The notes under the pieces were generated by a model, which did no database searches, was not told the DNA's origin, and was given only the letters and a program-made list of their open reading frames with translations. From positions 62,001-126,000 of the forward strand of contig NZ_AUAC01000008.1 of NCBI RefSeq assembly GCF_000428525.1: DNA of 64,000 nucleotides, given 5' to 3'. Position 1 is the stretch's first letter, and every line of letters starts with the position of its first letter. This document shows, piece by piece, positions 1 through 64,000 of this stretch. This DNA comes from Hellea balneolensis DSM 19091. Its GTDB lineage: Bacteria > Pseudomonadota > Alphaproteobacteria > Caulobacterales > Maricaulaceae. Made by a program: the position numbers and the translations under genes.

Positions 1-226
1 TGCCGCATAAGGGTTTTAGCAGTGGCAGTGTTTCAAGAGCGTTTTTAAACGGCGTAAAACGATCATCTAAAAAGATATAGTCATATGTTTCAGAGCCAAG
101 CGCCGCTTTAGCGGTATCAATATCAAGTGCGCTTGTGAGCATAACGGGACCTCCGATACCTGCTGTTATATAGCAGTTCAGGATTTTATGCTCTATAGCG
201 TCGTCATCTATCAATAAAAGTTTCAT
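1..226 (-). CDS. Response regulator receiver protein, 3' end beyond window
   Basis: The reverse strand from an ATG at 226 is open to the window edge and gives about 75 residues. They begin MKLLLIDDDAIEHKI and later contain TYDYIFLDDRF. The early DDD triplet and the hydrophobic strand ending in Asp-Asp are the acidic pocket and phospho-acceptor region of a CheY-type receiver. The usual LDxxMP after the phospho-Asp is replaced by LDDRF, so this is a divergent receiver. It lies 123 bp downstream of, and in the same direction as, a PAS histidine kinase and is probably its partner. A CtrA-like TTAA-N7-TTAA box lies in the gap, so it may have its own promoter. The C-terminal part is not visible, so an output domain cannot be excluded. 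Confidence 0.8.
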   Translation of the reverse strand, partial: MKLLLIDDDAIEHKILNCYITAGIGGPVMLTSALDIDTAKAALGSETYDYIFLDDRFTPFKNALETLPLLKPLCG

Positions 227-291
227 CACAACCTACATTCTTATAGGAAGAGGATAGTATGTTTGCGTTACGAATAAGCAAAAAAACACGG

Positions 292-306
292 TTAAAATTG
301 GTTTAA
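292..306. promoter_or_regulatory. Putative CtrA-binding box (TTAA-N7-TTAA)
   Basis: The sequence reads TTAA, seven bases (AATTGGT), then TTAA. This is the spacing of the consensus bound by the alphaproteobacterial cell-cycle regulator CtrA. It is centred about 73 bp upstream of the receiver start at 226 and just past the end of the kinase gene. The motif is short and AT-rich, so a chance match is possible. Confidence 0.4.
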
Positions 307-349
307 ATTTAAGGCTGAATGTCCACTATAACGGCTTTTTACAGCTCGC

Positions 350-1810
350 CTAAGCTTTAGTGGCATTTAAAGAAAAGTTAAATTCAGATCCCTTTTCACG
401 GCGCGGATTAAGCTCAATCCGGCCGCCATGGAGCGTAATAATACGTTGGCAAAGGGCCAGTCCGATACCTGTGCCTTCCCTGTGGGATTGAAGCTTAGAG
501 CGGCCAAAGAGATCAAAGACATGCGGCGCAAATTCTTTATTAATACCAACGCCATTATCGGCAAAGCTTAAATGCCACTGTCCTTGCCGTTTTGACGCTG
601 TGATGTCGATGATGACTGGAACAGAATGGTCCCGATATTTTATCGCGTTTTCAACAAGATTACTGACCACTTGGGTCAATAAAGCGCGGTCTCCGCGCAC
701 ATGAATTAAATCATCAGGACATTTTATGACGCCACCGCATGCTTGGAGGTCTGACATATTAAGCTGCGCAACATGGTCTATCACAGATGATAAATTGACT
801 GGGTCAAGATGCGCCGTCCCGGGAGAGGAGCGCATAAATTTAAGAAAACTTCTGATCAGGCTATGCATATTATCCACGCCGTCTCTTATCTTATTGATAT
901 AAGCCTGCCCTTCAGGCGCGAGGCTTTGGCCATGCTCGACTTGAAGCAGCTCCGCAAAGACAGAGATATGCCTTAAAGGCGTCTGTAAATCATGCGAGGT
1001 TAAAGAGGCAAAATCATCTAGATTTTTATTGATGGATTCTAAGATAGCCTCTTTTTCTTTAAGTTCTGTAATATCTGTGGAGACAACCAAAATACGGCTC
1101 TCACCGGTCAACGGGTCATTAAACGGAATTTTATCAGTCTGCGTCCAGCCCGGCTCACCCTCATTGGGTGTGTAGCGCTCAACAATACCCAAGAGCGGTT
1201 CTCCGGTATTGATAACTTTGAGGTCATCATCGTGGTAAGCTTTGGCACTGTCACCGAATAAATCATAGGTATTCTGCCCTTCAACGCTCTCAACATCCAT
1301 ACCCATAGATTCAGCTGCCGTCGCATTGAGCTTGAGTATAGTGTTTTTATCATCTTTATACCACACTTTGGACGGCATCGAATCCAAGACAATGCGCATT
1401 TCGGCTTGCATGATTTCGAGCGCCTTATTACGTGCTTCTAACTCAAGGGTAAGGGTGCGCTGCTCGGTGACATCGCGGGCCAATGACTGATATTCGATAA
1501 GTTGCGAGAACTCATCAAATAGGGCGATTATGATCCATTCCAAATGTAGAGCCGTACCGTCACTTTTTATGCGGGAGCTGTTTATTGTAGCGCGAGGGGC
1601 TTCTGGTGACAGGGCTGAAAGCTTATCCTGTAACGGCCCGCGCTGCTCTTCTTGAACGACGTCGAATAGAGGCTTTCCTATAAAGTCTTTTTCTTGACCT
1701 TGAAAAAACTCGGCAAACATTCTGTTGACATAGGAGAGCGAAAATTCCGGCGAAAACCGGCAAATTAGCTCAGGGTGCGTATCCAAAATCGAATTATATT
1801 TATGTTGCAT
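350..1810 (-). CDS. PAS-domain sensor histidine kinase
   Basis: This 486-residue protein has no obvious membrane segment, so it is probably cytoplasmic. Two PAS/PAC modules cover roughly residues 8-118 and 135-252, the second ending in VVSTDITELKEKE, a typical PAC-to-coiled-coil exit. A HisKA dimerisation domain follows with the H-box SHDLQTPLR and phospho-acceptor His at about 273. The HATPase domain shows the N-box NLVENAIKYR, the G1 box DNGVGI, an F-box (FDLFGR) and the G2 box GTGIGLALC. All residues for autophosphorylation are present. The two PAS domains suggest sensing of a small ligand, redox state or light, but no chromophore-binding Cys motif was recognised. It precedes the receiver gene ending outside the window and probably phosphorylates it. 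Confidence 0.9.
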   Translation of the reverse strand: MQHKYNSILDTHPELICRFSPEFSLSYVNRMFAEFFQGQEKDFIGKPLFDVVQEEQRGPLQDKLSALSPEAPRATINSSRIKSDGTALHLEWIIIALFDEFSQLIEYQSLARDVTEQRTLTLELEARNKALEIMQAEMRIVLDSMPSKVWYKDDKNTILKLNATAAESMGMDVESVEGQNTYDLFGDSAKAYHDDDLKVINTGEPLLGIVERYTPNEGEPGWTQTDKIPFNDPLTGESRILVVSTDITELKEKEAILESINKNLDDFASLTSHDLQTPLRHISVFAELLQVEHGQSLAPEGQAYINKIRDGVDNMHSLIRSFLKFMRSSPGTAHLDPVNLSSVIDHVAQLNMSDLQACGGVIKCPDDLIHVRGDRALLTQVVSNLVENAIKYRDHSVPVIIDITASKRQGQWHLSFADNGVGINKEFAPHVFDLFGRSKLQSHREGTGIGLALCQRIITLHGGRIELNPRREKGSEFNFSLNATKA

Positions 1811-1945
1811 AACCGGCCAAGATAAAAACTTAAATAAAGCGAGAGTCGTAAATATGCTAATATGGTTTCTATTTGCCTAAAATAAGCGCCCTATTGATAT
1901 AGGCTGTGCCACCTTCTAAGAGACCTACGAATTTGAGGACGACAC

Positions 1946-2725
1946 ATGGCTCATACACATAGCCCGCCTGAGACACTCAAAACTGTTTCCGTGGACCCAG
2001 CTGAAATGAAGAGCTTTTCCCGCATGGCGGCGGATTGGTGGGACCCATCGGGCCCGTTTAAGCCGCTACACATTATGAATGGAGCGCGGCTTGGTTTTAT
2101 TAAAGACACGCTCTGTGAGCATTTCCACCGCGATCCTAATTCCGAACTCCCGCTCAAGGGCTTACGCATTTTAGATATAGGTTGCGGAGGCGGCTTATTA
2201 TGCGAGCCCTTAACACGCCTTGGCGCGAGAATGACAGGGGTGGATGCTTTAGAGCGCAACCTTAAAACAGCCAAAACCCATGCTGAGCAAATGGGTCTGG
2301 ACATTGATTATCGACATGGAACCATCGAACAGATGGTGGCTGCATCGGAAAAAAAGAGCGGTGATATACCTTTTGATGCTGTCCTAAATATGGAGGTCAT
2401 TGAACATGTCGCGAACCCACCTGAGTTCATGAAAGATTGCGGAGCGATGGTTCGAGAAGGCGGTATTATGTTCTGCTCAACAATAAACCGCACGCTCAAA
2501 GCCTTTACCTTTGCTATATTAGGCGCAGAATATATTTTAGGCTGGCTCCCAAAAGGCACGCATCAATATCGTAAATTCGTTAAACCAGAAGAAATTCAGA
2601 CGTGGCTTAAATCTGCAGGCCTGTCTCCACAACCCGGCATTGGCATGAGTCTAAACCCTGTGACTAGCCACTGGCGCTTCTCAGATGATCTCTCTATTAA
2701 TTACGTAACGGTCGCAACAGCTTAA
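1946..2725 (+). CDS. ubiG: Ubiquinone biosynthesis O-methyltransferase UbiG
   Basis: UbiG performs both SAM-dependent O-methylations of the ubiquinone ring. The 259-residue length is close to the family norm. The SAM-binding motif I is RILDIGCGGGLL at about 74-85, followed by an acidic post-I strand (MTGVDALERN) and a long insertion carrying MEVIEHVANP, the UbiG signature. The N-terminal FSRMAADWWDPSGPFKPLH is also diagnostic. An AGGA ribosome site lies about 8 bases before the ATG. It is a single gene upstream of an orphan ParB-like gene; related genomes place ubiG beside the DUF1178/nitrilase/grxC/comF block, which follows here after the ParB-like gene. Confidence 0.95.
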   Translation: MAHTHSPPETLKTVSVDPAEMKSFSRMAADWWDPSGPFKPLHIMNGARLGFIKDTLCEHFHRDPNSELPLKGLRILDIGCGGGLLCEPLTRLGARMTGVDALERNLKTAKTHAEQMGLDIDYRHGTIEQMVAASEKKSGDIPFDAVLNMEVIEHVANPPEFMKDCGAMVREGGIMFCSTINRTLKAFTFAILGAEYILGWLPKGTHQYRKFVKPEEIQTWLKSAGLSPQPGIGMSLNPVTSHWRFSDDLSINYVTVATA

Positions 2726-2805
2726 TAAATAGTGTTAATAAGTCTTAAAGCACACTCTTAACCCCTTCAGATTTAATTCAGAAGACCTTCCTTATTTATG
2801 ACATA

Positions 2806-2849
2806 TTGCTGTTACATAACAACAATATAGGAAGTTAACAGGCGTTAAC
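2806..2849. promoter_or_regulatory. Dyad and paired GTTAAC sites upstream of the ParB-like gene
   Basis: Two structures lie in the 206-bp gap before the ParB-like gene. An imperfect inverted repeat pairs TTGCTGTT (2806-2813) with AACAACAA (2818-2825), seven of eight positions matching. Two copies of the palindrome GTTAAC (2834-2839 and 2844-2849) follow, the second extending to GTTAACCAT. TTAACCAT is the CtrA half-site described in alphaproteobacteria, but the TTAA spacing here is six rather than seven bases. The arrangement suggests control of the downstream gene by a dimeric regulator, possibly CtrA. Confidence 0.35.
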
Positions 2850-2931
2850 CATAATGGGTTTTATTTAATGGAACCGTATCAATCGCGTAAGCGTTATGGG
2901 TTTATTAACGTAGTCTTTTAAGGAGGCAATT

Positions 2932-3654
2932 ATGTTACCGACTAAAATAAAAATGGCGAAATTATCTCGTTTCCGAGCTCCAACGACACGCATTTTATAT
3001 GGTGAGCGCCTTAAAGACGTCACTCAAATACAGGCCTCTGTCCTAAAGCATGGGCTCTTAAGCCCCCTCTTAGTCGTGTCCCGCGGACAAAAGCTTATCG
3101 TTGTCGATGGCAAAAAGAGACTTTCCGCCCTCCGCCGTATGAGATTTTCTGGTGACCTGCCCCGCTCGCTCGTGCGCGTCCCCTATATTCTCGTCAACCA
3201 CGAGGAGGGGAAATATGAGAAAAACGACGCTGAGACGCCTGTTAAAAAACTACGCCCTATGAACCTTTTATCGAACCAGGAACGTTTCGAAGAAGTCACG
3301 AAGCTTCGCCATAAAGGTTATGGCCTGATGGAAATTGCCTCAGAGCTTTATGTTTCGAAATCCTGCGTCAAAGACCTACTGCGCGTCGCTCTCCTCTCTC
3401 CGCGTTTGCGACAGGCTTATTTTGGCGGCACAATTTCTATTGAACAAGCGCGTGCTTTTGCAAGCCTTCCCAATACGGATGCGCAGGATCAACTCCTCAT
3501 CGCTTTGGGGCCATTCGCGGATGCTCCTGAAATCTTAAAGGCGATCGAAAATGGAGAAACCGTCATTGAAATGGCAGATGACAATGTGATTATATTGCCA
3601 AGTCGTCGTCCACTCACGCCTTATCGTGCGGGCCCGGAAACGATTGCCGCCTAG
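2932..3654 (+). CDS. Orphan ParB/Spo0J-like nuclease-fold DNA-binding protein
   Basis: This 240-residue protein begins with a ParB N-terminal fold (residues about 10-95). It contains VLKHGLLSPLLVVSRG and VVDGKKRLSALRRM, the place where chromosomal ParB proteins carry the GERR CTP-binding box. Here the box reads GKKR. A helix-turn-helix follows at about 118-160 (LMEIASELYVSKSCVKDLL), then a short C-terminal region without a clear dimerisation domain. A strong AAGGAGG lies before the ATG. No parA is adjacent, so it is not the canonical parAB locus. It may be a plasmid-derived or regulatory ParB relative. Its stop codon TAG is formed by the CTAG at the end of the adjoining mobile element. Confidence 0.8.
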   Translation: MLPTKIKMAKLSRFRAPTTRILYGERLKDVTQIQASVLKHGLLSPLLVVSRGQKLIVVDGKKRLSALRRMRFSGDLPRSLVRVPYILVNHEEGKYEKNDAETPVKKLRPMNLLSNQERFEEVTKLRHKGYGLMEIASELYVSKSCVKDLLRVALLSPRLRQAYFGGTISIEQARAFASLPNTDAQDQLLIALGPFADAPEILKAIENGETVIEMADDNVIILPSRRPLTPYRAGPETIAA

Positions 3655-3920
3655 TGTCTGTGGACAACTAAGGTTGAGTTAAGACAGGTACGATTTTAAA
3701 CGAGTTTGAGGCGCAGACCGCAAGGTGGTGTTTGCACCACCGAGGATGTGCAACGTAAAAGTCGTTAAAAAGCGCACCGCCGCGTCGCGGTATGGACAAA
3801 ATCACCTATTTTGTCGTCGAAAACCCTCGCCGTGCGGACGCACGCCTTCAATTTTCTTCTAAAACTATGAGATTTTTGTCTCATATCTTAATCTTAACCT
3901 TAGTTGTCCCCAGACCCTAG
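3651..3920. mobile_element. MITE-like non-autonomous element, copy A (270 bp)
   Basis: The stretch between two CTAG tetranucleotides carries terminal inverted repeats: the left end reads GTCTGTGGACAACTAAGGTT and the complement of the right end GGTCTGGGGACAACTAAGGT. A second copy of the same total length lies at 5167-5436 and looks roughly 85% identical by eye. Inside is a hairpin, GGTGGTG-TTTG-CACCACC, and a GC-rich part (GCGTCGCGG). No transposase is encoded. CTAG, TTAG or a central TA at the ends fits target preferences known for IS5-group or IS630-group elements, whose transposase would have to act in trans. It separates two convergent genes and supplies both their stop codons. Confidence 0.75.
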
Positions 3921-4357
3921 TTGACTTTCTTTTTGGGTTTAGGCGCAAGGACGTCAGGCAAAGGCGCTATGCCGACGCCTTCATCCCTTAACTCTTCAGC
4001 CTCTTTAGCGCTCGCTTCGCCGTAAATCGGGCGCTCTTCTTTTTCGCCGTAGTGAATAGCCCTCGCTTCATCCGCAAATTTCTCCCCAACATAGTCACAT
4101 TTATCTTCTATTTCTTTGCGAATAGTCTGAGCCGCTGCGTTCATCATGGCGAGCGCCTCTTTGCGCTTCGTTTGAGCCGCAGCTTTCTTGCGAGACGTCG
4201 AAACGTTTGGAGCCATAATCGCTTTCTCGACCTTGGCAGACCCGCAATGGGGACACTGCACAAGCCGTTTCTCACGCTGGGCGTCATAATCCTTTGAGCT
4301 TGAAAACCAAGCTTCAAATTCATGGTCATGCCGACATATGAGGTTATATTTTATCAT
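3917..4357 (-). CDS. DUF1178 family protein
   Basis: A 146-residue small zinc-ribbon-like protein. It starts MIKYNLICRHDHEFEAWF and contains CPHCGSAKVEKAIMAPNVS at about 35-53, the pattern of DUF1178. The pair of CxxC-like elements suggests metal binding, but the function is unknown. The rest is a charged helical region and a basic tail (KPKKKVN). The ATG overlaps the end of the upstream carbon-nitrogen hydrolase by 4 bases, so the two are translationally coupled. This adjacency is common in alphaproteobacteria. The TAG stop lies in the CTAG border of element copy A. Confidence 0.9.
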   Translation of the reverse strand: MIKYNLICRHDHEFEAWFSSSKDYDAQREKRLVQCPHCGSAKVEKAIMAPNVSTSRKKAAAQTKRKEALAMMNAAAQTIRKEIEDKCDYVGEKFADEARAIHYGEKEERPIYGEASAKEAEELRDEGVGIAPLPDVLAPKPKKKVN

Positions 4358-5166
4358 GTGATATAATCGGGGTTATGATTCCAAGCAGGAAGTCTGCTGC
4401 GGGCCTCTGCCACATCTTTAAGATCTATATCCGCTAAGAGAATACCCGGCGCGTCATGATACAAATGAGCGCGAACACCGCCCCAAGGCCCAATAATCAT
4501 GGAATGACCATAAGTGGAACGCCCATCTTCATGCTGGCCGCCTTGAGCGGGCGCTATCACAAAACTGCCCGTTTCTATAGCGCGGGCTCTTAACAAAACC
4601 TCCCAATGGGCCTCTCCTGTGGGTTTTGTGAAAGCCGCCGGAACCGCAATTATATCTGCGCCGGCCTGTCCATAATATCTGTAAAGACCGGGAAAGCGAA
4701 GATCATAACAGACTGACAAGCCCAGCTTCGCCCCCTCGATAGTGGCCATCACGGCCATGTCGCCGCGGTCATAAACGCGGCTCTCTTTCCACGTTTCTTC
4801 TTTTGAAACCGTGACATCAAAGAGGTGTATTTTGTCATAGCGGGCGGTGATCGCGCCCGAAGGATCGAATAAATAAGAGCGATTCACGGCACGCCTTTCG
4901 CCCGTTTTTACGGCCAGAGACCCTATGAGGAGATCAATGTTTAAATCATGTGACAGACGGCCAAAGTGCCGAATGCCTCGATCACGCTCCTCTTCATTTA
5001 TGACCTCAAAAAGGCGATTTGAGGATCGCTGCAGGATATGTGTCATTTCAGGCGTTGCAATAAATGTCGCGCCTTCATCAGCCGCGCGGCGTATCAATGT
5101 CTCTGCAGCCTTCAAATTCGCGTCAATATCAACGCCAGACCTCATCTGTATGGCCGCAATACGCAC
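4354..5166 (-). CDS. Nitrilase-superfamily carbon-nitrogen hydrolase
   Basis: A 270-residue hydrolase with the complete Glu-Lys-Cys triad: E40 (TPEMTH), K112 (RYDKIHLFD) and C153 (SVCYDLRFPGLYR). The Nit1/Nit2-like motifs suggest an omega-amidase or deaminated-glutathione amidase, which would fit its place beside grxC; the substrate is inferred. The start is GTG at 5166, chosen because MRIAAIQMRSG matches the usual N-terminus. That GTG directly abuts the right-hand mobile element copy, which leaves no recognisable ribosome-binding site upstream. Initiation may therefore be weak, or helped by sequence inside the element. It overlaps DUF1178 downstream by 4 bases. Confidence 0.93.
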   Translation of the reverse strand: MRIAAIQMRSGVDIDANLKAAETLIRRAADEGATFIATPEMTHILQRSSNRLFEVINEEERDRGIRHFGRLSHDLNIDLLIGSLAVKTGERRAVNRSYLFDPSGAITARYDKIHLFDVTVSKEETWKESRVYDRGDMAVMATIEGAKLGLSVCYDLRFPGLYRYYGQAGADIIAVPAAFTKPTGEAHWEVLLRARAIETGSFVIAPAQGGQHEDGRSTYGHSMIIGPWGGVRAHLYHDAPGILLADIDLKDVAEARSRLPAWNHNPDYIT

Positions 5167-5436
5167 TTAGGGTCTGTGGACAATTAGGTTTGAGTTAAGA
5201 CGGGAGCGATTTTGAACGAATTTTAGGCGCAAACCGCAAGGTGGTGTCTGCACCACCGAGGACTTGCAACGCGAAAGTCGCTCAAAAGCGCCCCGCCGCG
5301 TCGCGGTCTGGATAAAATCACCTATTTTGTCGTCGAAAACCCTCGCCGCGCGGACGCGCGCCTTCGGGGTTTCTCCTAAAACTATGTGATTTTGTCTCAT
5401 ATCTTAATCTCAACCCTAATGGTCCACAGACCCTAG
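5167..5436. mobile_element. MITE-like non-autonomous element, copy B (270 bp)
   Basis: This is the second copy of the element at 3651-3920, in the same orientation and of the same length, bordered by TTAG on the left and CTAG on the right. The terminal inverted repeats are GGTCTGTGGACAATTAGG on the left and GGTCTGTGGACCATTAGGGT as the complement of the right end. The internal hairpin GGTGGTG-TCTG-CACCACC is intact. It sits between grxC and the carbon-nitrogen hydrolase, which both run leftward, and supplies the TAG stop of grxC. A 77-codon reading frame inside it (5167-5400, reverse) is not treated as a gene. Confidence 0.75.
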
Positions 5437-5693
5437 GTAAGCAATGGGTCCAGACCGCCTTTAGCGTCAAGCGCATATAAATCATCACATCCGCCAATAT
5501 GTTTTCCATCAATAAATATTTGCGGAAATGTATTTGCGCCTTGGGCGCGTGACCTCATCTCGGCGCGAATCTTACTATCCATATAGGCCGGAATATCGAT
5601 AAATTCAGCGCCTTTGCTTTTTAGCAGCGCTTTGGCGCGCGAACAAAATGGACACATCATTTTCGTATAGATTTCAATTTTGGCCATCACCAT
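5433..5693 (-). CDS. grxC: Glutaredoxin 3 (GrxC)
   Basis: A dithiol glutaredoxin of 86 residues that uses glutathione to reduce protein disulfides and ribonucleotide reductase. The active site CPFC is at about 14-17 (KMMCPFCSRAK). TFPQIFIDGKHIGGCDDLYAL provides the cis-Pro loop and glutathione-binding GGCDD. The start may be the first or third codon (MVMAKIE). The last codons run into the CTAG of element copy B, which makes the stop, so the C-terminus may differ slightly from the pre-insertion protein. It was probably once directly joined to the downstream hydrolase gene, with comF upstream. Confidence 0.95.
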   Translation of the reverse strand: MVMAKIEIYTKMMCPFCSRAKALLKSKGAEFIDIPAYMDSKIRAEMRSRAQGANTFPQIFIDGKHIGGCDDLYALDAKGGLDPLLT

Positions 5694-5715
5694 TATCCTT
5701 AAAGTGTTTCAGCCC

Positions 5716-6507
5716 TTATGTAGGAAGTGGGGCGGCTTTGACAACCCGAGCTAATGTCAGGGCGCAGACTTTTGCCGCGCCCGCTCTCTTAAGCGTTCTC
5801 GCACAAGCCTCCAACGTTGCACCGGTTGTCATAACATCGTCAATCAACACGATATTAGCGTCTTTAAGCCGGGGCAGAGCGGGCTCCCTGACGCTAAAAG
5901 CTCCCTGAACATTTCTACGGCGGGACGCGGCTGAGCGGCCACCTTGGCTTGAGGTGGCGCGGTGGCGCATGAGGATATCCGGATCAAATGCCGGAGCAGA
6001 TATTTTAGACAGCGCTCTTGCCAGTAAGGCGGATTGATTATACCGGCGCTTAACCCGCCGCGTAAGGTGCAGCGGAACTGGAACAAGATAATCGGCATCC
6101 TTTAAAACAGTCCGCCCAGCGCGGCGCATATGTGCTGCAAATATCTTAAGCCCTTCCGTCCGTCCGCCATGTTTAAATCCCAGAACTAAAGACCTTGAGA
6201 TATCATCATATTTAAATCCCGCCCGCCCCATATCATAAGCAGGTTTTTTAATAGAGCACCGCCCGCAAAGCGCGAAACTCCCCTCATCAAATTCAAAAGG
6301 GAAACCACAAATATAACAACACGGTTCATCTAGAAATGTGACCTCTCCCCAAATATCACTTTCAATAGCGCCGGCCTCCAAACTACCGGTTAGAAGGGAT
6401 TGCGGCGGCAAAATGATATCAACAGTTCGCCGAGCGATATCCATTATATGCGGCGTAATCTGCATTTGCGCTATCAAGGCCTTTATCTTTAAGTTTAATA
6501 AGAGCAT
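5716..6507 (-). CDS. ComF family amidophosphoribosyltransferase-like protein
   Basis: A 263-residue ComF homologue. The N-terminal zinc ribbon has CCYICGFPF and ALCGRC, followed by a type I phosphoribosyltransferase domain with the PRPP loop NIVLIDDVMTTGAT near residue 223. ComF is needed for DNA uptake in naturally competent bacteria; in alphaproteobacteria it is usually annotated by homology only. The first ATG touches, head to head, the ATG of the methyltransferase gene at 6508, leaving no promoter space. A later Met (6465 or 6444) may be the real start; no clear ribosome-binding site decides it. It lies upstream of grxC. Confidence 0.9.
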   Translation of the reverse strand: MLLLNLKIKALIAQMQITPHIMDIARRTVDIILPPQSLLTGSLEAGAIESDIWGEVTFLDEPCCYICGFPFEFDEGSFALCGRCSIKKPAYDMGRAGFKYDDISRSLVLGFKHGGRTEGLKIFAAHMRRAGRTVLKDADYLVPVPLHLTRRVKRRYNQSALLARALSKISAPAFDPDILMRHRATSSQGGRSAASRRRNVQGAFSVREPALPRLKDANIVLIDDVMTTGATLEACARTLKRAGAAKVCALTLARVVKAAPLPT

Positions 6508-7362
6508 ATGCCAGATATGACTGCTGCAAAAGCCCCTCCGAATATATTTGACGAAGACGCACTCGCCCTACGCAGATTACGGGCTGCAAAACGAGAAGAC
6601 TCATTTTTGATGGAACGCTGCGTGGCTGACCTTATTGACCGCTTGCTGGATGTAAATCGCGACTTTGAAAATGTTTTGATTTATGGCCCTAGCACCTTAG
6701 ACACAGCCATAAGGTCAAAATTACCTGATAGTAAAATAAATAACATTTCAACCTTCGAAACGCTCGATACCCTCCCAAGTCGCCCAGATTTTGATCTCAT
6801 TATTTCATTATTACGACTGCAAAGCCTCAATGATTTACCCGGCGGTATAATCCGGCTCTCGAAATGCCTGAAAGCTGATGGATTGTTTATCGGGGCGATG
6901 TTTGGAGGCGATACTTTGACCGAGCTGCGACAAGTTTTTTACGCGGTTGATGAAATGCATTTAGGGGGGCTGTCAGCGCATATCTATCCCATGGTCTCAC
7001 ACACTCAAGCCGGAGCTCTTTTAGCCCGCGCAGGTCTGAACCAACCTGTTATTGATACGGATCGTTTTACTGTGTCTTATGGGAAATTGAACACTCTTAT
7101 CTCTGACTTACGAGATCTTGGCGAGACCAATATATTGTCAGAACGCGTAAAGACGCCCTTAGGCCGAGCCTATAAAACAGCCCTTGAAGCGACTTATAAG
7201 GATATGTTTTCAACTCAAAACAACAAGCTCACTTGTAGTTTTGAAATTTTATGGCTGACAGGCTGGACACCTCATGAGAGCCAGCAAAAACCCCTTAAAC
7301 CCGGCAGCGCTAAAATGCGGCTGGAGGACAGTCTTAAGGATATCCGAAAACGGCGGCCGTGA
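6508..7362 (+). CDS. BioC/NDUFAF5-like SAM-dependent methyltransferase
   Basis: A 284-residue class I methyltransferase. NIFDEDALALRRLRAA and the helix LMERCVADLIDRLLDVNRDF match the NDUFAF5/BioC-like family that sits beside comF in alphaproteobacteria. The SAM motif I is degenerate (NVLIYGPSTLD instead of a glycine-rich loop), while FDLIISLLRLQSLNDLPG and GLFIGAMFGGDTLTELR are recognisable later motifs. The mitochondrial homologue hydroxylates an arginine in complex I, so a methyltransferase reaction should not be assumed. It is divergent from comF and ends one base before the stop of the convergent Flp pilin gene. Confidence 0.82.
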   Translation: MPDMTAAKAPPNIFDEDALALRRLRAAKREDSFLMERCVADLIDRLLDVNRDFENVLIYGPSTLDTAIRSKLPDSKINNISTFETLDTLPSRPDFDLIISLLRLQSLNDLPGGIIRLSKCLKADGLFIGAMFGGDTLTELRQVFYAVDEMHLGGLSAHIYPMVSHTQAGALLARAGLNQPVIDTDRFTVSYGKLNTLISDLRDLGETNILSERVKTPLGRAYKTALEATYKDMFSTQNNKLTCSFEILWLTGWTPHESQQKPLKPGSAKMRLEDSLKDIRKRRP

Positions 7363-7363
7363 T

Positions 7364-7552
7364 TTAGTCGCCTAAATACCCGTCTCCGGCCGCAGTTACT
7401 TGTGTCGAAACTGTTGTAAATTTATTATTGATGTCCTGCCCCATAAGGCTAGCACTTGCTATTAGCGCTATAGATATCAACGCCGCGACCATACCATATT
7501 CAATGGCTGTCGCTCCGGATTCGTCTTTTAAAAACGTCTTAAACATGCCCAT
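7364..7552 (-). CDS. Flp/Fap-type IVb pilin
   Basis: A 62-residue pilin of the Flp family, the subunit of Tad (tight adherence) pili. After the leader MGMFKTFLKDESG comes the prepilin-peptidase site and the conserved ATAIEYGMVAALISIALI, with Glu at position 5 of the mature form, then a single hydrophobic helix and a short tail (AAGDGYLGD). The ATG lies two bases after the mutT stop, and the SD-like GAGG falls within the mutT end, so it is likely coupled to mutT. The rest of the tad cluster is not here; only a TadG-like gene appears at 46814-48157. Orphan flp copies away from the tad locus do occur. Confidence 0.93.
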   Translation of the reverse strand: MGMFKTFLKDESGATAIEYGMVAALISIALIASASLMGQDINNKFTTVSTQVTAAGDGYLGD

Positions 7553-7554
7553 TT

Positions 7555-7974
7555 TTACCTCACAAACCGCTGCCCTTTAGGCAAACGGTCACTTAATTCC
7601 CTTGCAAGCGAAACATCCGCTGGCACTAAATTCAATGTTGTCAGCTTATCCGGAAAAACCCATTTTAGAGTTTGTCCTTCACGGGGCCGAGCGAATCCGT
7701 CCCATTGCCGACATAAGAACAAAGGCATGAACAGATCAAAGTCGTCATAAGCATGGGACGCAAAGGAGAAAGGCTGCAAGCAACGTTCACACGGCTCAAT
7801 ACCTAATTCTTCGCGCAACTCCCGCACTATCGTCTGTTCAGGCCGTTCTTCAGCCTCAATTTTCCCTCCGGGAAATTCCCACAAACCCGCGTGAGATTTA
7901 CCTTCGGGCCGCCTGCACATAAGGATGCGCCCATCTGTGTCGATAAGAGCGCAAGCTGCTACATACAGAACCAT
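7555..7974 (-). CDS. mutT: MutT-type Nudix hydrolase (8-oxo-dGTP diphosphatase)
   Basis: A 139-residue Nudix protein. The Nudix box is complete: G, five residues, E, seven residues, REL, R, EE, L, G, I (within residues about 37-60), which binds the catalytic metals. The N-terminal VAACALIDTDGRILMCRRPEGK and the GLWEFPGGK strand are typical of MutT, which removes 8-oxo-dGTP from the nucleotide pool. It lies downstream of argJ, a neighbour pair common in alphaproteobacteria, with a 60-bp gap. The gene for an Flp pilin follows with only two bases between. Confidence 0.92.
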   Translation of the reverse strand: MVLYVAACALIDTDGRILMCRRPEGKSHAGLWEFPGGKIEAEERPEQTIVRELREELGIEPCERCLQPFSFASHAYDDFDLFMPLFLCRQWDGFARPREGQTLKWVFPDKLTTLNLVPADVSLARELSDRLPKGQRFVR

Positions 7975-8034
7975 TTGATGTTATCCTAAGTGTAAGTGTT
8001 TAAATTTTCCGTACGAAACATCGTTAAAAAATGA

Positions 8035-9276
8035 TTAGCTTCGGTAATCCGCATTTATCTCGATATAGCCGTGAGTCAGATCACAGGTGTAAACAGCCGC
8101 TGAGCCTGTACCAAGTCCAAGGTCCACCGTAATGTCAATCTCAGACTGTTTCATATAAGCGGCGCCATCATCTTCTGTGTAACTTTCAGCAATTTGCCCA
8201 TTTTGCGCCAGTAAATGCGGCCCCATCCATATGGACAACTTATCGCGCTCGGCAGGCTCCCCTGCCTTACCAACGGCCATGACAATCCGTCCCCAATTTG
8301 CATCCTCTCCCGCGATGGCTGTTTTCACCAAAGGCGAATTTGCGATGCTCATGCCAATACGTTTCGCGCTGATATCACTGACGGCCCCCTTAACCGCCAC
8401 AGTCACAAACTTAGTGATACCCTCCCCATCTTTTATGACCTGCATCGCTAGGTCAAAAAGAACATCTTTCAGAGCGGCTTTGAAAGCCGAAAGACGCGGA
8501 TCAGATATATCTGTAATTTGCTCATGCGCCGCCGCGCCGCTGGCAAATAGCAGAAGTGTATCTGATGTGGATGTGTCGCTATCTACAGTGATGGCGTTAA
8601 AGGTTGATTGTGTTAGCTCTGACAATAATTCTTGTAAAACAGGCTGCGCTATTTTCGCATCCGTCGCGACGAAGGACAGCATAGTCGCCATATCAGGCGC
8701 AATCATGCCTGAGCCCTTGGCAATTCCATTGATCCGAATTGGACGCCCGTCAATTTCGGTTAGGGCACTTGCGCCTTTGGGATGCGTATCCGTAGTCATG
8801 ATGGCCCGCGCTGCGGCTTCCCAACCATCATTTGTTAAGCCCGCTTGAATATCAGGAAATTTAGCGATTAGTTTTGAGGCTTCCAGCGGCTCTCCAATTA
8901 CGCCCGTAGACGCCAGAAGTACGGCTTCAGACTCACTGCCAAAATGTTTGGCCGCCCCTTGCGCTGTCTCAATCACGGCATCACGGCTCTTCTGACCCCC
9001 AAAAACATTGGCCGTACCTGAATTGACGACGAGAATACGCCGCCCGTTACTATTGCTTTTGAGCGCCTTGCGGGACCAATCAACAGGCGCACCGGGACAT
9101 AGATTTTGCGTAAAAACACCCGCGACTTGTGTGCCTTCTTGCGCTTTGAGCACCCACAAATCAGTACGTCCTTGATATTTGACGCCCGCCTCAGCTGTCG
9201 CCATTTCAAACCCCACTATCGGCGGTAAGCTTGGAAATTTTACGGGCGCGAATGGCGAAATTTTACTGTCAGTCAT
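8035..9276 (-). CDS. argJ: Bifunctional ornithine acetyltransferase / N-acetylglutamate synthase ArgJ
   Basis: ArgJ moves the acetyl group from N-acetylornithine to glutamate and so recycles it in arginine synthesis; many ArgJ proteins also make N-acetylglutamate from acetyl-CoA. The 413-residue precursor cleaves itself before a catalytic threonine, seen here as T198 in GMIAPDMATMLSF. The oxyanion-hole region STGVIGEPL (about 123-131) is also present. The ATG overlaps the stop of the parvulin lipoprotein gene (TAATG), so the two are translationally coupled. Which activity set it has (mono- or bifunctional) cannot be told from sequence alone. Confidence 0.96.
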   Translation of the reverse strand: MTDSKISPFAPVKFPSLPPIVGFEMATAEAGVKYQGRTDLWVLKAQEGTQVAGVFTQNLCPGAPVDWSRKALKSNSNGRRILVVNSGTANVFGGQKSRDAVIETAQGAAKHFGSESEAVLLASTGVIGEPLEASKLIAKFPDIQAGLTNDGWEAAARAIMTTDTHPKGASALTEIDGRPIRINGIAKGSGMIAPDMATMLSFVATDAKIAQPVLQELLSELTQSTFNAITVDSDTSTSDTLLLFASGAAAHEQITDISDPRLSAFKAALKDVLFDLAMQVIKDGEGITKFVTVAVKGAVSDISAKRIGMSIANSPLVKTAIAGEDANWGRIVMAVGKAGEPAERDKLSIWMGPHLLAQNGQIAESYTEDDGAAYMKQSEIDITVDLGLGTGSAAVYTCDLTHGYIEINADYRS

Positions 9277-10187
9277 TACTCGGAGTTTTCCGTTTCTGGT
9301 TGGACGCTTTCAGAGCCTATAACAGCTTGTCCGAACAGAAGCTTAACGTCACCCTCAGCCCGCAATGATTTTAAGATATTTTGGATTTCGTCATAGGTCA
9401 TGAAATTTACAATTTGGCTTCGCATTTCTTCAAAGCTTGGCTCTGGGGCTTTTCGGCGGTTTTGAACCTGCAAAATATGCCAGCCATAATCCGTTTTAAA
9501 GGGCGCGGAAACTTCCCCTTTTGGCGTCGCAAAAGCCACATTAGTAAAGACAGCCTCAAACATATCAGTGGTGAAGTATCCAAGATTTCCACCTTTATCG
9601 CGGCTGCCTTCATCTTCAGACATTTCCCGCGCGAGAGCGGCAAAATCAGCCCCATCCGCCAGTTTTTTCGCGATATCTTGAGCGGTCTCTTCGTCTTTGA
9701 GTAAAATATGACGTGCCTGCACTTCATCACCCCTGTTTCTCAGGCTAGCTTGCTCGTCATACATGCGGCGAATGGTGGTTTCATTGACTGTGTTTTTCAA
9801 ATGGTTTTCAACTAGCACGTTGCCCAAAATACGCTCTCTGGCGGCAGAAAGGCGGCGGCGCGTTTCATCATCCTGATCCAGAGATTGGCGCAAAGCGTCT
9901 AGGGCCAAAAGCCGCTGATCTATCAATTCATCCAACACTTTTTGAAATACTGGCTGTCCTGGCGTCAGTGGGGAGCCTTCCTTTATCAGGCCTTGTGAGG
10001 CTGCTGTACGTTCCACGTCAGACAAATAAATTTTTGTACCGTCTACCTCAGCCACCTCAGTGTCTCCGAGCCGGACAACTCCTTCCCCAAAAGGCGAGCT
10101 ATCAGACATCACAAGCCTGTCTTGGCATCCCGTCAAAGCCATAGCGCTAAAAAGGGATGCGGCGGTGAGTAATTTCAAGTTTTTCAC
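9276..10187 (-). CDS. Parvulin-type peptidyl-prolyl isomerase lipoprotein
   Basis: A 303-residue periplasmic folding factor. The signal peptide ends in a lipobox (AMALTGC), so it is predicted to be lipidated at Cys21. A SurA/PrsA-like helical N-domain covers about 45-150 (KVLDELIDQRLLALDALRQ), and a PpiC rotamase domain covers about 155-255 (VQARHILLKDEETAQDI, GGNLGYFTTDMF, GWHILQVQNRR). It is divergent from secA with about 135 bp between, and is coupled to argJ. It probably helps outer-membrane or periplasmic proteins fold after SecA-driven export. Confidence 0.93.
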   Translation of the reverse strand: MKNLKLLTAASLFSAMALTGCQDRLVMSDSSPFGEGVVRLGDTEVAEVDGTKIYLSDVERTAASQGLIKEGSPLTPGQPVFQKVLDELIDQRLLALDALRQSLDQDDETRRRLSAARERILGNVLVENHLKNTVNETTIRRMYDEQASLRNRGDEVQARHILLKDEETAQDIAKKLADGADFAALAREMSEDEGSRDKGGNLGYFTTDMFEAVFTNVAFATPKGEVSAPFKTDYGWHILQVQNRRKAPEPSFEEMRSQIVNFMTYDEIQNILKSLRAEGDVKLLFGQAVIGSESVQPETENSE

Positions 10188-10321
10188 AGCTGTCCTTACC
10201 CTATTTTGACTGTTTTAGTTTGGGCCATTTCATTGACTTAGAGCATGAGCGTCACTAAGTCACCACAAAGCATATTGTCAGCGGCGCGATGCAGATACGC
10301 GCCTGCCCGTAAGGAGCCCCC

Positions 10322-12994
10322 ATGTTAGGGATAGCCAAGAAGATTTTCGGCACAGAAAATGACCGAAAACTTAAAAAATTACGTCCGCTAGTCGAGAGCA
10401 TTAACGCGCTTGAGCCGCAATTCGAGAAAATGACGGATGATGCGCTAAAACTGAAAACGGACGAATATAAAAAACGCCATCAAGATGGCGAGAGCTTGGA
10501 TGACTTGCTACCCGAAGCCTTTGCTACCGTACGCGAGGCCGCAAAGCGGACATTGGGCCAGCGCCATTACGATGTTCAGCTTATTGGCGGCATCACACTG
10601 CACCGCGGCGAAATTGCTGAAATGCGCACGGGCGAAGGTAAAACACTTGTCTCAACCCTTGCAGCCTATCTGAACGCGCTCACCGGACATGGCGTGCATA
10701 TCGTCACCGTTAATGACTATTTGGCCAGCCGTGATGCGGAATGGATGGGACAGATTTATAATTTCCTCGGCATGAGCGTTGATTGTGTCAATAATTATGA
10801 AGCCTACGGAAATGAGCGCAAGGCTGCTTATAATTGCGATATCACTTACGGGACGAACAATGAATTCGGCTTTGATTATCTACGCGATAATATGAAATAT
10901 TCCGTCGAGGAAATGGCGCAACGCGGTCACGTCTATGCCATAATTGATGAAATCGACTCCATTCTGATCGACGAAGCTCGGACGCCTTTGATCATCTCAG
11001 GCCCGACAGATGACAAGTCAGACTTCTACCGCTCCATTGATCTGATTATACCAAGTATTACTGAAGACGGCTATGAGCTTGACGAAAAAGCGCGTACCGC
11101 TACTTTTAACGAAGCGGGTAATGAGCAGATTGAGAACATTCTTCGTGAACAAGGCTTACTGCAAGGCGAGAGCCTTTATGACATCGAAAATGTCACAATC
11201 GTCCATCACATCAATCAAGCCCTGAAAGCCCACAAGCTCTTTATCCGCGATAAGGACTACATCATCAAAAATGACGAAGTTGTTTTAATCGACGAATTTA
11301 CAGGTCGGATGATGGATGGCCGGCGCCTTTCTGATGGCTTGCACCAAGCGATTGAAGCCAAAGAACGTGTAGATATTAAACCTGAAAACGTTACCCTGGC
11401 CTCTGTTACCTTGCAGAATTATTTCCGTCTCTATGACAAACTGTCGGGTATGACGGGTACAGCCGAAACCGAGGCCAGCGAATTTGCCGAAACTTACGGC
11501 CTTGAAGTTCTCGTAATTCCGACCAACCGTCCAATCCAACGGATTGATAATGATGATGTCATTTACCGAACCGAGGGCGAAAAGTTCAAAGCCATTGTCG
11601 ATGAAATTGAGCGCTGCGCGAAAAATAAGCAGCCTATGCTTGTCGGTACAGTCTCCATTGAAAAATCAGAGAGCCTGTCGCGCTACCTGACTGAACGCGG
11701 CGTTGAACACCGCGTCTTAAATGCGCGTTTCCATGATGAAGAAGCCTCTATCGTCGCCCAAGCCGGCGTGCCCGGCGCTGTCACCATCGCGACCAATATG
11801 GCGGGTCGTGGGACCGACATTCAGCTTGGCGGTAATTTGGACATGCGTCTTGAGCAAGAAATTCCGCAAAGCGCGAGCGAGATAGAGCGCGCAGGTCTCG
11901 AAGATAAAATCAAAGCGGAAATTGCAACGCTGAAAGAAGAAGCTCTTGCCGCAGGCGGGCTTTACGTTCTGGGCACGGAACGCCACGAATCGCGCCGCAT
12001 TGATAATCAGCTTCGCGGACGGACGGGCCGCCAAGGCGATCCGGGGCGGTCTAAATTTTATCTGTCAACCGAAGACGACCTTATGCGTATTTTTGGCGGT
12101 GATCGCCTGAAATCCATGATGGGTAAAATGGGCTGGGAAGAAGGCGAGGAACTGACCAACCGTTTCATGTCCAAAGCTGTAGAGCGCGCACAGGTCCGCG
12201 TTGAAACACGTAATTTCGATATTCGCAAAAATCTGCTCAAATATGATGACGTCATGAATGATCAACGTAAGACCATTTTTGAACAACGCATGGAATTCAT
12301 GACCGATGATGACGTTTCTGACGTTATTGTCGATTTCCGTCATCAGGTCTGCGAAGATTTAATTGAAGAATATATTCCGAAAAAGGCCTATGCCGAGCAA
12401 TGGAACATTGAAGGCCTTACAGAAAAAGCCAAAGAAACTTTGGCGATGGAAATTCCTTTTGCCGATTGGGCCAAGGAAGAAGGTATTGCAGATGAGGAAA
12501 TGCTAGAGCGGCTGAAGAAAGCCACCGATACAGCTTTTGAGCAATTAACCGCAGATATTGACAATAATGAAATGCTCCGTGTTGAAAAACAGCTCTTATT
12601 GCAAGTTATCGACCAAAATTGGCGCGAGCACTTACAGCAACTTGATAATCTTAAATCCGTTATTGGTATGCGCGCTTATGGGCAGCGAGACCCCCTCAAT
12701 GAATATAAATCCGAAGCCTTTACGCTCTTTGATACATTGCTGACGGATCTGCGCGAGGGCGTAACCAAAGCTGTGACCCGGCTGCTAATAAATGTTCAAA
12801 TGCAGCGCCAGCAGGAGCAGGTGATGGCACAACAACGCGCTCAGGCCTCTGCCCGCGCCCCCATGGATATGTTAAGCCAATCTGCACCAGCCCCTGAATT
12901 GTCGGAAGACGATTTTAAAGGTGTCTCGCGTAACAGCCCGTGTCCGTGCGGTTCAGGCGAGAAATTTAAGCATTGTCACGGCAAGGCGGCCTAA
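10322..12994 (+). CDS. secA: Preprotein translocase ATPase SecA
   Basis: SecA drives unfolded preproteins through SecYEG by ATP hydrolysis. The 890-residue length is standard. Walker A is [10 protein letters not shown] at about 102-111, the DEAD-like box is [16 protein letters not shown] near 208, and the second helicase domain has [15 protein letters not shown] and [10 protein letters not shown]. The C-terminal SEC-C zinc motif ([14 protein letters not shown]) for SecB and lipid contact is intact. An AAGGAG site lies 6 bases before the ATG. The gene is divergent from the parvulin lipoprotein gene, an order conserved in related alphaproteobacteria. Confidence 0.99.
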
Positions 12995-13074
12995 TCCTTT
13001 TGCTAAACCCCCTATCAAGGGAATATTCATTTTTATAGGCTATCGCACGTCTAGTTTAAGACTGGACAAGCTCT

Positions 13075-13773
13075 ATGAAAGCTACTTTGAAAAAAATTAT
13101 CGTAGGGTCACCCGTCGAAATAATGGCCCGTAAGCTTCATGCTGTGGCCAGCGGCTATAGATTTGAAGATTCCTCAACTTACTGGGAAGACCGGTATAAA
13201 AATAAAGGTAATTCCGGCGCGGGGTCCTATGGACGGTTGGCCATTTTCAAAGCAGATATTCTAAACGTCTACGTCGAAGATAATAATATCAGTACTGTCA
13301 TTGAATATGGCAGCGGCGATGGACATCAACTCACTCTCGCAAACTATCCAGAATATTTGGGATTCGATGTCGCGCACACCGCTATTGATATATGCCGTGA
13401 TTTATTTGCAAATAATACAACAAGAACTTTTGCACATTATGACGACTATAACGGAGAGAAAGCAGACCTAACGCTGTCTCTGGATGTGATCTATCACTTG
13501 GTGGAAGATAGCGTTTTTGAGCACTACATGGCACGCCTTTTTGATAGCGCTATAAAGCATGTCATTATTTATTCTTCGAACTCAACAGATAAAGACATGT
13601 TAAAAGGACACGGCTCTGAACATGTTCGCCACAGGTGCTTCACAGACTGGATTTCTCAAAATAGGCCAGATTGGCAGTTGACCCAAGAAATTCCCAATCC
13701 TTACCCCTATTCAAAAGACGATCACGACAATACATCTCTCGCCGACTTTTTCATATTTCGCAAAATACAGTAG
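13075..13773 (+). CDS. Class I SAM-dependent methyltransferase-like protein
   Basis: A 232-residue protein with a Rossmann-type motif I, TVIEYGSGDGHQLTL (about 82-96), an acidic strand end (YLGFDVAHTAI) and a motif-IV-like strand (ADLTLSLDVIYHLVED). The N-terminal FEDSSTYWEDRYKNKGNSGAGSYGRLAIFKA resembles methyltransferases found in polysaccharide and secondary-metabolite clusters. The substrate is unknown. Base composition is visibly more AT-rich than in secA just upstream, and no partner genes flank it, so recent acquisition is possible. No clear ribosome-binding site precedes the ATG. Confidence 0.75.
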   Translation: MKATLKKIIVGSPVEIMARKLHAVASGYRFEDSSTYWEDRYKNKGNSGAGSYGRLAIFKADILNVYVEDNNISTVIEYGSGDGHQLTLANYPEYLGFDVAHTAIDICRDLFANNTTRTFAHYDDYNGEKADLTLSLDVIYHLVEDSVFEHYMARLFDSAIKHVIIYSSNSTDKDMLKGHGSEHVRHRCFTDWISQNRPDWQLTQEIPNPYPYSKDDHDNTSLADFFIFRKIQ

Positions 13774-14013
13774 TTAAAACAACTGATGCAAAAAAGTCAT
13801 ACCCAACAGTTTTGAGGCTTAAACGGCCAAATAAGCCTGTATGCCTCTGACTGCATCATATTTGGGCACAATCGCACAGCTCAGCATCATCTTGCGCTAA
13901 ATCAAGCAAGTTACACTGAAACCCGTCGTAAATTTGTCATCTAATCTCTATCCGAAGGTCACAAATTTTCATGTCCCGCCAGTTCAGGCGGACAAAACAT
14001 AACGGAGATAAAC

Positions 14014-14745
14014 ATGAAAAAGCTTCTTTTGGGTGCAACTTCAATCTTGATTGCAGCCTCAGCCACAATGCCGGCCCAGGCAGGAGACATCAGCGTATCC
14101 ACCTCCATTGATTATGTCACAGATTATGTCTTTCGCGGAGTCAGCCTAGCCGACACAGCCATTCAGCCAGGTGTCGAAGTTTCAGCCGGTGACTTTACAG
14201 TGGGTGCTTGGTTCTCAACAGGTGTCGGTGACACGTCTATTTTTGCAGGCGATGAAGTCGACCTTTATGCGAGCTACAGCCTCCCACTATCCGATAGCCT
14301 TAGCGCAGATGTCGGGATCACATATTACCATTATCCCCAAGGCGGTAGCCTCTTCTCAACGAATGATGGCGGTTCGGGCACATATGAAGTCTTTGCCAGT
14401 CTTGGCTTTGACGCGCCTCTAGCGCCGTCAGTCTCGGCTTATTATGACTTCACGCTCGAAGCCTTCACACTTGAAGGCGGTGTCGGCCATAGTATCGCAA
14501 CGGGCGATAAGACAAGTCTCGATCTTGGCGCAACAGTCGGCCTCGTAGATGGAGACGGATTTTCATATGAGTATGGCTCTGCCTCAGCTTCAGTAGGCTA
14601 TGCCTTTACTGATGCTGTTTCCGCTTATGTCGGAGTGAATTATGCTCTCAGCTCAGAGGATACCTTAGACTATAAAAAGATTATCCAAGGCGGCGGTAAA
14701 GACAATCTTCTTTTCGCAGGCGCAGGCATTGCCGCTGGCTTTTAA
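14014..14745 (+). CDS. TorF family putative outer-membrane porin
   Basis: A 243-residue exported protein. The signal peptide ends in ATMPAQAGD. The start of the mature part, VSTSIDYVTDYVFRGVSLADTAIQPGVEVS, is the signature of the TorF (TIGR02001) beta-barrel family, and the rest alternates amphipathic strands to the end. The last residue is Phe, as expected for outer-membrane barrels. Related genes often sit near ammonium transport genes; none is here. GGAG precedes the ATG by 7 bases, and a strong rho-independent terminator follows. Confidence 0.88.
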   Translation: MKKLLLGATSILIAASATMPAQAGDISVSTSIDYVTDYVFRGVSLADTAIQPGVEVSAGDFTVGAWFSTGVGDTSIFAGDEVDLYASYSLPLSDSLSADVGITYYHYPQGGSLFSTNDGGSGTYEVFASLGFDAPLAPSVSAYYDFTLEAFTLEGGVGHSIATGDKTSLDLGATVGLVDGDGFSYEYGSASASVGYAFTDAVSAYVGVNYALSSEDTLDYKKIIQGGGKDNLLFAGAGIAAGF

Positions 14746-14770
14746 AAAACGCCTTCACAGGGGAGACTTA

Positions 14771-14800
14771 AGGTCCTGCCATTTGGCGGGGCCTTTTTTG
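14771..14800 (+). terminator. Rho-independent terminator after the TorF-like porin gene
   Basis: A nine-base stem, GGTCCTGCC with GGCGGGGCC (one G-T pair), closes an ATTT loop and is followed by six T residues. It lies 25 bp after the porin stop and immediately before the stop of the convergent accA gene. The T run serves the porin side only. Confidence 0.85.
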
Positions 14801-14801
14801 T

Positions 14802-15746
14802 TCATAGGAGTGAGCGGCCAATATCAAGAAATTTATCGCGGCGGCGCTTGATAAGGGTTTTGCTGTCCATCAGCTCTAATTCGGCCAAAGACTTTACAAT
14901 TGCTGCTCCAACAAGCTTTACCGCTTCGGCTTGGGCTCTATGTGCGCCCCCAACTGGCTCTTTAATGATCTTATCAATCACGCCTAATTTTTTCAGGTCC
15001 TGCGCCGTAATTTTCATGGCGGTCGCAGCATCTTTGGCACGTGCGCCATCTCGCCATAAAATAGATGCGCAGCCTTCGGGCGAAATTACGGAATAAATGG
15101 AATGCTCGAGCATCATGACCGCATCGGCTGTGGCAATCGCAACCGCGCCGCCTGAGCCGCCCTCACCCGCGATCACTGAGACAAATGGCACTTTTACGGA
15201 TAAGCCTTTATCAATGCTGCGCGCAATGGCTTCGGCTTGTCCGCGCTCTTCCGCGCCGCGCCCCGGAAAGGCACCAGCTGTGTCAACAAAACTTATGATG
15301 GGAATATTAAACCGCTCGGCCAGTTCCATGAGGCGCACAGCTTTACGGTAGCCCTCAGGTTGGGCCATGCCGAAATTATGCTTTAGCCGTGTTTCCGTAT
15401 CCGTGCCTTTTTCATGGCCCATCACGACAACACTGCGACCCCGAATTTTACCAAGACCGCCCAAAAGCGCATGATCGTCGCCGAACTTACGATCACCTGA
15501 AAGCGGCGTATAATCGGTGATAAGCCCGCTTATATATTCCTTAAAGTGCGGGCGGGCGGGGTGACGCGCGACCTGAGTTTTCTCCCAAGGCCCAATTTTA
15601 GCATAAAGCGTTTTCAGCTTGGTTTTGGACGTCTCGCGCAGTTCTTCAACACCTTTAGCCGCCGCACCGCCTTCTGCGATAAGCGCTTCAATCTTATTAT
15701 CAAGCTCAGCCACAGGCCGTTCAAAATCAAGATAGGTGCGTGCCAT
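14802..15746 (-). CDS. accA: Acetyl-CoA carboxylase carboxyltransferase subunit alpha
   Basis: AccA forms, with AccD, the carboxyltransferase that moves CO2 from biotin to acetyl-CoA to make malonyl-CoA for fatty-acid synthesis. The 314-residue length is normal. It contains FSRP-type [37 protein letters not shown], the oxyanion-hole region [15 protein letters not shown], and [19 protein letters not shown]. All landmark segments are intact. It is convergent with the porin gene. A fairly long gap with small genes separates it from xerD. Confidence 0.98.
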
Positions 15747-15874
15747 AAAATATCGTGTCCCGAATTAAGCGCCGCACAATAGCGGGGTTAGTGGGGAGGT
15801 AAAGCGTTTTTAGATAACATAAAATATAATGTTTAATAAAAATGATAATCGAAAAATTGCGTCACTAAGCTAAA

Positions 15875-16060
15875 TTAAAAATCCACCAAATACCTATGGA
15901 CAGGGTATATGAAAAATTTAGCGGTTAGGAAGAAAATAATAAGTCCAATCATATCAGAAACTCCTGACATTTGGATAATCGGGATTGTTATCAAACCACT
16001 AACACCCAATGATATTATTCCAATATACATCCACCTTATTACTAAAAGAAGCCTTTTCAT
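15875..16060 (-). CDS. Small two-helix membrane protein, unknown
   Basis: A 61-residue frame with two hydrophobic segments: residues about 3-28 (LLLVIRWMYIGIISLGVSGL) and 33-52 (SDMIGLIIFFLTAKFFIYPV), with basic residues at the N-terminus. A GGGGAA-like stretch lies just before the ATG. It is a plausible small inner-membrane protein in an AT-rich stretch between accA and xerD. No family was recognised, and coding status rests on composition alone. Confidence 0.5.
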   Translation of the reverse strand: MKRLLLVIRWMYIGIISLGVSGLITIPIIQMSGVSDMIGLIIFFLTAKFFIYPVHRYLVDF

Positions 16061-16126
16061 TTTATATTCCCCTTTCAGATCAACTCAAATGAAATAAAAT
16101 CTAATTAGGTCTCTAGTAGTTAAGGC

Positions 16127-16402
16127 TTAAAGCACCCACGTCTTCTCGCTTACCTCATGACCGTACCTTTGCACAAAAAGCCGTTTAATACGTCTTTGCC
16201 ATTGATGCTCGTCTTCGAGTTTCATGCCTTCAGCGAGGATAACCGTATCTGTGAACACTTTTGAGGTCAGGGGCTTCTTTTTATCTTTGAGTAAATCCGC
16301 GCCTTTGACGCCTGCGCAGAAATCCCATTTTTCGCAAAGCTCTTCGAGGAAGAGATTTAAATCCTCAGCGAGGTCGGGATGGTGGAGAGTCTTTTTAGGC
16401 AT
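16127..16402 (-). CDS. Conserved-looking 91-aa hypothetical protein downstream of xerD
   Basis: The protein begins MPKKTLHHPDLAEDLNLFLEE and ends YGHEVSEKTWVL. It is hydrophilic and mostly helical, with two Cys residues (CEKWDFC) near residue 25. It starts five bases after the xerD stop in the same direction, so it is probably co-transcribed with xerD. No family could be assigned. A role tied to XerD is guesswork from position only. Confidence 0.65.
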   Translation of the reverse strand: MPKKTLHHPDLAEDLNLFLEELCEKWDFCAGVKGADLLKDKKKPLTSKVFTDTVILAEGMKLEDEHQWQRRIKRLFVQRYGHEVSEKTWVL

Positions 16403-16407
16403 ATTCT

Positions 16408-17319
16408 CTAGCTCGCAAGCGGGTGTTTGGTTTCGACAAGTTCCCGAATACGCTCATCGAGCACATGTGTATAGATTTGCGTGGTCGAAATATCAGCATG
16501 GCCGAGCAAAGTCTGGACGGAGCGCAAGTCAGCGCCGTTTGATAATAAATGCGTGGCGAAGGCGTGACGCAAAACATGGGGCGATATTTTCGCCGGATTC
16601 AGCCCCGCCTCGCGTGCGAGGTCTTTGAGAAGTTGCGCGAAACGCTCCCTCGTCAGATGGCCTAGCTTCGACCCGCTGGGGAAGAGGAATGTCTTGGCGC
16701 GATCTTTGGCAAGTTCGTTTTTCGGCAAGGTTGTGCGCCGAATGTCGAGCCAGGCGCTAATCGCCCGATGCGCTGCGCCTGTCAGCGGCACTAACCGCTC
16801 TCGCCCGCCTTTGCCTTTAATCATGAGGCAATTATCGCGGCGATTCGTGGCGGTTACTTTCAAAGTCACCAATTCGCTGACCCGCAAGCCGCCCGCATAA
16901 AGAATTTCGAGCAAGCATAACATCCGTATGCCTTTCCCGCTCACATTTTTTTCAGCCGTTTCAAACAATGCATTCACATCCGCTTCGCTCATGATCTTCG
17001 GCAAAGGTCGCCCTTGTTTCGGGCCGCGCAGACTATGCGCCGGATTATCCTCACGCAGCCCTTCGACTTGCAGAAACAAGCAAAACTGTTTCATGGCCGA
17101 GAGCTTTCGCGCCGCTGTTGAGGGCGCAAGGCCTTTAGCAGCCCAGGCCGCCAAAACGGATTCCAATGCGCCCGTTCCGGCAGATAATAAGTCCTTTTTT
17201 CCAAGACTTTTTCCCCAATCCGTCAGGTCTCGCCGATAAGCGGATAGCGTATTCTCTGACGCGCCGCGCTCAGCGCTCATCATCTCCAAAAAAGCCTCTA
17301 TCAAGCGGGCATTGCTCAT
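16408..17319 (-). CDS. xerD: Site-specific tyrosine recombinase XerD
   Basis: XerD acts with XerC at dif to resolve chromosome dimers at the division septum. The 303-residue protein has an N-terminal SAM-like core-binding domain (about 5-88) and a C-terminal catalytic domain. All catalytic residues are visible: R146 (AGGLRVSEL), K170 (IKGKGGRER), H248 and R251 (HVLRHAFATHL), H274 (LLGHADIST) and the nucleophile Y283 (TQIYTHV). Divergence from aroK, with a secreted-protein gene between, matches the order in related alphaproteobacteria. The start overlaps the preceding gene by 4 bases. Confidence 0.95.
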   Translation of the reverse strand: MSNARLIEAFLEMMSAERGASENTLSAYRRDLTDWGKSLGKKDLLSAGTGALESVLAAWAAKGLAPSTAARKLSAMKQFCLFLQVEGLREDNPAHSLRGPKQGRPLPKIMSEADVNALFETAEKNVSGKGIRMLCLLEILYAGGLRVSELVTLKVTATNRRDNCLMIKGKGGRERLVPLTGAAHRAISAWLDIRRTTLPKNELAKDRAKTFLFPSGSKLGHLTRERFAQLLKDLAREAGLNPAKISPHVLRHAFATHLLSNGADLRSVQTLLGHADISTTQIYTHVLDERIRELVETKHPLAS

Positions 17320-18875
17320 AGGCCGCTCATAAAGTCCTCAGCGGCGAGGCGTCCCGCAAATTGCGGCAAACCCGCAATCTGTAAGGCAGAAATAACCGCT
17401 GCTAATGACGCATCATCCAATGTACCGCGATCTATCATGGAGGCGGCCCGCAAAGCAGTTTCGGCTCGAGACCCCGCTTTCGCGGCAGCGTCAAGCGCCA
17501 AAAGCTCTCCGGCTTTAATTGAAATACCGGTACCGCTGCCGACGCCGCTGAGCGCCGCCTCAGCTTCGCCGGTTAAGCGCGAACCCATAGCCGTGGCAAT
17601 AAAGGTATCCCGAATTGCGCGGCGTTTTTCAGTACCCTCCGCCGCGAGGCGCGTTTCTATATCCTCCCCAAGACTGCCCAAAGTAAAGCCATTACCAAGT
17701 GCATCTGCAACCAGCGCAATGCGTAATTTCTGCTGGCCTTCGGGCAGAGCCTGATAAAAACCTTGCAATGCGCCAACATCGCCGCGCTCAATTGCAGCTC
17801 GGGTGAATATCTTTACATCCGCTTCGGCTTGGAGGCTTACTGGTATAATAGCCATGTTATTTTCGAACAGCTTTGCAAAGCGGGAAAACACGCCTTTTTT
17901 ATCAGCCGCCGTCAAAATAAGGGCCATCGCTTCAACCGCCGTGCGCGCATCCCCGCTTGAAGTCGCAAGCTGGAAAATTTGGGCCGTTCCTTTTGGGCCA
18001 ATATTAGCTTTCGCGGAGTCCAAATCAAATCCTGCCCCGCCTGCCAATTCATCCTCATCAAAGGACAAATCCGAAAACGCGCTTGTCATTTGCGCATCGC
18101 TGAGGCTATCGGCAAATTCGAAAATCGCCTTGACTCGGTCCTCAGGCTTTGCGGCTGCGTCCATTGCCGTTTGCGCAGAAAGCGAGCCGTCATCAGGCGC
18201 GGCGCGTTTCGCCATGATTTTCAATAAGGGCGATGCAGTGCTCTCTATCATTGGCGGGGTTTTCGATACGCCCGTCAAAACCTTCATAAGTTCAAAATAG
18301 GCCTCATCTTCATGGCCTGAATTTTTCAAAAGCTCTGTCGTCAGTTCAGCCGCAGACAACTCATCGCGGACGATATGGCAGAAGGCGCGTAACTTGGCCC
18401 AATAAGGCTCGCCGCGCCCTTGCGTAATATTATCAGCTGTTTGGCAGGCTTCCGTCACATCGCCTCCCGCTAAAGCTAGGTCGGTGCGCACAGTTGGGTC
18501 GCGGGTTATTTCAGGGTTTCGCGCGGCAATGTTTTCCAAGGCTGCCTTATCCCCCATCGCCATGACGGTCTGCAATCGCACACGGTCATAATTGGATCTA
18601 TCGCCTTCGGGCGGAACGCCTGCGGATAAAATGACTGCCTCTATCATGTCCTGCACAATCGCCTTCTCTGAAGAGAGCGGCAATTCCTGCATAAGACGGA
18701 CAGCCGTTTTGGCCGATGTGCCTTGCCATAAAGCGGCATCAAGGCCGCCGCTACGCGCATCAATTACGCCTGCATCAAAGGCTTGCGCGGCGTCAAGCTC
18801 GCCCGTCACAATAGATTGCGCCTGAGCTAAACCAGGCATCAGCGCAAAAACAGATGTGAGGAGCCAAGCTTTCAT
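17316..18875 (-). CDS. Exported hypothetical protein upstream of xerD
   Basis: A protein of about 519 residues if it begins at MKAWLLTSVFALMPGLAQA, a clear Sec signal peptide. The frame is open to 18905, but the inner start lies one base after the stop of a 46-aa membrane peptide gene, and the longer version would add a charged tail before the signal. The mature part is Ala/Leu-rich and helical throughout (for instance KAIFEFADSLSDAQMTSAFSDL), with no Cys pattern except ACQTADNI and FCHIVRDE. Tetratricopeptide-like or HEAT-like solenoid structure is likely, but no family was recognised. It overlaps xerD by 4 bases, so it is translationally coupled. Confidence 0.8.
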   Translation of the reverse strand: MKAWLLTSVFALMPGLAQAQSIVTGELDAAQAFDAGVIDARSGGLDAALWQGTSAKTAVRLMQELPLSSEKAIVQDMIEAVILSAGVPPEGDRSNYDRVRLQTVMAMGDKAALENIAARNPEITRDPTVRTDLALAGGDVTEACQTADNITQGRGEPYWAKLRAFCHIVRDELSAAELTTELLKNSGHEDEAYFELMKVLTGVSKTPPMIESTASPLLKIMAKRAAPDDGSLSAQTAMDAAAKPEDRVKAIFEFADSLSDAQMTSAFSDLSFDEDELAGGAGFDLDSAKANIGPKGTAQIFQLATSSGDARTAVEAMALILTAADKKGVFSRFAKLFENNMAIIPVSLQAEADVKIFTRAAIERGDVGALQGFYQALPEGQQKLRIALVADALGNGFTLGSLGEDIETRLAAEGTEKRRAIRDTFIATAMGSRLTGEAEAALSGVGSGTGISIKAGELLALDAAAKAGSRAETALRAASMIDRGTLDDASLAAVISALQIAGLPQFAGRLAAEDFMSGL

Positions 18876-18876
18876 A

Positions 18877-19017
18877 TTATTTCTCATAGGTGTCCGGGAG
18901 CTCAATTGTTTGTATCTCCTGCGGGGCGTTTTCCGGCGACGCGCCCGATAATAACCACATAAACACGCCTATGAGCAGAATAAGTAAAATACCGCCGCCA
19001 ATTGCAATTTTTTTCAT
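18877..19017 (-). CDS. 46-aa single-pass membrane peptide
   Basis: A short gene starting with MKKIAIGGGILLILLIGVF. It has one transmembrane helix (about 4-23) followed by an acidic periplasmic tail (PENAPQEIQTIELPDTYEK). The stop is one base before the start of the exported protein gene, so the two are likely co-translated. It is the first gene of the leftward xerD operon and is divergent from aroK. The positive N-terminus, helix length and tight junction support it as real. Function unknown. Confidence 0.7.
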   Translation of the reverse strand: MKKIAIGGGILLILLIGVFMWLLSGASPENAPQEIQTIELPDTYEK

Positions 19018-19064
19018 CTGACAAGCCTTTTTTAAGATTCGCGCCCATATTGCGCTTTAAGTAT

Positions 19065-19088
19065 TGAGCATAAGTTATTTTATGCTCA
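19065..19088. promoter_or_regulatory. Perfect inverted repeat between the xerD operon and aroK
   Basis: TGAGCATAA and TTATGCTCA form a perfect 9-bp dyad around the spacer GTTATT. It lies in the 152-bp divergent gap, 47 bp before the 46-aa peptide gene and 81 bp before aroK. No T run follows on either side, so it is more likely an operator than a terminator. The regulator is not known. Confidence 0.5.
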
Positions 19089-19169
19089 TATTAAGGCAAA
19101 TTTCCGTGGTTATGCTAGCGCCTTTCTCAGAAAGGCTGCAGCTTAGCTACGAGACGAAGGATAAGGCCA

Positions 19170-19712
19170 ATGAGCCCGGACATAACCACACGTCCCATTG
19201 CCCTAGTGGGTTTGATGGGTGTCGGTAAAACAACAGTCGGTCGGCGGCTGGCCAAGAAGCTTGGCCGTGACTTTTATGACTCTGACGATGAAATTGAGCT
19301 GGCTTCGGGCCGCACAGTTGCGGGATATTTCCGGGATCACGGCGAGGCAGAATTCAGAAAAGGTGAGCGCCGCGTGATAGAGCGCCTACTGGACGGAACA
19401 CCTATAATCCTTGCGACGGGCGGCGGGGCTTTTATCCCGAACGAGACCCGTAAAATACTCAAGGAAAAAGCCTTAACGATTTGGCTTAAAGGCGACTTTA
19501 ACACCGTCATGGAACGGGTCAGCCGCAACAGGGAAAAACGCCCTTTACTACGCGTTGAAGACCCGCGCGCCAAAATGCGCGAGCTTATGGATATCCGCCA
19601 TCCGATTTATGCCAAAGCTCACATCACTGTTCCGATTGCGCGCGGCCCTCACATCCGCACGGTTCACAAAGTCATTCGCGCCATTAAAGCTCATGAAAGT
19701 GAAACTGCATGA
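19170..19712 (+). CDS. aroK: Shikimate kinase
   Basis: AroK phosphorylates shikimate in the chorismate pathway. The 180-residue protein has the Walker A motif GLMGVGKTTVGRR (about 14-26), the shikimate-binding FYDSDDEIE and GEAEFRKGERRVI, the Walker-B-like ILATGGGAFI, and the lid RNREKRPLLR. It overlaps aroB by 4 bases (ATGA), a standard aroK-aroB operon. The gap upstream holds a strong dyad that may control this operon, the divergent xerD operon, or both. Confidence 0.97.
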   Translation: MSPDITTRPIALVGLMGVGKTTVGRRLAKKLGRDFYDSDDEIELASGRTVAGYFRDHGEAEFRKGERRVIERLLDGTPIILATGGGAFIPNETRKILKEKALTIWLKGDFNTVMERVSRNREKRPLLRVEDPRAKMRELMDIRHPIYAKAHITVPIARGPHIRTVHKVIRAIKAHESETA

Positions 19713-20815
19713 CCACCGTCACTGTCGATTTAGGTGAGCGTAGCTATGATATTGTCATAGGCGAAGATTTACTGAAGAATGCAGCGAATTACATCACGCC
19801 GCAGCTTAAAGCCAAACGCGTTGCTATTGTGACGGATGAGAATGTTCACGCCCTTCATGGTAAGACGTTAGAAACTGCGCTTGCGGGTCTTGAAACGCAT
19901 ATGATCATACGCCCGGCAGGAGAAAATCAGAAAAGTTTTGATGGATTACAAGCTGTTTTAGACGCGCTGTTCCGCGCAGGATTTGATCGCAATGATACGC
20001 TTATCGCCTTTGGCGGCGGCGTCATCGGCGACCTGACAGGCTTTGCAGCGTCCGTCTATAAGCGCGGCTGTCAATTCATCCAAATCCCCACAACTCTTCT
20101 TTCGCAAGTCGATAGTTCGGTTGGCGGGAAGACGGCCATAAATAATGAATTTGGAAAGAACCTCATTGGGGCCTTTTACCAGCCCAAATTGGTCCTGGCT
20201 GATACCTCCGTCTTAAAAACGCTGCCCTTAAGAGAGTTAAAAGCGGGATATGCCGAAGTTGTAAAATATGGGCTTCTGGGGGATAAATCATTTTTTGAAT
20301 GGCTCGAAAGTCATGGCCAAGATGTTCTGAACTTAGACCCTGTGGCTACGGCTCAAGCGGTCGCAATATCTTGCGAGACCAAAGCCCGTATCGTTGCAGC
20401 GGATGAGCAGGAGCGCGGCGAAAGGGCACTTTTAAATCTGGGCCACACATTCGCCCATGCCTTGGAAATAGAAGCTGGCTATTCAGGCGATTTGCTTCAC
20501 GGAGAAGCCGTCAGTGCGGGAATGGAAATGGCCTTTGAGTATAGCGCCGCGCAAGGGCTATGCCCGCTCAGTGACGCCGAAAAAGTCAAGACCCATTTTA
20601 AAACATTGGAACTTACCTCCATCAACGACATTGCGCCTTTGCTTAAAGATGCAGAAAAACTACTCACCCATATGGACCAGGATAAAAAAAATGAAGGCGG
20701 CGCTTTAACACTTATTCTGGCCCGGGCCATTGGTGAAGCCTTTGTTCAAAAGTCTGCGCCGCGAGAGGCCGTTCTGAATTATCTCACTCATTTATCAGAG
20801 ACCGTTAATGCTTGA
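19709..20815 (+). CDS. aroB: 3-dehydroquinate synthase
   Basis: AroB converts DAHP to 3-dehydroquinate, the second step of the shikimate pathway, using NAD+ and a divalent metal. The 368-residue protein shows the NAD-binding AFGGGVIGDLTGFAASVYKRG and IPTTLLSQVDSSVGGKTAIN, and metal ligands in AGYAEVVKYG (Glu), NLGHTFAHALE (His) and LLHGEAVSAGMEMA (His). All expected motifs are present. The last codons overlap the start of the CNNM/CorC gene by 8 bases, so aroK-aroB-CNNM form one transcription unit. Confidence 0.97.
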   Translation: MTTVTVDLGERSYDIVIGEDLLKNAANYITPQLKAKRVAIVTDENVHALHGKTLETALAGLETHMIIRPAGENQKSFDGLQAVLDALFRAGFDRNDTLIAFGGGVIGDLTGFAASVYKRGCQFIQIPTTLLSQVDSSVGGKTAINNEFGKNLIGAFYQPKLVLADTSVLKTLPLRELKAGYAEVVKYGLLGDKSFFEWLESHGQDVLNLDPVATAQAVAISCETKARIVAADEQERGERALLNLGHTFAHALEIEAGYSGDLLHGEAVSAGMEMAFEYSAAQGLCPLSDAEKVKTHFKTLELTSINDIAPLLKDAEKLLTHMDQDKKNEGGALTLILARAIGEAFVQKSAPREAVLNYLTHLSETVNA

Positions 20816-22112
20816 CGCTTTCCTACAGCCCGAAAACCTCATCATGCTGGGCATTGTGCTTTTCCTGTTATGTTTTTCAGGTTTTTTCTCTGGCTCTGAA
20901 ACCGCTCTGACGGCCGCCTCGCGCGCCCGCATGCATGCGGCGGAAAAAGACGGTGATCGGCGCGCAGGCATTGTTTCAAAATTGCTGAATATGCGTGAGC
21001 GGCTATTGGGCGGTATTTTGCTTGGTAATAATATGGTCAATATCCTCGCCTCGGTTCTAACGACGGCTGTTTTTACAAATATCTTTGGTGATGGCGGCGT
21101 CGCCCTGGCCGGCGCGACATTGGTTATGACACTGCTTATTCTGATTTTCGCCGAGGTCTTGCCTAAAACCTATGCCATATCCCAACCAGATAAGATGGCC
21201 CTCAAAGTCGCACGGCCCATAAATATTATCGTCAAAATTTTCGCTCCGATTGTGTCAATTGTTCAGCTCATTGTGAACGGGACTCTGCGTCTCTTCGGAA
21301 TTGATACAAATGCAAGCGCTTGGACGGCGGCTGATGAGATTAAAGGGGCTGTCGATCTTCACCTTGAAGAAGGTGCGGTGGCCAAACGCGCAAGAGATCA
21401 AATTTACGGCGTTTTGGAAATCGGCGAACTTGATGTTGAAGAGGTCATGATTCACCGCAAAAATGTGACGATGATTGATGTGGACTTACCCGCTGATCAA
21501 ATCGTTAAGGAAGTGCTCGCGACAGGTCATTCTCGCGTTCCTGTTTATTCAGAAGATCAAGATAATATTATTGGCATCCTTCACGTCAAAGACGTTTTAA
21601 AATCACTCTCAAAAAGCGGCGGGGATTTATCGGCCTTGGAAGCCCGTAAAATTATGCGCGACGCTTGGTTCGTGCCAGAAACCACATCGGTCGTAAAACA
21701 GCTTAGAGCCTTCCAACAAAAACGCGAGCATTTTGCGCTAGTTGTGGATGAATATGGCGCCTTGATGGGCGTGCTTACGCTCGAAGATATTCTTGAGGAA
21801 ATCGTAGGCGACATTCAAGACGAATATGATGAAGACGTTGAAGGCGTACAGCGCTTAAAAGAAGGCGGCGCCGTTATTCAAGGCCATATTGCCGTGAGAG
21901 ATGTCAATCGTGCCATGGACTGGAAGCTCCCCGATGAAGAGGCTGTGACCATTGCGGGTCTCGTCATTCACGAGTCGCAAACCATCCCTGAAATCGGGCA
22001 AACCTTTGCCTATTATGGCTATCGCTTTGAGATTTTAGAAAAATTACGTAATCAAATCATTTCGCTGAAAGTCACTAAAACCTTCGAACCGGACCAGCGC
22101 AGTGAAAGTTAA
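20808..22112 (+). CDS. CNNM/CorC (HlyC) family transporter-associated protein
   Basis: A 434-residue membrane protein. An N-terminal DUF21/CNNM domain (about 10-185) carries four hydrophobic segments and FFSGSETALTAASRARMHA, the characteristic first-helix signature. A CBS-domain pair lies at about 200-330 (GHSRVPVYSEDQDNIIGILHVKDVL, VVDEYGALMGVLTLEDILEEIVGDI), followed by a CorC_HlyC domain to the end. Members have been linked to Mg2+ and Co2+ efflux or tolerance. The start overlaps aroB, and the following amidohydrolase gene begins inside its last codons. Confidence 0.95.
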   Translation: MLDAFLQPENLIMLGIVLFLLCFSGFFSGSETALTAASRARMHAAEKDGDRRAGIVSKLLNMRERLLGGILLGNNMVNILASVLTTAVFTNIFGDGGVALAGATLVMTLLILIFAEVLPKTYAISQPDKMALKVARPINIIVKIFAPIVSIVQLIVNGTLRLFGIDTNASAWTAADEIKGAVDLHLEEGAVAKRARDQIYGVLEIGELDVEEVMIHRKNVTMIDVDLPADQIVKEVLATGHSRVPVYSEDQDNIIGILHVKDVLKSLSKSGGDLSALEARKIMRDAWFVPETTSVVKQLRAFQQKREHFALVVDEYGALMGVLTLEDILEEIVGDIQDEYDEDVEGVQRLKEGGAVIQGHIAVRDVNRAMDWKLPDEEAVTIAGLVIHESQTIPEIGQTFAYYGYRFEILEKLRNQIISLKVTKTFEPDQRSES

Positions 22113-23778
22113 GTACTTTACTCTAGCAGCGGCTCTGTTCTGCGGCGCTTGCCAAAATGCGGCTGAGCAAGATGCGCAAAAAGACGCCACGGTTTTCACC
22201 AATGGCACCATAATTACGATGGACCCTCAGAACCCTATTGCTTCGCAATTGATTATCCAAGGCGATAAAATCAGCGCTCTTAAATACCCTGAAGATGATT
22301 TCAAAATTTCTGATCGCAGTTCAGCCAATATAGTGGATTTGGGCGGAAGAACTATACTTCCCGGCATTATTGATAGTCATGTCCATGTGCGTGAATTGGG
22401 AATGGATGCGGTCAAAGCTGACCTAGTCGGCGTTAAAAACACGGCGCAAATAGTTGATCGGTTAAAGCAGCGCTTTCCGAACCCCAATCCCGGGCAATGG
22501 CTTATCGGCCAAGGGTGGGATGAAGGCATATTCGCCTCTATTGGCTATCCTGACCGTGCCGAATTGGACGAAGCTTTTCCAAACAACCCTGTAAAATTGG
22601 AAAGCCTTCACGGCTTTGGCGGATTTTATAACGGGGCCGCGCTTGCAATTGCCGAAATTGATAAAGCTACGCCGGAGCCGGAGGTTGGAAATATCTTGCG
22701 CCGCGAAAATGGGGAGCCAACCGGAGTCATGCTGACCCTCGCACAAGACCTCGTTAATCGCCACGTTCCAGCGCCCACACAGACTCAGCTTGAAGAGGCT
22801 ATTTCGGCGGGTCTTTATAAGATGGCAAAAGCAGGCGTCACATCTGTGCATGAGGCGGGAATGACTCCGCAAGACGTGGCGGCGTTTAAAGCCCTCGCGG
22901 AAAGAGACGAGTTGCCTATTCGCGTTTACGGCATGTTGGACGGCAATGATGGCCCGCTAATGAAACACTGGTTTGCAACTGGGCCGCTAGATGACCCTCA
23001 GGACTTTCTGGATATTCGCGGCGTGAAGGTCTTCTATGACGGATCCTTGGGCTCGCGCACGGCTCTCATGGCCGCGCCCTATTCAGATCAGCCTGACAAA
23101 GCCAACCCTACGGAACGTATAACGCCTGAAGCCGTTTTTTCTTTGGGTCAACGCTCTGCTAAATACGGGTTTCAAATGGCGGTGCACGCCATTGGCGATG
23201 AAGGCAATAACCGAACGCTTGGTCTGTATGAGAAGGCATTAGAGACGCAGCCGCCACAAGATCACCGCTGGCGTATTGAACATGCGCAGGTCGTCCTGCC
23301 TGATTTCTATAAGCGCCAAGCCGCGCTAGGCGTAATCGCTTCCATGCAGTCCTCTCATGCGGTTGGCGATAGCAAATGGGCCGAAGACCGCGTCGGGCCT
23401 GACCGCATTCGTCATGCCTATGCGTGGCAAACGATTTTAGACAATGGCGGAAGATTGCTTATGAATTCAGATTTACCGGGCGAGCCGTGGGAGCCAATGG
23501 AAACACTTTATTTCGCTGTGAACAGAAAGCCGCTTAATGCGCCGGCGGAGGCGGAAGGTTGGTATATGGAGCAAACCCTGTCTGTGCCTGAGGCGCTCAA
23601 ATCGATGACAATTGAGAACGCTTACGGCGCTTTCCAAGAGGATAATCTCGGCAGCATAGAGCCGGGCAAATGGGCTGATTTTATTGTGCTTGACGCTAAT
23701 CCGATGACAGTGCCGCCCCACCTCCTGAAAGATATACAGGTTGAGCAGACATGGGTTGCAGGGCGTAAGCTGAATTAA
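22102..23778 (+). CDS. YtcJ-like metal-dependent amidohydrolase lipoprotein
   Basis: A 558-residue member of the amidohydrolase superfamily, YtcJ-like. The GTG start gives a lipoprotein signal with lipobox LFCGAC, so the enzyme should be anchored in the periplasm. The metal-site motifs are IDSHVHVRELG (HxH), GVKVFYDGSLGSRTA, MAVHAIGDEGNNR, WRIEHAQV and the Asp in LLMNSDLPGEP. The substrate is unknown; relatives hydrolyse amides or act on N-substituted compounds. The start lies inside the end of the CNNM gene. The stop shares a TTAA palindrome with the convergent RTX protease gene. Confidence 0.9.
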   Translation: MKVKYFTLAAALFCGACQNAAEQDAQKDATVFTNGTIITMDPQNPIASQLIIQGDKISALKYPEDDFKISDRSSANIVDLGGRTILPGIIDSHVHVRELGMDAVKADLVGVKNTAQIVDRLKQRFPNPNPGQWLIGQGWDEGIFASIGYPDRAELDEAFPNNPVKLESLHGFGGFYNGAALAIAEIDKATPEPEVGNILRRENGEPTGVMLTLAQDLVNRHVPAPTQTQLEEAISAGLYKMAKAGVTSVHEAGMTPQDVAAFKALAERDELPIRVYGMLDGNDGPLMKHWFATGPLDDPQDFLDIRGVKVFYDGSLGSRTALMAAPYSDQPDKANPTERITPEAVFSLGQRSAKYGFQMAVHAIGDEGNNRTLGLYEKALETQPPQDHRWRIEHAQVVLPDFYKRQAALGVIASMQSSHAVGDSKWAEDRVGPDRIRHAYAWQTILDNGGRLLMNSDLPGEPWEPMETLYFAVNRKPLNAPAEAEGWYMEQTLSVPEALKSMTIENAYGAFQEDNLGSIEPGKWADFIVLDANPMTVPPHLLKDIQVEQTWVAGRKLN

Positions 23779-26700
23779 ATCAGCGCATCCATATCAAAGA
23801 TTTCTTCGGGCTCAGCCGCGAAGGCGTTAGGGTCATTTAGCGGGACAGCGGCTGGCGGTGTGCCGCCAAAATCAAAGTCGCTTGCACTTAAATCAGCAAT
23901 ATTACGGCCGACAATAGTCAGCGTATTACCTGCACCGAAGTTAAAGATGACATTACCGCCCGCATCAGAAGCGATTGCCTGTAATTCTGCAAAGCTGTCA
24001 AAATTCGGATCCCCGCCAAGAATAAAGATAGTCTCACCGCCAAAGAAGTCGGAAATTACATCTGCGCCGTCATTGGCCGTATCATAACCAAAGCTGTCTA
24101 TTCCTGCGCCGCCAAAAAGGCTATCATTACCCTGGTCACCTGCCAGATAATCATTCCCACCATTGCCGAGCAAGGTATCATTATTATCAGACCCTGAGAT
24201 AGAGTCATCAAAACTAGTCCCAAAGACGCGTTCAATGCTGATATAAGTATCCCCATCCGCATCACCGCCTGTACCGCCTGAAACGAGGTTTACAATGACG
24301 CCGGATGACGAGCCCAAATAGGACACCGTATCAAAATCGGCACCGCCATCAATGGTATCACCCCCGGATGAGCCAAAGATAAAATCATTATCGTCGCCGC
24401 CATTAATCGTATCATTTCCGGGCTGGCCAAATAATGTATCAATGCCGTCACCTCCGGATAAGTCATCGTCACCCTCGCCCCCTAAAATGCGGTCATTACC
24501 CTCGCGGCCCGTAAGAGCATCATTACCGCCGCGGCCCTCCAAGCGATTGTCACCTCCGTCGCCGGTAATTATGTCTCCGAAATCAGAGCCAAAGACCCAT
24601 TCGATTGACGTATATGTGTCGCCTTCAGCTTCATTATTTAATCCATCTAGAATAAGATCAACATCTACCGCGCCTGTCGATAGCGTATAATTGACGATAT
24701 CGATGCCTGCGCCGCCATCAAAACTATCCGCTCCGGAGCCGCCAAAGAAGCGGTCATTACCACCGCCTCCGATCAAGGTATCATCTCCATCAAAACCGCG
24801 TAGTTCATTCGCGCTACCATTACCCGTAATGACGTCGTTAAAATCAGAACCGTAAATCGCTTCCAATCCAAAATAAGTGTCACCCGCTGCATCGCCAACT
24901 GTGCCGCCAGACGCCAAGCTCAGCTCGACTGCGCTGGTGGCATCACGGTAACTACCAATATCAAATCCAGCGCCGCCATTGAGTTGGTCACTACCCGAAG
25001 ATCCAAAAAGCGTATCATTGCCAGCATCGCCGCGTTGAATGTCATTACCTGCGCCGCCATAGATTCGGTCAATTCCGCCGCCGCCATTGATTTGGTCATT
25101 GCCGTCTTCACCGAAGAAGAACTCATTGGCATTTGACCCTGTAATGATATCACTAAAGTCTGAAAGGTAATAACGCTCTATGCTGCTGAAACTGTCGCCA
25201 TTGGCTTCACCCACTGTTCCGCCAGTCTCAACATTAAAACGCACACCTGTTGTAGCCCCGCGATAATCCGCCGAATCAAAACCAGCACCGCCATTTAAAG
25301 CATCCGCCCCATCGCCTCCAATAAGGCGATCAGCACCGTCACCGCCATTTATAACATCATCACCAGCGGCCCCATTGATAATATCATTTCCGCCAAGCCC
25401 GTTTATAGTTTCATTGGCGGCGGTGCCTGTGAAATTGTCATTTCCCTCGGTGAGGTTTATATCCCCGTTCTGGCCAACCCGGTCCCACCCGATCACGTCA
25501 AAGGCCCGAATGTCAAGTTCTGTAATTGTGTTGGCTTGCCCGGCCGGAGCAGAGGTGGGGTCCATAATACCTAAACCCAAGCCGTCTCTCCAATGGCTGG
25601 CTTGCTGTCCGTCGCCATTTTGACGACCCGAAGAAAAGAATCCCAAATTTGTGACGCCGCCATCAATGGAGAAATAAGGATCACCGCCATAACCCAAGTC
25701 TCGCGTACCGGCGCCGAAAGTGGCTTGCGAATTATCACTATAGCGAAAAATATCGAGCTGATTGAAAATCGCAAACCCGTTCAGATCGATGGTAGAGTTA
25801 TTATCAACAATATCGACACCGCTAGTGAAGCCCAGAGCATGGCCAATTTCATGAAATGCAACGCCGACAAAATCTATATGCCCAGGGTCAATGCCATCAG
25901 TAGGGTCAAAATCGAAATTGAAGTCGCTGTTAAATGTAATACTCGCATAAGCGCTTGAGCCATCATCTATCGCATTACCGTTTGCATCAATATTAATACC
26001 TAGAGCTAATGCGGTCGTGCTATTAATCGCTAAGAAATTATTATTATTCGAATTATCATTATCAAGAATGTAATTACCATTTTGATCTTGGGTAGCGAAC
26101 TCCAGCGAGGTTCCCATCGCCAGATTTGCAATAGCTGTAGCGTCATCTTCGGATGTGCCATCGGCTATCAAAGCATCGCGATAGACTTCATATGTAAGAA
26201 CAACACGCGTTGATCCTGCCGACCCCAAAACGCCAGGATTTAATGATGAGAAGCCTACATCCAAGCGAATATCCACATCATCAGACAGAAAGCTCTGCCA
26301 TAGTGCAACGGCTGCTAAGAAACCAGCTTCTGCGTCAGTGCCAGGTCCAACACCACCTGTATCATTTAAGGTGAAAGTTAGGTCTGACATCGGCGCCATG
26401 GCAGTCATAGATTGAATATCATAGCCATCAGAGCCCACAAGCCATGAGGGGTCGGGCGCTGCGTGGCTGTGATAATACATCCCGTCTTGGAAATACGGCA
26501 TCATGGCCGCAACAAAGTCTGCATCCCCATTCTGCCCGTCACAGGACACGCAGGGACAGCAAGAGGTTACATTATTGTCAGTGTCTGCCGTGCTGAGTTC
26601 AAAACTCTTCTCTTTTATGACGACTTCGAAAGTGGTTTCTGGAATTAAGCTAGGCGCATTATTGGAGGCTGATATATTTTGTTCGATTACGCCGCCAGGG

Positions 26701-26816
26701 TTTTGTATAAAGCTCTCAGAGATCTCAAAATCTACCGTCTGTAGGCTCAAATCAATATCAACCAAAAGCATATCCAGCTCAGCCATTGTCGAAAGATTGT
26801 TAAAAAATTTATACAT
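23775..26816 (-). CDS. Secreted RTX zinc metalloprotease (type I secretion substrate)
   Basis: About 1013 residues from the ATG at 26816, chosen because AAGAAGGG lies 10 bases upstream; the frame extends 13 codons further without support. A metzincin-like domain covers roughly 95-440 and contains HEIGHALGF near residue 320, the zinc site with catalytic Glu, preceded by ALWQSFLSDDVDIRLDVGF. Glycine/aspartate-rich calcium-binding nonapeptides (GGAGNDTLFG type) then alternate with four beta-rich linkers to about residue 920. No N-terminal signal is present, and the C-terminus (EEIFDMDALI) fits a type I secretion signal. Four Cys residues, the only ones seen, cluster at 86-92 (SCCPCVSC). No secretion ABC/MFP genes lie beside it. 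Confidence 0.9.
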   Translation of the reverse strand: MYKFFNNLSTMAELDMLLVDIDLSLQTVDFEISESFIQNPGGVIEQNISASNNAPSLIPETTFEVVIKEKSFELSTADTDNNVTSCCPCVSCDGQNGDADFVAAMMPYFQDGMYYHSHAAPDPSWLVGSDGYDIQSMTAMAPMSDLTFTLNDTGGVGPGTDAEAGFLAAVALWQSFLSDDVDIRLDVGFSSLNPGVLGSAGSTRVVLTYEVYRDALIADGTSEDDATAIANLAMGTSLEFATQDQNGNYILDNDNSNNNNFLAINSTTALALGINIDANGNAIDDGSSAYASITFNSDFNFDFDPTDGIDPGHIDFVGVAFHEIGHALGFTSGVDIVDNNSTIDLNGFAIFNQLDIFRYSDNSQATFGAGTRDLGYGGDPYFSIDGGVTNLGFFSSGRQNGDGQQASHWRDGLGLGIMDPTSAPAGQANTITELDIRAFDVIGWDRVGQNGDINLTEGNDNFTGTAANETINGLGGNDIINGAAGDDVINGGDGADRLIGGDGADALNGGAGFDSADYRGATTGVRFNVETGGTVGEANGDSFSSIERYYLSDFSDIITGSNANEFFFGEDGNDQINGGGGIDRIYGGAGNDIQRGDAGNDTLFGSSGSDQLNGGAGFDIGSYRDATSAVELSLASGGTVGDAAGDTYFGLEAIYGSDFNDVITGNGSANELRGFDGDDTLIGGGGNDRFFGGSGADSFDGGAGIDIVNYTLSTGAVDVDLILDGLNNEAEGDTYTSIEWVFGSDFGDIITGDGGDNRLEGRGGNDALTGREGNDRILGGEGDDDLSGGDGIDTLFGQPGNDTINGGDDNDFIFGSSGGDTIDGGADFDTVSYLGSSSGVIVNLVSGGTGGDADGDTYISIERVFGTSFDDSISGSDNNDTLLGNGGNDYLAGDQGNDSLFGGAGIDSFGYDTANDGADVISDFFGGETIFILGGDPNFDSFAELQAIASDAGGNVIFNFGAGNTLTIVGRNIADLSASDFDFGGTPPAAVPLNDPNAFAAEPEEIFDMDALI
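24180..25280 (-). repeat. Four tandem RTX plus beta-linker modules in the protease gene
   Basis: The coding repeat has a period of roughly 100 codons. Each unit has a linker beginning with a Tyr-rich strand (YRGATTGV, YRDATSAV, YTLSTGAV, YLGSSSGV), a GD(T/S)-containing loop, and SDFxDxITG, followed by a block of nonapeptide calcium-binding repeats. The units start near 25270, 24950, 24690 and 24325 on the reverse strand. They are diverged rather than identical copies, so they point to old duplication. This is a protein repeat, not a CRISPR array. Confidence 0.8.
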
Positions 26817-26923
26817 AGTATTTGCACCCTTCTTAACAGCACGGCCTAGCGCCACACCTTCGGGTTATAAATTTCATAATTGCAGCTTTATGACAAGCGC
26901 TACGTGCTCACCATTCCGTGAAC

Positions 26924-27853
26924 TTAGAGACCTTGCATGCCATTTTGCTCAGGGTGCTTGGCGACATAATCAGCCTTTAAGGCTTTTGAACCCTTGCGCG
27001 ATCCATCATGAGAATATCCCGGCGGGCCGAAGATATAGGCCAGACGTTGACGGAGCTTCAGCCCAGGCTGCACGGCGTCTTTAAGAATATAAAAGAGTTC
27101 CTTAAAAGCGACTATTGCCGGATTGTGTGAGGCGATAGGCGTAATAATGCCGTAACTGACAGGATCATCATCTCGTTCCTCTACAAATGTGCCAAACATA
27201 CGATCCCAGATAATGAGAATACCGCCGTAATTACTATCCAAGTAGCGGGGGTTGGTCCCATGATGAACGCGGTGGTGGCTTGGCGTATTAAAGATAAACT
27301 CAAACCAGCGCGGCATTTTCTTAATGGCTTGGGTGTGTATACAAAATTGATAGACGAGGTTCACAGCGCCTATGAAGCCGACCAGTAGCGGGTGAAATCC
27401 CAGTAAAACAAGCGGCGTGGAAAGGAGCACAAATCCTGTAAAATGATTGTTCCAAGGCTGGCGAAAGGCTGTGCTGAGGTTATATTCCTCAGAACTGTGA
27501 TGCACATTATGTGCGCTCCAAAACCAACGGATTTTATGCGCGGCCATATGTTTATACCAGTAAACAAAGTCCTGCAGCAGCAGACAGGCCAGCATCGCGC
27601 CAATGCCAAAGCCCCAATTAAAGACCCTAAATTGCCAGAACCACAATAAAACCCCAAGGCTGATTGCGCCCATCAACACATCAGATATGAGCTGCCCGCC
27701 GCCCATCACCATTGATGTTATCGCGTCTTTCCGGTCATATTTACCGCTCAAGCGCTTACGCGAGACTAAAAACCATTCAATTATCAATAGCGCAAGAAAA
27801 GCGGGCGCAGCAACCGCTAAAACCATAGGATAATCAGGCGTTTCAAATTCCAT
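26924..27853 (-). CDS. Sterol desaturase / fatty acid hydroxylase family membrane enzyme
   Basis: A 309-residue integral membrane di-iron enzyme. Histidine clusters are visible: WYKHMAAHKIRW (HxxxH), SAHNVHHSSEEYN (HxxHH) and PSHHRVHHGTNPRYLDSN (HHxxHH). Hydrophobic segments lie near residues 8-28, 45-85 and 130-165. Such enzymes hydroxylate or desaturate lipids such as sterols, carotenoids or fatty acids; the substrate here is not inferable. It lies between the RTX protease gene and the divergent ugd gene, with no obvious partner. Confidence 0.9.
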   Translation of the reverse strand: MEFETPDYPMVLAVAAPAFLALLIIEWFLVSRKRLSGKYDRKDAITSMVMGGGQLISDVLMGAISLGVLLWFWQFRVFNWGFGIGAMLACLLLQDFVYWYKHMAAHKIRWFWSAHNVHHSSEEYNLSTAFRQPWNNHFTGFVLLSTPLVLLGFHPLLVGFIGAVNLVYQFCIHTQAIKKMPRWFEFIFNTPSHHRVHHGTNPRYLDSNYGGILIIWDRMFGTFVEERDDDPVSYGIITPIASHNPAIVAFKELFYILKDAVQPGLKLRQRLAYIFGPPGYSHDGSRKGSKALKADYVAKHPEQNGMQGL

Positions 27854-27958
27854 AAATCCACATGCAAGATTATCACATGAAAAGTCAATAAGCGGCTATA
27901 GCCTCGCCTCGCGCAAACTGTCATAAACGCGTTAAAGAAATCACTTAAAGGCCCGCAT

Positions 27959-29266
27959 ATGCGTGTTGTCATGGTAGGTACAGGATATGTTGGGCTTGTC
28001 TCAGGGGTCTGCTTTGCAGATTTCGGACATGACGTCATTTGTGTCGATAAAGACCCGGCAAAAATTGAGACTCTGAATGCTGGCGGCATCCCAATTTTCG
28101 AACCGGGTCTTGAGGCCTTGGTCGCAAAAAATGTGCGCGCCAAACGCTTAAGCTTCACCACGGATTTAAAGGCCGCTATGAAAGAGGCTGATGCGGTTTT
28201 TATTGCCGTGGGCACGCCATCGCGGCGCGGTGACGGTTATGCTGATCTGTCTTTTGTCTATGCCGCGAGTGAAGAAATTGCCCAATATATGGAAGGTTTC
28301 ACAGTTATTGTGACCAAATCAACCGTCCCCGTCGGAACAGGGGATGAGGTTGAGAAGATAATAGAAAAACATCACGATACCGACAGTTTTGCTGTTGTTT
28401 CTAACCCTGAATTTTTGCGCGAAGGCGCGGCAATTACAGATTTCAAACGCCCTGACCGTGTTGTGGTCGGAACAGAAAATCCGAAAGCCAAAGAAATTAT
28501 GCGCGCCCTGTATCGGCCGCTCTTCATCAATGAAACACCCATCTTGTTTACGTCACGCCGTACATCTGAGCTGATAAAATATGCAGCCAATTCCTTTTTG
28601 GCGACCAAGATAACCTTCATCAATGAGATAGCTGATTTATGCGAAGCCGTTGGCGCAAATGTGCAGGAAGTCGCGAAAGGGATTGGCCTTGATAAACGGA
28701 TTGGCTCTAAATTCCTACATGCCGGGCCGGGCTATGGCGGCTCTTGCTTTCCCAAAGATACCCTGGCTCTGGCGAGAACAGCTGAGGAGGCCAATGTATC
28801 GCTCTCTATCGTGAGTTCTGTCATTGATGCCAATGAAGCCCGTAAGCGCCGCATGGCCCATAAGGTCATTGATGCATTGGGCGGGGACCTGACAGGAAAG
28901 ACGATTGCCGTACTCGGCCTCGCTTTTAAGCCTAACACGGATGATATGCGCGATGCGCCGAGCTTGACCATTATTCCGCGATTGCAAGACAAAGGGGCCG
29001 TGATCCGCGCTTATGATCCAGAAGCTATCGAAGAGGCTAAGGGCCTTCTGAAAGATGTCATTTATATGGACGGCCCTTATGCGTGCCTTGAGGGTGCAGA
29101 TGCGCTTGTGATTATTACAGAATGGGATGAGTTCAGAGCCCTGGATCTACGACGCGTAAAGGCCGCGCTTTCAAAGCCTGATGTCATTGATTTGCGTAAT
29201 ATTTACCAACCCAAAGCGATGCAAGCTGCAGGGTTTAACTATAATAGCGTGGGGCGGCCTGACTAA
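27959..29266 (+). CDS. ugd: UDP-glucose 6-dehydrogenase
   Basis: Ugd oxidises UDP-glucose to UDP-glucuronate with two NAD+. The 435-residue protein begins with a Rossmann motif (MVGTGYVGLVSGVCFADFG), has the STVPVGTGDEVE and NPEFLREGAAI segments, and the catalytic cysteine in GPGYGGSCFPKDT near residue 262. The C-terminal UDP-binding domain (LGLAFKPNTDDMRDAPS) is intact. It lies upstream of glmS and galU on the same strand; galU supplies its substrate and the epimerase at 33683-34645 can use its product. The first gene of the cluster probably has its own promoter in the 105-bp gap. Confidence 0.97.
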   Translation: MRVVMVGTGYVGLVSGVCFADFGHDVICVDKDPAKIETLNAGGIPIFEPGLEALVAKNVRAKRLSFTTDLKAAMKEADAVFIAVGTPSRRGDGYADLSFVYAASEEIAQYMEGFTVIVTKSTVPVGTGDEVEKIIEKHHDTDSFAVVSNPEFLREGAAITDFKRPDRVVVGTENPKAKEIMRALYRPLFINETPILFTSRRTSELIKYAANSFLATKITFINEIADLCEAVGANVQEVAKGIGLDKRIGSKFLHAGPGYGGSCFPKDTLALARTAEEANVSLSIVSSVIDANEARKRRMAHKVIDALGGDLTGKTIAVLGLAFKPNTDDMRDAPSLTIIPRLQDKGAVIRAYDPEAIEEAKGLLKDVIYMDGPYACLEGADALVIITEWDEFRALDLRRVKAALSKPDVIDLRNIYQPKAMQAAGFNYNSVGRPD

Positions 29267-29368
29267 TCCACAATAGCGGCACAAAAATTGCACATTTTTC
29301 TATGAAATTAAGCATAGAGTTTGCGGCCACTAGCCGTTAATGACGGGAAAAAACTTAAGGCTATATCT

Positions 29369-31183
29369 ATGTGCGGCATTATCGGTATTGTGGGTCATAC
29401 AGACGTTACAGAACGCTTGGTGGACGGGCTTAAACGTCTGGAATATCGCGGTTATGACAGCTCCGGCGTCGCCGTGCTGGATAATGGCACGCTTAAGCGC
29501 CAACGCGCTGAAGGTAAAATCAAAGGCCTAGAAGCCAAACTTGAAAAAGAACATGTCGATGGGCAAATCGGTATTGCGCACACACGCTGGGCGACACACG
29601 GCGTTCCCAATGAAACAAATTCACATCCGCACTTCTCGGGCCGGGTCGGGGTTGTGCATAACGGGATTATCGAAAACTTTCTGGGTATTCGCGAAGAGCT
29701 GTCTCACCGTACATTTGAAACAGAGACAGACACTGAAGTCGCCGCGCATCTTGTAGATGAATATTTAGGCCAAGGGGATAAGCCGATTGATGCCTTTTCA
29801 AAGGCCTTGAAAAAACTCAAAGGCGCCTATGCATTTGGCTTGATTATTGACGGACATACGGATCAGGTATTTTGCGCGCGGGCAGGGTCACCCCTCGCCC
29901 TTGGAGTAGGTGACGGCGAAATGTATCTGGGGTCAGATGCGATGGCGCTGACGCAACTCACCTCTAATCTAATTTATCTCGAGGAAGGGGACTGGGCGGT
30001 TTTAACCCCGACAAGCTACCAAATATATGACCGCGATGATAACAAAGTAGAGCGTGAAGTCACTATTATTGCCGGCGGCCCCGCTATGGCGGAAAAGGGC
30101 AATTATCGCCACTTCATGCTCAAAGAAATGTATGAGCAACCTGAGACAATCGGCCGGACCCTCACAAATTATATTGACGAATATCGCCTCGCCTCCGATA
30201 TGCCGGCAGAGCTTGATTTTAGCGAGATAGACCGCGTCATCATCATTGCCTGCGGGACAGCCTGTTATGCCGGGATGGTTGCCAAATATTGGTTTGAGCA
30301 AATCGCAGGCGTTGCTGTTGATGTCGATATCGCCTCTGAATTCCGCTACCGAAAGCCTGTCCTCTCACCTAAGTCACTTTTCATTGCTGTCTCTCAGTCG
30401 GGCGAAACAGCTGACACTTTAGCGGCCTTGCGCTATTGCAAAGAGGCCGGCGTCAAAACGGCAGCCCTCGTAAACGTTATGACATCCACTATGGCGCGCG
30501 AAGCCGATATTGCGCTTCCTATCAATGCTGGCCCTGAGATTGGCGTGGCATCAACCAAGGCGTTCACATCGCAATTAACAGCTTTGGCGGCGCTCTCTTT
30601 AGCCGCCGCGACATCGCGCGGCGCTGTCTCAGAAGACGAACAGCATGATCTGGCCACCGCCCTTATCAAAACACCTCGCCTTGTGAAGCAAGCTCTGCGC
30701 CTTGATGATGAGATCGAGGCCATGGCTTTTGAGTTTTCCAAATCAAAAAGCGCCTTTTATCTGGGCCGCGGCAGTCAGGTGCCTATCGCCTTTGAAGGGG
30801 CGCTGAAGCTGAAAGAAATTTCTTATATTCACGCCGAAGGTTATGCCGCAGGTGAGCTAAAGCACGGCCCTATTGCGCTGATTGAAGACGGAACGCCCGT
30901 CATTGTTCTAGCGCCTTATGATGAGCTGTTTGAGAAAACCATTTCCAACTTGCAAGAAGTCGCTTCACGCGGCGCCTATATTATCCTTGTTACGGATGAA
31001 AACGGCGCCAAACATACAGGCGACATGGCGGATGAGATTATCGTGCTTCCCACAGCACATGACTTTGTTGCGCCTATTATTTCAACGATCGCTGTTCAGC
31101 TTCTCGCTTATCACACAGCCGTTCATCTTGGCACAGATGTTGATCAACCCCGCAACCTCGCGAAATCTGTGACGGTGGAATAA
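29369..31183 (+). CDS. glmS: Glutamine-fructose-6-phosphate aminotransferase
   Basis: GlmS makes glucosamine-6-phosphate from fructose-6-phosphate and glutamine, the entry to peptidoglycan, LPS and amino-sugar polymers. The start is placed at the ATG that makes Cys the second residue (MCGIIGIVGH), since that Cys becomes the N-terminal nucleophile; the open frame begins 16 codons earlier. The glutaminase domain covers 2-240 and the two SIS domains about 290-600 (SQSGETADTLAALRY, STKAFTSQL). The C-terminus LAKSVTVE is canonical. At 604 residues it is standard. No glmS ribozyme structure was recognised in the leader. A 65-aa gene starts inside its stop codon. Confidence 0.97.
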   Translation: MCGIIGIVGHTDVTERLVDGLKRLEYRGYDSSGVAVLDNGTLKRQRAEGKIKGLEAKLEKEHVDGQIGIAHTRWATHGVPNETNSHPHFSGRVGVVHNGIIENFLGIREELSHRTFETETDTEVAAHLVDEYLGQGDKPIDAFSKALKKLKGAYAFGLIIDGHTDQVFCARAGSPLALGVGDGEMYLGSDAMALTQLTSNLIYLEEGDWAVLTPTSYQIYDRDDNKVEREVTIIAGGPAMAEKGNYRHFMLKEMYEQPETIGRTLTNYIDEYRLASDMPAELDFSEIDRVIIIACGTACYAGMVAKYWFEQIAGVAVDVDIASEFRYRKPVLSPKSLFIAVSQSGETADTLAALRYCKEAGVKTAALVNVMTSTMAREADIALPINAGPEIGVASTKAFTSQLTALAALSLAAATSRGAVSEDEQHDLATALIKTPRLVKQALRLDDEIEAMAFEFSKSKSAFYLGRGSQVPIAFEGALKLKEISYIHAEGYAAGELKHGPIALIEDGTPVIVLAPYDELFEKTISNLQEVASRGAYIILVTDENGAKHTGDMADEIIVLPTAHDFVAPIISTIAVQLLAYHTAVHLGTDVDQPRNLAKSVTVE

Positions 31184-31380
31184 TGATTTCTCGCCTTATA
31201 CGTTTGCTGAATATCAGCGAGGAAAACGCCAAAGTCTTAGCGGCCAAAATTGACCAACGCGTCTTAGCCTTGGAGCCTGAAGGCCTAAGCAAGAAAAAAG
31301 CCTTGAAAACAGTTTTGAAAGAATTTGGTTGGTCAAATAAGAATATAGAGCATTTTGTGTACGGGCCGCCTAAGCGATAA
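31183..31380 (+). CDS. 65-aa protein coupled to glmS, unknown
   Basis: A small, highly charged and probably all-helical protein (MISRLIRLLNISEENAKVLA to HFVYGPPKR). Its ATG overlaps the glmS stop (TAATG), so it can only be read efficiently as part of the glmS message. No family or motif was recognised. The coupling suggests it is a real gene and possibly a modulator of GlmS or of the cluster, but that is inference from position. Confidence 0.65.
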   Translation: MISRLIRLLNISEENAKVLAAKIDQRVLALEPEGLSKKKALKTVLKEFGWSNKNIEHFVYGPPKR

Positions 31381-31431
31381 CGCTTAGATAAGGGTTTTAT
31401 GCTAGCTATCTTGCAAGAAAGTAGGGACCCT

Positions 31432-32304
31432 ATGAAAAAACTTCGTAAAGCTGTACTGCCCGTCGCTGGATTTGGAACACGCGTCCTGCCCGCTACTAAG
31501 ACGATACCCAAAGAAATGCTGCCCGTTGTGGACCGCCCTGCCCTGCAATATGTTGTTGATGAAGCCCGCGAGGCCGGTATTGAGCATTTTGTCTTTGTCA
31601 CAGGCCGCAATAAAGGCGCTATTGAAGATTACTTCGACCGGGCCTATGAGCTAGAATATTCCCTCAAAGCCAAAGGGAAAACAGAGATTTATGATGCGCT
31701 TGACCGCGACACACCAAAGGCCGGAACCATGTCATTTGTGCGCCAACAAAGCGCCCTCGGACTAGGTCACGCCATATGGTGCGCGCGCGACGTGATTGGG
31801 GATGATCCTTTTGCCATTTTACTGCCTGACGTATTGGTAAAGGCTGAAACCTCTTGCCTCGCTCAGATGGTCGAGGCCTATAATAAAGTCGGCGGTAATG
31901 TGATTGCCGTGGACGCCGTGCCGCAAGAGCGCGTCAGCTCTTACGGCGTAATTGCGCCAAAGTCGCGTGAAGGCCGCCTTATTGAAATGTCAGGTATGGT
32001 CGAAAAGCCGCCCGCCGCAGAGGCACCGTCCAACCTTAAAATTACAGGCCGTTATATATTGCAGCCTGAAATCATGGATATTCTCAAAGACCAAGAAGCC
32101 GGCGCGGGCGGGGAAATACAGCTCACAGACGCTATGGCCACCCTTATGAATCAACAAGCTTTCCACGCCTATGAATATAAAGGTCAAGATTACGATTGCG
32201 GCAGTAAAATCGGTTATTTCGAAGCCGTACTAGCCTATGCGCGTGACCACGAAGAGATAGGTGCAGAAGCGCTAGAAATGATTAAGCGGTTTGGGAACCA
32301 ATAG
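31432..32304 (+). CDS. galU: UTP-glucose-1-phosphate uridylyltransferase
   Basis: GalU makes UDP-glucose from glucose-1-phosphate and UTP. The ATG at 31432 has AGGGA just upstream and gives 290 residues beginning MKKLRKAVLPVAGFGTRVLPATK, the nucleotide-binding signature of the family. ALGLGHAIWCAR and FAILLPDVLV form the active-site region, and GGEIQLTDAM and DCGSKIGYFEA complete the pattern. Its product feeds Ugd (27959-29266). A short gene follows one base after its stop. Confidence 0.96.
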   Translation: MKKLRKAVLPVAGFGTRVLPATKTIPKEMLPVVDRPALQYVVDEAREAGIEHFVFVTGRNKGAIEDYFDRAYELEYSLKAKGKTEIYDALDRDTPKAGTMSFVRQQSALGLGHAIWCARDVIGDDPFAILLPDVLVKAETSCLAQMVEAYNKVGGNVIAVDAVPQERVSSYGVIAPKSREGRLIEMSGMVEKPPAAEAPSNLKITGRYILQPEIMDILKDQEAGAGGEIQLTDAMATLMNQQAFHAYEYKGQDYDCGSKIGYFEAVLAYARDHEEIGAEALEMIKRFGNQ

Positions 32305-32305
32305 C

Positions 32306-32632
32306 ATGCCCACTGACACAAAAGAGACATTAGCTCTAGCGAAAATAAAGGCCTGTTTTGGGAAACCAGAAGGTGAGTTTAGCTCCACCCTATTTGTATC
32401 ACATCACTTAGAAGAGCTATCAAAAGAAAATTGGCTGGCTCTACTTTCAATCAAGGAGCCAACACCTCAGCAAATCCTTGATTGCTTAATATTGAAAGAT
32501 AAATGGGATTCGGCAGATGATGGATTGGTTGATACATACGACTTCACTCTTCCAGAAAACTTGACCGATTACTTATTGTCTGTTCGATTTTCAGAAGATG
32601 GTAATATTAAGAGTATTTCTTTGGAAAGTTAG
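32306..32632 (+). CDS. Small acidic protein, possibly DUF2004/immunity-like
   Basis: A 108-residue acidic protein read from the ATG one base after the galU stop. The C-terminal half (YDFTLPENLTDYLLSVRFSEDGNI) resembles DUF2004-type or SMI1-like immunity proteins, but I am not sure of the family. It is AT-richer than galU. No toxin gene lies beside it. It may be an orphan immunity gene or an ordinary unknown; the stop is followed by the convergent JmjC-like gene. Confidence 0.6.
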   Translation: MPTDTKETLALAKIKACFGKPEGEFSSTLFVSHHLEELSKENWLALLSIKEPTPQQILDCLILKDKWDSADDGLVDTYDFTLPENLTDYLLSVRFSEDGNIKSISLES

Positions 32633-32657
32633 TATCAGCACCTAAGGCCTAAGCCGC

Positions 32658-33686
32658 CTATCGTAAAATCTGTTGCAAACGCGACATCAGGAATTGCTTA
32701 ATACGGTTATCGCGTTCCGGGGTTTTAACACCTAGCACCCCTCTTATATTATCTGGTATGTGCTCGAGGGCCTCTTCGACATCCTCGCCGAAAATAAAGT
32801 GATCGAAATAATGCCGCCATGCCGCGCGTTCGGGCGCAGGCAAGTCGCGTAATGTTAAAAGCGCTAAAGCGATATTGCTCATAGGCGCATTATTTTTAAG
32901 AGCACTCCACCAGTAATTGACCAGTACATTTAACGGGCCTTCTGATTCGACATAATGCCACCACAAACTTGGCAAATATAATGCGTCTCCAGGTTCAAGC
33001 TCCGCTAGCATAGCGGCCTCCATCGCCCTTTGAAATTTTGGAAATTTATCCAGATCAATATCTCTGGGGTTTACCAAACTCGCGGGAGGCCCTGCCATAT
33101 TATGATCAATTGGTCCCGCATAGATATTACCGATTTGCTCAGGCGGGAAAATCAAAAAACGCCTCTTTCCAGCAACCGAACAGGCAATATTCTCTGACGT
33201 ATCAAAATGAGGCGCAATAGAAGCAGAATTTCCAAGCCATAAAAGTGGCGGCACATCACTATCCACCAATGGCATACGGTTCGCGGCAGCGAAGCCTGAA
33301 AGAATATCACCCGCCGAGGTCGCTCCGGCATAGACTCCGATGGGCGAACGGCTATCCTGTTGAGACAATAATTTATCAATCGAAGCAGATAGGGGAATAT
33401 TGCGGCGCTCAAAGTTAAACCCGCGCATATCCTCATTATAGAAATAGCGGCCCTCAATATCCGGCTGACCAAGATAGGTTGGCACTGCTTGGCGGCTATC
33501 CATGTTTTTGATGTAATCGCCAATGGCTTCAAGAGACTCAGTTCCGGCCCTCACGGAAGGCCAGTCTTTGATAAGACCGCGCAATATGACCGGCTGGCCA
33601 GCAGGGCGAATATCATTATCAAATTGCTCTCGCGTAACGTTTTCTCGCGCAGGTATAGCGGGGATGTCTGTGTCAAAAATATTCAT
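32658..33686 (-). CDS. Cupin-like (JmjC-type) Fe(II)/2-oxoglutarate oxygenase
   Basis: A 342-residue protein of the cupin_8/FIH type. The iron ligands are visible as H160 and D162 (SIAPHFDTSEN) and H244 (PSLWWHYVES), and RRFLIFPP is the co-substrate strand. These enzymes hydroxylate protein or ribosomal side chains, or act on small metabolites; the target is unknown. The ATG at 33686 overlaps the TGA of the epimerase gene (ATGA), which supports this start over the longer frame and indicates a shared message. Confidence 0.88.
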   Translation of the reverse strand: MNIFDTDIPAIPARENVTREQFDNDIRPAGQPVILRGLIKDWPSVRAGTESLEAIGDYIKNMDSRQAVPTYLGQPDIEGRYFYNEDMRGFNFERRNIPLSASIDKLLSQQDSRSPIGVYAGATSAGDILSGFAAANRMPLVDSDVPPLLWLGNSASIAPHFDTSENIACSVAGKRRFLIFPPEQIGNIYAGPIDHNMAGPPASLVNPRDIDLDKFPKFQRAMEAAMLAELEPGDALYLPSLWWHYVESEGPLNVLVNYWWSALKNNAPMSNIALALLTLRDLPAPERAAWRHYFDHFIFGEDVEEALEHIPDNIRGVLGVKTPERDNRIKQFLMSRLQQILR

Positions 33687-34645
33687 GAAACTGAGCTCTG
33701 CATATACCATTCAACAAATCGTTTTACGCCCTCATGCAAATCAGTTTTAGGCGCGAACCCAAAGTCTCTTTCAGCTGCGCTAACATCCGCGAAGGTGTTA
33801 CTGACGTCACCATTTTGTTTGCCAAGGATTATTTTTTCTCCTGTCCTGCCACAGGCCGCTTCGACAGCGTCCACGAGTTGCATCAAGGTATTGGGCTTTG
33901 AGTTACCGAGATTGTAAATTTCATGACCTGATGACGGCGGACGGCTCAGAATTTTAGGTAGGACATCCACAATATCATCGATGTAGGTAAAATCACGGCG
34001 CATCTCATCAGGTGCAAATAGCGTTATCGGATCGCCCTTCATGATTTTGTCCGTAAAAATAAAATAGGCCATATCGGGGCGGCCCCAAGGCCCGTAAACT
34101 GTAAAGAAACGCAGGCCCGTTTGAGGGATTCCGTAGAGCCGCTGATAACTCTCGGCCAGCATCTCACCGCCAAGCTTCGTAGCGGCATAAAGAGAGGCCG
34201 GAGAACGCACTTTATCTGTCTCTGTAAATGGACCATCTTCGCGGTCGCCATAAACAGAGGATGAACTGGCATAGGCGACATGCTCGACGGTGCCGCTGTG
34301 CCGCGCGAACTCCAATATATTCAAATGCCCCATAACATTGGCCTGAATATAGGCGCGGGGGTTATCAAGAGAATACCTCACACCCGCTTGCGCCGCGAGA
34401 TGCAAAATATGGGTCACACCTTTATCTTTTGCCGCTACGTCCAATGCCTTATGATCGGAAATTTCTACTTTATAAAACTCGAAATTTTCATGGCTTTTCA
34501 GTTCGGCTAATCGGGCATATTTTAATGACACATCATAATAGTCATTGAGGCTATCAATCCCAATGACACGGTGGCCCTCAGAAAGTAATCGACGCGCGGC
34601 ATGAAAGCCGATAAATCCAGCCGTGCCTGTTAAGAGAATAATCAT
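33683..34645 (-). CDS. NAD-dependent UDP-glucuronate 4-epimerase-like SDR
   Basis: A 320-residue extended short-chain dehydrogenase. The NAD motif is TGTAGFIGFHAARRL (GxxGxxG), followed by IDSLNDYYDVSLKYARL, typical of UDP-glucuronate 4-epimerases. The catalytic Ser lies in YASSSSVYGD and the Tyr-Lys pair in YAATK. FTVYGPWGRPDMA is the family signature. With GalU and Ugd it would give UDP-galacturonate. It is divergent from the AGE epimerase gene and overlaps the oxygenase gene by 4 bases. Confidence 0.9.
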   Translation of the reverse strand: MIILLTGTAGFIGFHAARRLLSEGHRVIGIDSLNDYYDVSLKYARLAELKSHENFEFYKVEISDHKALDVAAKDKGVTHILHLAAQAGVRYSLDNPRAYIQANVMGHLNILEFARHSGTVEHVAYASSSSVYGDREDGPFTETDKVRSPASLYAATKLGGEMLAESYQRLYGIPQTGLRFFTVYGPWGRPDMAYFIFTDKIMKGDPITLFAPDEMRRDFTYIDDIVDVLPKILSRPPSSGHEIYNLGNSKPNTLMQLVDAVEAACGRTGEKIILGKQNGDVSNTFADVSAAERDFGFAPKTDLHEGVKRFVEWYMQSSVS

Positions 34646-34689
34646 GGCCTTTCCTTATATCTTTCCGTTCACAGGAGCAAAGCTTTAGA

Positions 34690-35820
34690 ATGTCCACGGC
34701 CTTAGAGAATCTAGCCCTCAAACAAAGCGCAGAGAAAATCCGCAATTGGGTTATCGGTAAAGCCCTGCCGCTCTGGGCGGACCGCGCACAGCATAAGAGC
34801 GGACGTTGGGTCGAGCATTTAAACCTCGACGGCACGCCGGACCTGTCAGCAGATTTGCGCTGGCGCGTTTTAGCGCGGCAAATTTATGTCTATGCCGAAG
34901 CCACACGGTGGAACTGGTTTGATGGAAAAGAGATTGCGCGGCAGACTTATGAGCACATGCGCGAGCGAGGCTATGTGCAGCGGGTTCGAGCTGACGGCAC
35001 AGTTACAGAACGCCGCCGCGATTTATATGACCATGCTTTTTTTCTGCTCGCCAGTATTAGCCTCTATCGCCTGACTAAAGAGCCGCAATATCTGGCCGCT
35101 GTTGAGGATATATGCAGCACGCTTGATACGGAGTTTAAACATCCGGACGGTGGATGGCGGGAGACACCGCGGGGCGCGCTACCCCGTCGTCAAAACCCGC
35201 ATATGCATTTGCTCGAAGCTTTTCTCTATCTATATAATGAAACGCGCGATCCCAATCATCTGGCCTATGCCGAGCACATTATTGGGCTTTTTAAGGCGCA
35301 TTTCTTTGATTCAAAGCATCATATTATTCGTGAGTTTTTTAATGAAGATTGGAGCTATTATTCCGGCGAACAAGGCACGACGGCCGAGCCTGGTCATGCC
35401 ATGGAATGGATATGGCTACTCTATCGCTATGAATTTAGCTCAGGCCGCGATACGAAATTATGGCGGCAGGCACTTTATGCTAATGCGCTAAAACAGAGGG
35501 GGTATTTTCTCAACGATGAGGAAGATATTAAAGGCAATATTCGCCGCGAGACACGGCGGCTTTGGGTGCAAACTGAAGTCATTAAGGCTCACCTCACAAT
35601 GGCTGAAAATAATGTTTCCGGCAGCGCAGATATGGCCGCCGCCTTTATTGACGGATTATTTGAAACCTATCTCAAAACCGATGGAACATGGTGCGACCAA
35701 ACCAATGCTTGCGGCGGACAAATCGCGAAAACAATTCCCGTCAGCACCTTTTACCACATCGCCTGTATGGCCTTTGAAGCCGAACGCGTTTCAGGGCTGG
35801 GGCGTCTTGATCCGCTTTAA
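34690..35820 (+). CDS. AGE family epimerase/isomerase
   Basis: A 376-residue (alpha/alpha)6-barrel protein of the N-acylglucosamine 2-epimerase / mannose isomerase family. Recognisable parts are GRWVEHLNLDGTPD, DLYDHAFFLLASISLY, QNPHMHLLEAFLYLY and EPGHAMEWIWLLYRYE, where the His residues act as acid and base. Candidate reactions are mannose-fructose isomerisation or mannose-6-phosphate isomerisation for GDP-mannose supply; the sequence does not decide. It ends with a TTAA stop shared with the convergent gene. Confidence 0.9.
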   Translation: MSTALENLALKQSAEKIRNWVIGKALPLWADRAQHKSGRWVEHLNLDGTPDLSADLRWRVLARQIYVYAEATRWNWFDGKEIARQTYEHMRERGYVQRVRADGTVTERRRDLYDHAFFLLASISLYRLTKEPQYLAAVEDICSTLDTEFKHPDGGWRETPRGALPRRQNPHMHLLEAFLYLYNETRDPNHLAYAEHIIGLFKAHFFDSKHHIIREFFNEDWSYYSGEQGTTAEPGHAMEWIWLLYRYEFSSGRDTKLWRQALYANALKQRGYFLNDEEDIKGNIRRETRRLWVQTEVIKAHLTMAENNVSGSADMAAAFIDGLFETYLKTDGTWCDQTNACGGQIAKTIPVSTFYHIACMAFEAERVSGLGRLDPL

Positions 35821-36428
35821 GCGGCGGGACAATCTCTTGATGCAGAGGCGGGTTTGGACAGCACATCAATTTTCATGAATTCAATGTCCATTGTCTTTTG
35901 TTCACCGCTATCTCCTGGCCAAACACCGAGATAGTCCAAATCAGGATCGCCATTTGGCGGCTTAGGCGAGAAGTCCAGCACATAGTCTTTCCAATCAGGC
36001 GTTAGGGTTCGACGTCGCCATCCGCTATCCCCTGCCCCTGCTGTAAAATAACCCATATCAAATAGGTCAAGCGGATTTTTACGGCCCGCACGGGCCCGTA
36101 CAGTAATTCTTATATTTTGGCCGGCCAGTGCCCTCTCGTAATCAGGGCCCAGCGATGCAAAAACACCGGCAGAGCCGGGAGCGTCACGGCGAGGAATTTG
36201 GGTCAAGGCTATTATATGGGCCGAATCTGTTGGTGTTGCGCCTACATATTCATAGCTCGTTCCTGGAGAGGCCGTCAGCGTAATTAAGTCATCCCCTTGG
36301 ACCGAGAAGCCATTTTGCCAAATGCAAGCATCCGAGAGCTTCGTAACAGAACTTAATGACAAGGCGTACCAAATCATCCCAGCGATCAGCGCCAGTGCGA
36401 GAGGATAGAAAAAACGGTCTTTTAACAT
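35817..36428 (-). CDS. Membrane-anchored beta-sandwich (carbohydrate-binding-like) protein
   Basis: A 203-residue protein with an N-terminal helix (FFYPLALALIAGMIWYALSL) that anchors a periplasmic domain. The rest is strand-rich, with GQNIRITVRARAG, SGWRRRTLTPDWKDYVLDFSP and DYLGVWPG, the kind of strands seen in CBM-like jelly-roll domains. A Cys at either end (DACIWQNG and SRDCPAA) could pair. No specific family was recognised. Its position in a sugar-nucleotide region suggests polysaccharide handling, but that is inference. Confidence 0.65.
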   Translation of the reverse strand: MLKDRFFYPLALALIAGMIWYALSLSSVTKLSDACIWQNGFSVQGDDLITLTASPGTSYEYVGATPTDSAHIIALTQIPRRDAPGSAGVFASLGPDYERALAGQNIRITVRARAGRKNPLDLFDMGYFTAGAGDSGWRRRTLTPDWKDYVLDFSPKPPNGDPDLDYLGVWPGDSGEQKTMDIEFMKIDVLSKPASASRDCPAA

Positions 36429-36525
36429 AGGCTCTCATAACGGCGATAATGGCAACTGTGAAGAGACGTTTACGAGCTCTGCTCCGCAATTTATAGTTAA
36501 TCAAAGGTAAAGTGGAGAAAGTAAA

Positions 36526-37191
36526 ATGAAGACGGGCTTGAAAAAAATTATCCTTCCCATCGCGCTCATCGCGCTAAGCGGCGCAGCCATGGCCCATCCT
36601 CATAAATCCGGCGAGGAAGAGAGCAAAGCGAAACCGGAGCGCGTTTGGCCTTATTTTGGCAAAAAGGCCAAAGAGGAGAAGAAAGAAAGTCAGGCGGCTG
36701 AAAACAAAACCGAGAGCCTTACAGGCGAAGAATTTGCGCAGCGACTTGAAAAGCGCTTTGAAGCCCATTCTGAAAAATTTGAACGCGCAGTAGAAAAAGC
36801 TGAAGGCAAAAATGACTTTCTGCGTGAGGGGCGCGAGATTAGAAATGCAGATGATATTCGTGAAGCGGCTCGCGCTATTGAGGATCTCGTCTCTGAATCA
36901 GGTATCATTTCAAGCTTTGCCGATATGATGCTTGGCCTTGCCGAAGATTTTGACGTGGAAGCTTCTGATGGTGGTTTGGCGCTAAATTTCGAGGGCGAGC
37001 GTATTGGGCGCGTGAAAATGAAACGCGATAAACACACAGACAGCTCGTTTGATATTGAAGGCTTTGGCCGCAATATGACCATTGAAAAAGAGGTTATTAA
37101 ACGCGACGGTAAAACCAAAACCCGCATCGTTATCGAAGTTGATGGCGATGAAGAGTTTGATATCGACCTGATACCTAAATCAAAAAACTAG
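36526..37191 (+). CDS. Exported hypothetical protein, charged
   Basis: A 221-residue protein. The signal peptide (KKIILPIALIALSGAAMAHP) is followed by a lysine/glutamate-rich linker (about 27-70), a helical region with EFAQRLEKRFEAHSEKFERAV, and a C-terminal strand-rich part (FEGERIGRVKMKRD to FDIDLIPKSKN). No Cys residues are seen. No family was recognised. The TAG stop shares a CTAG palindrome with the convergent Hsp70-like gene. Confidence 0.7.
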   Translation: MKTGLKKIILPIALIALSGAAMAHPHKSGEEESKAKPERVWPYFGKKAKEEKKESQAAENKTESLTGEEFAQRLEKRFEAHSEKFERAVEKAEGKNDFLREGREIRNADDIREAARAIEDLVSESGIISSFADMMLGLAEDFDVEASDGGLALNFEGERIGRVKMKRDKHTDSSFDIEGFGRNMTIEKEVIKRDGKTKTRIVIEVDGDEEFDIDLIPKSKN

Positions 37192-39098
37192 ATTAAAAAG
37201 AGCATAGCCCGCTCATCTGCGCGTTCTGTCAGGGCGGATTTTAAAGTCTCTGTCAGCTCATCCGTAAAGCGGTCAGCAGCGGCTTGTTGCCACGCTTCAT
37301 CTACGACTTGAATGAGGTCAGGCCTCTGCTTGGCTGCCGCGCGTTTTATGCGGCCATCCGTCATAATCTGCCGCGCAATAACAGGTACATTCGCGCCTTT
37401 AAAGCGGCCTTCCAAAGCTTTGCGGCCATAGATAAAGCTACCGCCCGCAACAGCTCCGCCCACAACAAGCCCGATGGGGTTTAACAGCAAAGGCGCAAAT
37501 AAATTTGCCTTGGCCAACAGTGCAGACACAATTAGCGCCGTCAAAGTCGTCCCGACCAAAGCTGTGTCCGATTCCATTGTATTTACCTTGGGCGCGGACA
37601 CTGACAGATCTTCCAAATGGCGGCTTATATGCTGACTGTCATCTAGCGACAGCACCATAGCCGGCAGACCATGATCCCGGCAAAGGGGATCTGTTTCGCG
37701 TTCAATATCGCGTTGCAAGTCAGCAAACCAGTGGCCAATAACAGGTTTTAATACAGCGGCCGCGCTTTCGCTTTGTAGCCATGTTTTCACGCGCCCTGAT
37801 AAAACACCCTCAACCTCATCAAGGCTTTTAATCTTACCTGAGCGCCAGTCCTGAAACACTGGCACGATACAATTATCCGCCATGGCATCGACTAAAACAG
37901 GGGCCATTTGTTTGCCCAACGCAACACTGGCTTTACGTGCCTTTGTATATATCGCCCCCTCACCAGAGAGCATGTCAGCCACCGATTTTTGGAAACTGGC
38001 ATGAAGGAATTCAAACCGCCCGAGCCACGCCAACCCGCGGGCAATTGAAAATTCAGGTTCCGCGCCGCGAACGACTTTGGCTTTTGGAAAGATTTTTTTC
38101 GTAGCCGGTAAAACCAGTGGTAGGCGCGATGCTCCTCCCGTGAGCAAAACTGTATCGGGTGCCCGCCCGCCTAAATTCTCTATGGTTTCACTTAGCGCAT
38201 AATCAAAAGCGGTCTGCCAACTATAGCCGTTTAAAGCTTCAAGCGGGTTATTTAATATCGCTTTGGCATCTTCTTTATCCATACGAATTTCAAATAATAC
38301 GCCGCCATTTATCGGAAGGCGTTTGATCATTTCGACAGGGGTTTCCTGCCCCGTAAAATATTGCTCTTTCGCGAGGCGGCACCAATATTCCATAATGGGC
38401 TGATAATGCGGATAGCGGGTTATAAGTTTTTCAATCTGCTTGCGCGATTTCTGCCGTGCCAAATTTAATTTAAATATTTCTGTGTCGAGTAAGCCTGAGC
38501 CCAATATATTATGCCCGACATCTTCGGCGTCCATATCCCGGCAATATGTAAAGTCTGTGGTCGAAGAGCCAATATCAATAATTAAAACAGAAGAGCGTGC
38601 GTCTTCAATGGAAAGATATCCCTGCTCCAATGCGGTCATCAGAGCCGCGCGGCTTTCGGGAACAATACGCACGGTTTTCAATCCTGCGCCTTCAAAAAGC
38701 TTTTGATAGCCTTGCCGCGTCTCATTCTCCCAACCAGACGGACAACCGACAATGAAACGGCTCTCTTTGGGGCCGCGAATAATGCCGTCTTTGGCCAAGC
38801 CGCCGATTAGAGTTTTTGTAAATAATTGTGTCGGGGTTTTTATCTCAGACCTGTTTAAGTCCCGCCCTTTAAATTTTACCCAGATCTCAGGCGCATCGCC
38901 CATAAAGGACAGATTGACAGCATCGGCGCCGATTTTGACCTCGCCTTTCGCCTTGGCGATAGCGGTCACAAAACTGCGCTCACCGCGATATTCAAGAATT
39001 TCAGGCTCACGTATCGTTGCGCCAAATGCACGGCCTAGCGCGGTCTCGCCATGCCCTAAATCAAATCCGATGAATTCATCTGATGAGGCTTTATTCAT
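37188..39098 (-). CDS. Hsp70/actin-fold ATPase with C-terminal membrane hairpin
   Basis: A 636-residue protein. The N-terminal half has the actin-like ATPase motifs: phosphate 1 (GFDLGHGETALG, 11-22), phosphate 2 (IIDIGSSTTDFT, 173-184) and adenosine (LLTGGASRLP, 318-327). The typical DnaK substrate-binding domain (with LLLDVTPLSLG) is absent. Instead there is a helical region, then two hydrophobic helices at about 513-531 and 538-556 with glycine-zipper spacing (GLVVGGAVAGGSFIYG), and a basic helical tail. The predicted form is a membrane-bound ATPase. It is the last gene of an operon with 4-bp overlaps. Function unknown. Confidence 0.85.
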   Translation of the reverse strand: MNKASSDEFIGFDLGHGETALGRAFGATIREPEILEYRGERSFVTAIAKAKGEVKIGADAVNLSFMGDAPEIWVKFKGRDLNRSEIKTPTQLFTKTLIGGLAKDGIIRGPKESRFIVGCPSGWENETRQGYQKLFEGAGLKTVRIVPESRAALMTALEQGYLSIEDARSSVLIIDIGSSTTDFTYCRDMDAEDVGHNILGSGLLDTEIFKLNLARQKSRKQIEKLITRYPHYQPIMEYWCRLAKEQYFTGQETPVEMIKRLPINGGVLFEIRMDKEDAKAILNNPLEALNGYSWQTAFDYALSETIENLGGRAPDTVLLTGGASRLPLVLPATKKIFPKAKVVRGAEPEFSIARGLAWLGRFEFLHASFQKSVADMLSGEGAIYTKARKASVALGKQMAPVLVDAMADNCIVPVFQDWRSGKIKSLDEVEGVLSGRVKTWLQSESAAAVLKPVIGHWFADLQRDIERETDPLCRDHGLPAMVLSLDDSQHISRHLEDLSVSAPKVNTMESDTALVGTTLTALIVSALLAKANLFAPLLLNPIGLVVGGAVAGGSFIYGRKALEGRFKGANVPVIARQIMTDGRIKRAAAKQRPDLIQVVDEAWQQAAADRFTDELTETLKSALTERADERAMLFLI

Positions 39099-40039
39099 GA
39101 CGAGTCCTCACTCTGCCAAACTGTGCCCCGGCGCAATAGCCTCCCACCTGAAACCAAAGCGGGCGCAGCCATTTTAGTTTCAATCTCGCCCAAAGCGGGA
39201 AGAATATCGAACATATCTTTTGTTTTCTTGGAAAAGCTAATCAGCTCCACACCTTCGCCCGCTAGGACGGATATCATTTCCTGCTTAATCAGCGTCAGCG
39301 CGAAATCACCATCACCTGCATTTTGAGCCTCTAAAAGACTTTGCATCATACCGAGCAAACGCGGATTATCCCGCCAATCTGTTTGATGTTCAGGTTCTGC
39401 CAAGCGCAGTAAAATATGATCTGCGGTTTTCAGCGCTTCAACAAGCTGCGTGACAAAGCCCTGCGTGTCGGCGCGAATAAAGGCTTGGGCTTCCATACGG
39501 CGGCCGGATAAATCCTCTAGCGCCACCGTTTTTTTGCGAAACGGTATTTTATCAAGAAGATGCCCCCAATCTTTAGGGTCAAAAAACCTCAAGGCGGCCA
39601 GGCCCGCTGCCGCAACAATTGTTAGCATCGAGCCTTGCATAAGACCTGCCGCTGCAAAGAGACCCGCGGCACCATAAAACAATCCCCGTCCCGCCCATTG
39701 GCGCTTGGGCTTCGCCGCCTGTTCAGACCAAATAACATCTGCGCCTGTCGCGCGGTCTAAGACCCCCGCGCCAGCTTTGACCATTTCCAAAAGCCATAGG
39801 CCTGATTTCTGGAGCTTTGGATCGTCAATCTGTTGTGAAAAAGCCAGACCCGTGCGGTCAAGGGCGCGCCGCGCTTCGCCCACGATCTGCGAAGCTGACA
39901 GCTCCGGCGTCAAAGCCGTTTGCAAATTCCGCCGCTCCGGTTCAAAGGCCCGGGCGAGGCTTGGCACGATGGCTGGCAGGTTCTCACTCATGGCTCTGAT
40001 GTCGGGTCTGAACCCATCCAAGTCAAGGGAGGGACTCAT
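39095..40039 (-). CDS. Membrane-hairpin partner protein of the Hsp70-like ATPase
   Basis: A 314-residue protein, mostly helical, with a hydrophobic hairpin at about 117-151 (FYGAAGLFAAAGL and LTIVAAAGLAALRFF) dividing it into two cytoplasmic parts. The C-terminal part has LVEALKTADHILLRLAEPE and GFVTQLVEALK-like helices that resemble a GrpE-type or adaptor domain in composition, but no family was recognised. The ATG overlaps the preceding peptidase stop and the stop overlaps the Hsp70-like gene. It is probably an exchange factor or co-factor of that ATPase (inference). Confidence 0.75.
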   Translation of the reverse strand: MSPSLDLDGFRPDIRAMSENLPAIVPSLARAFEPERRNLQTALTPELSASQIVGEARRALDRTGLAFSQQIDDPKLQKSGLWLLEMVKAGAGVLDRATGADVIWSEQAAKPKRQWAGRGLFYGAAGLFAAAGLMQGSMLTIVAAAGLAALRFFDPKDWGHLLDKIPFRKKTVALEDLSGRRMEAQAFIRADTQGFVTQLVEALKTADHILLRLAEPEHQTDWRDNPRLLGMMQSLLEAQNAGDGDFALTLIKQEMISVLAGEGVELISFSKKTKDMFDILPALGEIETKMAAPALVSGGRLLRRGTVWQSEDSS

Positions 40040-42357
40040 TCAAGCTCAGTTAAGAAAAACTCCAAAATAAGACGAGATCTGTGCACTTTATTATGCGTAC
40101 GGCGAAATCCGTGTTTCTCAGACGGATATGTCATGAGCTGCATATTTTGTGCACCAAGCTTATGCATTTCGTCCATCAGCTTGGTTGAATTGCGAAAGAC
40201 GACATTGTCATCCGACATACCGTGAATCAGCAGAAACGGCTCTGTTATACCGTCCAGATAAGGCCAGACATTGCTCTGCTCATAAGAACCTTTTGTATAA
40301 TTTGGGCTACCTGGATTTGGATTGCCTAAATAACGCTCTGTATAAGCGGTATCATAAAGCTGCCACTCTGTGACAGGCGCGCCGACTACACCTGCGGCAT
40401 AATCATTTGTCTGGCCGAGCATCATCAGGCTCATATAGCCGCCATAAGACCAGCCATAGACGCCCATTTTTTCAGGGTCGATAAAGGACTGGGATTTCAG
40501 CCATGTCGCGCCGATCTGCTGATCTTCAGTCTCAGGCCGCCCCATATTACGGTAAAGCGGCGCTTCAAAGGCCTTGCCTCGGTTACCTGTCCCGCGATTA
40601 TCTATCTGGAAAACAACAAAGCCGTGATGGGCGAGCATTTGCGAAAGCCCCAATCGCCATCGATTATAAATACGCTGACCATGCGGTCCGCCATAAACAA
40701 TAGTCACGCTTGGCCGTTTTTCGCCTACTTTCAAATCAAGCGGTTTAAAAATCTGATAGTGCAAATCCGTCCCGTCAGCAGCTTTTAAGACTCCAAATTC
40801 AGGCTGAATATCAGCCTGCATAAACGGGGCGTAAGGGTGGGAGTCATCCAGCTTATTTTCATTTAGCCACGCCAGAGCGCTGCCGTCATTCTTAAAGGCC
40901 CGGCTTTGCGGCGGTGTTGTGGTGCTATTAAATGTCCCGATATAACGCTCACATGCCGTATTAAAGTTCGCGGAATGGATGCCGCTGGCTTTCGTGATTT
41001 GAACGGCCTCAGCGCCATCTAAATCAGTTTTAAAAAGATGACGCTCAAGCGGGGTATCTTTCCAACCTGTAAAGTAAAGCTCGCCGCTATCTTGGTTCAC
41101 GCAATTAAGGCGCGTCATAAGAATATCGGGCGGCGTAACAGGCGTAAATTCACCGGCTGTTTCCCCGTCCGTGCTGACGCGAAAGAGTTGCCATTTATCA
41201 TTGCGCTCGCTCGACCACAAAATGGAGCCGTCCTTTAAGCCTTTATAGCTGACTTCGACATTCATCCAGGCTGGGTGGATTTCTTCGAATAAGATCTTAG
41301 ACGCCCCTGTGGCAGGGTCAATTTTTAACAGCTTATGCGATTTTTGATCCCTGGATAATATTCCGGCAAAAAGCGTCTTACTATCTTGGCTCCAAAAAAC
41401 GCGGCTTAAATAGATGTCCTTTTCAGCTCCAATATCAACCCATTTCGTCGCTCCGCCTTTAATGCCGACAATACCCAGCTTAACGGTAGCATTGGGCGTT
41501 CCGGCAAAAGGATAGCGCTGCTGTACATTGATAATTCCGTCTGATGTATATTCTGCGCGGGTACGTGTTTTGACATTGGCATCATCAGTTTGGGTATAAG
41601 CTATCCTCTGAGCGTCACCACTGGGCCAATAACCCGTGTAGCGGTCGAGTTCTTCTTGGACGACAAAACTCGCAATGCCATTTCGGATAAGCTCGGTTGC
41701 GCCGTCAGAGAGCTGGCGCTCCAAGCCGGATTTTAAATCTTTTACATAGAGATTATTCTCGCGGATATATCCCACATATTGACCCGCTCCAAACACCTTT
41801 GGATCCGTTTCAAAGCCTTTCGTAGCGGTCACTTGGCGCGCCTCTTTGGCTTCTAAATCATAGAGGTAAATATCACCGCCCAAAGGAAAAAGAAGCAAAT
41901 CATCACCGGCCCAATCATAGGACACGATCCCGCGGCTATATTCGCGGCGGCGCTCTCGGCGGTTTTTTTCTTCAAGGGATAATTCCTCAGGCGCGCCCAA
42001 AATATCAGTAGAGCTCACAAGTAAGCGTCCCTCTCCGCTTTCCAGATCATAAGCCCATAAATCTTGCTGCCTTGCATCATCAGCGCGGCCTTGCAGCACG
42101 GTCACGAAATCACCTTTGGGCGAAATTTTAGCCCCGCGCAGAGATGTTCCGCTCAGCGAGATATCTGAGTTGAGCGTTTCAGGGGTCAGCCGGCCTGGCC
42201 CAGGGTCTCGCGTCAAATACGACACTTCAGGGGCGGGCGTTTGCGCTTGCATGGCGGCTTGCTCCAGCGCCGTTGTCTCAGAACTTGGCCTCTTATCAGA
42301 GCACGCCGAAAGCATGACCGCAGAAGCTGAGAAGAGGAGGAAAATTTTGCGCAACAT
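40036..42357 (-). CDS. S9 family (DPP-IV-like) peptidase lipoprotein
   Basis: A serine peptidase of about 773 residues with a beta-propeller N-domain and a C-terminal alpha/beta-hydrolase. The catalytic Ser is in GVYGWSYGGYMS near residue 635, Asp in LIHGMSDDNV near 715 and His in SEKHGF near 748. The Glu motif of the S9B group is present (ASFVVQEELDRYTGYW), which favours a dipeptidyl-peptidase. The signal MLRKIFLLFSASAVMLSAC has a lipobox, so it should be periplasmic and lipidated. The inner ATG at 42357 is preferred over 42369 for that reason. It is coupled to the hairpin-protein gene. Confidence 0.93.
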   Translation of the reverse strand: MLRKIFLLFSASAVMLSACSDKRPSSETTALEQAAMQAQTPAPEVSYLTRDPGPGRLTPETLNSDISLSGTSLRGAKISPKGDFVTVLQGRADDARQQDLWAYDLESGEGRLLVSSTDILGAPEELSLEEKNRRERRREYSRGIVSYDWAGDDLLLFPLGGDIYLYDLEAKEARQVTATKGFETDPKVFGAGQYVGYIRENNLYVKDLKSGLERQLSDGATELIRNGIASFVVQEELDRYTGYWPSGDAQRIAYTQTDDANVKTRTRAEYTSDGIINVQQRYPFAGTPNATVKLGIVGIKGGATKWVDIGAEKDIYLSRVFWSQDSKTLFAGILSRDQKSHKLLKIDPATGASKILFEEIHPAWMNVEVSYKGLKDGSILWSSERNDKWQLFRVSTDGETAGEFTPVTPPDILMTRLNCVNQDSGELYFTGWKDTPLERHLFKTDLDGAEAVQITKASGIHSANFNTACERYIGTFNSTTTPPQSRAFKNDGSALAWLNENKLDDSHPYAPFMQADIQPEFGVLKAADGTDLHYQIFKPLDLKVGEKRPSVTIVYGGPHGQRIYNRWRLGLSQMLAHHGFVVFQIDNRGTGNRGKAFEAPLYRNMGRPETEDQQIGATWLKSQSFIDPEKMGVYGWSYGGYMSLMMLGQTNDYAAGVVGAPVTEWQLYDTAYTERYLGNPNPGSPNYTKGSYEQSNVWPYLDGITEPFLLIHGMSDDNVVFRNSTKLMDEMHKLGAQNMQLMTYPSEKHGFRRTHNKVHRSRLILEFFLTELE

Positions 42358-42447
42358 ATTATATCTCATATTTATTGGAGTCTTGTTGCGTCAATTCCGA
42401 TAGATTTCAAGCTTTGAGAAAAAGCCGCGCTGTTGTAGGGCGTGGAT

Positions 42448-43899
42448 ATGCCAGATTTACGCCCGGTATTTTTTGTTGTTGGCCTCATGATCGCGGCGTT
42501 GGGCGCGGCCATGTTCGCGCCTATGATTGTCGATCTGGGATATAATGACCGTTCTTGGAGAGCCTTTGGTGTATCGGGGATTCTGACGACGCTTTTAGGC
42601 ACGGCTTTAGCTCTGGCAACCTATACACCCAAACCGGATATGCGGGCCCGCGGAGCATTTCTGCTGACAGTTCTCAGTTGGGCCGCGCTCTCAGGCTTTG
42701 CTTCTATACCCTTTATGATGGAGCCGCTGACGCTAAGCGTCACGGATGCGCTCTTTGAAGCCACTTCGGGAATCACAACGACAGGCTCCACTATATTGAC
42801 AGGTTTGGATGATATGCCTCGCGGAATATTACTCTGGCGAGCTATTCTGCAATGGATTGGCGGGGTGGGTATTATTGTTACCGCTATGGCGGTTTTGCCT
42901 ATGCTAAAAATTGGCGGGATGCAGCTATTCCGCCTTGAAAACTCAGATATGGGCGAGAAAATCCTGCCCAAAGCCGCGACACTTGCTGCCGGTATTGGCG
43001 GCATTTATGTCGTGCTGACACTGCTATGTATTTTCGGATATATGGCAACAGGAATGGATGGTTTTGATGCTGTTTCCCATGCCATGACAACTGTTGCGAC
43101 CGGCGGTTACTCCACCTCTGATGCCTCAATGGGCGGCTTTATGGATGATGGTGCTGATCTGGTTTGCATTGCCTTTATGATGGCGGGCGGTATGCCCTTT
43201 GGTGTCTATCTACTAATGGCAACACGCGGCGATTTGCGGGCGCCCTTTAGAGACAGTCAGGTCCGCGCTTTCATAGGTATCATGAGCGTCTTGATTATTA
43301 TGGTGACTCTTTACCTCTGGCTGAATTCTGAAATGACCAATAGCCGCGCCTTGCGCCTTTCAGCGTTTAACGTCGTTTCCATCGTCACGGGCACAGGCTA
43401 TGCTACTGCCGATTATAATAGTTGGGGGCCATTTGCGGTTTCGGCCTTTTTCGCCTTTATGTTTATTGGCGGCTGTGCGGGCTCGACAGCTTGTTCGATT
43501 AAAATCTTCCGTTACCAAGTCGCCTTTGAAGGCTTACGGGCCTATCTTTTTAAAATGCCGCGCCAACATGCGGTCTCGCCATTGCGTTATGGCGGTAAGC
43601 CCCTGCCCGAAGCGGTCTTATTCTCCGTAATGAGTTACTTCTTTTTATTCTTTATGACCTTTGCTCTTGTCGCGATCACGCTATCCGTCATGGGTCTCGA
43701 CCCAATCACAGCGTGGTCAGGCGCAGGAAGTGCGGTGGCAAATGTTGGGCCAGGCCTTGGCGATATAATTGGCCCTTCCGGCACCTATCAGGCACTGCCG
43801 GGTGAAGCCAAATGGGTCTTGATGCTGGCCATGATTGTAGGGCGCCTGGAAATCGTGACAGCTCTTGTCGTGCTCACCCCGGCTTTCTGGCGGTCTTAA
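42448..43899 (+). CDS. TrkH family potassium uptake protein
   Basis: A K+ transporter membrane subunit of 483 residues from the ATG at 42448, which has AGGG seven bases upstream; a GTG six bases earlier is too close to it. The four pore loops are recognisable: EATSGITTTGSTIL, TTVATGGYSTSDAS, NVVSIVTGTGYATADY and AVANVGPGLGD, each with a filter glycine. Multiple hydrophobic segments run throughout. A TrkA regulatory partner is not in the window. It is divergent from the S9 peptidase gene and shares a TTAA stop with hslO. Confidence 0.92.
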   Translation: MPDLRPVFFVVGLMIAALGAAMFAPMIVDLGYNDRSWRAFGVSGILTTLLGTALALATYTPKPDMRARGAFLLTVLSWAALSGFASIPFMMEPLTLSVTDALFEATSGITTTGSTILTGLDDMPRGILLWRAILQWIGGVGIIVTAMAVLPMLKIGGMQLFRLENSDMGEKILPKAATLAAGIGGIYVVLTLLCIFGYMATGMDGFDAVSHAMTTVATGGYSTSDASMGGFMDDGADLVCIAFMMAGGMPFGVYLLMATRGDLRAPFRDSQVRAFIGIMSVLIIMVTLYLWLNSEMTNSRALRLSAFNVVSIVTGTGYATADYNSWGPFAVSAFFAFMFIGGCAGSTACSIKIFRYQVAFEGLRAYLFKMPRQHAVSPLRYGGKPLPEAVLFSVMSYFFLFFMTFALVAITLSVMGLDPITAWSGAGSAVANVGPGLGDIIGPSGTYQALPGEAKWVLMLAMIVGRLEIVTALVVLTPAFWRS

Positions 43900-44807
43900 A
43901 GCTCGGCCATAGGAAAGCTGTAAGTCGTGTCGCAAAATTCACAATTAGCGTCGATAACGCCGTCTTCCGCCATATCTTCGAGCGCCGCTTTTTCAAATGA
44001 GCGCAACGTATTTTCAAGCCGTTCACGAGAACACTTACACTTAGCTTCGATCTCAGACGTCTCAACAACGCGTACGCCGTCCTCATGGAAGAGACGGTAA
44101 AGGAGTTCATTCTGTGTCAAATCAGGGTCCAACAACTCAGCATCACTGACGGTTTGGAATAAAGCCCGCGCCGTATCCCAAGCTTCATCCGTATCTCCGC
44201 GTAATTTATCCTCAGCAATTTTCTGAATCATAAGGCCGCCGCCGCGCCAGACAGGGTCTTTGCCGGGCTCTTGTAACTCACCGCAAACCAGGCGAATTTC
44301 AGTGGGTATTTGTTCGGATTGCTTAAAATAATGCTCGGCACACTCAGACAGGCGCGCGCCTTCAATAGCCGCCAAACCTTGATATTGATCCATATCCGGG
44401 CCTTGATCGATTGTCATTGAGAAGGTCCCGCCGCCAAGCAAAGTATCGGCACCGGGATTTCGGCTATCCAAGCTGATCTCTTTTAGCTTATCCGCGTCCC
44501 AACGGGCATAGCCCCGCACATGACCTTCTGTTGTACAATCGCTCATAAGCAAGCTGACCGCACCCTCATTCGTGCCGTGACATTGTATGACCAAGCGTCC
44601 ATCAAACTTTAAGGATTGCGCGACAATAGCTGAAATTAGCATGGCTTCGCCCAAAAGACGTGCGACTAAATCTGGATATCGGGTTCCCAGCGCTTGTGTG
44701 AGTGACGCGCCCATACGCACAGCACGACCCCGCACAGGTTTGCCGTCCAGTTGGAAAACTGTAACCAGGTCATCAGAGGCAGGGTTATTGAATAATGTTT
44801 CTGTCAT
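43896..44807 (-). CDS. hslO: Redox-regulated chaperonin Hsp33
   Basis: Hsp33 holds unfolding proteins during oxidative stress. From the ATG at 44807 it has about 303 residues; a TTG three codons earlier is less likely. The C-terminal zinc redox switch is complete: CKC (EIEAKCKCSRERL), 30 residues, then CEFC, which is the CxC-x27-32-CxxC pattern. The substrate-binding core has ALGTRYPDLVARLLGEAMLIS and GGGTFSMTIDQG. It is convergent with trkH and follows the N-formylglutamate amidohydrolase gene. Confidence 0.95.
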   Translation of the reverse strand: MTETLFNNPASDDLVTVFQLDGKPVRGRAVRMGASLTQALGTRYPDLVARLLGEAMLISAIVAQSLKFDGRLVIQCHGTNEGAVSLLMSDCTTEGHVRGYARWDADKLKEISLDSRNPGADTLLGGGTFSMTIDQGPDMDQYQGLAAIEGARLSECAEHYFKQSEQIPTEIRLVCGELQEPGKDPVWRGGGLMIQKIAEDKLRGDTDEAWDTARALFQTVSDAELLDPDLTQNELLYRLFHEDGVRVVETSEIEAKCKCSRERLENTLRSFEKAALEDMAEDGVIDANCEFCDTTYSFPMAEL

Positions 44808-44845
44808 GGGCGGCAAATGGGGTATGCCGCATCTGTTTACAAGGG

Positions 44846-45727
44846 CTATTCCGCCGCCAATAAGTCAGCCATAGGTTGGCCTTCTATGATATCTGAAATC
44901 ACCGTCTTTAAATTCTCCGCCAGCGCCGCATAGCTGCGCTTCTTTTTCAAAGTGACAGGGTTAAGATAAAGGTCCCGGTTAATTTCTATTTGCAACGCCT
45001 CTATGCCTGCACGAGGTTTGCCGTAATGCTGTGTTACATAACCACCTGCATAAGGATAATTACGTGTCACATTATAGCCTTGGCGGCGAAAGGCGAGTTC
45101 GACCCGCGTAATGGTCTCAGGGTAACAGGACACTCCGAAACGATCTCCCAAAATTATATCAGGGCGGCGCGACCCCATTGGGGCAAAGCCCGGCATAGAA
45201 TGGCAATCAATCAGCAGGGCAGATCCAAATCTCAGCCCGGCTTGGGTAATCAAATCCTGCAGCGCGTCATGATAAGGATGATAGAGCGCCGTCAGGCGGG
45301 CTCTGGCCGCACGGTAGGAGAGCGGCTTTTTATATATCGCCAAGCTCTCTGATAGCATCGTGGGAATCACCCCTAACCCGGCTGCGGCGCGGGGCGTCGG
45401 GGTGCCCGCTTCGGGTGCCCAGTCTAAAGGCAGTTCATTAGGGGCGCGATTGACATCAACAAAACAGCGCGGGAATTGCGCCGCAAGCAAAGGGGCGCCG
45501 CATATCACAGCAGGCGCAAAAAGCTCTGCAATATAGGCATCCTCATTTCGCCGTAAGCTTTGCAGGCTTAACGAGGACCGGGCCGTGAACCCTTTGGGAT
45601 AAACATTACCCGAATGGGGCGAAGCGAAAATAACGCCGCGGCGCCATTTTTTGGGCGGTATCACGCGAATGGGTGGTGTGAACGCTTTAAGACAATCAGA
45701 TTCAAAAGCGGTTTCGCGGGCTAACAT
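44846..45727 (-). CDS. N-formylglutamate amidohydrolase
   Basis: A 293-residue enzyme. The signature segments are FASPHSGNVYP, FVDVNRAPNELPLD, SALLIDCHSMPGF and PYAGGYVTQHYGKPRAG, which make up the zinc site. It releases formate from N-formylglutamate in histidine breakdown, although many alphaproteobacterial copies lie next to cpdR rather than hut genes, as here. The cpdR gene is divergent, 194 bp away. No hut gene is nearby, so the physiological substrate may differ. Confidence 0.9.
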   Translation of the reverse strand: MLARETAFESDCLKAFTPPIRVIPPKKWRRGVIFASPHSGNVYPKGFTARSSLSLQSLRRNEDAYIAELFAPAVICGAPLLAAQFPRCFVDVNRAPNELPLDWAPEAGTPTPRAAAGLGVIPTMLSESLAIYKKPLSYRAARARLTALYHPYHDALQDLITQAGLRFGSALLIDCHSMPGFAPMGSRRPDIILGDRFGVSCYPETITRVELAFRRQGYNVTRNYPYAGGYVTQHYGKPRAGIEALQIEINRDLYLNPVTLKKKRSYAALAENLKTVISDIIEGQPMADLLAAE

Positions 45728-45920
45728 TTTTCGGGACTATTTTTTATTTTAGGGCCTGCATACTTAGAAATTTTTAAGACACCGAAGTTAAGAGTGGGGG
45801 AACTGGCGGGATTCCTGCATAATATAAATGTTCTGGGCGTCATATGCCTCAGACTAAGTCACTTTCGCTTAAAAGGCGAGTCAAACTGAGCGCGGATGGG
45901 CGCGAATAGGGAAACGCGAT

Positions 45921-46280
45921 ATGGCCACAATTTTATATGCCGAAGATGATGATGCCATGCGCAAATTCTTCGAAAAAGCCCTTGAAAAAGCCGGTCACCA
46001 CGTCATTGCCTGCGCTGACGGCGAACGGGCTCTGCGCGCTCTGAAATTTGCGGATGGCGCATTTGATATGCTCCTCACCGATATTATGATGCCAGGCATG
46101 GACGGAATTGAACTGGCAAAACAGGCTGAAACGCTCTCTCCCGGCATTAAAATTATGTTCATCACAGGCTTTTCTGCCGTTGCTATGGGCGATAGCCAAG
46201 CTGCAGAACAAACAGTCCTGCAAAAGCCAGTTCATTTGCGCCAACTCGTTAATGAAGTTGATAAATTGATTGCTGCCTAA
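45921..46280 (+). CDS. cpdR: CpdR-type single-domain response regulator
   Basis: A 119-residue receiver without output domain. The acidic pair D9-D10, phospho-acceptor D54 (LLTDIMMPGMDGIELA), the Thr in FITGFSA and the Lys in LQKPVHLR are all present. The sequence matches CpdR, which in Caulobacter recruits the ClpXP protease for cell-cycle proteolysis when unphosphorylated. The context (N-formylglutamate amidohydrolase beside it, tRNA-Val after it) also fits. No AGGAGG precedes the start; GGGAAACG lies 6 bases upstream. Confidence 0.9.
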   Translation: MATILYAEDDDAMRKFFEKALEKAGHHVIACADGERALRALKFADGAFDMLLTDIMMPGMDGIELAKQAETLSPGIKIMFITGFSAVAMGDSQAAEQTVLQKPVHLRQLVNEVDKLIAA

Positions 46281-46366
46281 AGCTCGTAATTAGGGGTTGA
46301 AAACACATAAGGGCGGCGATATACGCCCCATTTCTAAAGTTCGCTTTAGGATCTATCTAATGGATA

Positions 46367-46441
46367 GCGCGATTAGCTCAGCGGGAGAGCACTACATTGA
46401 CATTGTAGGGGTCACTGGTTCAATCCCAGTATCGCGCACCA
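46367..46441 (+). tRNA. tRNA-Val (anticodon GAC)
   Basis: A 75-base cloverleaf with 7-bp acceptor stem (GCGCGAT with ATCGCGC), D arm GCTC/GAGC, anticodon stem CTACA/TGTAG with loop TTGACAT (anticodon GAC, Val), a 5-bp T stem (ACTGG/CCAGT) around TTCAATC, and an encoded CCA. It lies 86 bp after cpdR. Confidence 0.97.
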
Positions 46442-46455
46442 TTCTCTTTTTGTTT

Positions 46456-46559
46456 GCGGGTTGCCGCCCACCAACCCAACCCGCGTTTGACGGTTCCGCA
46501 GCACGCAGAAAATTCAATCCGGGGGATTGAATATAGGCGAAGAATGCCCCTGCAGGGGC
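46456..46559. promoter_or_regulatory. Cluster of three dyads downstream of tRNA-Val
   Basis: Three inverted repeats lie in about 100 bp. GCGGGTTG (46456-46463) pairs with CAACCCGC (46477-46484). ATTCAATCC (46512-46520) pairs perfectly with GGATTGAAT (46524-46532) around a GGG loop. GCCCCTGCAGGGGC (46546-46559) is a 14-bp perfect palindrome. None is followed by a T run, so simple terminators are unlikely. The region could hold transcript-processing, termination or protein-binding sites. Confidence 0.45.
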
Positions 46560-46605
46560 CAAATATCTTCAAGACATTTCGAATACGCGATCTGACCTAA
46601 GCTCA

Positions 46606-46785
46606 TCAGAGCCCCGGCAAGCTCGCATATCCGACTGTCAGGCTCAGCACTGCAAACATTGAAACCGCTCCCATAAATATTTTAGGGGCAAGTCTATTTT
46701 CTTCCACCATATATTTTCTTTTGAAGAGTAGCAGATACACTGTACTACCCATCACCAAATAAATAATCGCTCCAAACATTGTCAT
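46606..46785 (-). CDS. 59-aa two-helix membrane protein
   Basis: A frame of 59 residues beginning MTMFGAIIYLVMGSTVYLLL, with a basic loop (FKRKYMVEENR) and a second hydrophobic stretch (IFMGAVSMFAVLSLTVGYA). GGGAG lies 11 bases upstream of the ATG. It follows the TadG-like gene on the same strand with a 28-bp gap, so it may be co-transcribed. The alternating hydrophobic pattern and basic loop make it a credible small membrane protein. No family was recognised. Confidence 0.5.
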   Translation of the reverse strand: MTMFGAIIYLVMGSTVYLLLFKRKYMVEENRLAPKIFMGAVSMFAVLSLTVGYASLPGL

Positions 46786-46813
46786 CGCCCAATCTCCCTA
46801 CCAATGATACTTA

Positions 46814-48157
46814 CTAGCTCGAAATTCGTATGGAATCTTGAGCAATTTTCTTCCCAATTTTTTCAAAGGCCACATCCAAAGCATCTGAATCTTTAGCAAT
46901 TAAAAACTGATCTTCAGAACTCGCGCAACTTTTTAAGAAGTCATAAGCTGAATCTGTTGTGCTTTTCGCAATCGTCGCCGTTGACCTTAACCGAGGAGCG
47001 TCTGCGAAATAAGTCCCTGGTTCCAAAGCAAAGCCAACAGTGAAAACCTCTACACCCTCATTCTTAAGCTGATTGCAAACAGATACACTCATGCGGTTGG
47101 AATTGTTTTCTTGCCTACAATTATAAGCTACGCCTTCGCTCCAGCCATTTCCAGGGGACCTCCTAGAATTGGCGTATTCATATTTATACCCGTTATAACG
47201 CCTCCACAGCCGCGTTCTACGTCGGTCCCGCCAATCACATACCCATTCTTCATTATTGGCACCATCCGTCATGAATATGACGTATTTATTCGGATCTTTG
47301 GTCCCGTTTTCAGAGTAGTGAATATTGTTTTCAGATTTCATTAAAGTTCTGGCAAGCGTCAAAGGGCCTCTGGAATCTGTGCCGCCAGACGCTCTCATTC
47401 TGCTTACGGCTCCATTATTTACAGTGCCCCAGTCCGGGCCTGAAACCTTATTGGTTATTGTGTCCGTTGAATAAGGAATGAGAGCAGTCCTAAGGTATTT
47501 TTCCTTCGAGTTTTTTAAAGCTTTGCTCAATGATGTATTTAGATCTGTATTGAATTTTGTGACTGTTGATTGTAGTCCTGAAATACGGGTCTTCGCGTCT
47601 GTCGGACGTTTAAAGCTTGAAACGATAGGTATGTCATCCCAAGCCATGGACCCTGAATTGTCAACGACCAGAAATACACTCGTTGCGGCTTGCGCTGTTT
47701 CGTAATATTGAACAGTTGACTTTACATTTATATCAACGCTTGATTTATTAAACGCGCCCAAGAAAGTCGTCTTTATTTTACCTTTGACTTCAACTTCTGA
47801 ACGACGGGCTTGATCATTATAATTTACAGAGAAATCACCCGTAACGCCGTCTAATGGCTGTCCAAAATTTGCGGCGCTGATGTCATATTTAACATCATCC
47901 ATAAATCCTTCATCTGATGATCGTGGCGACTCATCATTGTCCCTCACATATATTGAAGACATAAGGCCCACAGTATCAGCAGTGGCTTGCAATTTCGCTC
48001 TGGCTTTAAAAGCTAGTGACACGTCTATAGCTGTTCCAATCGCCAGAACTAGCATTAACATCGAAACTCCAGCAATAATGCCAAAGGAGCCTTCTTGATT
48101 GTTTTTCAGCCTTTTGAGCTGAAATTTGAACTTTTCTGTATTCAACACTCTTACCAC
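46814..48157 (-). CDS. TadG-like pilus-associated protein with von Willebrand A domain
   Basis: A 447-residue protein. The N-terminus (NNQEGSFGIIAGVSMLMLVLAIGTAIDVS) is the single TM segment and TadE/TadG-type leader, followed by the low-complexity ARAKLQATADTVGL region. A vWA domain begins with the MIDAS motif FLVVDNSGSMAWDD at about 156-169, with a second metal loop at MTDGANNEEW. TadG proteins assist Tad pilus or minor-pilin assembly. The GTG start is as given by the frame; an alternative start a few codons later is possible. The other tad genes are elsewhere. Confidence 0.88.
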   Translation of the reverse strand: MVRVLNTEKFKFQLKRLKNNQEGSFGIIAGVSMLMLVLAIGTAIDVSLAFKARAKLQATADTVGLMSSIYVRDNDESPRSSDEGFMDDVKYDISAANFGQPLDGVTGDFSVNYNDQARRSEVEVKGKIKTTFLGAFNKSSVDINVKSTVQYYETAQAATSVFLVVDNSGSMAWDDIPIVSSFKRPTDAKTRISGLQSTVTKFNTDLNTSLSKALKNSKEKYLRTALIPYSTDTITNKVSGPDWGTVNNGAVSRMRASGGTDSRGPLTLARTLMKSENNIHYSENGTKDPNKYVIFMTDGANNEEWVCDWRDRRRTRLWRRYNGYKYEYANSRRSPGNGWSEGVAYNCRQENNSNRMSVSVCNQLKNEGVEVFTVGFALEPGTYFADAPRLRSTATIAKSTTDSAYDFLKSCASSEDQFLIAKDSDALDVAFEKIGKKIAQDSIRISS

Positions 48158-48333
48158 CGCACGACCTAAAAAATTAAACTAGGCTAAAGCCGTTACAGTT
48201 CCGCCAATAGATGACCTTAATAAAAGGTAAATTTCTTCCAAACTTTCACCAAAAACATGGTCTCTGGTGACGTCCTCTTCTTCGGGGTAGAAAATAAAAA
48301 TCTAATATCGATATGTTTTTCAATAAATTTTTA

Positions 48334-48388
48334 TTGATAATCAATAATTATCTGCTATAAGCGCCTTATAACCGGTGTGCCAACCGGT
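48334..48388 (+). promoter_or_regulatory. Putative promoter and operator of the RND efflux operon
   Basis: A -35-like TTGATA (48334-48339) and -10-like TATAAG (48356-48361) are 16 bp apart. Just downstream are two copies of the palindrome ACCGGT (48371-48376 and 48383-48388), six bases apart, which would overlap the early transcribed region. This is the layout of a repressor operator. The TTGAT-A-ATCAA palindrome at 48334-48344 is also present. No regulator gene is adjacent. Confidence 0.45.
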
Positions 48389-48399
48389 CGGAGGCGATA

Positions 48400-49692
48400 A
48401 TGACTGATTCACATAACGCCCGGACTCCGTCAGGGGCCGGCGAAACCTTACCCCATTCCGCGCGTGAAAAAGCCGAGCGAAAGCGCCTCTGGATCTGGCG
48501 CGCGCTTATATTCGTACTGCCTGTCCTCGTCATTGGCGGCGCAATAGGCGGCTTTGCGGCGATGGGCGCTTTGAAACCTACGCCTGAGGAAAAAGAAGAT
48601 GTGGTGAAAGCTATTCCTGTTTTGACCGCCATCGCCACTCAGGATGATGTAACGCTAAAGGTCAATGTCCAAGGTGAGGTGCAGCCGCGCACGCAGATCA
48701 ATATAGTGCCGCAGATCAGCGGGCTAATCACTTATATGTCGCCCAAATTCATAGAAGGCGGCCGTTTTAAAAAAGGCGACCTTTTAGTTCGTATTGACTC
48801 CGCCGAATTTGAGCTGCGCGTGACCCAAGCCAAGGCCAGCGTCGCCCAAGCCGAAACTGTCGTCACCCGCGAGATATCAGAATCAAATATGGCACGCCGG
48901 GATTGGGAAGAATTGGGCCGCGTTGGAAATCCCACACCTCTAACTCTAAGAGAGCCGCAAATGGCAGAGGCCAAGGCCCAGCTCGCATCAGCCCAAGCCC
49001 GCCTCGCGGAGACAGAATTACAGCTAAACCGAACATCGCTCTATGCGCCTTTCACGGGACGAGTGACGATGCGCCATGTCGATCAGGGTGAATTTGTAAC
49101 TGCTGGCACAAAACTTGGAGAGATCTACGCCACCAATCTTATGGATGTGCGGCTGCCTATGACAAATGCAGAGCTTCGCCGCGCGGGCCTTTCACTCGGC
49201 TTTGAAGCTAGCGGAAAAACCGCTGGTATTCCCGTAACATTATCGGCTGACGTAGCCGGAACTTTCAGCGAATGGCAAGGGCGTATTGTCCGGACTGACA
49301 GCCGCTTTGATAGCAAGACACGCGTGCTTTATGCTTATGCCGAAGTGCGTGATCCCTTTGTAAGCGGTGCCAGTAATGGCGTTCCGCTTGCGCCGGGTCT
49401 CTTCGTCAATGCGGCTGTCAAAGGGCAAAAGCTCGAAAACATGATCGTTATTCCCCGCGCAGCTCTGCGCGGCGAGGATAAAGTCTATATCGCAAAAGGT
49501 GATACGCTCTCAATTATGACCGTAAATGTCATGTCATCTAATAAAGACGAAGCGATCTTAGGCGGAGGAATAGAGATTGGTGACGCGGTTATTACCTCGC
49601 CTATTCGCGGCGTAGCTGATGGCATGAAAATCCAAGTCGTAAAGACTAGCGCAAATACGGCCACCTCGACCTCGACTGAGGGAGAGCCATAA
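48400..49692 (+). CDS. RND efflux periplasmic adaptor subunit
   Basis: A 430-residue membrane-fusion protein. An N-terminal anchor helix (WRALIFVLPVLVIGGAIGGF) is followed by a lipoyl/barrel-sandwich region (VQPRTQINIVPQISG), a coiled-coil hairpin (about 140-205, AKASVAQAETVVTREI and AKAQLASAQARLAETELQL), and beta-barrel domains (YAPFTGRVTMRHVDQGEFV). GGAGG lies 5 bases before the ATG. It overlaps the pump gene by 1 base (TAATG). No outer-membrane channel gene is adjacent, so a shared TolC-like channel is likely. Confidence 0.92.
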   Translation: MTDSHNARTPSGAGETLPHSAREKAERKRLWIWRALIFVLPVLVIGGAIGGFAAMGALKPTPEEKEDVVKAIPVLTAIATQDDVTLKVNVQGEVQPRTQINIVPQISGLITYMSPKFIEGGRFKKGDLLVRIDSAEFELRVTQAKASVAQAETVVTREISESNMARRDWEELGRVGNPTPLTLREPQMAEAKAQLASAQARLAETELQLNRTSLYAPFTGRVTMRHVDQGEFVTAGTKLGEIYATNLMDVRLPMTNAELRRAGLSLGFEASGKTAGIPVTLSADVAGTFSEWQGRIVRTDSRFDSKTRVLYAYAEVRDPFVSGASNGVPLAPGLFVNAAVKGQKLENMIVIPRAALRGEDKVYIAKGDTLSIMTVNVMSSNKDEAILGGGIEIGDAVITSPIRGVADGMKIQVVKTSANTATSTSTEGEP

Positions 49693-52600
49693 TGGAAAAG
49701 ATAATTAAATGGTGGGCCAGCAACCCTGTCGCCGCTAATCTGTTGATGCTGATTTGTTTTATCGGCGGGATTGTCAGCTATGTGCAAATTGAGCGCGAGC
49801 TTGACCCTTATGTCGAGTTCCCTGGAGCTTGGACTTATATCGCTTGGCCCGGGGCCTCGCCGCAGGATGTCGAAGAACAAATTATCGTGCGCATGGAAGA
49901 GGCGCTCTCCGAAGTTCAGGGCGTGAACCGCATGTGGGCCTTTGCAGGTGAAGGCGGCGGCTCGGTCACGGTAGTTGGTAAGAACAATGTCGATGAAGCT
50001 GTTCTTATGGCTGATGTGAAGCGCGCGGTAGACTCCATCAATGCCTTCCCACCAGCCGCCGAAGAGCCGCAAATAAATGTCTTCCGAAACCGTGATGAGA
50101 TTATTCGATTGGCAGTTTCAGGTAATGAGTCCGTGTCAGAACGCGAGCTGAAACGCTTTGCCGAAAAAACACGCCGCGAGATCGGTTTGCTGGGCTTTAT
50201 CCCGGCGGTGGAGCTTTTTGGCGTGCGCAATGAAGAAGTATCAATCGAGGTCTCGGAGGACGCCCTTCGTCAATATGGTCTCACGCTAAATGAGGTTGCC
50301 CAAGCTGTACGCGGCACCTCGGTTAATGCCTCCTCCGGCACGGTGCGCACTCAAATCGGAAATATGCAGCTACGCACACGCAACCAGGCCGATACACAAG
50401 AGGATTTTGAAAATATCATTGTCAGCCAGAGCGCTGGCGGGGCCACCATTCGCGTCAAAGATATCGCCACCGTGATTGACGGGTTTGAACAGGTCAACCT
50501 CCTCGCCACAGTCAATGGCAAGCGCACTATTCTTGTTCAAATTCAAAGCGGCCCAAATATGGATATCATCAAGGCCTCTGAGAATGTAAAATCCTACCTT
50601 GAAAAATTAGACGGTACTCTTCCCAAAGGCATCTCCATCACCACATGGGAAGACGAAGCTGATACTTATGCTGGACGAATTTCTTCCATCACGAATAATT
50701 TCTTCACAGGTTTGATCTTGGTCTGCTTGACCTTGATGCTGTTTTTGCGGCCGAAAATTGCCTTATGGGTCTCTATCGGGATCGCAACAGCCTTTGCCGG
50801 CGGCCTGGCCCTTCTTCCGCTTTTTGGTGTATCCTTTAATATGATTTCAACATTCGCCTTTCTGTTAGTCATTGGCGTGATTGTCGATGATGCCATTATT
50901 GTCGGAGAGGCTATTCACTTTAAAACCGAAGACGGGGAACGCGGCTTGGACGCAGCGGTCAACGGCACCACAATGGTTGTTAAACCCGTCATCTTTGCGG
51001 TTCTGACGACGATGATTTTCTTTGCGCCGTGGATGTATCTCTCTGGCGGCACGAGTGAGTTCACGCGAGCGATTTCGCTTGTTGTTATCCTGGCGCTGTT
51101 CTTCTCGCTCGTGGAATCGCTTCTAATATTGCCAGCGCATCTCGCCAATCTAAAGCCCGTCGATCCCAAGAGCCGTATCATGCGTTTTCAGGCGAAAATT
51201 TCAGGGAGCCTGATGTGGGTGGCTGAAAATATTTATCGTCCTTTGATAACCAGAGCCTTGCGCCGCCGCTACCTTACTGCGTCGCTCTTTATGGCGCTGA
51301 TGATTATGACGGTCGGTGTTGTGGCAAATGGGCTTGTGAAATCATCATTCTTCCCCGAGTCTGAATCCGATCAAATTGAGATCTCTGTCGAGCTCCCAGA
51401 AGGCACGCCCTATAGCCGTGCCCTAGAAGTTCTCTCGCAATTACAGCATGCCGAGGAAGAGCTTCAGAAAGAGATTAAAGCCAAAGATGGTGACTTGATC
51501 GAAAATTGGTACACGCGCTCACGCGATGACAATATTCTTGCCTTGGTCAAATTGGTGCCGCCGGAGACTCGCTCGCTCACAGCTAAAGAAACAGCAGAAC
51601 GCTTGCGTGAGCTTATCGGCGACGTGCCTGACGCGGAAAAAATTACCGTCAATTACAAGGATAATAATGACGGGCCGCCCATTGAATATGTGCTCAACGC
51701 CAAATCCTTTGAGGACCTCCAAGCGGCGGCAGATGACTTAATGGGGCAACTGCGCAGTTATGAAGGTGTGTTTAATGTCGTCAATGATATGGAAAGCGCA
51801 TCGGAAGAAGTCCAGTTCGATCTTAAACCCGGCGCGCAAGCCCTTGGGGTGACGACAGCTGAAGTCGCGCGGCAGGTGCGCCAAGGATTCTTTGGCGAAG
51901 AAGTTCAGCGGCTGCCCCGCGACGGCGAAGATGTTCGCGTCTATGTGCGTTACCCACGCGCAGACAGAGAGTCGCTTGACTTCTTAAAGTCCATCCGCAT
52001 TCGAACGGCTGATGGGCGGGAGCTTCCCCTTGGTGCTGTGGCTGACTTACGCTTTGAAAAGGGCACAAACCGTATTTTGCGCCGCGAACGTCAACGCGCT
52101 ATTATCGTCTCTGCCGAAGTTGTGACGGACCGTATTGATGAAATTCGCAAAGAACTAAATGATGGTTTCTTTGATGAATTTGATACGCGGCACCCTAATG
52201 TAACGCGCGGGAATATTGGACGGGCCCAAGGCGAAGCCGAATTCCAGCAAGAGCTGATGACGTTTTTCCTCATTGCGATTGGGACGGCTTATTTCCTCGT
52301 CGCAGTATCTTTCAAATCTTACTTTGAACCTATCTTGATTTTGCTCGCCGCCATTCCTTTTTGTTATTGCGGAATGATCATTGGTCATATGACAATGGGC
52401 GCAACAATGTCGCTACTCTCAATTCTAGGTATGTTTGCGGCAGCAGGCGTGGCGGTAAATGACAATCTAGTCTTGTTAGATTACGTGCATCGCCTCCGCG
52501 CGCAAGGCATGGATGGGGCGCAAGCTTTGGTCGAGGCCGGCACACGGCGGTTTCGCCCAATCTTACTCACCTCGCTCACGACCTTTATCGGCTTGATGCC

Positions 52601-52844
52601 CCTCTTGATGGAAAAGTCATTGCAAGCTCAGTGGCTCATTCCCATCGGGATCAGCCTCGCTTTTGGCGTGCTCTTTGCGCTGTTCGTCACGCTGTTCTTT
52701 GTCCCGGCCCTTTACGGCATTGGCGCAGATATCGGGCGGGGCATGAAATACCTTATCAAGGGTCAGCCTCAGCCTAAATTCAGCGCCTCTATATCCCCTG
52801 AAGCTCTGGGAGAGTGGGACAGAACGGCACTTCCTGCTGAATAA
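49692..52844 (+). CDS. RND family efflux pump inner-membrane subunit
   Basis: A 1050-residue AcrB-family pump. TM1 begins at about residue 12 (NPVAANLLMLICFIGGIVSYVQI), two periplasmic domains follow, and the second half repeats the TM arrangement (TKTYFLVAVSFKSYFEPILIL). Proton-relay aspartates are visible in VIGVIVDDAIIVGEAIHF near residue 400; the matching helix near the C-terminus reads AAAGVAVNDNLVLLDYV. GIGTAYFL and RFRPILLTSLTTFIGLMPLL are family signatures. The substrate cannot be predicted. It is the second gene of the pair with the adaptor. Confidence 0.94.
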   Translation: MEKIIKWWASNPVAANLLMLICFIGGIVSYVQIERELDPYVEFPGAWTYIAWPGASPQDVEEQIIVRMEEALSEVQGVNRMWAFAGEGGGSVTVVGKNNVDEAVLMADVKRAVDSINAFPPAAEEPQINVFRNRDEIIRLAVSGNESVSERELKRFAEKTRREIGLLGFIPAVELFGVRNEEVSIEVSEDALRQYGLTLNEVAQAVRGTSVNASSGTVRTQIGNMQLRTRNQADTQEDFENIIVSQSAGGATIRVKDIATVIDGFEQVNLLATVNGKRTILVQIQSGPNMDIIKASENVKSYLEKLDGTLPKGISITTWEDEADTYAGRISSITNNFFTGLILVCLTLMLFLRPKIALWVSIGIATAFAGGLALLPLFGVSFNMISTFAFLLVIGVIVDDAIIVGEAIHFKTEDGERGLDAAVNGTTMVVKPVIFAVLTTMIFFAPWMYLSGGTSEFTRAISLVVILALFFSLVESLLILPAHLANLKPVDPKSRIMRFQAKISGSLMWVAENIYRPLITRALRRRYLTASLFMALMIMTVGVVANGLVKSSFFPESESDQIEISVELPEGTPYSRALEVLSQLQHAEEELQKEIKAKDGDLIENWYTRSRDDNILALVKLVPPETRSLTAKETAERLRELIGDVPDAEKITVNYKDNNDGPPIEYVLNAKSFEDLQAAADDLMGQLRSYEGVFNVVNDMESASEEVQFDLKPGAQALGVTTAEVARQVRQGFFGEEVQRLPRDGEDVRVYVRYPRADRESLDFLKSIRIRTADGRELPLGAVADLRFEKGTNRILRRERQRAIIVSAEVVTDRIDEIRKELNDGFFDEFDTRHPNVTRGNIGRAQGEAEFQQELMTFFLIAIGTAYFLVAVSFKSYFEPILILLAAIPFCYCGMIIGHMTMGATMSLLSILGMFAAAGVAVNDNLVLLDYVHRLRAQGMDGAQALVEAGTRRFRPILLTSLTTFIGLMPLLMEKSLQAQWLIPIGISLAFGVLFALFVTLFFVPALYGIGADIGRGMKYLIKGQPQPKFSASISPEALGEWDRTALPAE

Positions 52845-52904
52845 GAACTCGCCTCACAGAGCTAACCGCTTGAACCGCTGCGCATAAGTCTTTATGCGCG
52901 GCTT

Positions 52905-54824
52905 ATGCGGTTTACGGGGATCATATCAGCAGTTGTTTTGAGCACAGCTTTAGGAAGCTTAGCGCAGGCCAAACCGGCTCTCACTTCTGCTGAAATTCGG
53001 GTTTGCAAAACGCTTTCCCAATGTGTTGACATTGTCGAGCGCCACGCCCCTGACAGTTTTGATTACCGCGTTCTAAACAGTGAATTTCAACGCTTCGGTC
53101 GCAAGGGCAAAGCCGCGCTTATTGATATGCTCGCCAGCGATGACGAGACGGATATGCGCCGTGCCCAAGCGGTGCTCGCTAAAGGCCAGACGCTCCTTAC
53201 GCCTGATGAACAGCGCAAAGTCGCCGCCCTCTGGCCACGCGGAGATCTGGACACTCACGCCAAGATAATGAAGAGCGCCCTCTCCCCGCTTATGCGCGCG
53301 CGAATGATTGAGACGCTCTCTGATGACAACCCAAAAGTCCGCGAAGTCTCGCGCGATATTATTGCGGCGACTGTTGCGCGGAAGATGGACTTCCCGCTGA
53401 GGCCTGATGATTACGGGAAACTCGCGCGGGCGATTTTAGACGACCCTACACCAGCGCTTGTTGAGCTGATGGCAAATTTTGAACCGGCTAAAACGGCACC
53501 GGTATTTACGCGCCTTTTGCGTTCCGAAGATGGCCCAACCCTTTTTGCCGCATATCAAAAGCTCTTTGAGCAAGATCCTGAGACAGCCTTCAAGGCTTTA
53601 GTCGCTACGCTTTACGGATTGAAAGACGATCAGACAAAAGCCGCCTTTGCACTCTCTCATGTTTTGCGCGAGCGGCATAAAAGACGCGAAGATGGTTTCT
53701 ACCTTAAATTCGCCAAAGATTTAGCAGAAGATTCAGAGATGAGCCTGATGGGCCGTCTGGCAGGATTTGATGCCATAATGCAAAGCGCAGAGGCTCCGCT
53801 GCTGTCTGAGCCGAGCCAATATTACAATGTCATGCAGCTCGCGCTACGAAGCTATCCCATTTTGCCTAAGGGTTATTTACGCAATATGCCCCAACAAGCA
53901 GGTGAAACCCCAGACCTTTGGCTAAGTGCATATTGGAATTATTTCCGCCGCAAAACGGGGGATCAAAAACTGGGTTTCGTGCGTCTCTTAGGCAAGTTTG
54001 AAAATAACGCCGCGACTAATATCCTTATTGAGGCCCTAAGCGACCCAGGGGATTGGCGCATTCTTCAAGCCGCCGCTCTGCCTTTGGGCCGCAATAAAAC
54101 AGAGCGCGCCAAACCCGCATTAAACGCCTTAAAAGATCATCCAATAATGGCCGTTCAGGTTGCGACTCTGACCGCCTTAGACGGCATAGAAACTGGCTCT
54201 TTAAAAGGGCGCATGAAATATTGGAAAGCCTCTTTAAGTGCGGCTTCAGCCTATTGTTCAGCCGCAGCAAAAGACTTTAAGGATGATGCCAAAGCCCTTC
54301 CCTTTTTCGACCTTGTCGATTTGGGCTTTAAGGCCAGCGGAGATAAGCGCCGCTTTATCAGCACAATATCGCCCACAAAAAACGGATATCTTGTGGGCTT
54401 TGATGCAGGACGTAATGGCGGCGACTTACGCTATTATGACAATGCGTCGGGGGACAGCCTTCCGCTCAAACCTTTAATGTCAGGGCCGCTTGAAAACATC
54501 ACAGCCATCATCCCCGTCACCCCGCCCCCGCTCGGTCAATATGCCAAAGCCTTTTGGGTGATAGCGCAAGATAACGGCCAAACGGATCAAGCCAAATTAT
54601 TCCGTCTTAGCGGGCCCGAAGGAGCTTTTAAGCTCGCCTATCAAGCTGAACTTCCCCACCGCGTCACAGTATTGGCTCCACAGAAAAATGGTGATGTATT
54701 TATGAGTTTTTATAAGCCCAAAACGAAACGACAAGACGTCAATCCCCCACTCCTTCTCTCCCCCACTGGTGCTATTCGCCGCGCCTGTTCGAGCCCTGCT
54801 GACACGACTGAAGCTTTGCCGTAA
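52905..54824 (+). CDS. Exported HEAT-like repeat protein, unknown
   Basis: A 639-residue protein with a Sec signal (RFTGIISAVVLSTALGSLAQAKP). The mature part has a long run of helical repeats with HEAT-like spacing (VREVSRDIIAATVARK, ILDDPTPALVELMANF, LPLGRNKTERAKPALNALKD), then a strand-rich C-terminal region with YYDNASGDSLPLKP. No enzyme motif was recognised. It follows the RND pump by 60 bp and precedes the Mrp gene by 9 bp. The start is supported by the signal peptide, not by a strong ribosome-binding site. Confidence 0.75.
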   Translation: MRFTGIISAVVLSTALGSLAQAKPALTSAEIRVCKTLSQCVDIVERHAPDSFDYRVLNSEFQRFGRKGKAALIDMLASDDETDMRRAQAVLAKGQTLLTPDEQRKVAALWPRGDLDTHAKIMKSALSPLMRARMIETLSDDNPKVREVSRDIIAATVARKMDFPLRPDDYGKLARAILDDPTPALVELMANFEPAKTAPVFTRLLRSEDGPTLFAAYQKLFEQDPETAFKALVATLYGLKDDQTKAAFALSHVLRERHKRREDGFYLKFAKDLAEDSEMSLMGRLAGFDAIMQSAEAPLLSEPSQYYNVMQLALRSYPILPKGYLRNMPQQAGETPDLWLSAYWNYFRRKTGDQKLGFVRLLGKFENNAATNILIEALSDPGDWRILQAAALPLGRNKTERAKPALNALKDHPIMAVQVATLTALDGIETGSLKGRMKYWKASLSAASAYCSAAAKDFKDDAKALPFFDLVDLGFKASGDKRRFISTISPTKNGYLVGFDAGRNGGDLRYYDNASGDSLPLKPLMSGPLENITAIIPVTPPPLGQYAKAFWVIAQDNGQTDQAKLFRLSGPEGAFKLAYQAELPHRVTVLAPQKNGDVFMSFYKPKTKRQDVNPPLLLSPTGAIRRACSSPADTTEALP

Positions 54825-54833
54825 GAGCGCCTT

Positions 54834-55916
54834 ATGGCTTATTCAGAATCCGCTGCGCTTAAAGCGCTTTCCGAAATTCGTGACCCCCGCACAGGACGGG
54901 ACATTGTCGCCTCGGGCATGCTTGCTGATTTGATTTTCAAAGACGGTCAACTACGCGCCGTACTCTCTATTGATCCTGCTTTGGCAAACGGCTTTGAGCC
55001 TGTTCGGAAATCGGCTGAAGATACGCTTGCCGCCTTGGAGGATGTGGAGACGGCTTCTGTCATTCTGACTGCGCATAAAGCTGCGCCCCAATTGGGTAAA
55101 TCAGCGGCTCCAAAAAAGCGGGTCGTTCCCCACCAAGCCCGCCGTCCTGACGGCTATCAAGGCGACAGCCAGATTGAAACCGTCTTAGCTGTCAGCTCTG
55201 CCAAAGGCGGTGTCGGCAAATCGACAATGGCCGTCAACTTAGCTGTGGCTTTGGCCAAACTTGGAAAATCCGTCGGGCTGCTCGATGCAGACATTCACGG
55301 GCCCAGCGCGCCTATTCTCTTGGGCTTAAAAAACGTCATGGCCAAGACCGAAGAGTATGAAGGTCGCCGCCTAATCAAGCCCTTCACGGCTCACGGCATC
55401 AAAGCCATGTCGATTGGATTCCTCACTGAAGATAACGGACCGATTATCTGGCGCGGGCCGATGGTTCAGGGCGCGATTTCTAAAATGCTCTGGGATGTGA
55501 ATTGGGGCAAACTCGACTACCTCATCATCGACATGCCGCCCGGAACAGGAGACGCGCAATTAGGCCTCGCCCAAGACATAAAACCCCAAGGCGCCATCAT
55601 CGTCTCAACTCCGCAAGACCTCGCACTCGCTGATGCCCGTAAAGGCGTAAAGATGTTCGAAAAAGTTGATATCCCGATACTCGGCCTCATTGAGAACATG
55701 GCCGTTTTCATCTGCCCCGATTGCGGCAGTGCCCATCACATATTTGGTAAAGACGGCGCAAGGGCCGAAGCCGAAAACATGAAAGTCCCTTATCTCGGTG
55801 CAGCCCCGCTCGATATGGTGATAAGAGAAAGCGGTGATGCAGGTATTCCTGCGGCGGCAGATGACGGCAAAATCGCGGATATATTTGCGGAAATGGCCCA
55901 GGCCATTATCGCATAA
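54834..55916 (+). CDS. Mrp/NBP35 family iron-sulfur cluster carrier ATPase
   Basis: A 360-residue Fe-S carrier. The N-terminal domain (about 1-80) is a MIP18/FSCA-type module (KALSEIRDPRTGRDIVASGM). The deviant Walker A is SAKGGVGKSTMAVNLA near 122-137. DADIHGPSAPILLG and IDMPPGTGDAQL are Mrp signatures. The cluster-binding CxxC is FICPDCGSAHH near 290. It delivers Fe-S clusters to apoproteins. It lies directly after the HEAT-like gene and ends abutting the stop of folD on the other strand. Confidence 0.95.
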   Translation: MAYSESAALKALSEIRDPRTGRDIVASGMLADLIFKDGQLRAVLSIDPALANGFEPVRKSAEDTLAALEDVETASVILTAHKAAPQLGKSAAPKKRVVPHQARRPDGYQGDSQIETVLAVSSAKGGVGKSTMAVNLAVALAKLGKSVGLLDADIHGPSAPILLGLKNVMAKTEEYEGRRLIKPFTAHGIKAMSIGFLTEDNGPIIWRGPMVQGAISKMLWDVNWGKLDYLIIDMPPGTGDAQLGLAQDIKPQGAIIVSTPQDLALADARKGVKMFEKVDIPILGLIENMAVFICPDCGSAHHIFGKDGARAEAENMKVPYLGAAPLDMVIRESGDAGIPAAADDGKIADIFAEMAQAIIA

Positions 55917-56798
55917 CTAATCCAACCATCCCGCCGCGATTTGTTTTTCGAAAGCGGTAATCGCATTTTGCATGAGGATTGCGACGGTTACAGGGCCGAC
56001 GCCGCCTGGGACAGGCGTGACCCAACTGGCGACCTCTTTCACGGCATCTGTATCCACGTCTCCGACAATTTCGGTCCGGCCGTCTTTATGCGTGATTTGA
56101 TTGATGCCGATATCAATCACGGCGGCGCCTGGCTTGACCATATCTGCGCCAATCAGGTGCGCCTTGCCAACTGCTACAACAACTACATCCGCGCGGCGCG
56201 AATGAGCGGCCACAGAGCGGGTCATGTGATGACAGACTGTTACCGTCGCCCCTTCGGCCATCAACATAAAGGCAGCGGGTTTTCCGACAATGGCGGAATG
56301 CCCGATGATAACAACTTCAAGCCCCTTTAGCGTGAGCCCCGTCTCTTTAATCAGTTCGACTGAAGCCGCCGCTGTACAGGGCGCAAGCGTCAAATCATCA
56401 TAAACAATATTTCCGATAGAGGCTGGATTCATACCTTCAACATCTTTGAGCGGGTGAATAGCCGATTGCAGTGAGCGCACATTGATATGATCCGGCACGG
56501 GGCGTTGTAGAATAATCCCCAGAACATCGGGGTCATCATTCATGGCTGTAATCTTCGCCTTACAGGTCTCTTGGCTCAGGTCAGCGGGCCAGAACTGCGC
56601 GTCAAAGGGAATGCCCACGCGCTGCGCTGCGCGCTCTTGGCCGCGAATATAAATTGCGACATCATCCTCACCGCCAATGGAGATCGAGACCAGCCGGCCC
56701 ATAGGCCGTTTTTCTGCTATCGCTTTAACCCGCGATTTCACATCTTTTAAAATACGCTTTCGAGCCTGTTGGCCTTTTAATAAACGGGGGTCAGACAT
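55917..56798 (-). CDS. folD: FolD family methylenetetrahydrofolate dehydrogenase with altered active site
   Basis: A 293-residue protein of normal FolD length that aligns with E. coli FolD without gaps through the first 120 residues. The NADP domain has VVIIGHSAIVGKPAAFML and the C-terminus VTPVPGGVGPVTVAILMQN. The catalytic Tyr50 (AIYIRGQERAA) is present, but the lysine at 54, essential for cyclohydrolase activity in known enzymes, is Gln (codon CAA). Gln98 is kept (GIILQRPVP), while Asp121 is Glu (KDVEGM). Known human K56Q enzyme loses cyclohydrolase but keeps dehydrogenase activity. Activity here is therefore uncertain. It stands alone next to Mrp. Confidence 0.93.
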   Translation of the reverse strand: MSDPRLLKGQQARKRILKDVKSRVKAIAEKRPMGRLVSISIGGEDDVAIYIRGQERAAQRVGIPFDAQFWPADLSQETCKAKITAMNDDPDVLGIILQRPVPDHINVRSLQSAIHPLKDVEGMNPASIGNIVYDDLTLAPCTAAASVELIKETGLTLKGLEVVIIGHSAIVGKPAAFMLMAEGATVTVCHHMTRSVAAHSRRADVVVVAVGKAHLIGADMVKPGAAVIDIGINQITHKDGRTEIVGDVDTDAVKEVASWVTPVPGGVGPVTVAILMQNAITAFEKQIAAGWLD

Positions 56799-56874
56799 AG
56801 ATAGCTCCGCGCTGTTAATTAATTGGCTCCGCTATAAAGCGATAATGCCAAATGGCCATCATTAGAATTTGTTT

Positions 56875-57432
56875 TTAAGTGGAGAGTTTATTTTGGCAGG
56901 ATTCAAGCATAGCCCTCAAAGTGTCCGCGCCTAATGTTTCAGTCAGCGCGATATTACGCTGCGGGATTGTTTCAGGGTTCGAGTAAGTTTTAAGCACAGC
57001 TTCAACACTGGCTTCGCGCAATATGTGGAGCATAGGGTAAGGCGACCTATTCGTATAATTCTGCGCATCATCCTCCCCTGTACCTTCAAAGCGGTAAGAG
57101 GGATGAAAACTGGCTAGCTGATAAATGCCTTCATAGCCTTGAGCCTGTATCATGCCGTTCGCCATATCCAGCAGGTCTAAATAATCATCAAAGTCGTCAA
57201 GCAATCGCGGGAAAATAAGCAGGGTTGTTTCAATAGCGGCGCTGGCGCCCAGCTTGGCGCATTCAAGCGCGAGGCGTTCCAATTGAAGCCCAACCTCTGC
57301 CGCCTCAATGACTTCATAATGAATGCGGCCCAAGTCAAATTCCCGCTTGGCAAAAGGGCAAAAATTGTGAGCTATCACGACCGAGGACAGCCATCTTTTT
57401 GTATGCCCAATAATGGCCGCTTCATTCGGCAT
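56875..57432 (-). CDS. DUF1415 family protein
   Basis: A protein of about 185 residues from the ATG at 57432, which is preceded by GGGGTGAG about 6 bases upstream and lies five bases after the acyl-CoA synthetase stop; the frame extends 12 codons further without support. HNFCPFAKREFD, RFEGTGEDDAQNYTNRSPYPMLHILRE and the ETIPQRNIALTETLG end are DUF1415 features. The Cys and acidic residues suggest metal or Fe-S binding, but no function is established. It is probably co-transcribed with the upstream synthetase. Confidence 0.88.
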   Translation of the reverse strand: MPNEAAIIGHTKRWLSSVVIAHNFCPFAKREFDLGRIHYEVIEAAEVGLQLERLALECAKLGASAAIETTLLIFPRLLDDFDDYLDLLDMANGMIQAQGYEGIYQLASFHPSYRFEGTGEDDAQNYTNRSPYPMLHILREASVEAVLKTYSNPETIPQRNIALTETLGADTLRAMLESCQNKLST

Positions 57433-57437
57433 TATAC

Positions 57438-59006
57438 TCACCCCACGCGGCGTTTTGTGCCTTCCCAATAAGGTTCGCGGAGCTGACGGCGCAGAACTTT
57501 GCCTGAGGCATTACGCGGGAGCACCTCAGCAACATCGACCGATTTTGGGCACTTATATCCTGCGATACGGCTCTTGGCATAAGCGATAATATCTTCTGCC
57601 GCGGGACTGCATCCCGCTTTGCAAACTATAATCGCTTTGACCGCTTCTCCCCATTTCTCATCCGGCACGCCAATGACGGCGACATCCGCAATATCAGGAT
57701 GGCCAAATAGCGCGTTTTCGACTTCGGCAGGATAGACATTCTCGCCGCCCGAGACGATCATATCTTTCACGCGGTCATGGATATAGAGGAATCCCTCCTC
57801 GTCAAAATAGCCCGCATCACCTGAGCGGAACCACCCGTCCTCTATGGCTTCGGCTGTCGCCTCTGGGCGGTTCCAATACCCCTTCATGACAAAGCCCGAT
57901 TTAATGAGGATTTCACCGACTTCGCCTTGGGGAACTTCATTCCCGTCTTCATCGACACATTTAATTTGCGTCCCTGGATAAGGCACCCCGCAAGAGCGAA
58001 GCTTGCCCCGCGCAGGATCATGCGCTTCGGGGAGCATATAAGTCGCCCCGCCTGTCGTTTCGGTCAGGCCGTAAACCTGGGTAAATTGGCAGCCAAAAAT
58101 ATCCGCCGCCTCAAGGAGAAGGCTTTCCGCAATCGGAGATGCGCCGTATGACATAATTTTATAAGAGGAGAAATCGCGTTCCCGCACGCCCGGCGTTTGA
58201 GTCAGCATAAGAATAACAGCTGGCACCAAAAAGCCGTGGCGAATTTTTTGCTGCTCTATCAAATCCAGAATATGGATGGGATGAATTTCGCGCAGGATAA
58301 CCGCCTTGGCCCCTTGAATGAGAGACAGCAAACCAATATTCACTCCCGCAATATGGAAGAGCGGCATGGCATCGAGAACAGGATCACCCACGTCGTAATG
58401 CGCCCAGATCAACTCAGCGGCTTGTTCGAAAAAACTCAGGAAATTATTATTTGTAAGCTGCACACCTTTAGGCAACCCCGTCGTGCCGGAGGTATAAAGT
58501 TGCAACACATCATCTTCGCCGTCATGGGAAAGCTTGGGGTCGGCAACGTCTTGACCATCGCGCCACGGCGTGAAATCCGTCCAATCGCTATGATCGCCAT
58601 CAATCGCAATGACGGTTTTGAGGGTTGGGCACTCCGCCAAAATGCTCTCAATTATCTCATAATATTCGCGGGCGACAAAAAGCACGACAGCTTGGCTATC
58701 ACTCAGAACAAATTGCAATTCAGGCGCCGCAAGACGGTTATTCATCGCCGCCAAAGCCGCCCGCGCTTTATTCGCGCCAAATAATATCTCGTAATAAACA
58801 TCCATGTTTTTACCGAGATAGGCTACGCGGTCTTCGGGCTTCACGCCCAGCGCGATAAGGCCATTGGCAATTTGATTAGAGCGGCTATCGAGCTGCACGA
58901 ATGTCGTTTCCTGCCCCTCAAACCACATCGCCGTCGCACTGCCGTAAAGCGCCGCTTGATGGCGCGGAATATCTGCCAGAAACGGCATGGCCTTTGTATC
59001 GATCAC
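57438..59006 (-). CDS. Acyl-CoA synthetase (AMP-forming, long-chain type)
   Basis: An AMP-binding enzyme of about 522 residues. The start is taken as GTG at 59006 because GGGGAG lies seven bases upstream; the ATG at 59021 and the frame start at 59126 have no such site. Motif A3 is LYTSGTTGLPKGV, A5 TQVYGLTETTGG, A7 GWFRSGDAGYFDEEG, A8 RVKDMIVSGGENVYPAEVE, and A10 has the catalytic Lys in PRNASGKVLRRQLR. It activates fatty acids to acyl-CoA through acyl-AMP. The divergent gene at 59125 leaves about 118 bp for promoters. Confidence 0.92.
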   Translation of the reverse strand: MIDTKAMPFLADIPRHQAALYGSATAMWFEGQETTFVQLDSRSNQIANGLIALGVKPEDRVAYLGKNMDVYYEILFGANKARAALAAMNNRLAAPELQFVLSDSQAVVLFVAREYYEIIESILAECPTLKTVIAIDGDHSDWTDFTPWRDGQDVADPKLSHDGEDDVLQLYTSGTTGLPKGVQLTNNNFLSFFEQAAELIWAHYDVGDPVLDAMPLFHIAGVNIGLLSLIQGAKAVILREIHPIHILDLIEQQKIRHGFLVPAVILMLTQTPGVRERDFSSYKIMSYGASPIAESLLLEAADIFGCQFTQVYGLTETTGGATYMLPEAHDPARGKLRSCGVPYPGTQIKCVDEDGNEVPQGEVGEILIKSGFVMKGYWNRPEATAEAIEDGWFRSGDAGYFDEEGFLYIHDRVKDMIVSGGENVYPAEVENALFGHPDIADVAVIGVPDEKWGEAVKAIIVCKAGCSPAAEDIIAYAKSRIAGYKCPKSVDVAEVLPRNASGKVLRRQLREPYWEGTKRRVG

Positions 59007-59124
59007 AATAAGTCTCCCCATATTTTTACAGAAGGTTACATTGCCAAACTGGAGATTGGCAAGGGTTACGACGCAGACATCACGCCGCATTGTTTTGCTA
59101 TAAGCAGGATGGAACATTGCTATC

Positions 59125-59748
59125 ATGAAAGCGAAGCCATTACATCGCGCAACAGCCCTTATACTGGGCCTATTTATTCTTACGCATTTGGCCGTTCATC
59201 TCTTTGCGCTTGGCGGCATAGAGGCGCACTTGAAAGCCCTTGATGCTGTCCAATGGATTTACCGCAACCCTCTCGGCGAGACCCTGTTAGTCATCGCTAT
59301 TCTCACCCAGATAGTTACAGGGCTCAAACGCCTTAAAGCCAAACGGAAAAATAAAACGTTCTGGGCCAAAGCACAGGTTTTGAGCGGGCTTTATCTGATG
59401 GGTTTTCTGATTATTCATACGGGCGCCGCCATATTCACCCATAGCGTTTTTGGCCTTGAGACAGATTTTTATTGGGCGGCGGGGAGCATGAATATCAGCC
59501 CCATAAAGTTTTTCTTTTGGCCCTATTATTTCTTTGCGGTTCTTTCGTTTTTTGTACACTTCGCCTGCGCCTTACATTTTGGATGGCCTGGAAAGTTTGG
59601 AAGGGTAAAAAAGACATTGCCATGGCTCGGCGGCCTTATCGCCCTCACCATCATCCTTACTTTCACAGGCGCGTTTTATGACGTGCCTGTTACCGAAGAT
59701 GTGCTGAACTATTACCGTAAGAATTTTGGAATATTGGGTGTTGAGTGA
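59125..59748 (+). CDS. Membrane protein resembling succinate dehydrogenase cytochrome b
   Basis: A 207-residue protein with about five hydrophobic helices (8-28, 52-68, 84-107, 128-152, 166-184). Histidines lie at 7, 21, 25, 98, 106, 145 and 151, several at helix positions suited to haem b ligation, as in the SdhC/FrdC-type superfamily. No sdhAB or flavoprotein genes lie nearby, so it is probably not part of succinate dehydrogenase. It could be a stand-alone quinone or haem membrane protein. It is divergent from the acyl-CoA synthetase gene. Confidence 0.7.
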   Translation: MKAKPLHRATALILGLFILTHLAVHLFALGGIEAHLKALDAVQWIYRNPLGETLLVIAILTQIVTGLKRLKAKRKNKTFWAKAQVLSGLYLMGFLIIHTGAAIFTHSVFGLETDFYWAAGSMNISPIKFFFWPYYFFAVLSFFVHFACALHFGWPGKFGRVKKTLPWLGGLIALTIILTFTGAFYDVPVTEDVLNYYRKNFGILGVE

Positions 59749-59823
59749 TGATGAACGCAGATTAACCCCTTGCGATACCAAGCTCTAATAGGCAGGCTAT
59801 AATCTGGTTAATTGGAACAGAAA

Positions 59824-60726
59824 ATGAATAAAATTATAACGACAGTAGTTTCGAGTCTTTTTCTTTTCGGGTGCGCGAATGCAGAAGACAGTTATGATGA
59901 AGCTGTACCGATACCCTTAGTTATAAAATCTAATAGCACAGCCAAAATAGAGTATTCCCATACTAAAACCAAGGACGGTAAAACTAATACGGGGAATATC
60001 TCTGGTATATTTAAAGTAATTGAAAAAACTGAAGACGGTTTTCAAGGAAGCTGGACAACGCAATCAGTCAAAGTCTCAGGAATGACAATAACTAAGAAAA
60101 GCCCTCAGGCCGCAAGCATGTTAATTGGCATTCCGTTCTCCTTCATAGGCATTTCTGATGGGCAGCCTCTCAGAATAGATGATAAAGAAAACCTATTGTC
60201 AAAACTATCTGACTCTCCTGTTTTCGAAAATACCGACCCTGAAGTTTTAGCTAGCGTTATAGCAATATTTGAAGGAATGGATGAGGAGACTTTAGCACAT
60301 GTAATGATCAAGATTCCGTCCTATATGTCTGTTTGTCAAAACAGTGAATTCCACATAGGCGAGCCTTTAGAGCAACAAGTGGAGGCTCCGAGCCCTTTCG
60401 GTGAAGGCGTTCTAATTTCGGATATTTCATATGAACTAAAGTCTATAGATCGCAAAAAGAATATAGGGATAATTGAATATAAATCAGGTTTTAACTCAGA
60501 AAGTTTGAAAAATTTGACTCTTGAGCTCTTCAAAAAAATTGTCCCAGATAAAACTCCTTCATCTGAAGAAATGGAAGCATTAGAAATTGACCGTCAAGAT
60601 TACGCCAAATGCTCTGTAAACCTCTCTACTGGATGGGTTCAAGATATGACCTATCACACAATCGTTAAAGGCGACGGGGAAACGCAGGAAGAGTTTTTTG
60701 ATATCTCAGTTGAGTGGTTGGATTAG
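59824..60726 (+). CDS. Hypothetical lipoprotein
   Basis: A 300-residue lipoprotein from the ATG at 59824 (a TTG four codons earlier is less likely). The signal ends in a lipobox, SLFLFGC. The mature part is acidic and strand-rich with no recognised motif; segments such as FKVIEKTEDGFQGSWTTQSVKVSGM suggest a beta-sandwich or barrel fold. Base composition is visibly AT-richer than in the neighbouring cpsF-type gene, so lateral gain is possible. No partner gene was recognised. The convergent glycosyltransferase gene ends two bases after its stop. Confidence 0.7.
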   Translation: MNKIITTVVSSLFLFGCANAEDSYDEAVPIPLVIKSNSTAKIEYSHTKTKDGKTNTGNISGIFKVIEKTEDGFQGSWTTQSVKVSGMTITKKSPQAASMLIGIPFSFIGISDGQPLRIDDKENLLSKLSDSPVFENTDPEVLASVIAIFEGMDEETLAHVMIKIPSYMSVCQNSEFHIGEPLEQQVEAPSPFGEGVLISDISYELKSIDRKKNIGIIEYKSGFNSESLKNLTLELFKKIVPDKTPSSEEMEALEIDRQDYAKCSVNLSTGWVQDMTYHTIVKGDGETQEEFFDISVEWLD

Positions 60727-60727
60727 C

Positions 60728-61564
60728 CTAAGCCTTCTTCTTCTGCATAGACCATCTCACCCACAGCCAGAAAATCTTTGGCCCTTCAATGAGGTAACGT
60801 TTCCACAGGCGTTTAGGTTCAGAGGCCAAACGGAATAACCATTCTAGGCGATATCTTTGCATCCACTTTGGGGCGCGTTTAATGCGGCCCGCGAGAAATT
60901 CCAGTGACGCCCCAACACAGAGGCCAAGACCGATACAATCGCCGCGCTCCAGCGCCGCTTTGGCGACCATTTCCTGTTGCGGGGACCCCACACAGATAAA
61001 GGTGTAGCGCGCGGGGTTATTCGCAATGAACTCTGCTGCGGCAGCGACCGCTTCAGGTTTATTGCGCAGACCAAATGGCGGCTCATGATGATTAATTGTC
61101 GTCAGGCCGTAAATCTCTTTCAACTTGGAAATGATCTCTTCATCTGCGCCAATCACATTGATAGGCTCGTCGCGCGTTATGACATTGTCAAAGAGCTGTC
61201 CTGTAAGGTCAGAGCCCGGTACAGCAGATAGCGGAATGCCCGAAACTTTGGCCAGTAATTCCAAAATGCGTGAGTCGCAAACCGACAGCCATGACGCCTC
61301 ATAAAGCGGGCCGTAAACTTCAGGCTCATTATGCAAACGCACCAAGTGATCGACATTTGGCGTCACAATATAGCGAAAGCCATGATTAGGCGTGACCCAT
61401 TTCGCCCGCGCCAAAGTCTGCATAGGCGTTAGCGGATCAAAAGTTGCGCCGATAAATTCATAAGAGCGTTGGTTCACACGCCAATCTTTTTGCTCGTGGC
61501 GCGGCTGGCTACGACGATCAACACCACGTGGTTGCGGCGGTATTGTTTTTTTAACAGCAGACAT
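60728..61564 (-). CDS. WecG/TagA/CpsF family glycosyltransferase
   Basis: A 278-residue GT26-family transferase from the ATG at 61564, chosen because GAGG lies about 5 bases upstream and no such site supports the frame start 10 codons earlier. It contains YIVTPNVDHLVRLHN, YEASWLSVCDSRILELLAK, ICVGSPQQEMVAKAA and GLCVGASLEFLAGRIKRAPKWMQRYRLEWLFRL, all diagnostic. GT26 enzymes transfer N-acetylmannosamine(-uronate) or similar sugars onto a lipid carrier. In Caulobacter the holdfast enzyme HfsJ belongs to this family, so a role in adhesin or capsule is possible. Confidence 0.92.
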   Translation of the reverse strand: MSAVKKTIPPQPRGVDRRSQPRHEQKDWRVNQRSYEFIGATFDPLTPMQTLARAKWVTPNHGFRYIVTPNVDHLVRLHNEPEVYGPLYEASWLSVCDSRILELLAKVSGIPLSAVPGSDLTGQLFDNVITRDEPINVIGADEEIISKLKEIYGLTTINHHEPPFGLRNKPEAVAAAAEFIANNPARYTFICVGSPQQEMVAKAALERGDCIGLGLCVGASLEFLAGRIKRAPKWMQRYRLEWLFRLASEPKRLWKRYLIEGPKIFWLWVRWSMQKKKA

Positions 61565-61672
61565 GTTGTCCTCAACTCTTTTCATTTCCCACACAATAAG
61601 TCGTTATCAGAAAGGCGTTTAGATTGGGTTACGAGGCTTGTAATTATCTCTTAACTGTCCCACATCGCTTTA

Positions 61673-63517
61673 ATGCCGCCGGAAACGCCAGAACAGGAAA
61701 AAGCAGAGCAAAGTCTTAACGAGCAGTCGCTTCGCTATCAGCTTAAAAGTTTTTGGAGGCTCTGGCCTTATCTTTGGCCAAAAGACAAGCCCACCTATAA
61801 ATTACGCACCCATCTGGCGATGATATTTACAATTGCTGGACAGTTTATTGTTGTTCTCGCGCCTTTCTTTTTGGGCCGCGCCATTGACGCCATGAATATA
61901 CAAGTTGAGGAATTAGGGCTTGGGAATGCCATCGGCATGGGAATTATTTTGCTCATCCTCGCCTATGGCGGATTTAGACTCGCCTCGGTTATGCTTTCGG
62001 AAGGCCGGGAATATGTCTTCGCCCCCGTTGCGCAATATGCCAAGCGCGCGGTGGCGACCTCAACCTTTGCCCATTTGCATAAATTATCTTTGCGCTATCA
62101 TCTTGAGAAACGCACGGGCGGTCTGTCCCGCATCATTGAACGCGGCATTCGTTCCATTGATTTTCTGTTCCGGTTTCTGCTCTTTAATATCGGCCCGACC
62201 TTATTACAGCTCGCCATCGCCGGAGCGGCGTTCTGGATTGCCTATAGCTGGGAATTTGCGCTTATCGCTGTGGCCGTCGTCATCACTTATATCTGGTTTA
62301 CCGTGACGACAACAGAATGGCGACTGAAATTCCGCCGCGATATGAATAAGAAAGATACAGAGGCAAATGCCAAAGCCATTGATAGCCTTTTAAATTACGA
62401 GACGGTCAAATATTTCAACGCGGAAAAGTTTGAAACAGGGCGTTATGATAGCGCTATGGAAGGCTATCAAAAGGCCGCCATCCTCTCGCGCACCTCGCTC
62501 GCCACGGTTAATATCGGGCAGAGCTTTCTGATGAATTTGGGCCTTGTCGCACTCGTCCTTTTGTCGGCGCAGCGCGTGCTGGACGGGAGCATGACAACAG
62601 GGGACATCTTCGCCATCACAATGGTCATGATGCAGGTTTATCGTCCGCTCAACATTCTCGGCTTTGCTTACCGCGAGATTAAACAGGCCCTGACAGATAT
62701 GGAAAAAATGTTCGCGCTATTGGACATTAAACCTGAAGTTCAAGACGCATCAAACGCGCAAGATATTCACGACGTTAAAGGCGCAATCACGTTTAAGAAT
62801 GTCGCCTTTCGTTATGACCCAGACAGGCCCATCTTGAGGGATATGTCCTTTGATATAAAACCGGGGCAGACAGTGGCCGTTGTCGGCCCGACAGGCGCAG
62901 GGAAATCGACGCTCTCTCGCATCTTGTTTCGATTTTACGATATTGAGAGCGGAGCCGTGACCGTCGACGGGCAAAGTATTGCCGATATAACCCAAGACAG
63001 CCTTCGTAAATCCATCGGTATTGTGCCCCAAGATACTGTGCTGTTTAATGATACTGTTGGCTATAATATTGCTTATGCGCGGCCCGATGCCACGCAAGAT
63101 GAAATCGAAGCTGCAGCCAAAGCGGCGCAGATCCATGACTTCGTCGCGGGACTGCCCAAAGGTTACGACACGATGGTGGGCGAGCGAGGGCTTAAGCTCT
63201 CGGGCGGAGAGAAACAGCGCGTGGCTATAGCGCGAACTCTTTTGAAAAATCCCGCTATTCTTATCTTGGACGAAGCCACTTCTGCACTCGACAGCGTCAC
63301 GGAACGCGATATTCAAGCGGCACTTGATAATGCCGCCAAGAACCGCACCACCCTTGTCATTGCTCACCGCCTGTCAACCATAACAGGCGCAGATAAAATC
63401 ATCGTAATGGAAGATGGCGAAATCGCAGAGCAAGGCACGCATAGCGAGCTGCTCAAGAAAGGCGGGCTCTATGAGACGCTTTGGGAACAGCAAGAAAAGA
63501 GTCCTGAACATGCCTAA
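61673..63517 (+). CDS. Atm1-type ABC transporter (half transporter)
   Basis: A 614-residue fused TM-ABC protein. Six TM helices cover about 45-325 (AGQFIVVLAPFFLGRAIDAM), with the family stretch YHLEKRTGGLSRIIERG and NYETVKYFNAEKFE, typical of the Atm1/HMT1 group that exports glutathione or Fe-S-related compounds and heavy-metal adducts. The ATPase domain has Walker A VGPTGAGKSTLSRI near 410, Q-loop VPQDTVLF, signature LSGGEKQRVAIAR and Walker B AILILDEATSALD. It works as a homodimer. The glycosyltransferase gene is divergent. Confidence 0.95.
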   Translation: MPPETPEQEKAEQSLNEQSLRYQLKSFWRLWPYLWPKDKPTYKLRTHLAMIFTIAGQFIVVLAPFFLGRAIDAMNIQVEELGLGNAIGMGIILLILAYGGFRLASVMLSEGREYVFAPVAQYAKRAVATSTFAHLHKLSLRYHLEKRTGGLSRIIERGIRSIDFLFRFLLFNIGPTLLQLAIAGAAFWIAYSWEFALIAVAVVITYIWFTVTTTEWRLKFRRDMNKKDTEANAKAIDSLLNYETVKYFNAEKFETGRYDSAMEGYQKAAILSRTSLATVNIGQSFLMNLGLVALVLLSAQRVLDGSMTTGDIFAITMVMMQVYRPLNILGFAYREIKQALTDMEKMFALLDIKPEVQDASNAQDIHDVKGAITFKNVAFRYDPDRPILRDMSFDIKPGQTVAVVGPTGAGKSTLSRILFRFYDIESGAVTVDGQSIADITQDSLRKSIGIVPQDTVLFNDTVGYNIAYARPDATQDEIEAAAKAAQIHDFVAGLPKGYDTMVGERGLKLSGGEKQRVAIARTLLKNPAILILDEATSALDSVTERDIQAALDNAAKNRTTLVIAHRLSTITGADKIIVMEDGEIAEQGTHSELLKKGGLYETLWEQQEKSPEHA

Positions 63518-63552
63518 GTCGATATTAGAGCCTCACAAAACCAGAGTATAGT

Positions 63553-64000
63553 ATGATAATTAGAGCCGCCGAACTTTCAGACGCAGATGACATCGCAACA
63601 ATATATAATCATTATATTTTGGAGACGATTGTCACCTTTGAAGAAAGTCCTGTGACGGCCAAAGATATTGCGCAGCGTATATCTGATTTAAAAGACCAAA
63701 ATATTCCTTGGTTTGTAGCCGAAGATTCCGCACAAAATATCATGGGATATGCTTATGCGAGTAAATGGAAAGGGCGGTGTGCCTATCGTTATTCTGTGGA
63801 AGTCACAGTATATTTATCACCCACACATATTGGCAAAGGACTCGGGAGTAAGCTCTATGAAGTATTATTTGAGAGACTCAAGTCACTTAACTATCATGTC
63901 GTGATTGGCGGAATAACGCTTCCGAATGCCGCAAGCATTAAACTTCATGAAAAGTTTGGACTAAAAAAGTCCGGTCATTTCAAAGAAGTCGGATTTAAGT
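63553..64000 (+). CDS. GNAT family N-acetyltransferase, 3' end beyond window
   Basis: The frame from the ATG at 63553 runs to the window edge and gives 149 residues. IIRAAELSDADDIATIYNHYI, PWFVAED, MGYAYASKWKGRCAYRYSVEVTVYL and the acetyl-CoA loop HIGKGLGSKLYEVLFE match phosphinothricin/methionine-sulfoximine-type GNAT acetyltransferases. The last helices (PNAASIKLHEKFGLKKSGHF) are also typical. It starts 36 bp after the ABC exporter on the same strand. The substrate and C-terminus are not visible. Confidence 0.88.
   Translation, partial: MIIRAAELSDADDIATIYNHYILETIVTFEESPVTAKDIAQRISDLKDQNIPWFVAEDSAQNIMGYAYASKWKGRCAYRYSVEVTVYLSPTHIGKGLGSKLYEVLFERLKSLNYHVVIGGITLPNAASIKLHEKFGLKKSGHFKEVGFK

Follow-up and report, generated by a model that had tools for sequence, protein, structure and literature searches.

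FolD carries out methylene-THF oxidation and then methenyl-THF hydrolysis at a single site, and FolD-like dehydrogenases without cyclohydrolase have also been described, among them yeast MTD1, which is NAD-linked and dehydrogenase-only, and an enzyme of Peptostreptococcus productus. In E. coli FolD, which is NADP-dependent, the K54N mutant kept about 19% of the dehydrogenase activity while its cyclohydrolase was undetectable, and its authors pointed out that methenyl-THF hydrolysis can be spontaneous (PMC5688156). In Bombyx MTHFD, the K53A mutant retained cyclohydrolase (kcat/Km 0.097 vs 0.13), which means that this activity can survive removal of the lysine; the D120A mutant retained it as well (0.097), with undetectable methylene-THF kinetics, values with varied NADP+ or NAD+ being tabled nonetheless (PMC6443876). 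The same source terms the P. productus dehydrogenase monofunctional and states that it needs NADP+, and PMC11064299 terms MTD1 cyclohydrolase-only in one sentence and describes a dehydrogenase reaction in the next.

Human MTHFD2 and MTHFD2L, both FolD paralogues, act in mitochondrial formate production with NAD+ as cofactor, MTHFD2L accepting either cofactor. Ser197 of human MTHFD1 and Arg233 and Arg201 of MTHFD2 contact the 2'-phosphate or Pi, and these positions have been tied to the choice between NADP and NAD (PMC9173628). Among bacteria, a Fig. S4 legend lists folD together with tmm, tdm, fhs and genes for formate dehydrogenase (PMC4744692), and for the MtgBCD/MetF2 system of Ruegeria pomeroyi it was proposed that methyl-THF is oxidised to methylene-THF (PMC12478193).

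Here we describe a FolD paralogue encoded in a 64,000-nucleotide stretch of the Hellea balneolensis DSM 19091 genome, hereafter the window. It belongs to what we call the Q-type, FolD with Q54 and E121, as distinct from the K-type, canonical FolD with K54 and D121. Word matching in open-licence literature, over the matches listed and the portions of text available, showed no description of a lysine replacement in a bacterial FolD, nor of a second FolD in these clades, and the excerpts of PMC11306105, PMC13390433, PMC3160333 and PMC5023235 contain no mention of a changed FolD. The gene neighbourhood is already known, since the folD beside R. pomeroyi tdm and fhs was published as an ordinary folD (PMC4744692), whereas the Q-type variant is apparently undescribed.

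A FolD paralogue with changed active-site residues

The window gene is a member of the FolD / THF dehydrogenase-cyclohydrolase superfamily, with PF02882 and PF00763 scoring 200.6 bits (cut-off 27) and 90 bits (cut-off 32.8), respectively (Table 1). An AlphaFold2 model with a mean pLDDT of 93.8 predicts an intact fold; the best 50 solved structures listed were all FolD/MTHFD enzymes, human MTHFD2 and MTHFD2L being near folds. MAFFT alignment with E. coli K-12 FolD (NC_000913; Y50, K54, Q98 and D121) placed Y50, Q54, Q98 and E121 at the same positions of the window protein. The initial annotation had reported exactly these two substitutions with Y50 and Q98 kept, and both the alignment and the codons agree with it. 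The alignment that it described as gapless does run without gaps from about residue 27 to about residue 239, but two cancelling one-residue gaps lie earlier, one in the E. coli sequence near residue 3 and the other in the window protein after residue 26. D121 of E. coli FolD is the pterin-binding aspartate, the counterpart of D125 in the human enzyme.

Table 1. Features of the Q-type FolD gene and its neighbours in the window, and methyl-metabolism genes on contig C1 of the same genome
Feature	Location	Position	Strand	Details
Q-type FolD paralogue	window	55917-56798	-	293 aa; PF00763 at residues 7-121, PF02882 at residues 125-286
Gln54, codon CAA	window	56637-56639	-	replaces YxxxK lysine; Q in 81/81 Q-type, K in 59/59 K-type
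Glu121, codon GAA	window	56436-56438	-	replaces pterin-binding aspartate; E in 81/81 Q-type, D in 59/59 K-type
Codons 143-145	window	56364-56372	-	PCTAAA vs PCTPxG; A143 and A145 in 81/81 Q-type, P143 and G145 in 59/59 K-type
His167, codon CAT (GHS)	window	56298-56300	-	H in 81/81 Q-type; R (GRS) in 58/59 K-type
His191, codon CAC (CHHMT)	window	56226-56228	-	H in 81/81 Q-type; S in 58/59 K-type
mrp/ApbC-type ATPase ORF	window	54834-55916		adjoins the FolD gene tail to tail (convergent)
DUF1415 protein gene	window	56875-57468	-	PF07209; upstream of the FolD gene, same strand
Methyl-metabolism island	C1	roughly 1,002,400-1,041,500		about 40 kb
MttB-family methyltransferase	C1 island			PF06253
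MtgC-like corrinoid protein	C1 island			NF047996, below cut-off
Pterin methyltransferase	C1 island			NF005719, above cut-off
MetF-like protein	C1 island			PF02219
DUF5981 and DUF1638 proteins	C1 island
Fhs	C1 island
Two sarcosine-oxidase-alpha proteins	C1 island			TIGR01372, above cut-off
Two further GCV_T matches	C1 island			above cut-off (four in island altogether)
BCCT transporter	C1 island
Formate dehydrogenase alpha subunit	C1 island			above cut-off
Fifth GCV_T match	C1, outside island	794597

The protein resembles canonical bifunctional FolD, both that of E. coli and the K-type of its own genome, in its fold, in having the two Pfam domains and in keeping Y50, Q98 and the PVPGGVGP loop. 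Relative to the aligned K-types, the Q-types have Q, E, A and A in place of K54, D121, P143 and G145, and two His residues in place of the R167 and S191 present in 58 of the 59. Of the curated NCBIfam FolD models, 30 matched and none of the 25 listed passed its cut-off (the top score among those listed was 272.3 bits, for a model whose cut-off is 411), whereas the genome's own K-type FolD scored above cut-off for NF010785 and NF010783.

A PF02882 search of the genome revealed two full FolD genes, on contigs C5 (canonical, K54/D121) and C6, and none on contig C1; the two proteins are 33-36% identical. The canonical copy on C5 rules out the Q-type as the sole FolD of the genome. One Fhs gene was found, on contig C1, and there was no FTCD_C (PF04961) match in the genome at E values up to 0.001, so that FchA was rejected as the missing cyclohydrolase. 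The expectation of the initial annotation that the genome would need a further cyclohydrolase source or the formyl-THF ligase route is thus answered by the canonical FolD and Fhs.

The Q-type gene lies outside the C1 cluster, between the mrp-type and DUF1415 genes, a position that counts against the role in methyl-group catabolism considered below. The mrp neighbour is not conserved, since only 2 of 80 related Q-type loci gave an Mrp match, and the DUF1415 protein had a match in one of the 80. Scanning positions 55600-57100 gave one promoter-like site, on the opposite strand (1.8 expected), and four terminator-like sites, all within the FolD gene (1.6 expected).

Conservation and distribution of the Q-type

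From a scan of public genome contigs we retained the best 80 of 204 loci, which encode proteins 68-93% identical to the window FolD and are mostly labelled Alphaproteobacteria (Hellea, SAR116, Rhizobiaceae and Rhodobacteraceae groups), a few being labelled otherwise. Both Q54 and E121 were present in all 80. Residues were then counted in distinct sequences of at least 270 aa, after removal of duplicates and of shorter ORFs (for example L010 and a partial ORF in L106). The resulting 81 Q-types, window included, span 68-100% identity, and Q54, F65, E121, A143, A145, H167 and H191 are fixed in every one of them; all 81 consequently lack the two residues that define bifunctional FolD, the YxxxK lysine and the pterin-binding aspartate. 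The 59 aligned K-types carry K54, S65, D121, P143 and G145 without exception and R167 and S191 in 58 cases; beyond these 59, one K-type has Ala at both 167 and 191 (L128) and another has Ser at 145 (L154). Conservation of Q54/E121 in relatives, proposed as a check in the initial annotation, was therefore positive throughout (80/80 loci; 81/81 Q-types vs 0/59 K-types).

Comparison of the window gene with three relatives gave dN/dS values of 0.03-0.09 (NG86), at dS values of 1.8-2.0 that are near saturation; two further window-relative pairs yielded no dS. A sequencing error or a pseudogene is ruled out by the low dN/dS together with Q54/E121 in 80/80 loci. Y50, Q98 and the PVPGGVGP loop were invariant across 40 aligned sequences of both Q- and K-type.

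Phylogenetic analysis showed that Q-type FolD is a single clade. A quick method was used to build trees of 141 rows, in which long branches were flagged. The Q-type side comprised the window, 27 of the 81 Q-types and 21 class-survey loci, and the 92 K-type rows included E. coli as sole outgroup; L142, which has an ambiguous residue, was omitted. The resulting 49 Q-type rows split from the K-type rows at an SH-aLRT of 100, and this value persisted without the eight diagnostic columns, ruling out a clade created by these sites alone.

The distribution of the Q-type is patchy. In the order of the window's genome, 13 of 249 genomes gave a match at E <=1e-60, three of them Q-type and the other ten K-type. 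A survey of 385 genomes of the class, the window's own included, counted 21 carriers at E <=1e-95, weaker Q-types staying uncounted at this threshold. All 21 class-survey loci besides the window's carry Q54, E121, H167 and H191, one having Ser143, and 15 deeper loci (L162-L176), at 55-61% identity, still retain Q54 and E121. A phage origin was rejected: 53 of 50,697 phage records matched at E <=1e-10, all below 60% identity and the ten listed at 37-39%. Spread by plasmids was rejected likewise, just 3 of 72,556 plasmid records matching at E <=1e-60.

Several carriers bear labels other than Alphaproteobacteria. Enemella evansiae is an actinobacterium, and a contig filed under this name (L101, JAFKDC010000045.1) carries a Q-type gene; stretches of about 2.1-2.4 kb of this contig are 82-85% identical to two contigs of Mameliella (L104 and L108), and assembly contamination seems likely. 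Four bins labelled Gammaproteobacteria, Vicinamibacteria or Thiothrix (L063, L071, L079 and L083) hold Q-type genes at 72-74% identity, which may reflect either transfer or misbinning.

Predicted catalysis and cofactor

From sequence comparison and genomic context we consider it probable that the Q-type is a methylene-THF dehydrogenase with little or no cyclohydrolase, probably using NAD+, that oxidises methyl groups catabolically. The dehydrogenase-only enzyme suggested in the initial annotation is accordingly the best-supported reading among those weighed here, the nearest evidence being E. coli K54N (PMC5688156); the annotation itself had pointed to the human K56Q substitution. We infer the monofunctional character by analogy with this mutant, Bombyx K53A being the contrary case. 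Glu121 retains the carboxylate, yet in view of the undetectable methylene-THF kinetics of Bombyx D120A the Q-type dehydrogenase itself might be impaired. In its action the Q-type may resemble a monofunctional dehydrogenase, for instance yeast MTD1, to which, as to the P. productus enzyme, we liken it from their descriptions. Whatever its activities, the Q-type is a natural test of the role of the FolD lysine, on which the E. coli and Bombyx mutants disagree.

It is conceivable, if unlikely, that the Q-type is still bifunctional, with Gln54 and compensating Glu121, Phe65 and Ala143/145 giving another proton path in a second isoenzyme for catabolic conditions. The cyclohydrolase retained by Bombyx K53A (PMC6443876) would permit this, and the Q-type changes occur as a fixed set, as expected for a re-tuned active site; the undetectable cyclohydrolase of E. 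coli K54N (PMC5688156) argues against it, as does the retention of another PF02882 gene in 48 of the 49 carrier genomes searched (from 50 of the 80 loci, L116 left out). The remaining genome, G280, shows one FolD only, which would favour bifunctionality, but it is a metagenome bin (L055) and may be incomplete. Among the second PF02882 genes, 30 sequences were read; K54 is present in 29, and in the other the residue is ambiguous.

Returning to the dehydrogenase-only reading, its cofactor was approached through the motifs at residues 167 and 191. His167 was matched by motif to Arg201 of human MTHFD2, and His191 to Ser197 of MTHFD1 and Arg233 of MTHFD2 (His232-Arg233 vs His190-His191), so that the Ser197/Arg233 position is changed in the Q-type as it is in MTHFD2 and MTHFD2L. 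Unlike the Q-type, which has His at both positions, MTHFD2 uses Arg201 and Arg233 with Pi and Mg, and it keeps the lysine (Lys88; PMC9173628). The following Arg192 is also replaced, by M in 66, L in 13 and K in 2 of the 81 Q-types. On these grounds NAD+ is likely, though not certain, to be the Q-type cofactor, the uncertainty arising because E. coli FolD, which has Ala167 and Arg191 in our alignment, uses NADP+ (PMC5688156). The NADP+ requirement stated for the monofunctional P. productus enzyme (PMC6443876) also counts against NAD+. Residues 167 and 191 do vary, given those of E. coli FolD and the two Ala residues of the K-type L128.

A tentative alternative, overlapping the preferred reading in all but the cofactor, is the same catalysis linked to NADP+. 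The two histidines could bind the 2'-phosphate, and the Q-type would then differ in regulation only; the NADP dependence of E. coli FolD despite its having no Arg167 indicates a plastic site, but Q-types have lost the two usual contacts and also the Arg192 that follows, which speaks against NADP+.

Genomic association with genes of methyl-group catabolism

Searching the 49 carrier genomes revealed an Fhs match in 47, two being without one. In the class survey, Fhs and MttB were each present in 21/21 carriers, vs 177/385 and 82/385 class genomes overall, respectively. At the level of genera, all 15 carrier genera were among those having MttB (58 of 277 genera; hypergeometric P 1.3e-11) and among those having Fhs (124 of 277; P 3.5e-6), both P values ignoring kinship between genera.

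The surroundings of the Q-type genes point the same way. Five genes were sought in the 80 Q-type loci: Fhs, FdhA, FdsB, Tdm (TMAO demethylase) and sarcosine-oxidase alpha, a homologue of which shares its GcvT domain with Tdm. One or more of them occurs in 42 loci; the other 38 have none and weigh against the association, although many loci are cut by contig ends, from which some of the zero counts arise. A Tdm homologue is near-full-length in 21 of the 80 and partial in 5 more; FdhA was found in 15 (14 full, 1 partial), FdsB in 11 and Fhs in 12 (one partial). In a comparison set of 20 stand-alone K-type loci, hand-chosen from the same carrier genomes, we found no Tdm, FdhA or FdsB, and Fhs in 11; Fisher P values for Q-type vs these hand-chosen loci were 0.006 (Tdm) and 0.04 (FdhA). 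Proximity to Fhs is not specific to the Q-type, because 11 of the 20 K-type loci have it too. The tmm-tdm-fhs cluster of R. pomeroyi and the Tdm clusters of Rhodobacteraceae show a neighbourhood like that of the Q-type; it is by neighbourhood that we liken the folD named there to the Q-type, the Fig. S4 legend calling it dehydrogenase/cyclohydrolase (PMC4744692).

In the window genome, the C1 island (Table 1) resembles the MtgBCD and MetF2 system of R. pomeroyi, and the following route can be proposed. Glycine betaine or another methylated amine would donate a methyl group through the MttB-family methyltransferase, the corrinoid protein and the pterin methyltransferase to give methyl-THF, which the MetF-like enzyme would convert to methylene-THF; sarcosine-oxidase-type and other GcvT-domain demethylases would yield methylene-THF directly. 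The Q-type FolD would oxidise methylene-THF to methenyl-THF, from which 10-formyl-THF would form spontaneously by hydrolysis or through the genome's canonical FolD. Fhs would then release formate with a gain of ATP, and formate dehydrogenase would oxidise formate to CO2. An NAD-linked dehydrogenase would suit this oxidative direction, with the canonical FolD serving cyclohydrolase and biosynthesis. As a dedicated oxidative dehydrogenase, the Q-type would supply the methyl-oxidation step after Tdm, sarcosine oxidase or MtgBCD and MetF2, and the signature Q54, E121, H167 and H191 would separate catabolic from biosynthetic FolD in genomes.

Among the 70 Q-type loci with at least 900 bp upstream, a canonical folD lies directly upstream of the Q-type gene in 20, of which seven show a 4-base overlap of the two ORFs, and in 50 it does not; in L176 the tandem order is reversed. 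This arrangement bears on a further alternative, which we hold to be very improbable, that the Q-type is no methylene-THF dehydrogenase in vivo, and that it acts on another folate or else accompanies canonical FolD (e.g. in a mixed dimer) as a partner that is inactive or regulatory. Besides the tandem genes with their overlaps, the change at Asp121 would fit this idea, as methylene-THF kinetics were undetectable in Bombyx D120A (PMC6443876). It is opposed by the invariance of Y50, Q98 and the PVPGGVGP loop in the 40 sequences, by the low dN/dS and by the 50 loci with no canonical folD directly upstream.

If the Q-type is instead an active dehydrogenase, as we prefer, it is an unlikely further step that this alphaproteobacterial subfamily is NAD+-specific, cyclohydrolase-dead and dedicated to oxidising the methyl groups of glycine betaine and TMAO, and passes methenyl-THF directly to canonical FolD, in a mixed complex where the two are encoded in tandem. 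Were this true, a single compartment would keep the NADH flux of catabolism apart from the NADPH pool of biosynthesis, in parallel with MTHFD2 and MTHFD1, which do so across two compartments.

Q-type copies occur on two annotated plasmids. A plasmid of Ponticoccus alexandrii carries, in a row, formate dehydrogenase genes, fhs, folD(K), folD(Q) and tdm; on a Paracoccus aminovorans plasmid the Q-type gene lies by a BCCT transporter gene, and choX and betC follow at a distance of about 8-9 kb on the downstream side. Both Q-type copies are named bifunctional, as is the folD(K) of P. alexandrii, and a metabolic model using such names would therefore count the protein for both steps. Genome G621 holds two Q-type genes (L161 and L177), each directly after a canonical folD, and two Fhs genes, and the module therefore seems to have been duplicated there.
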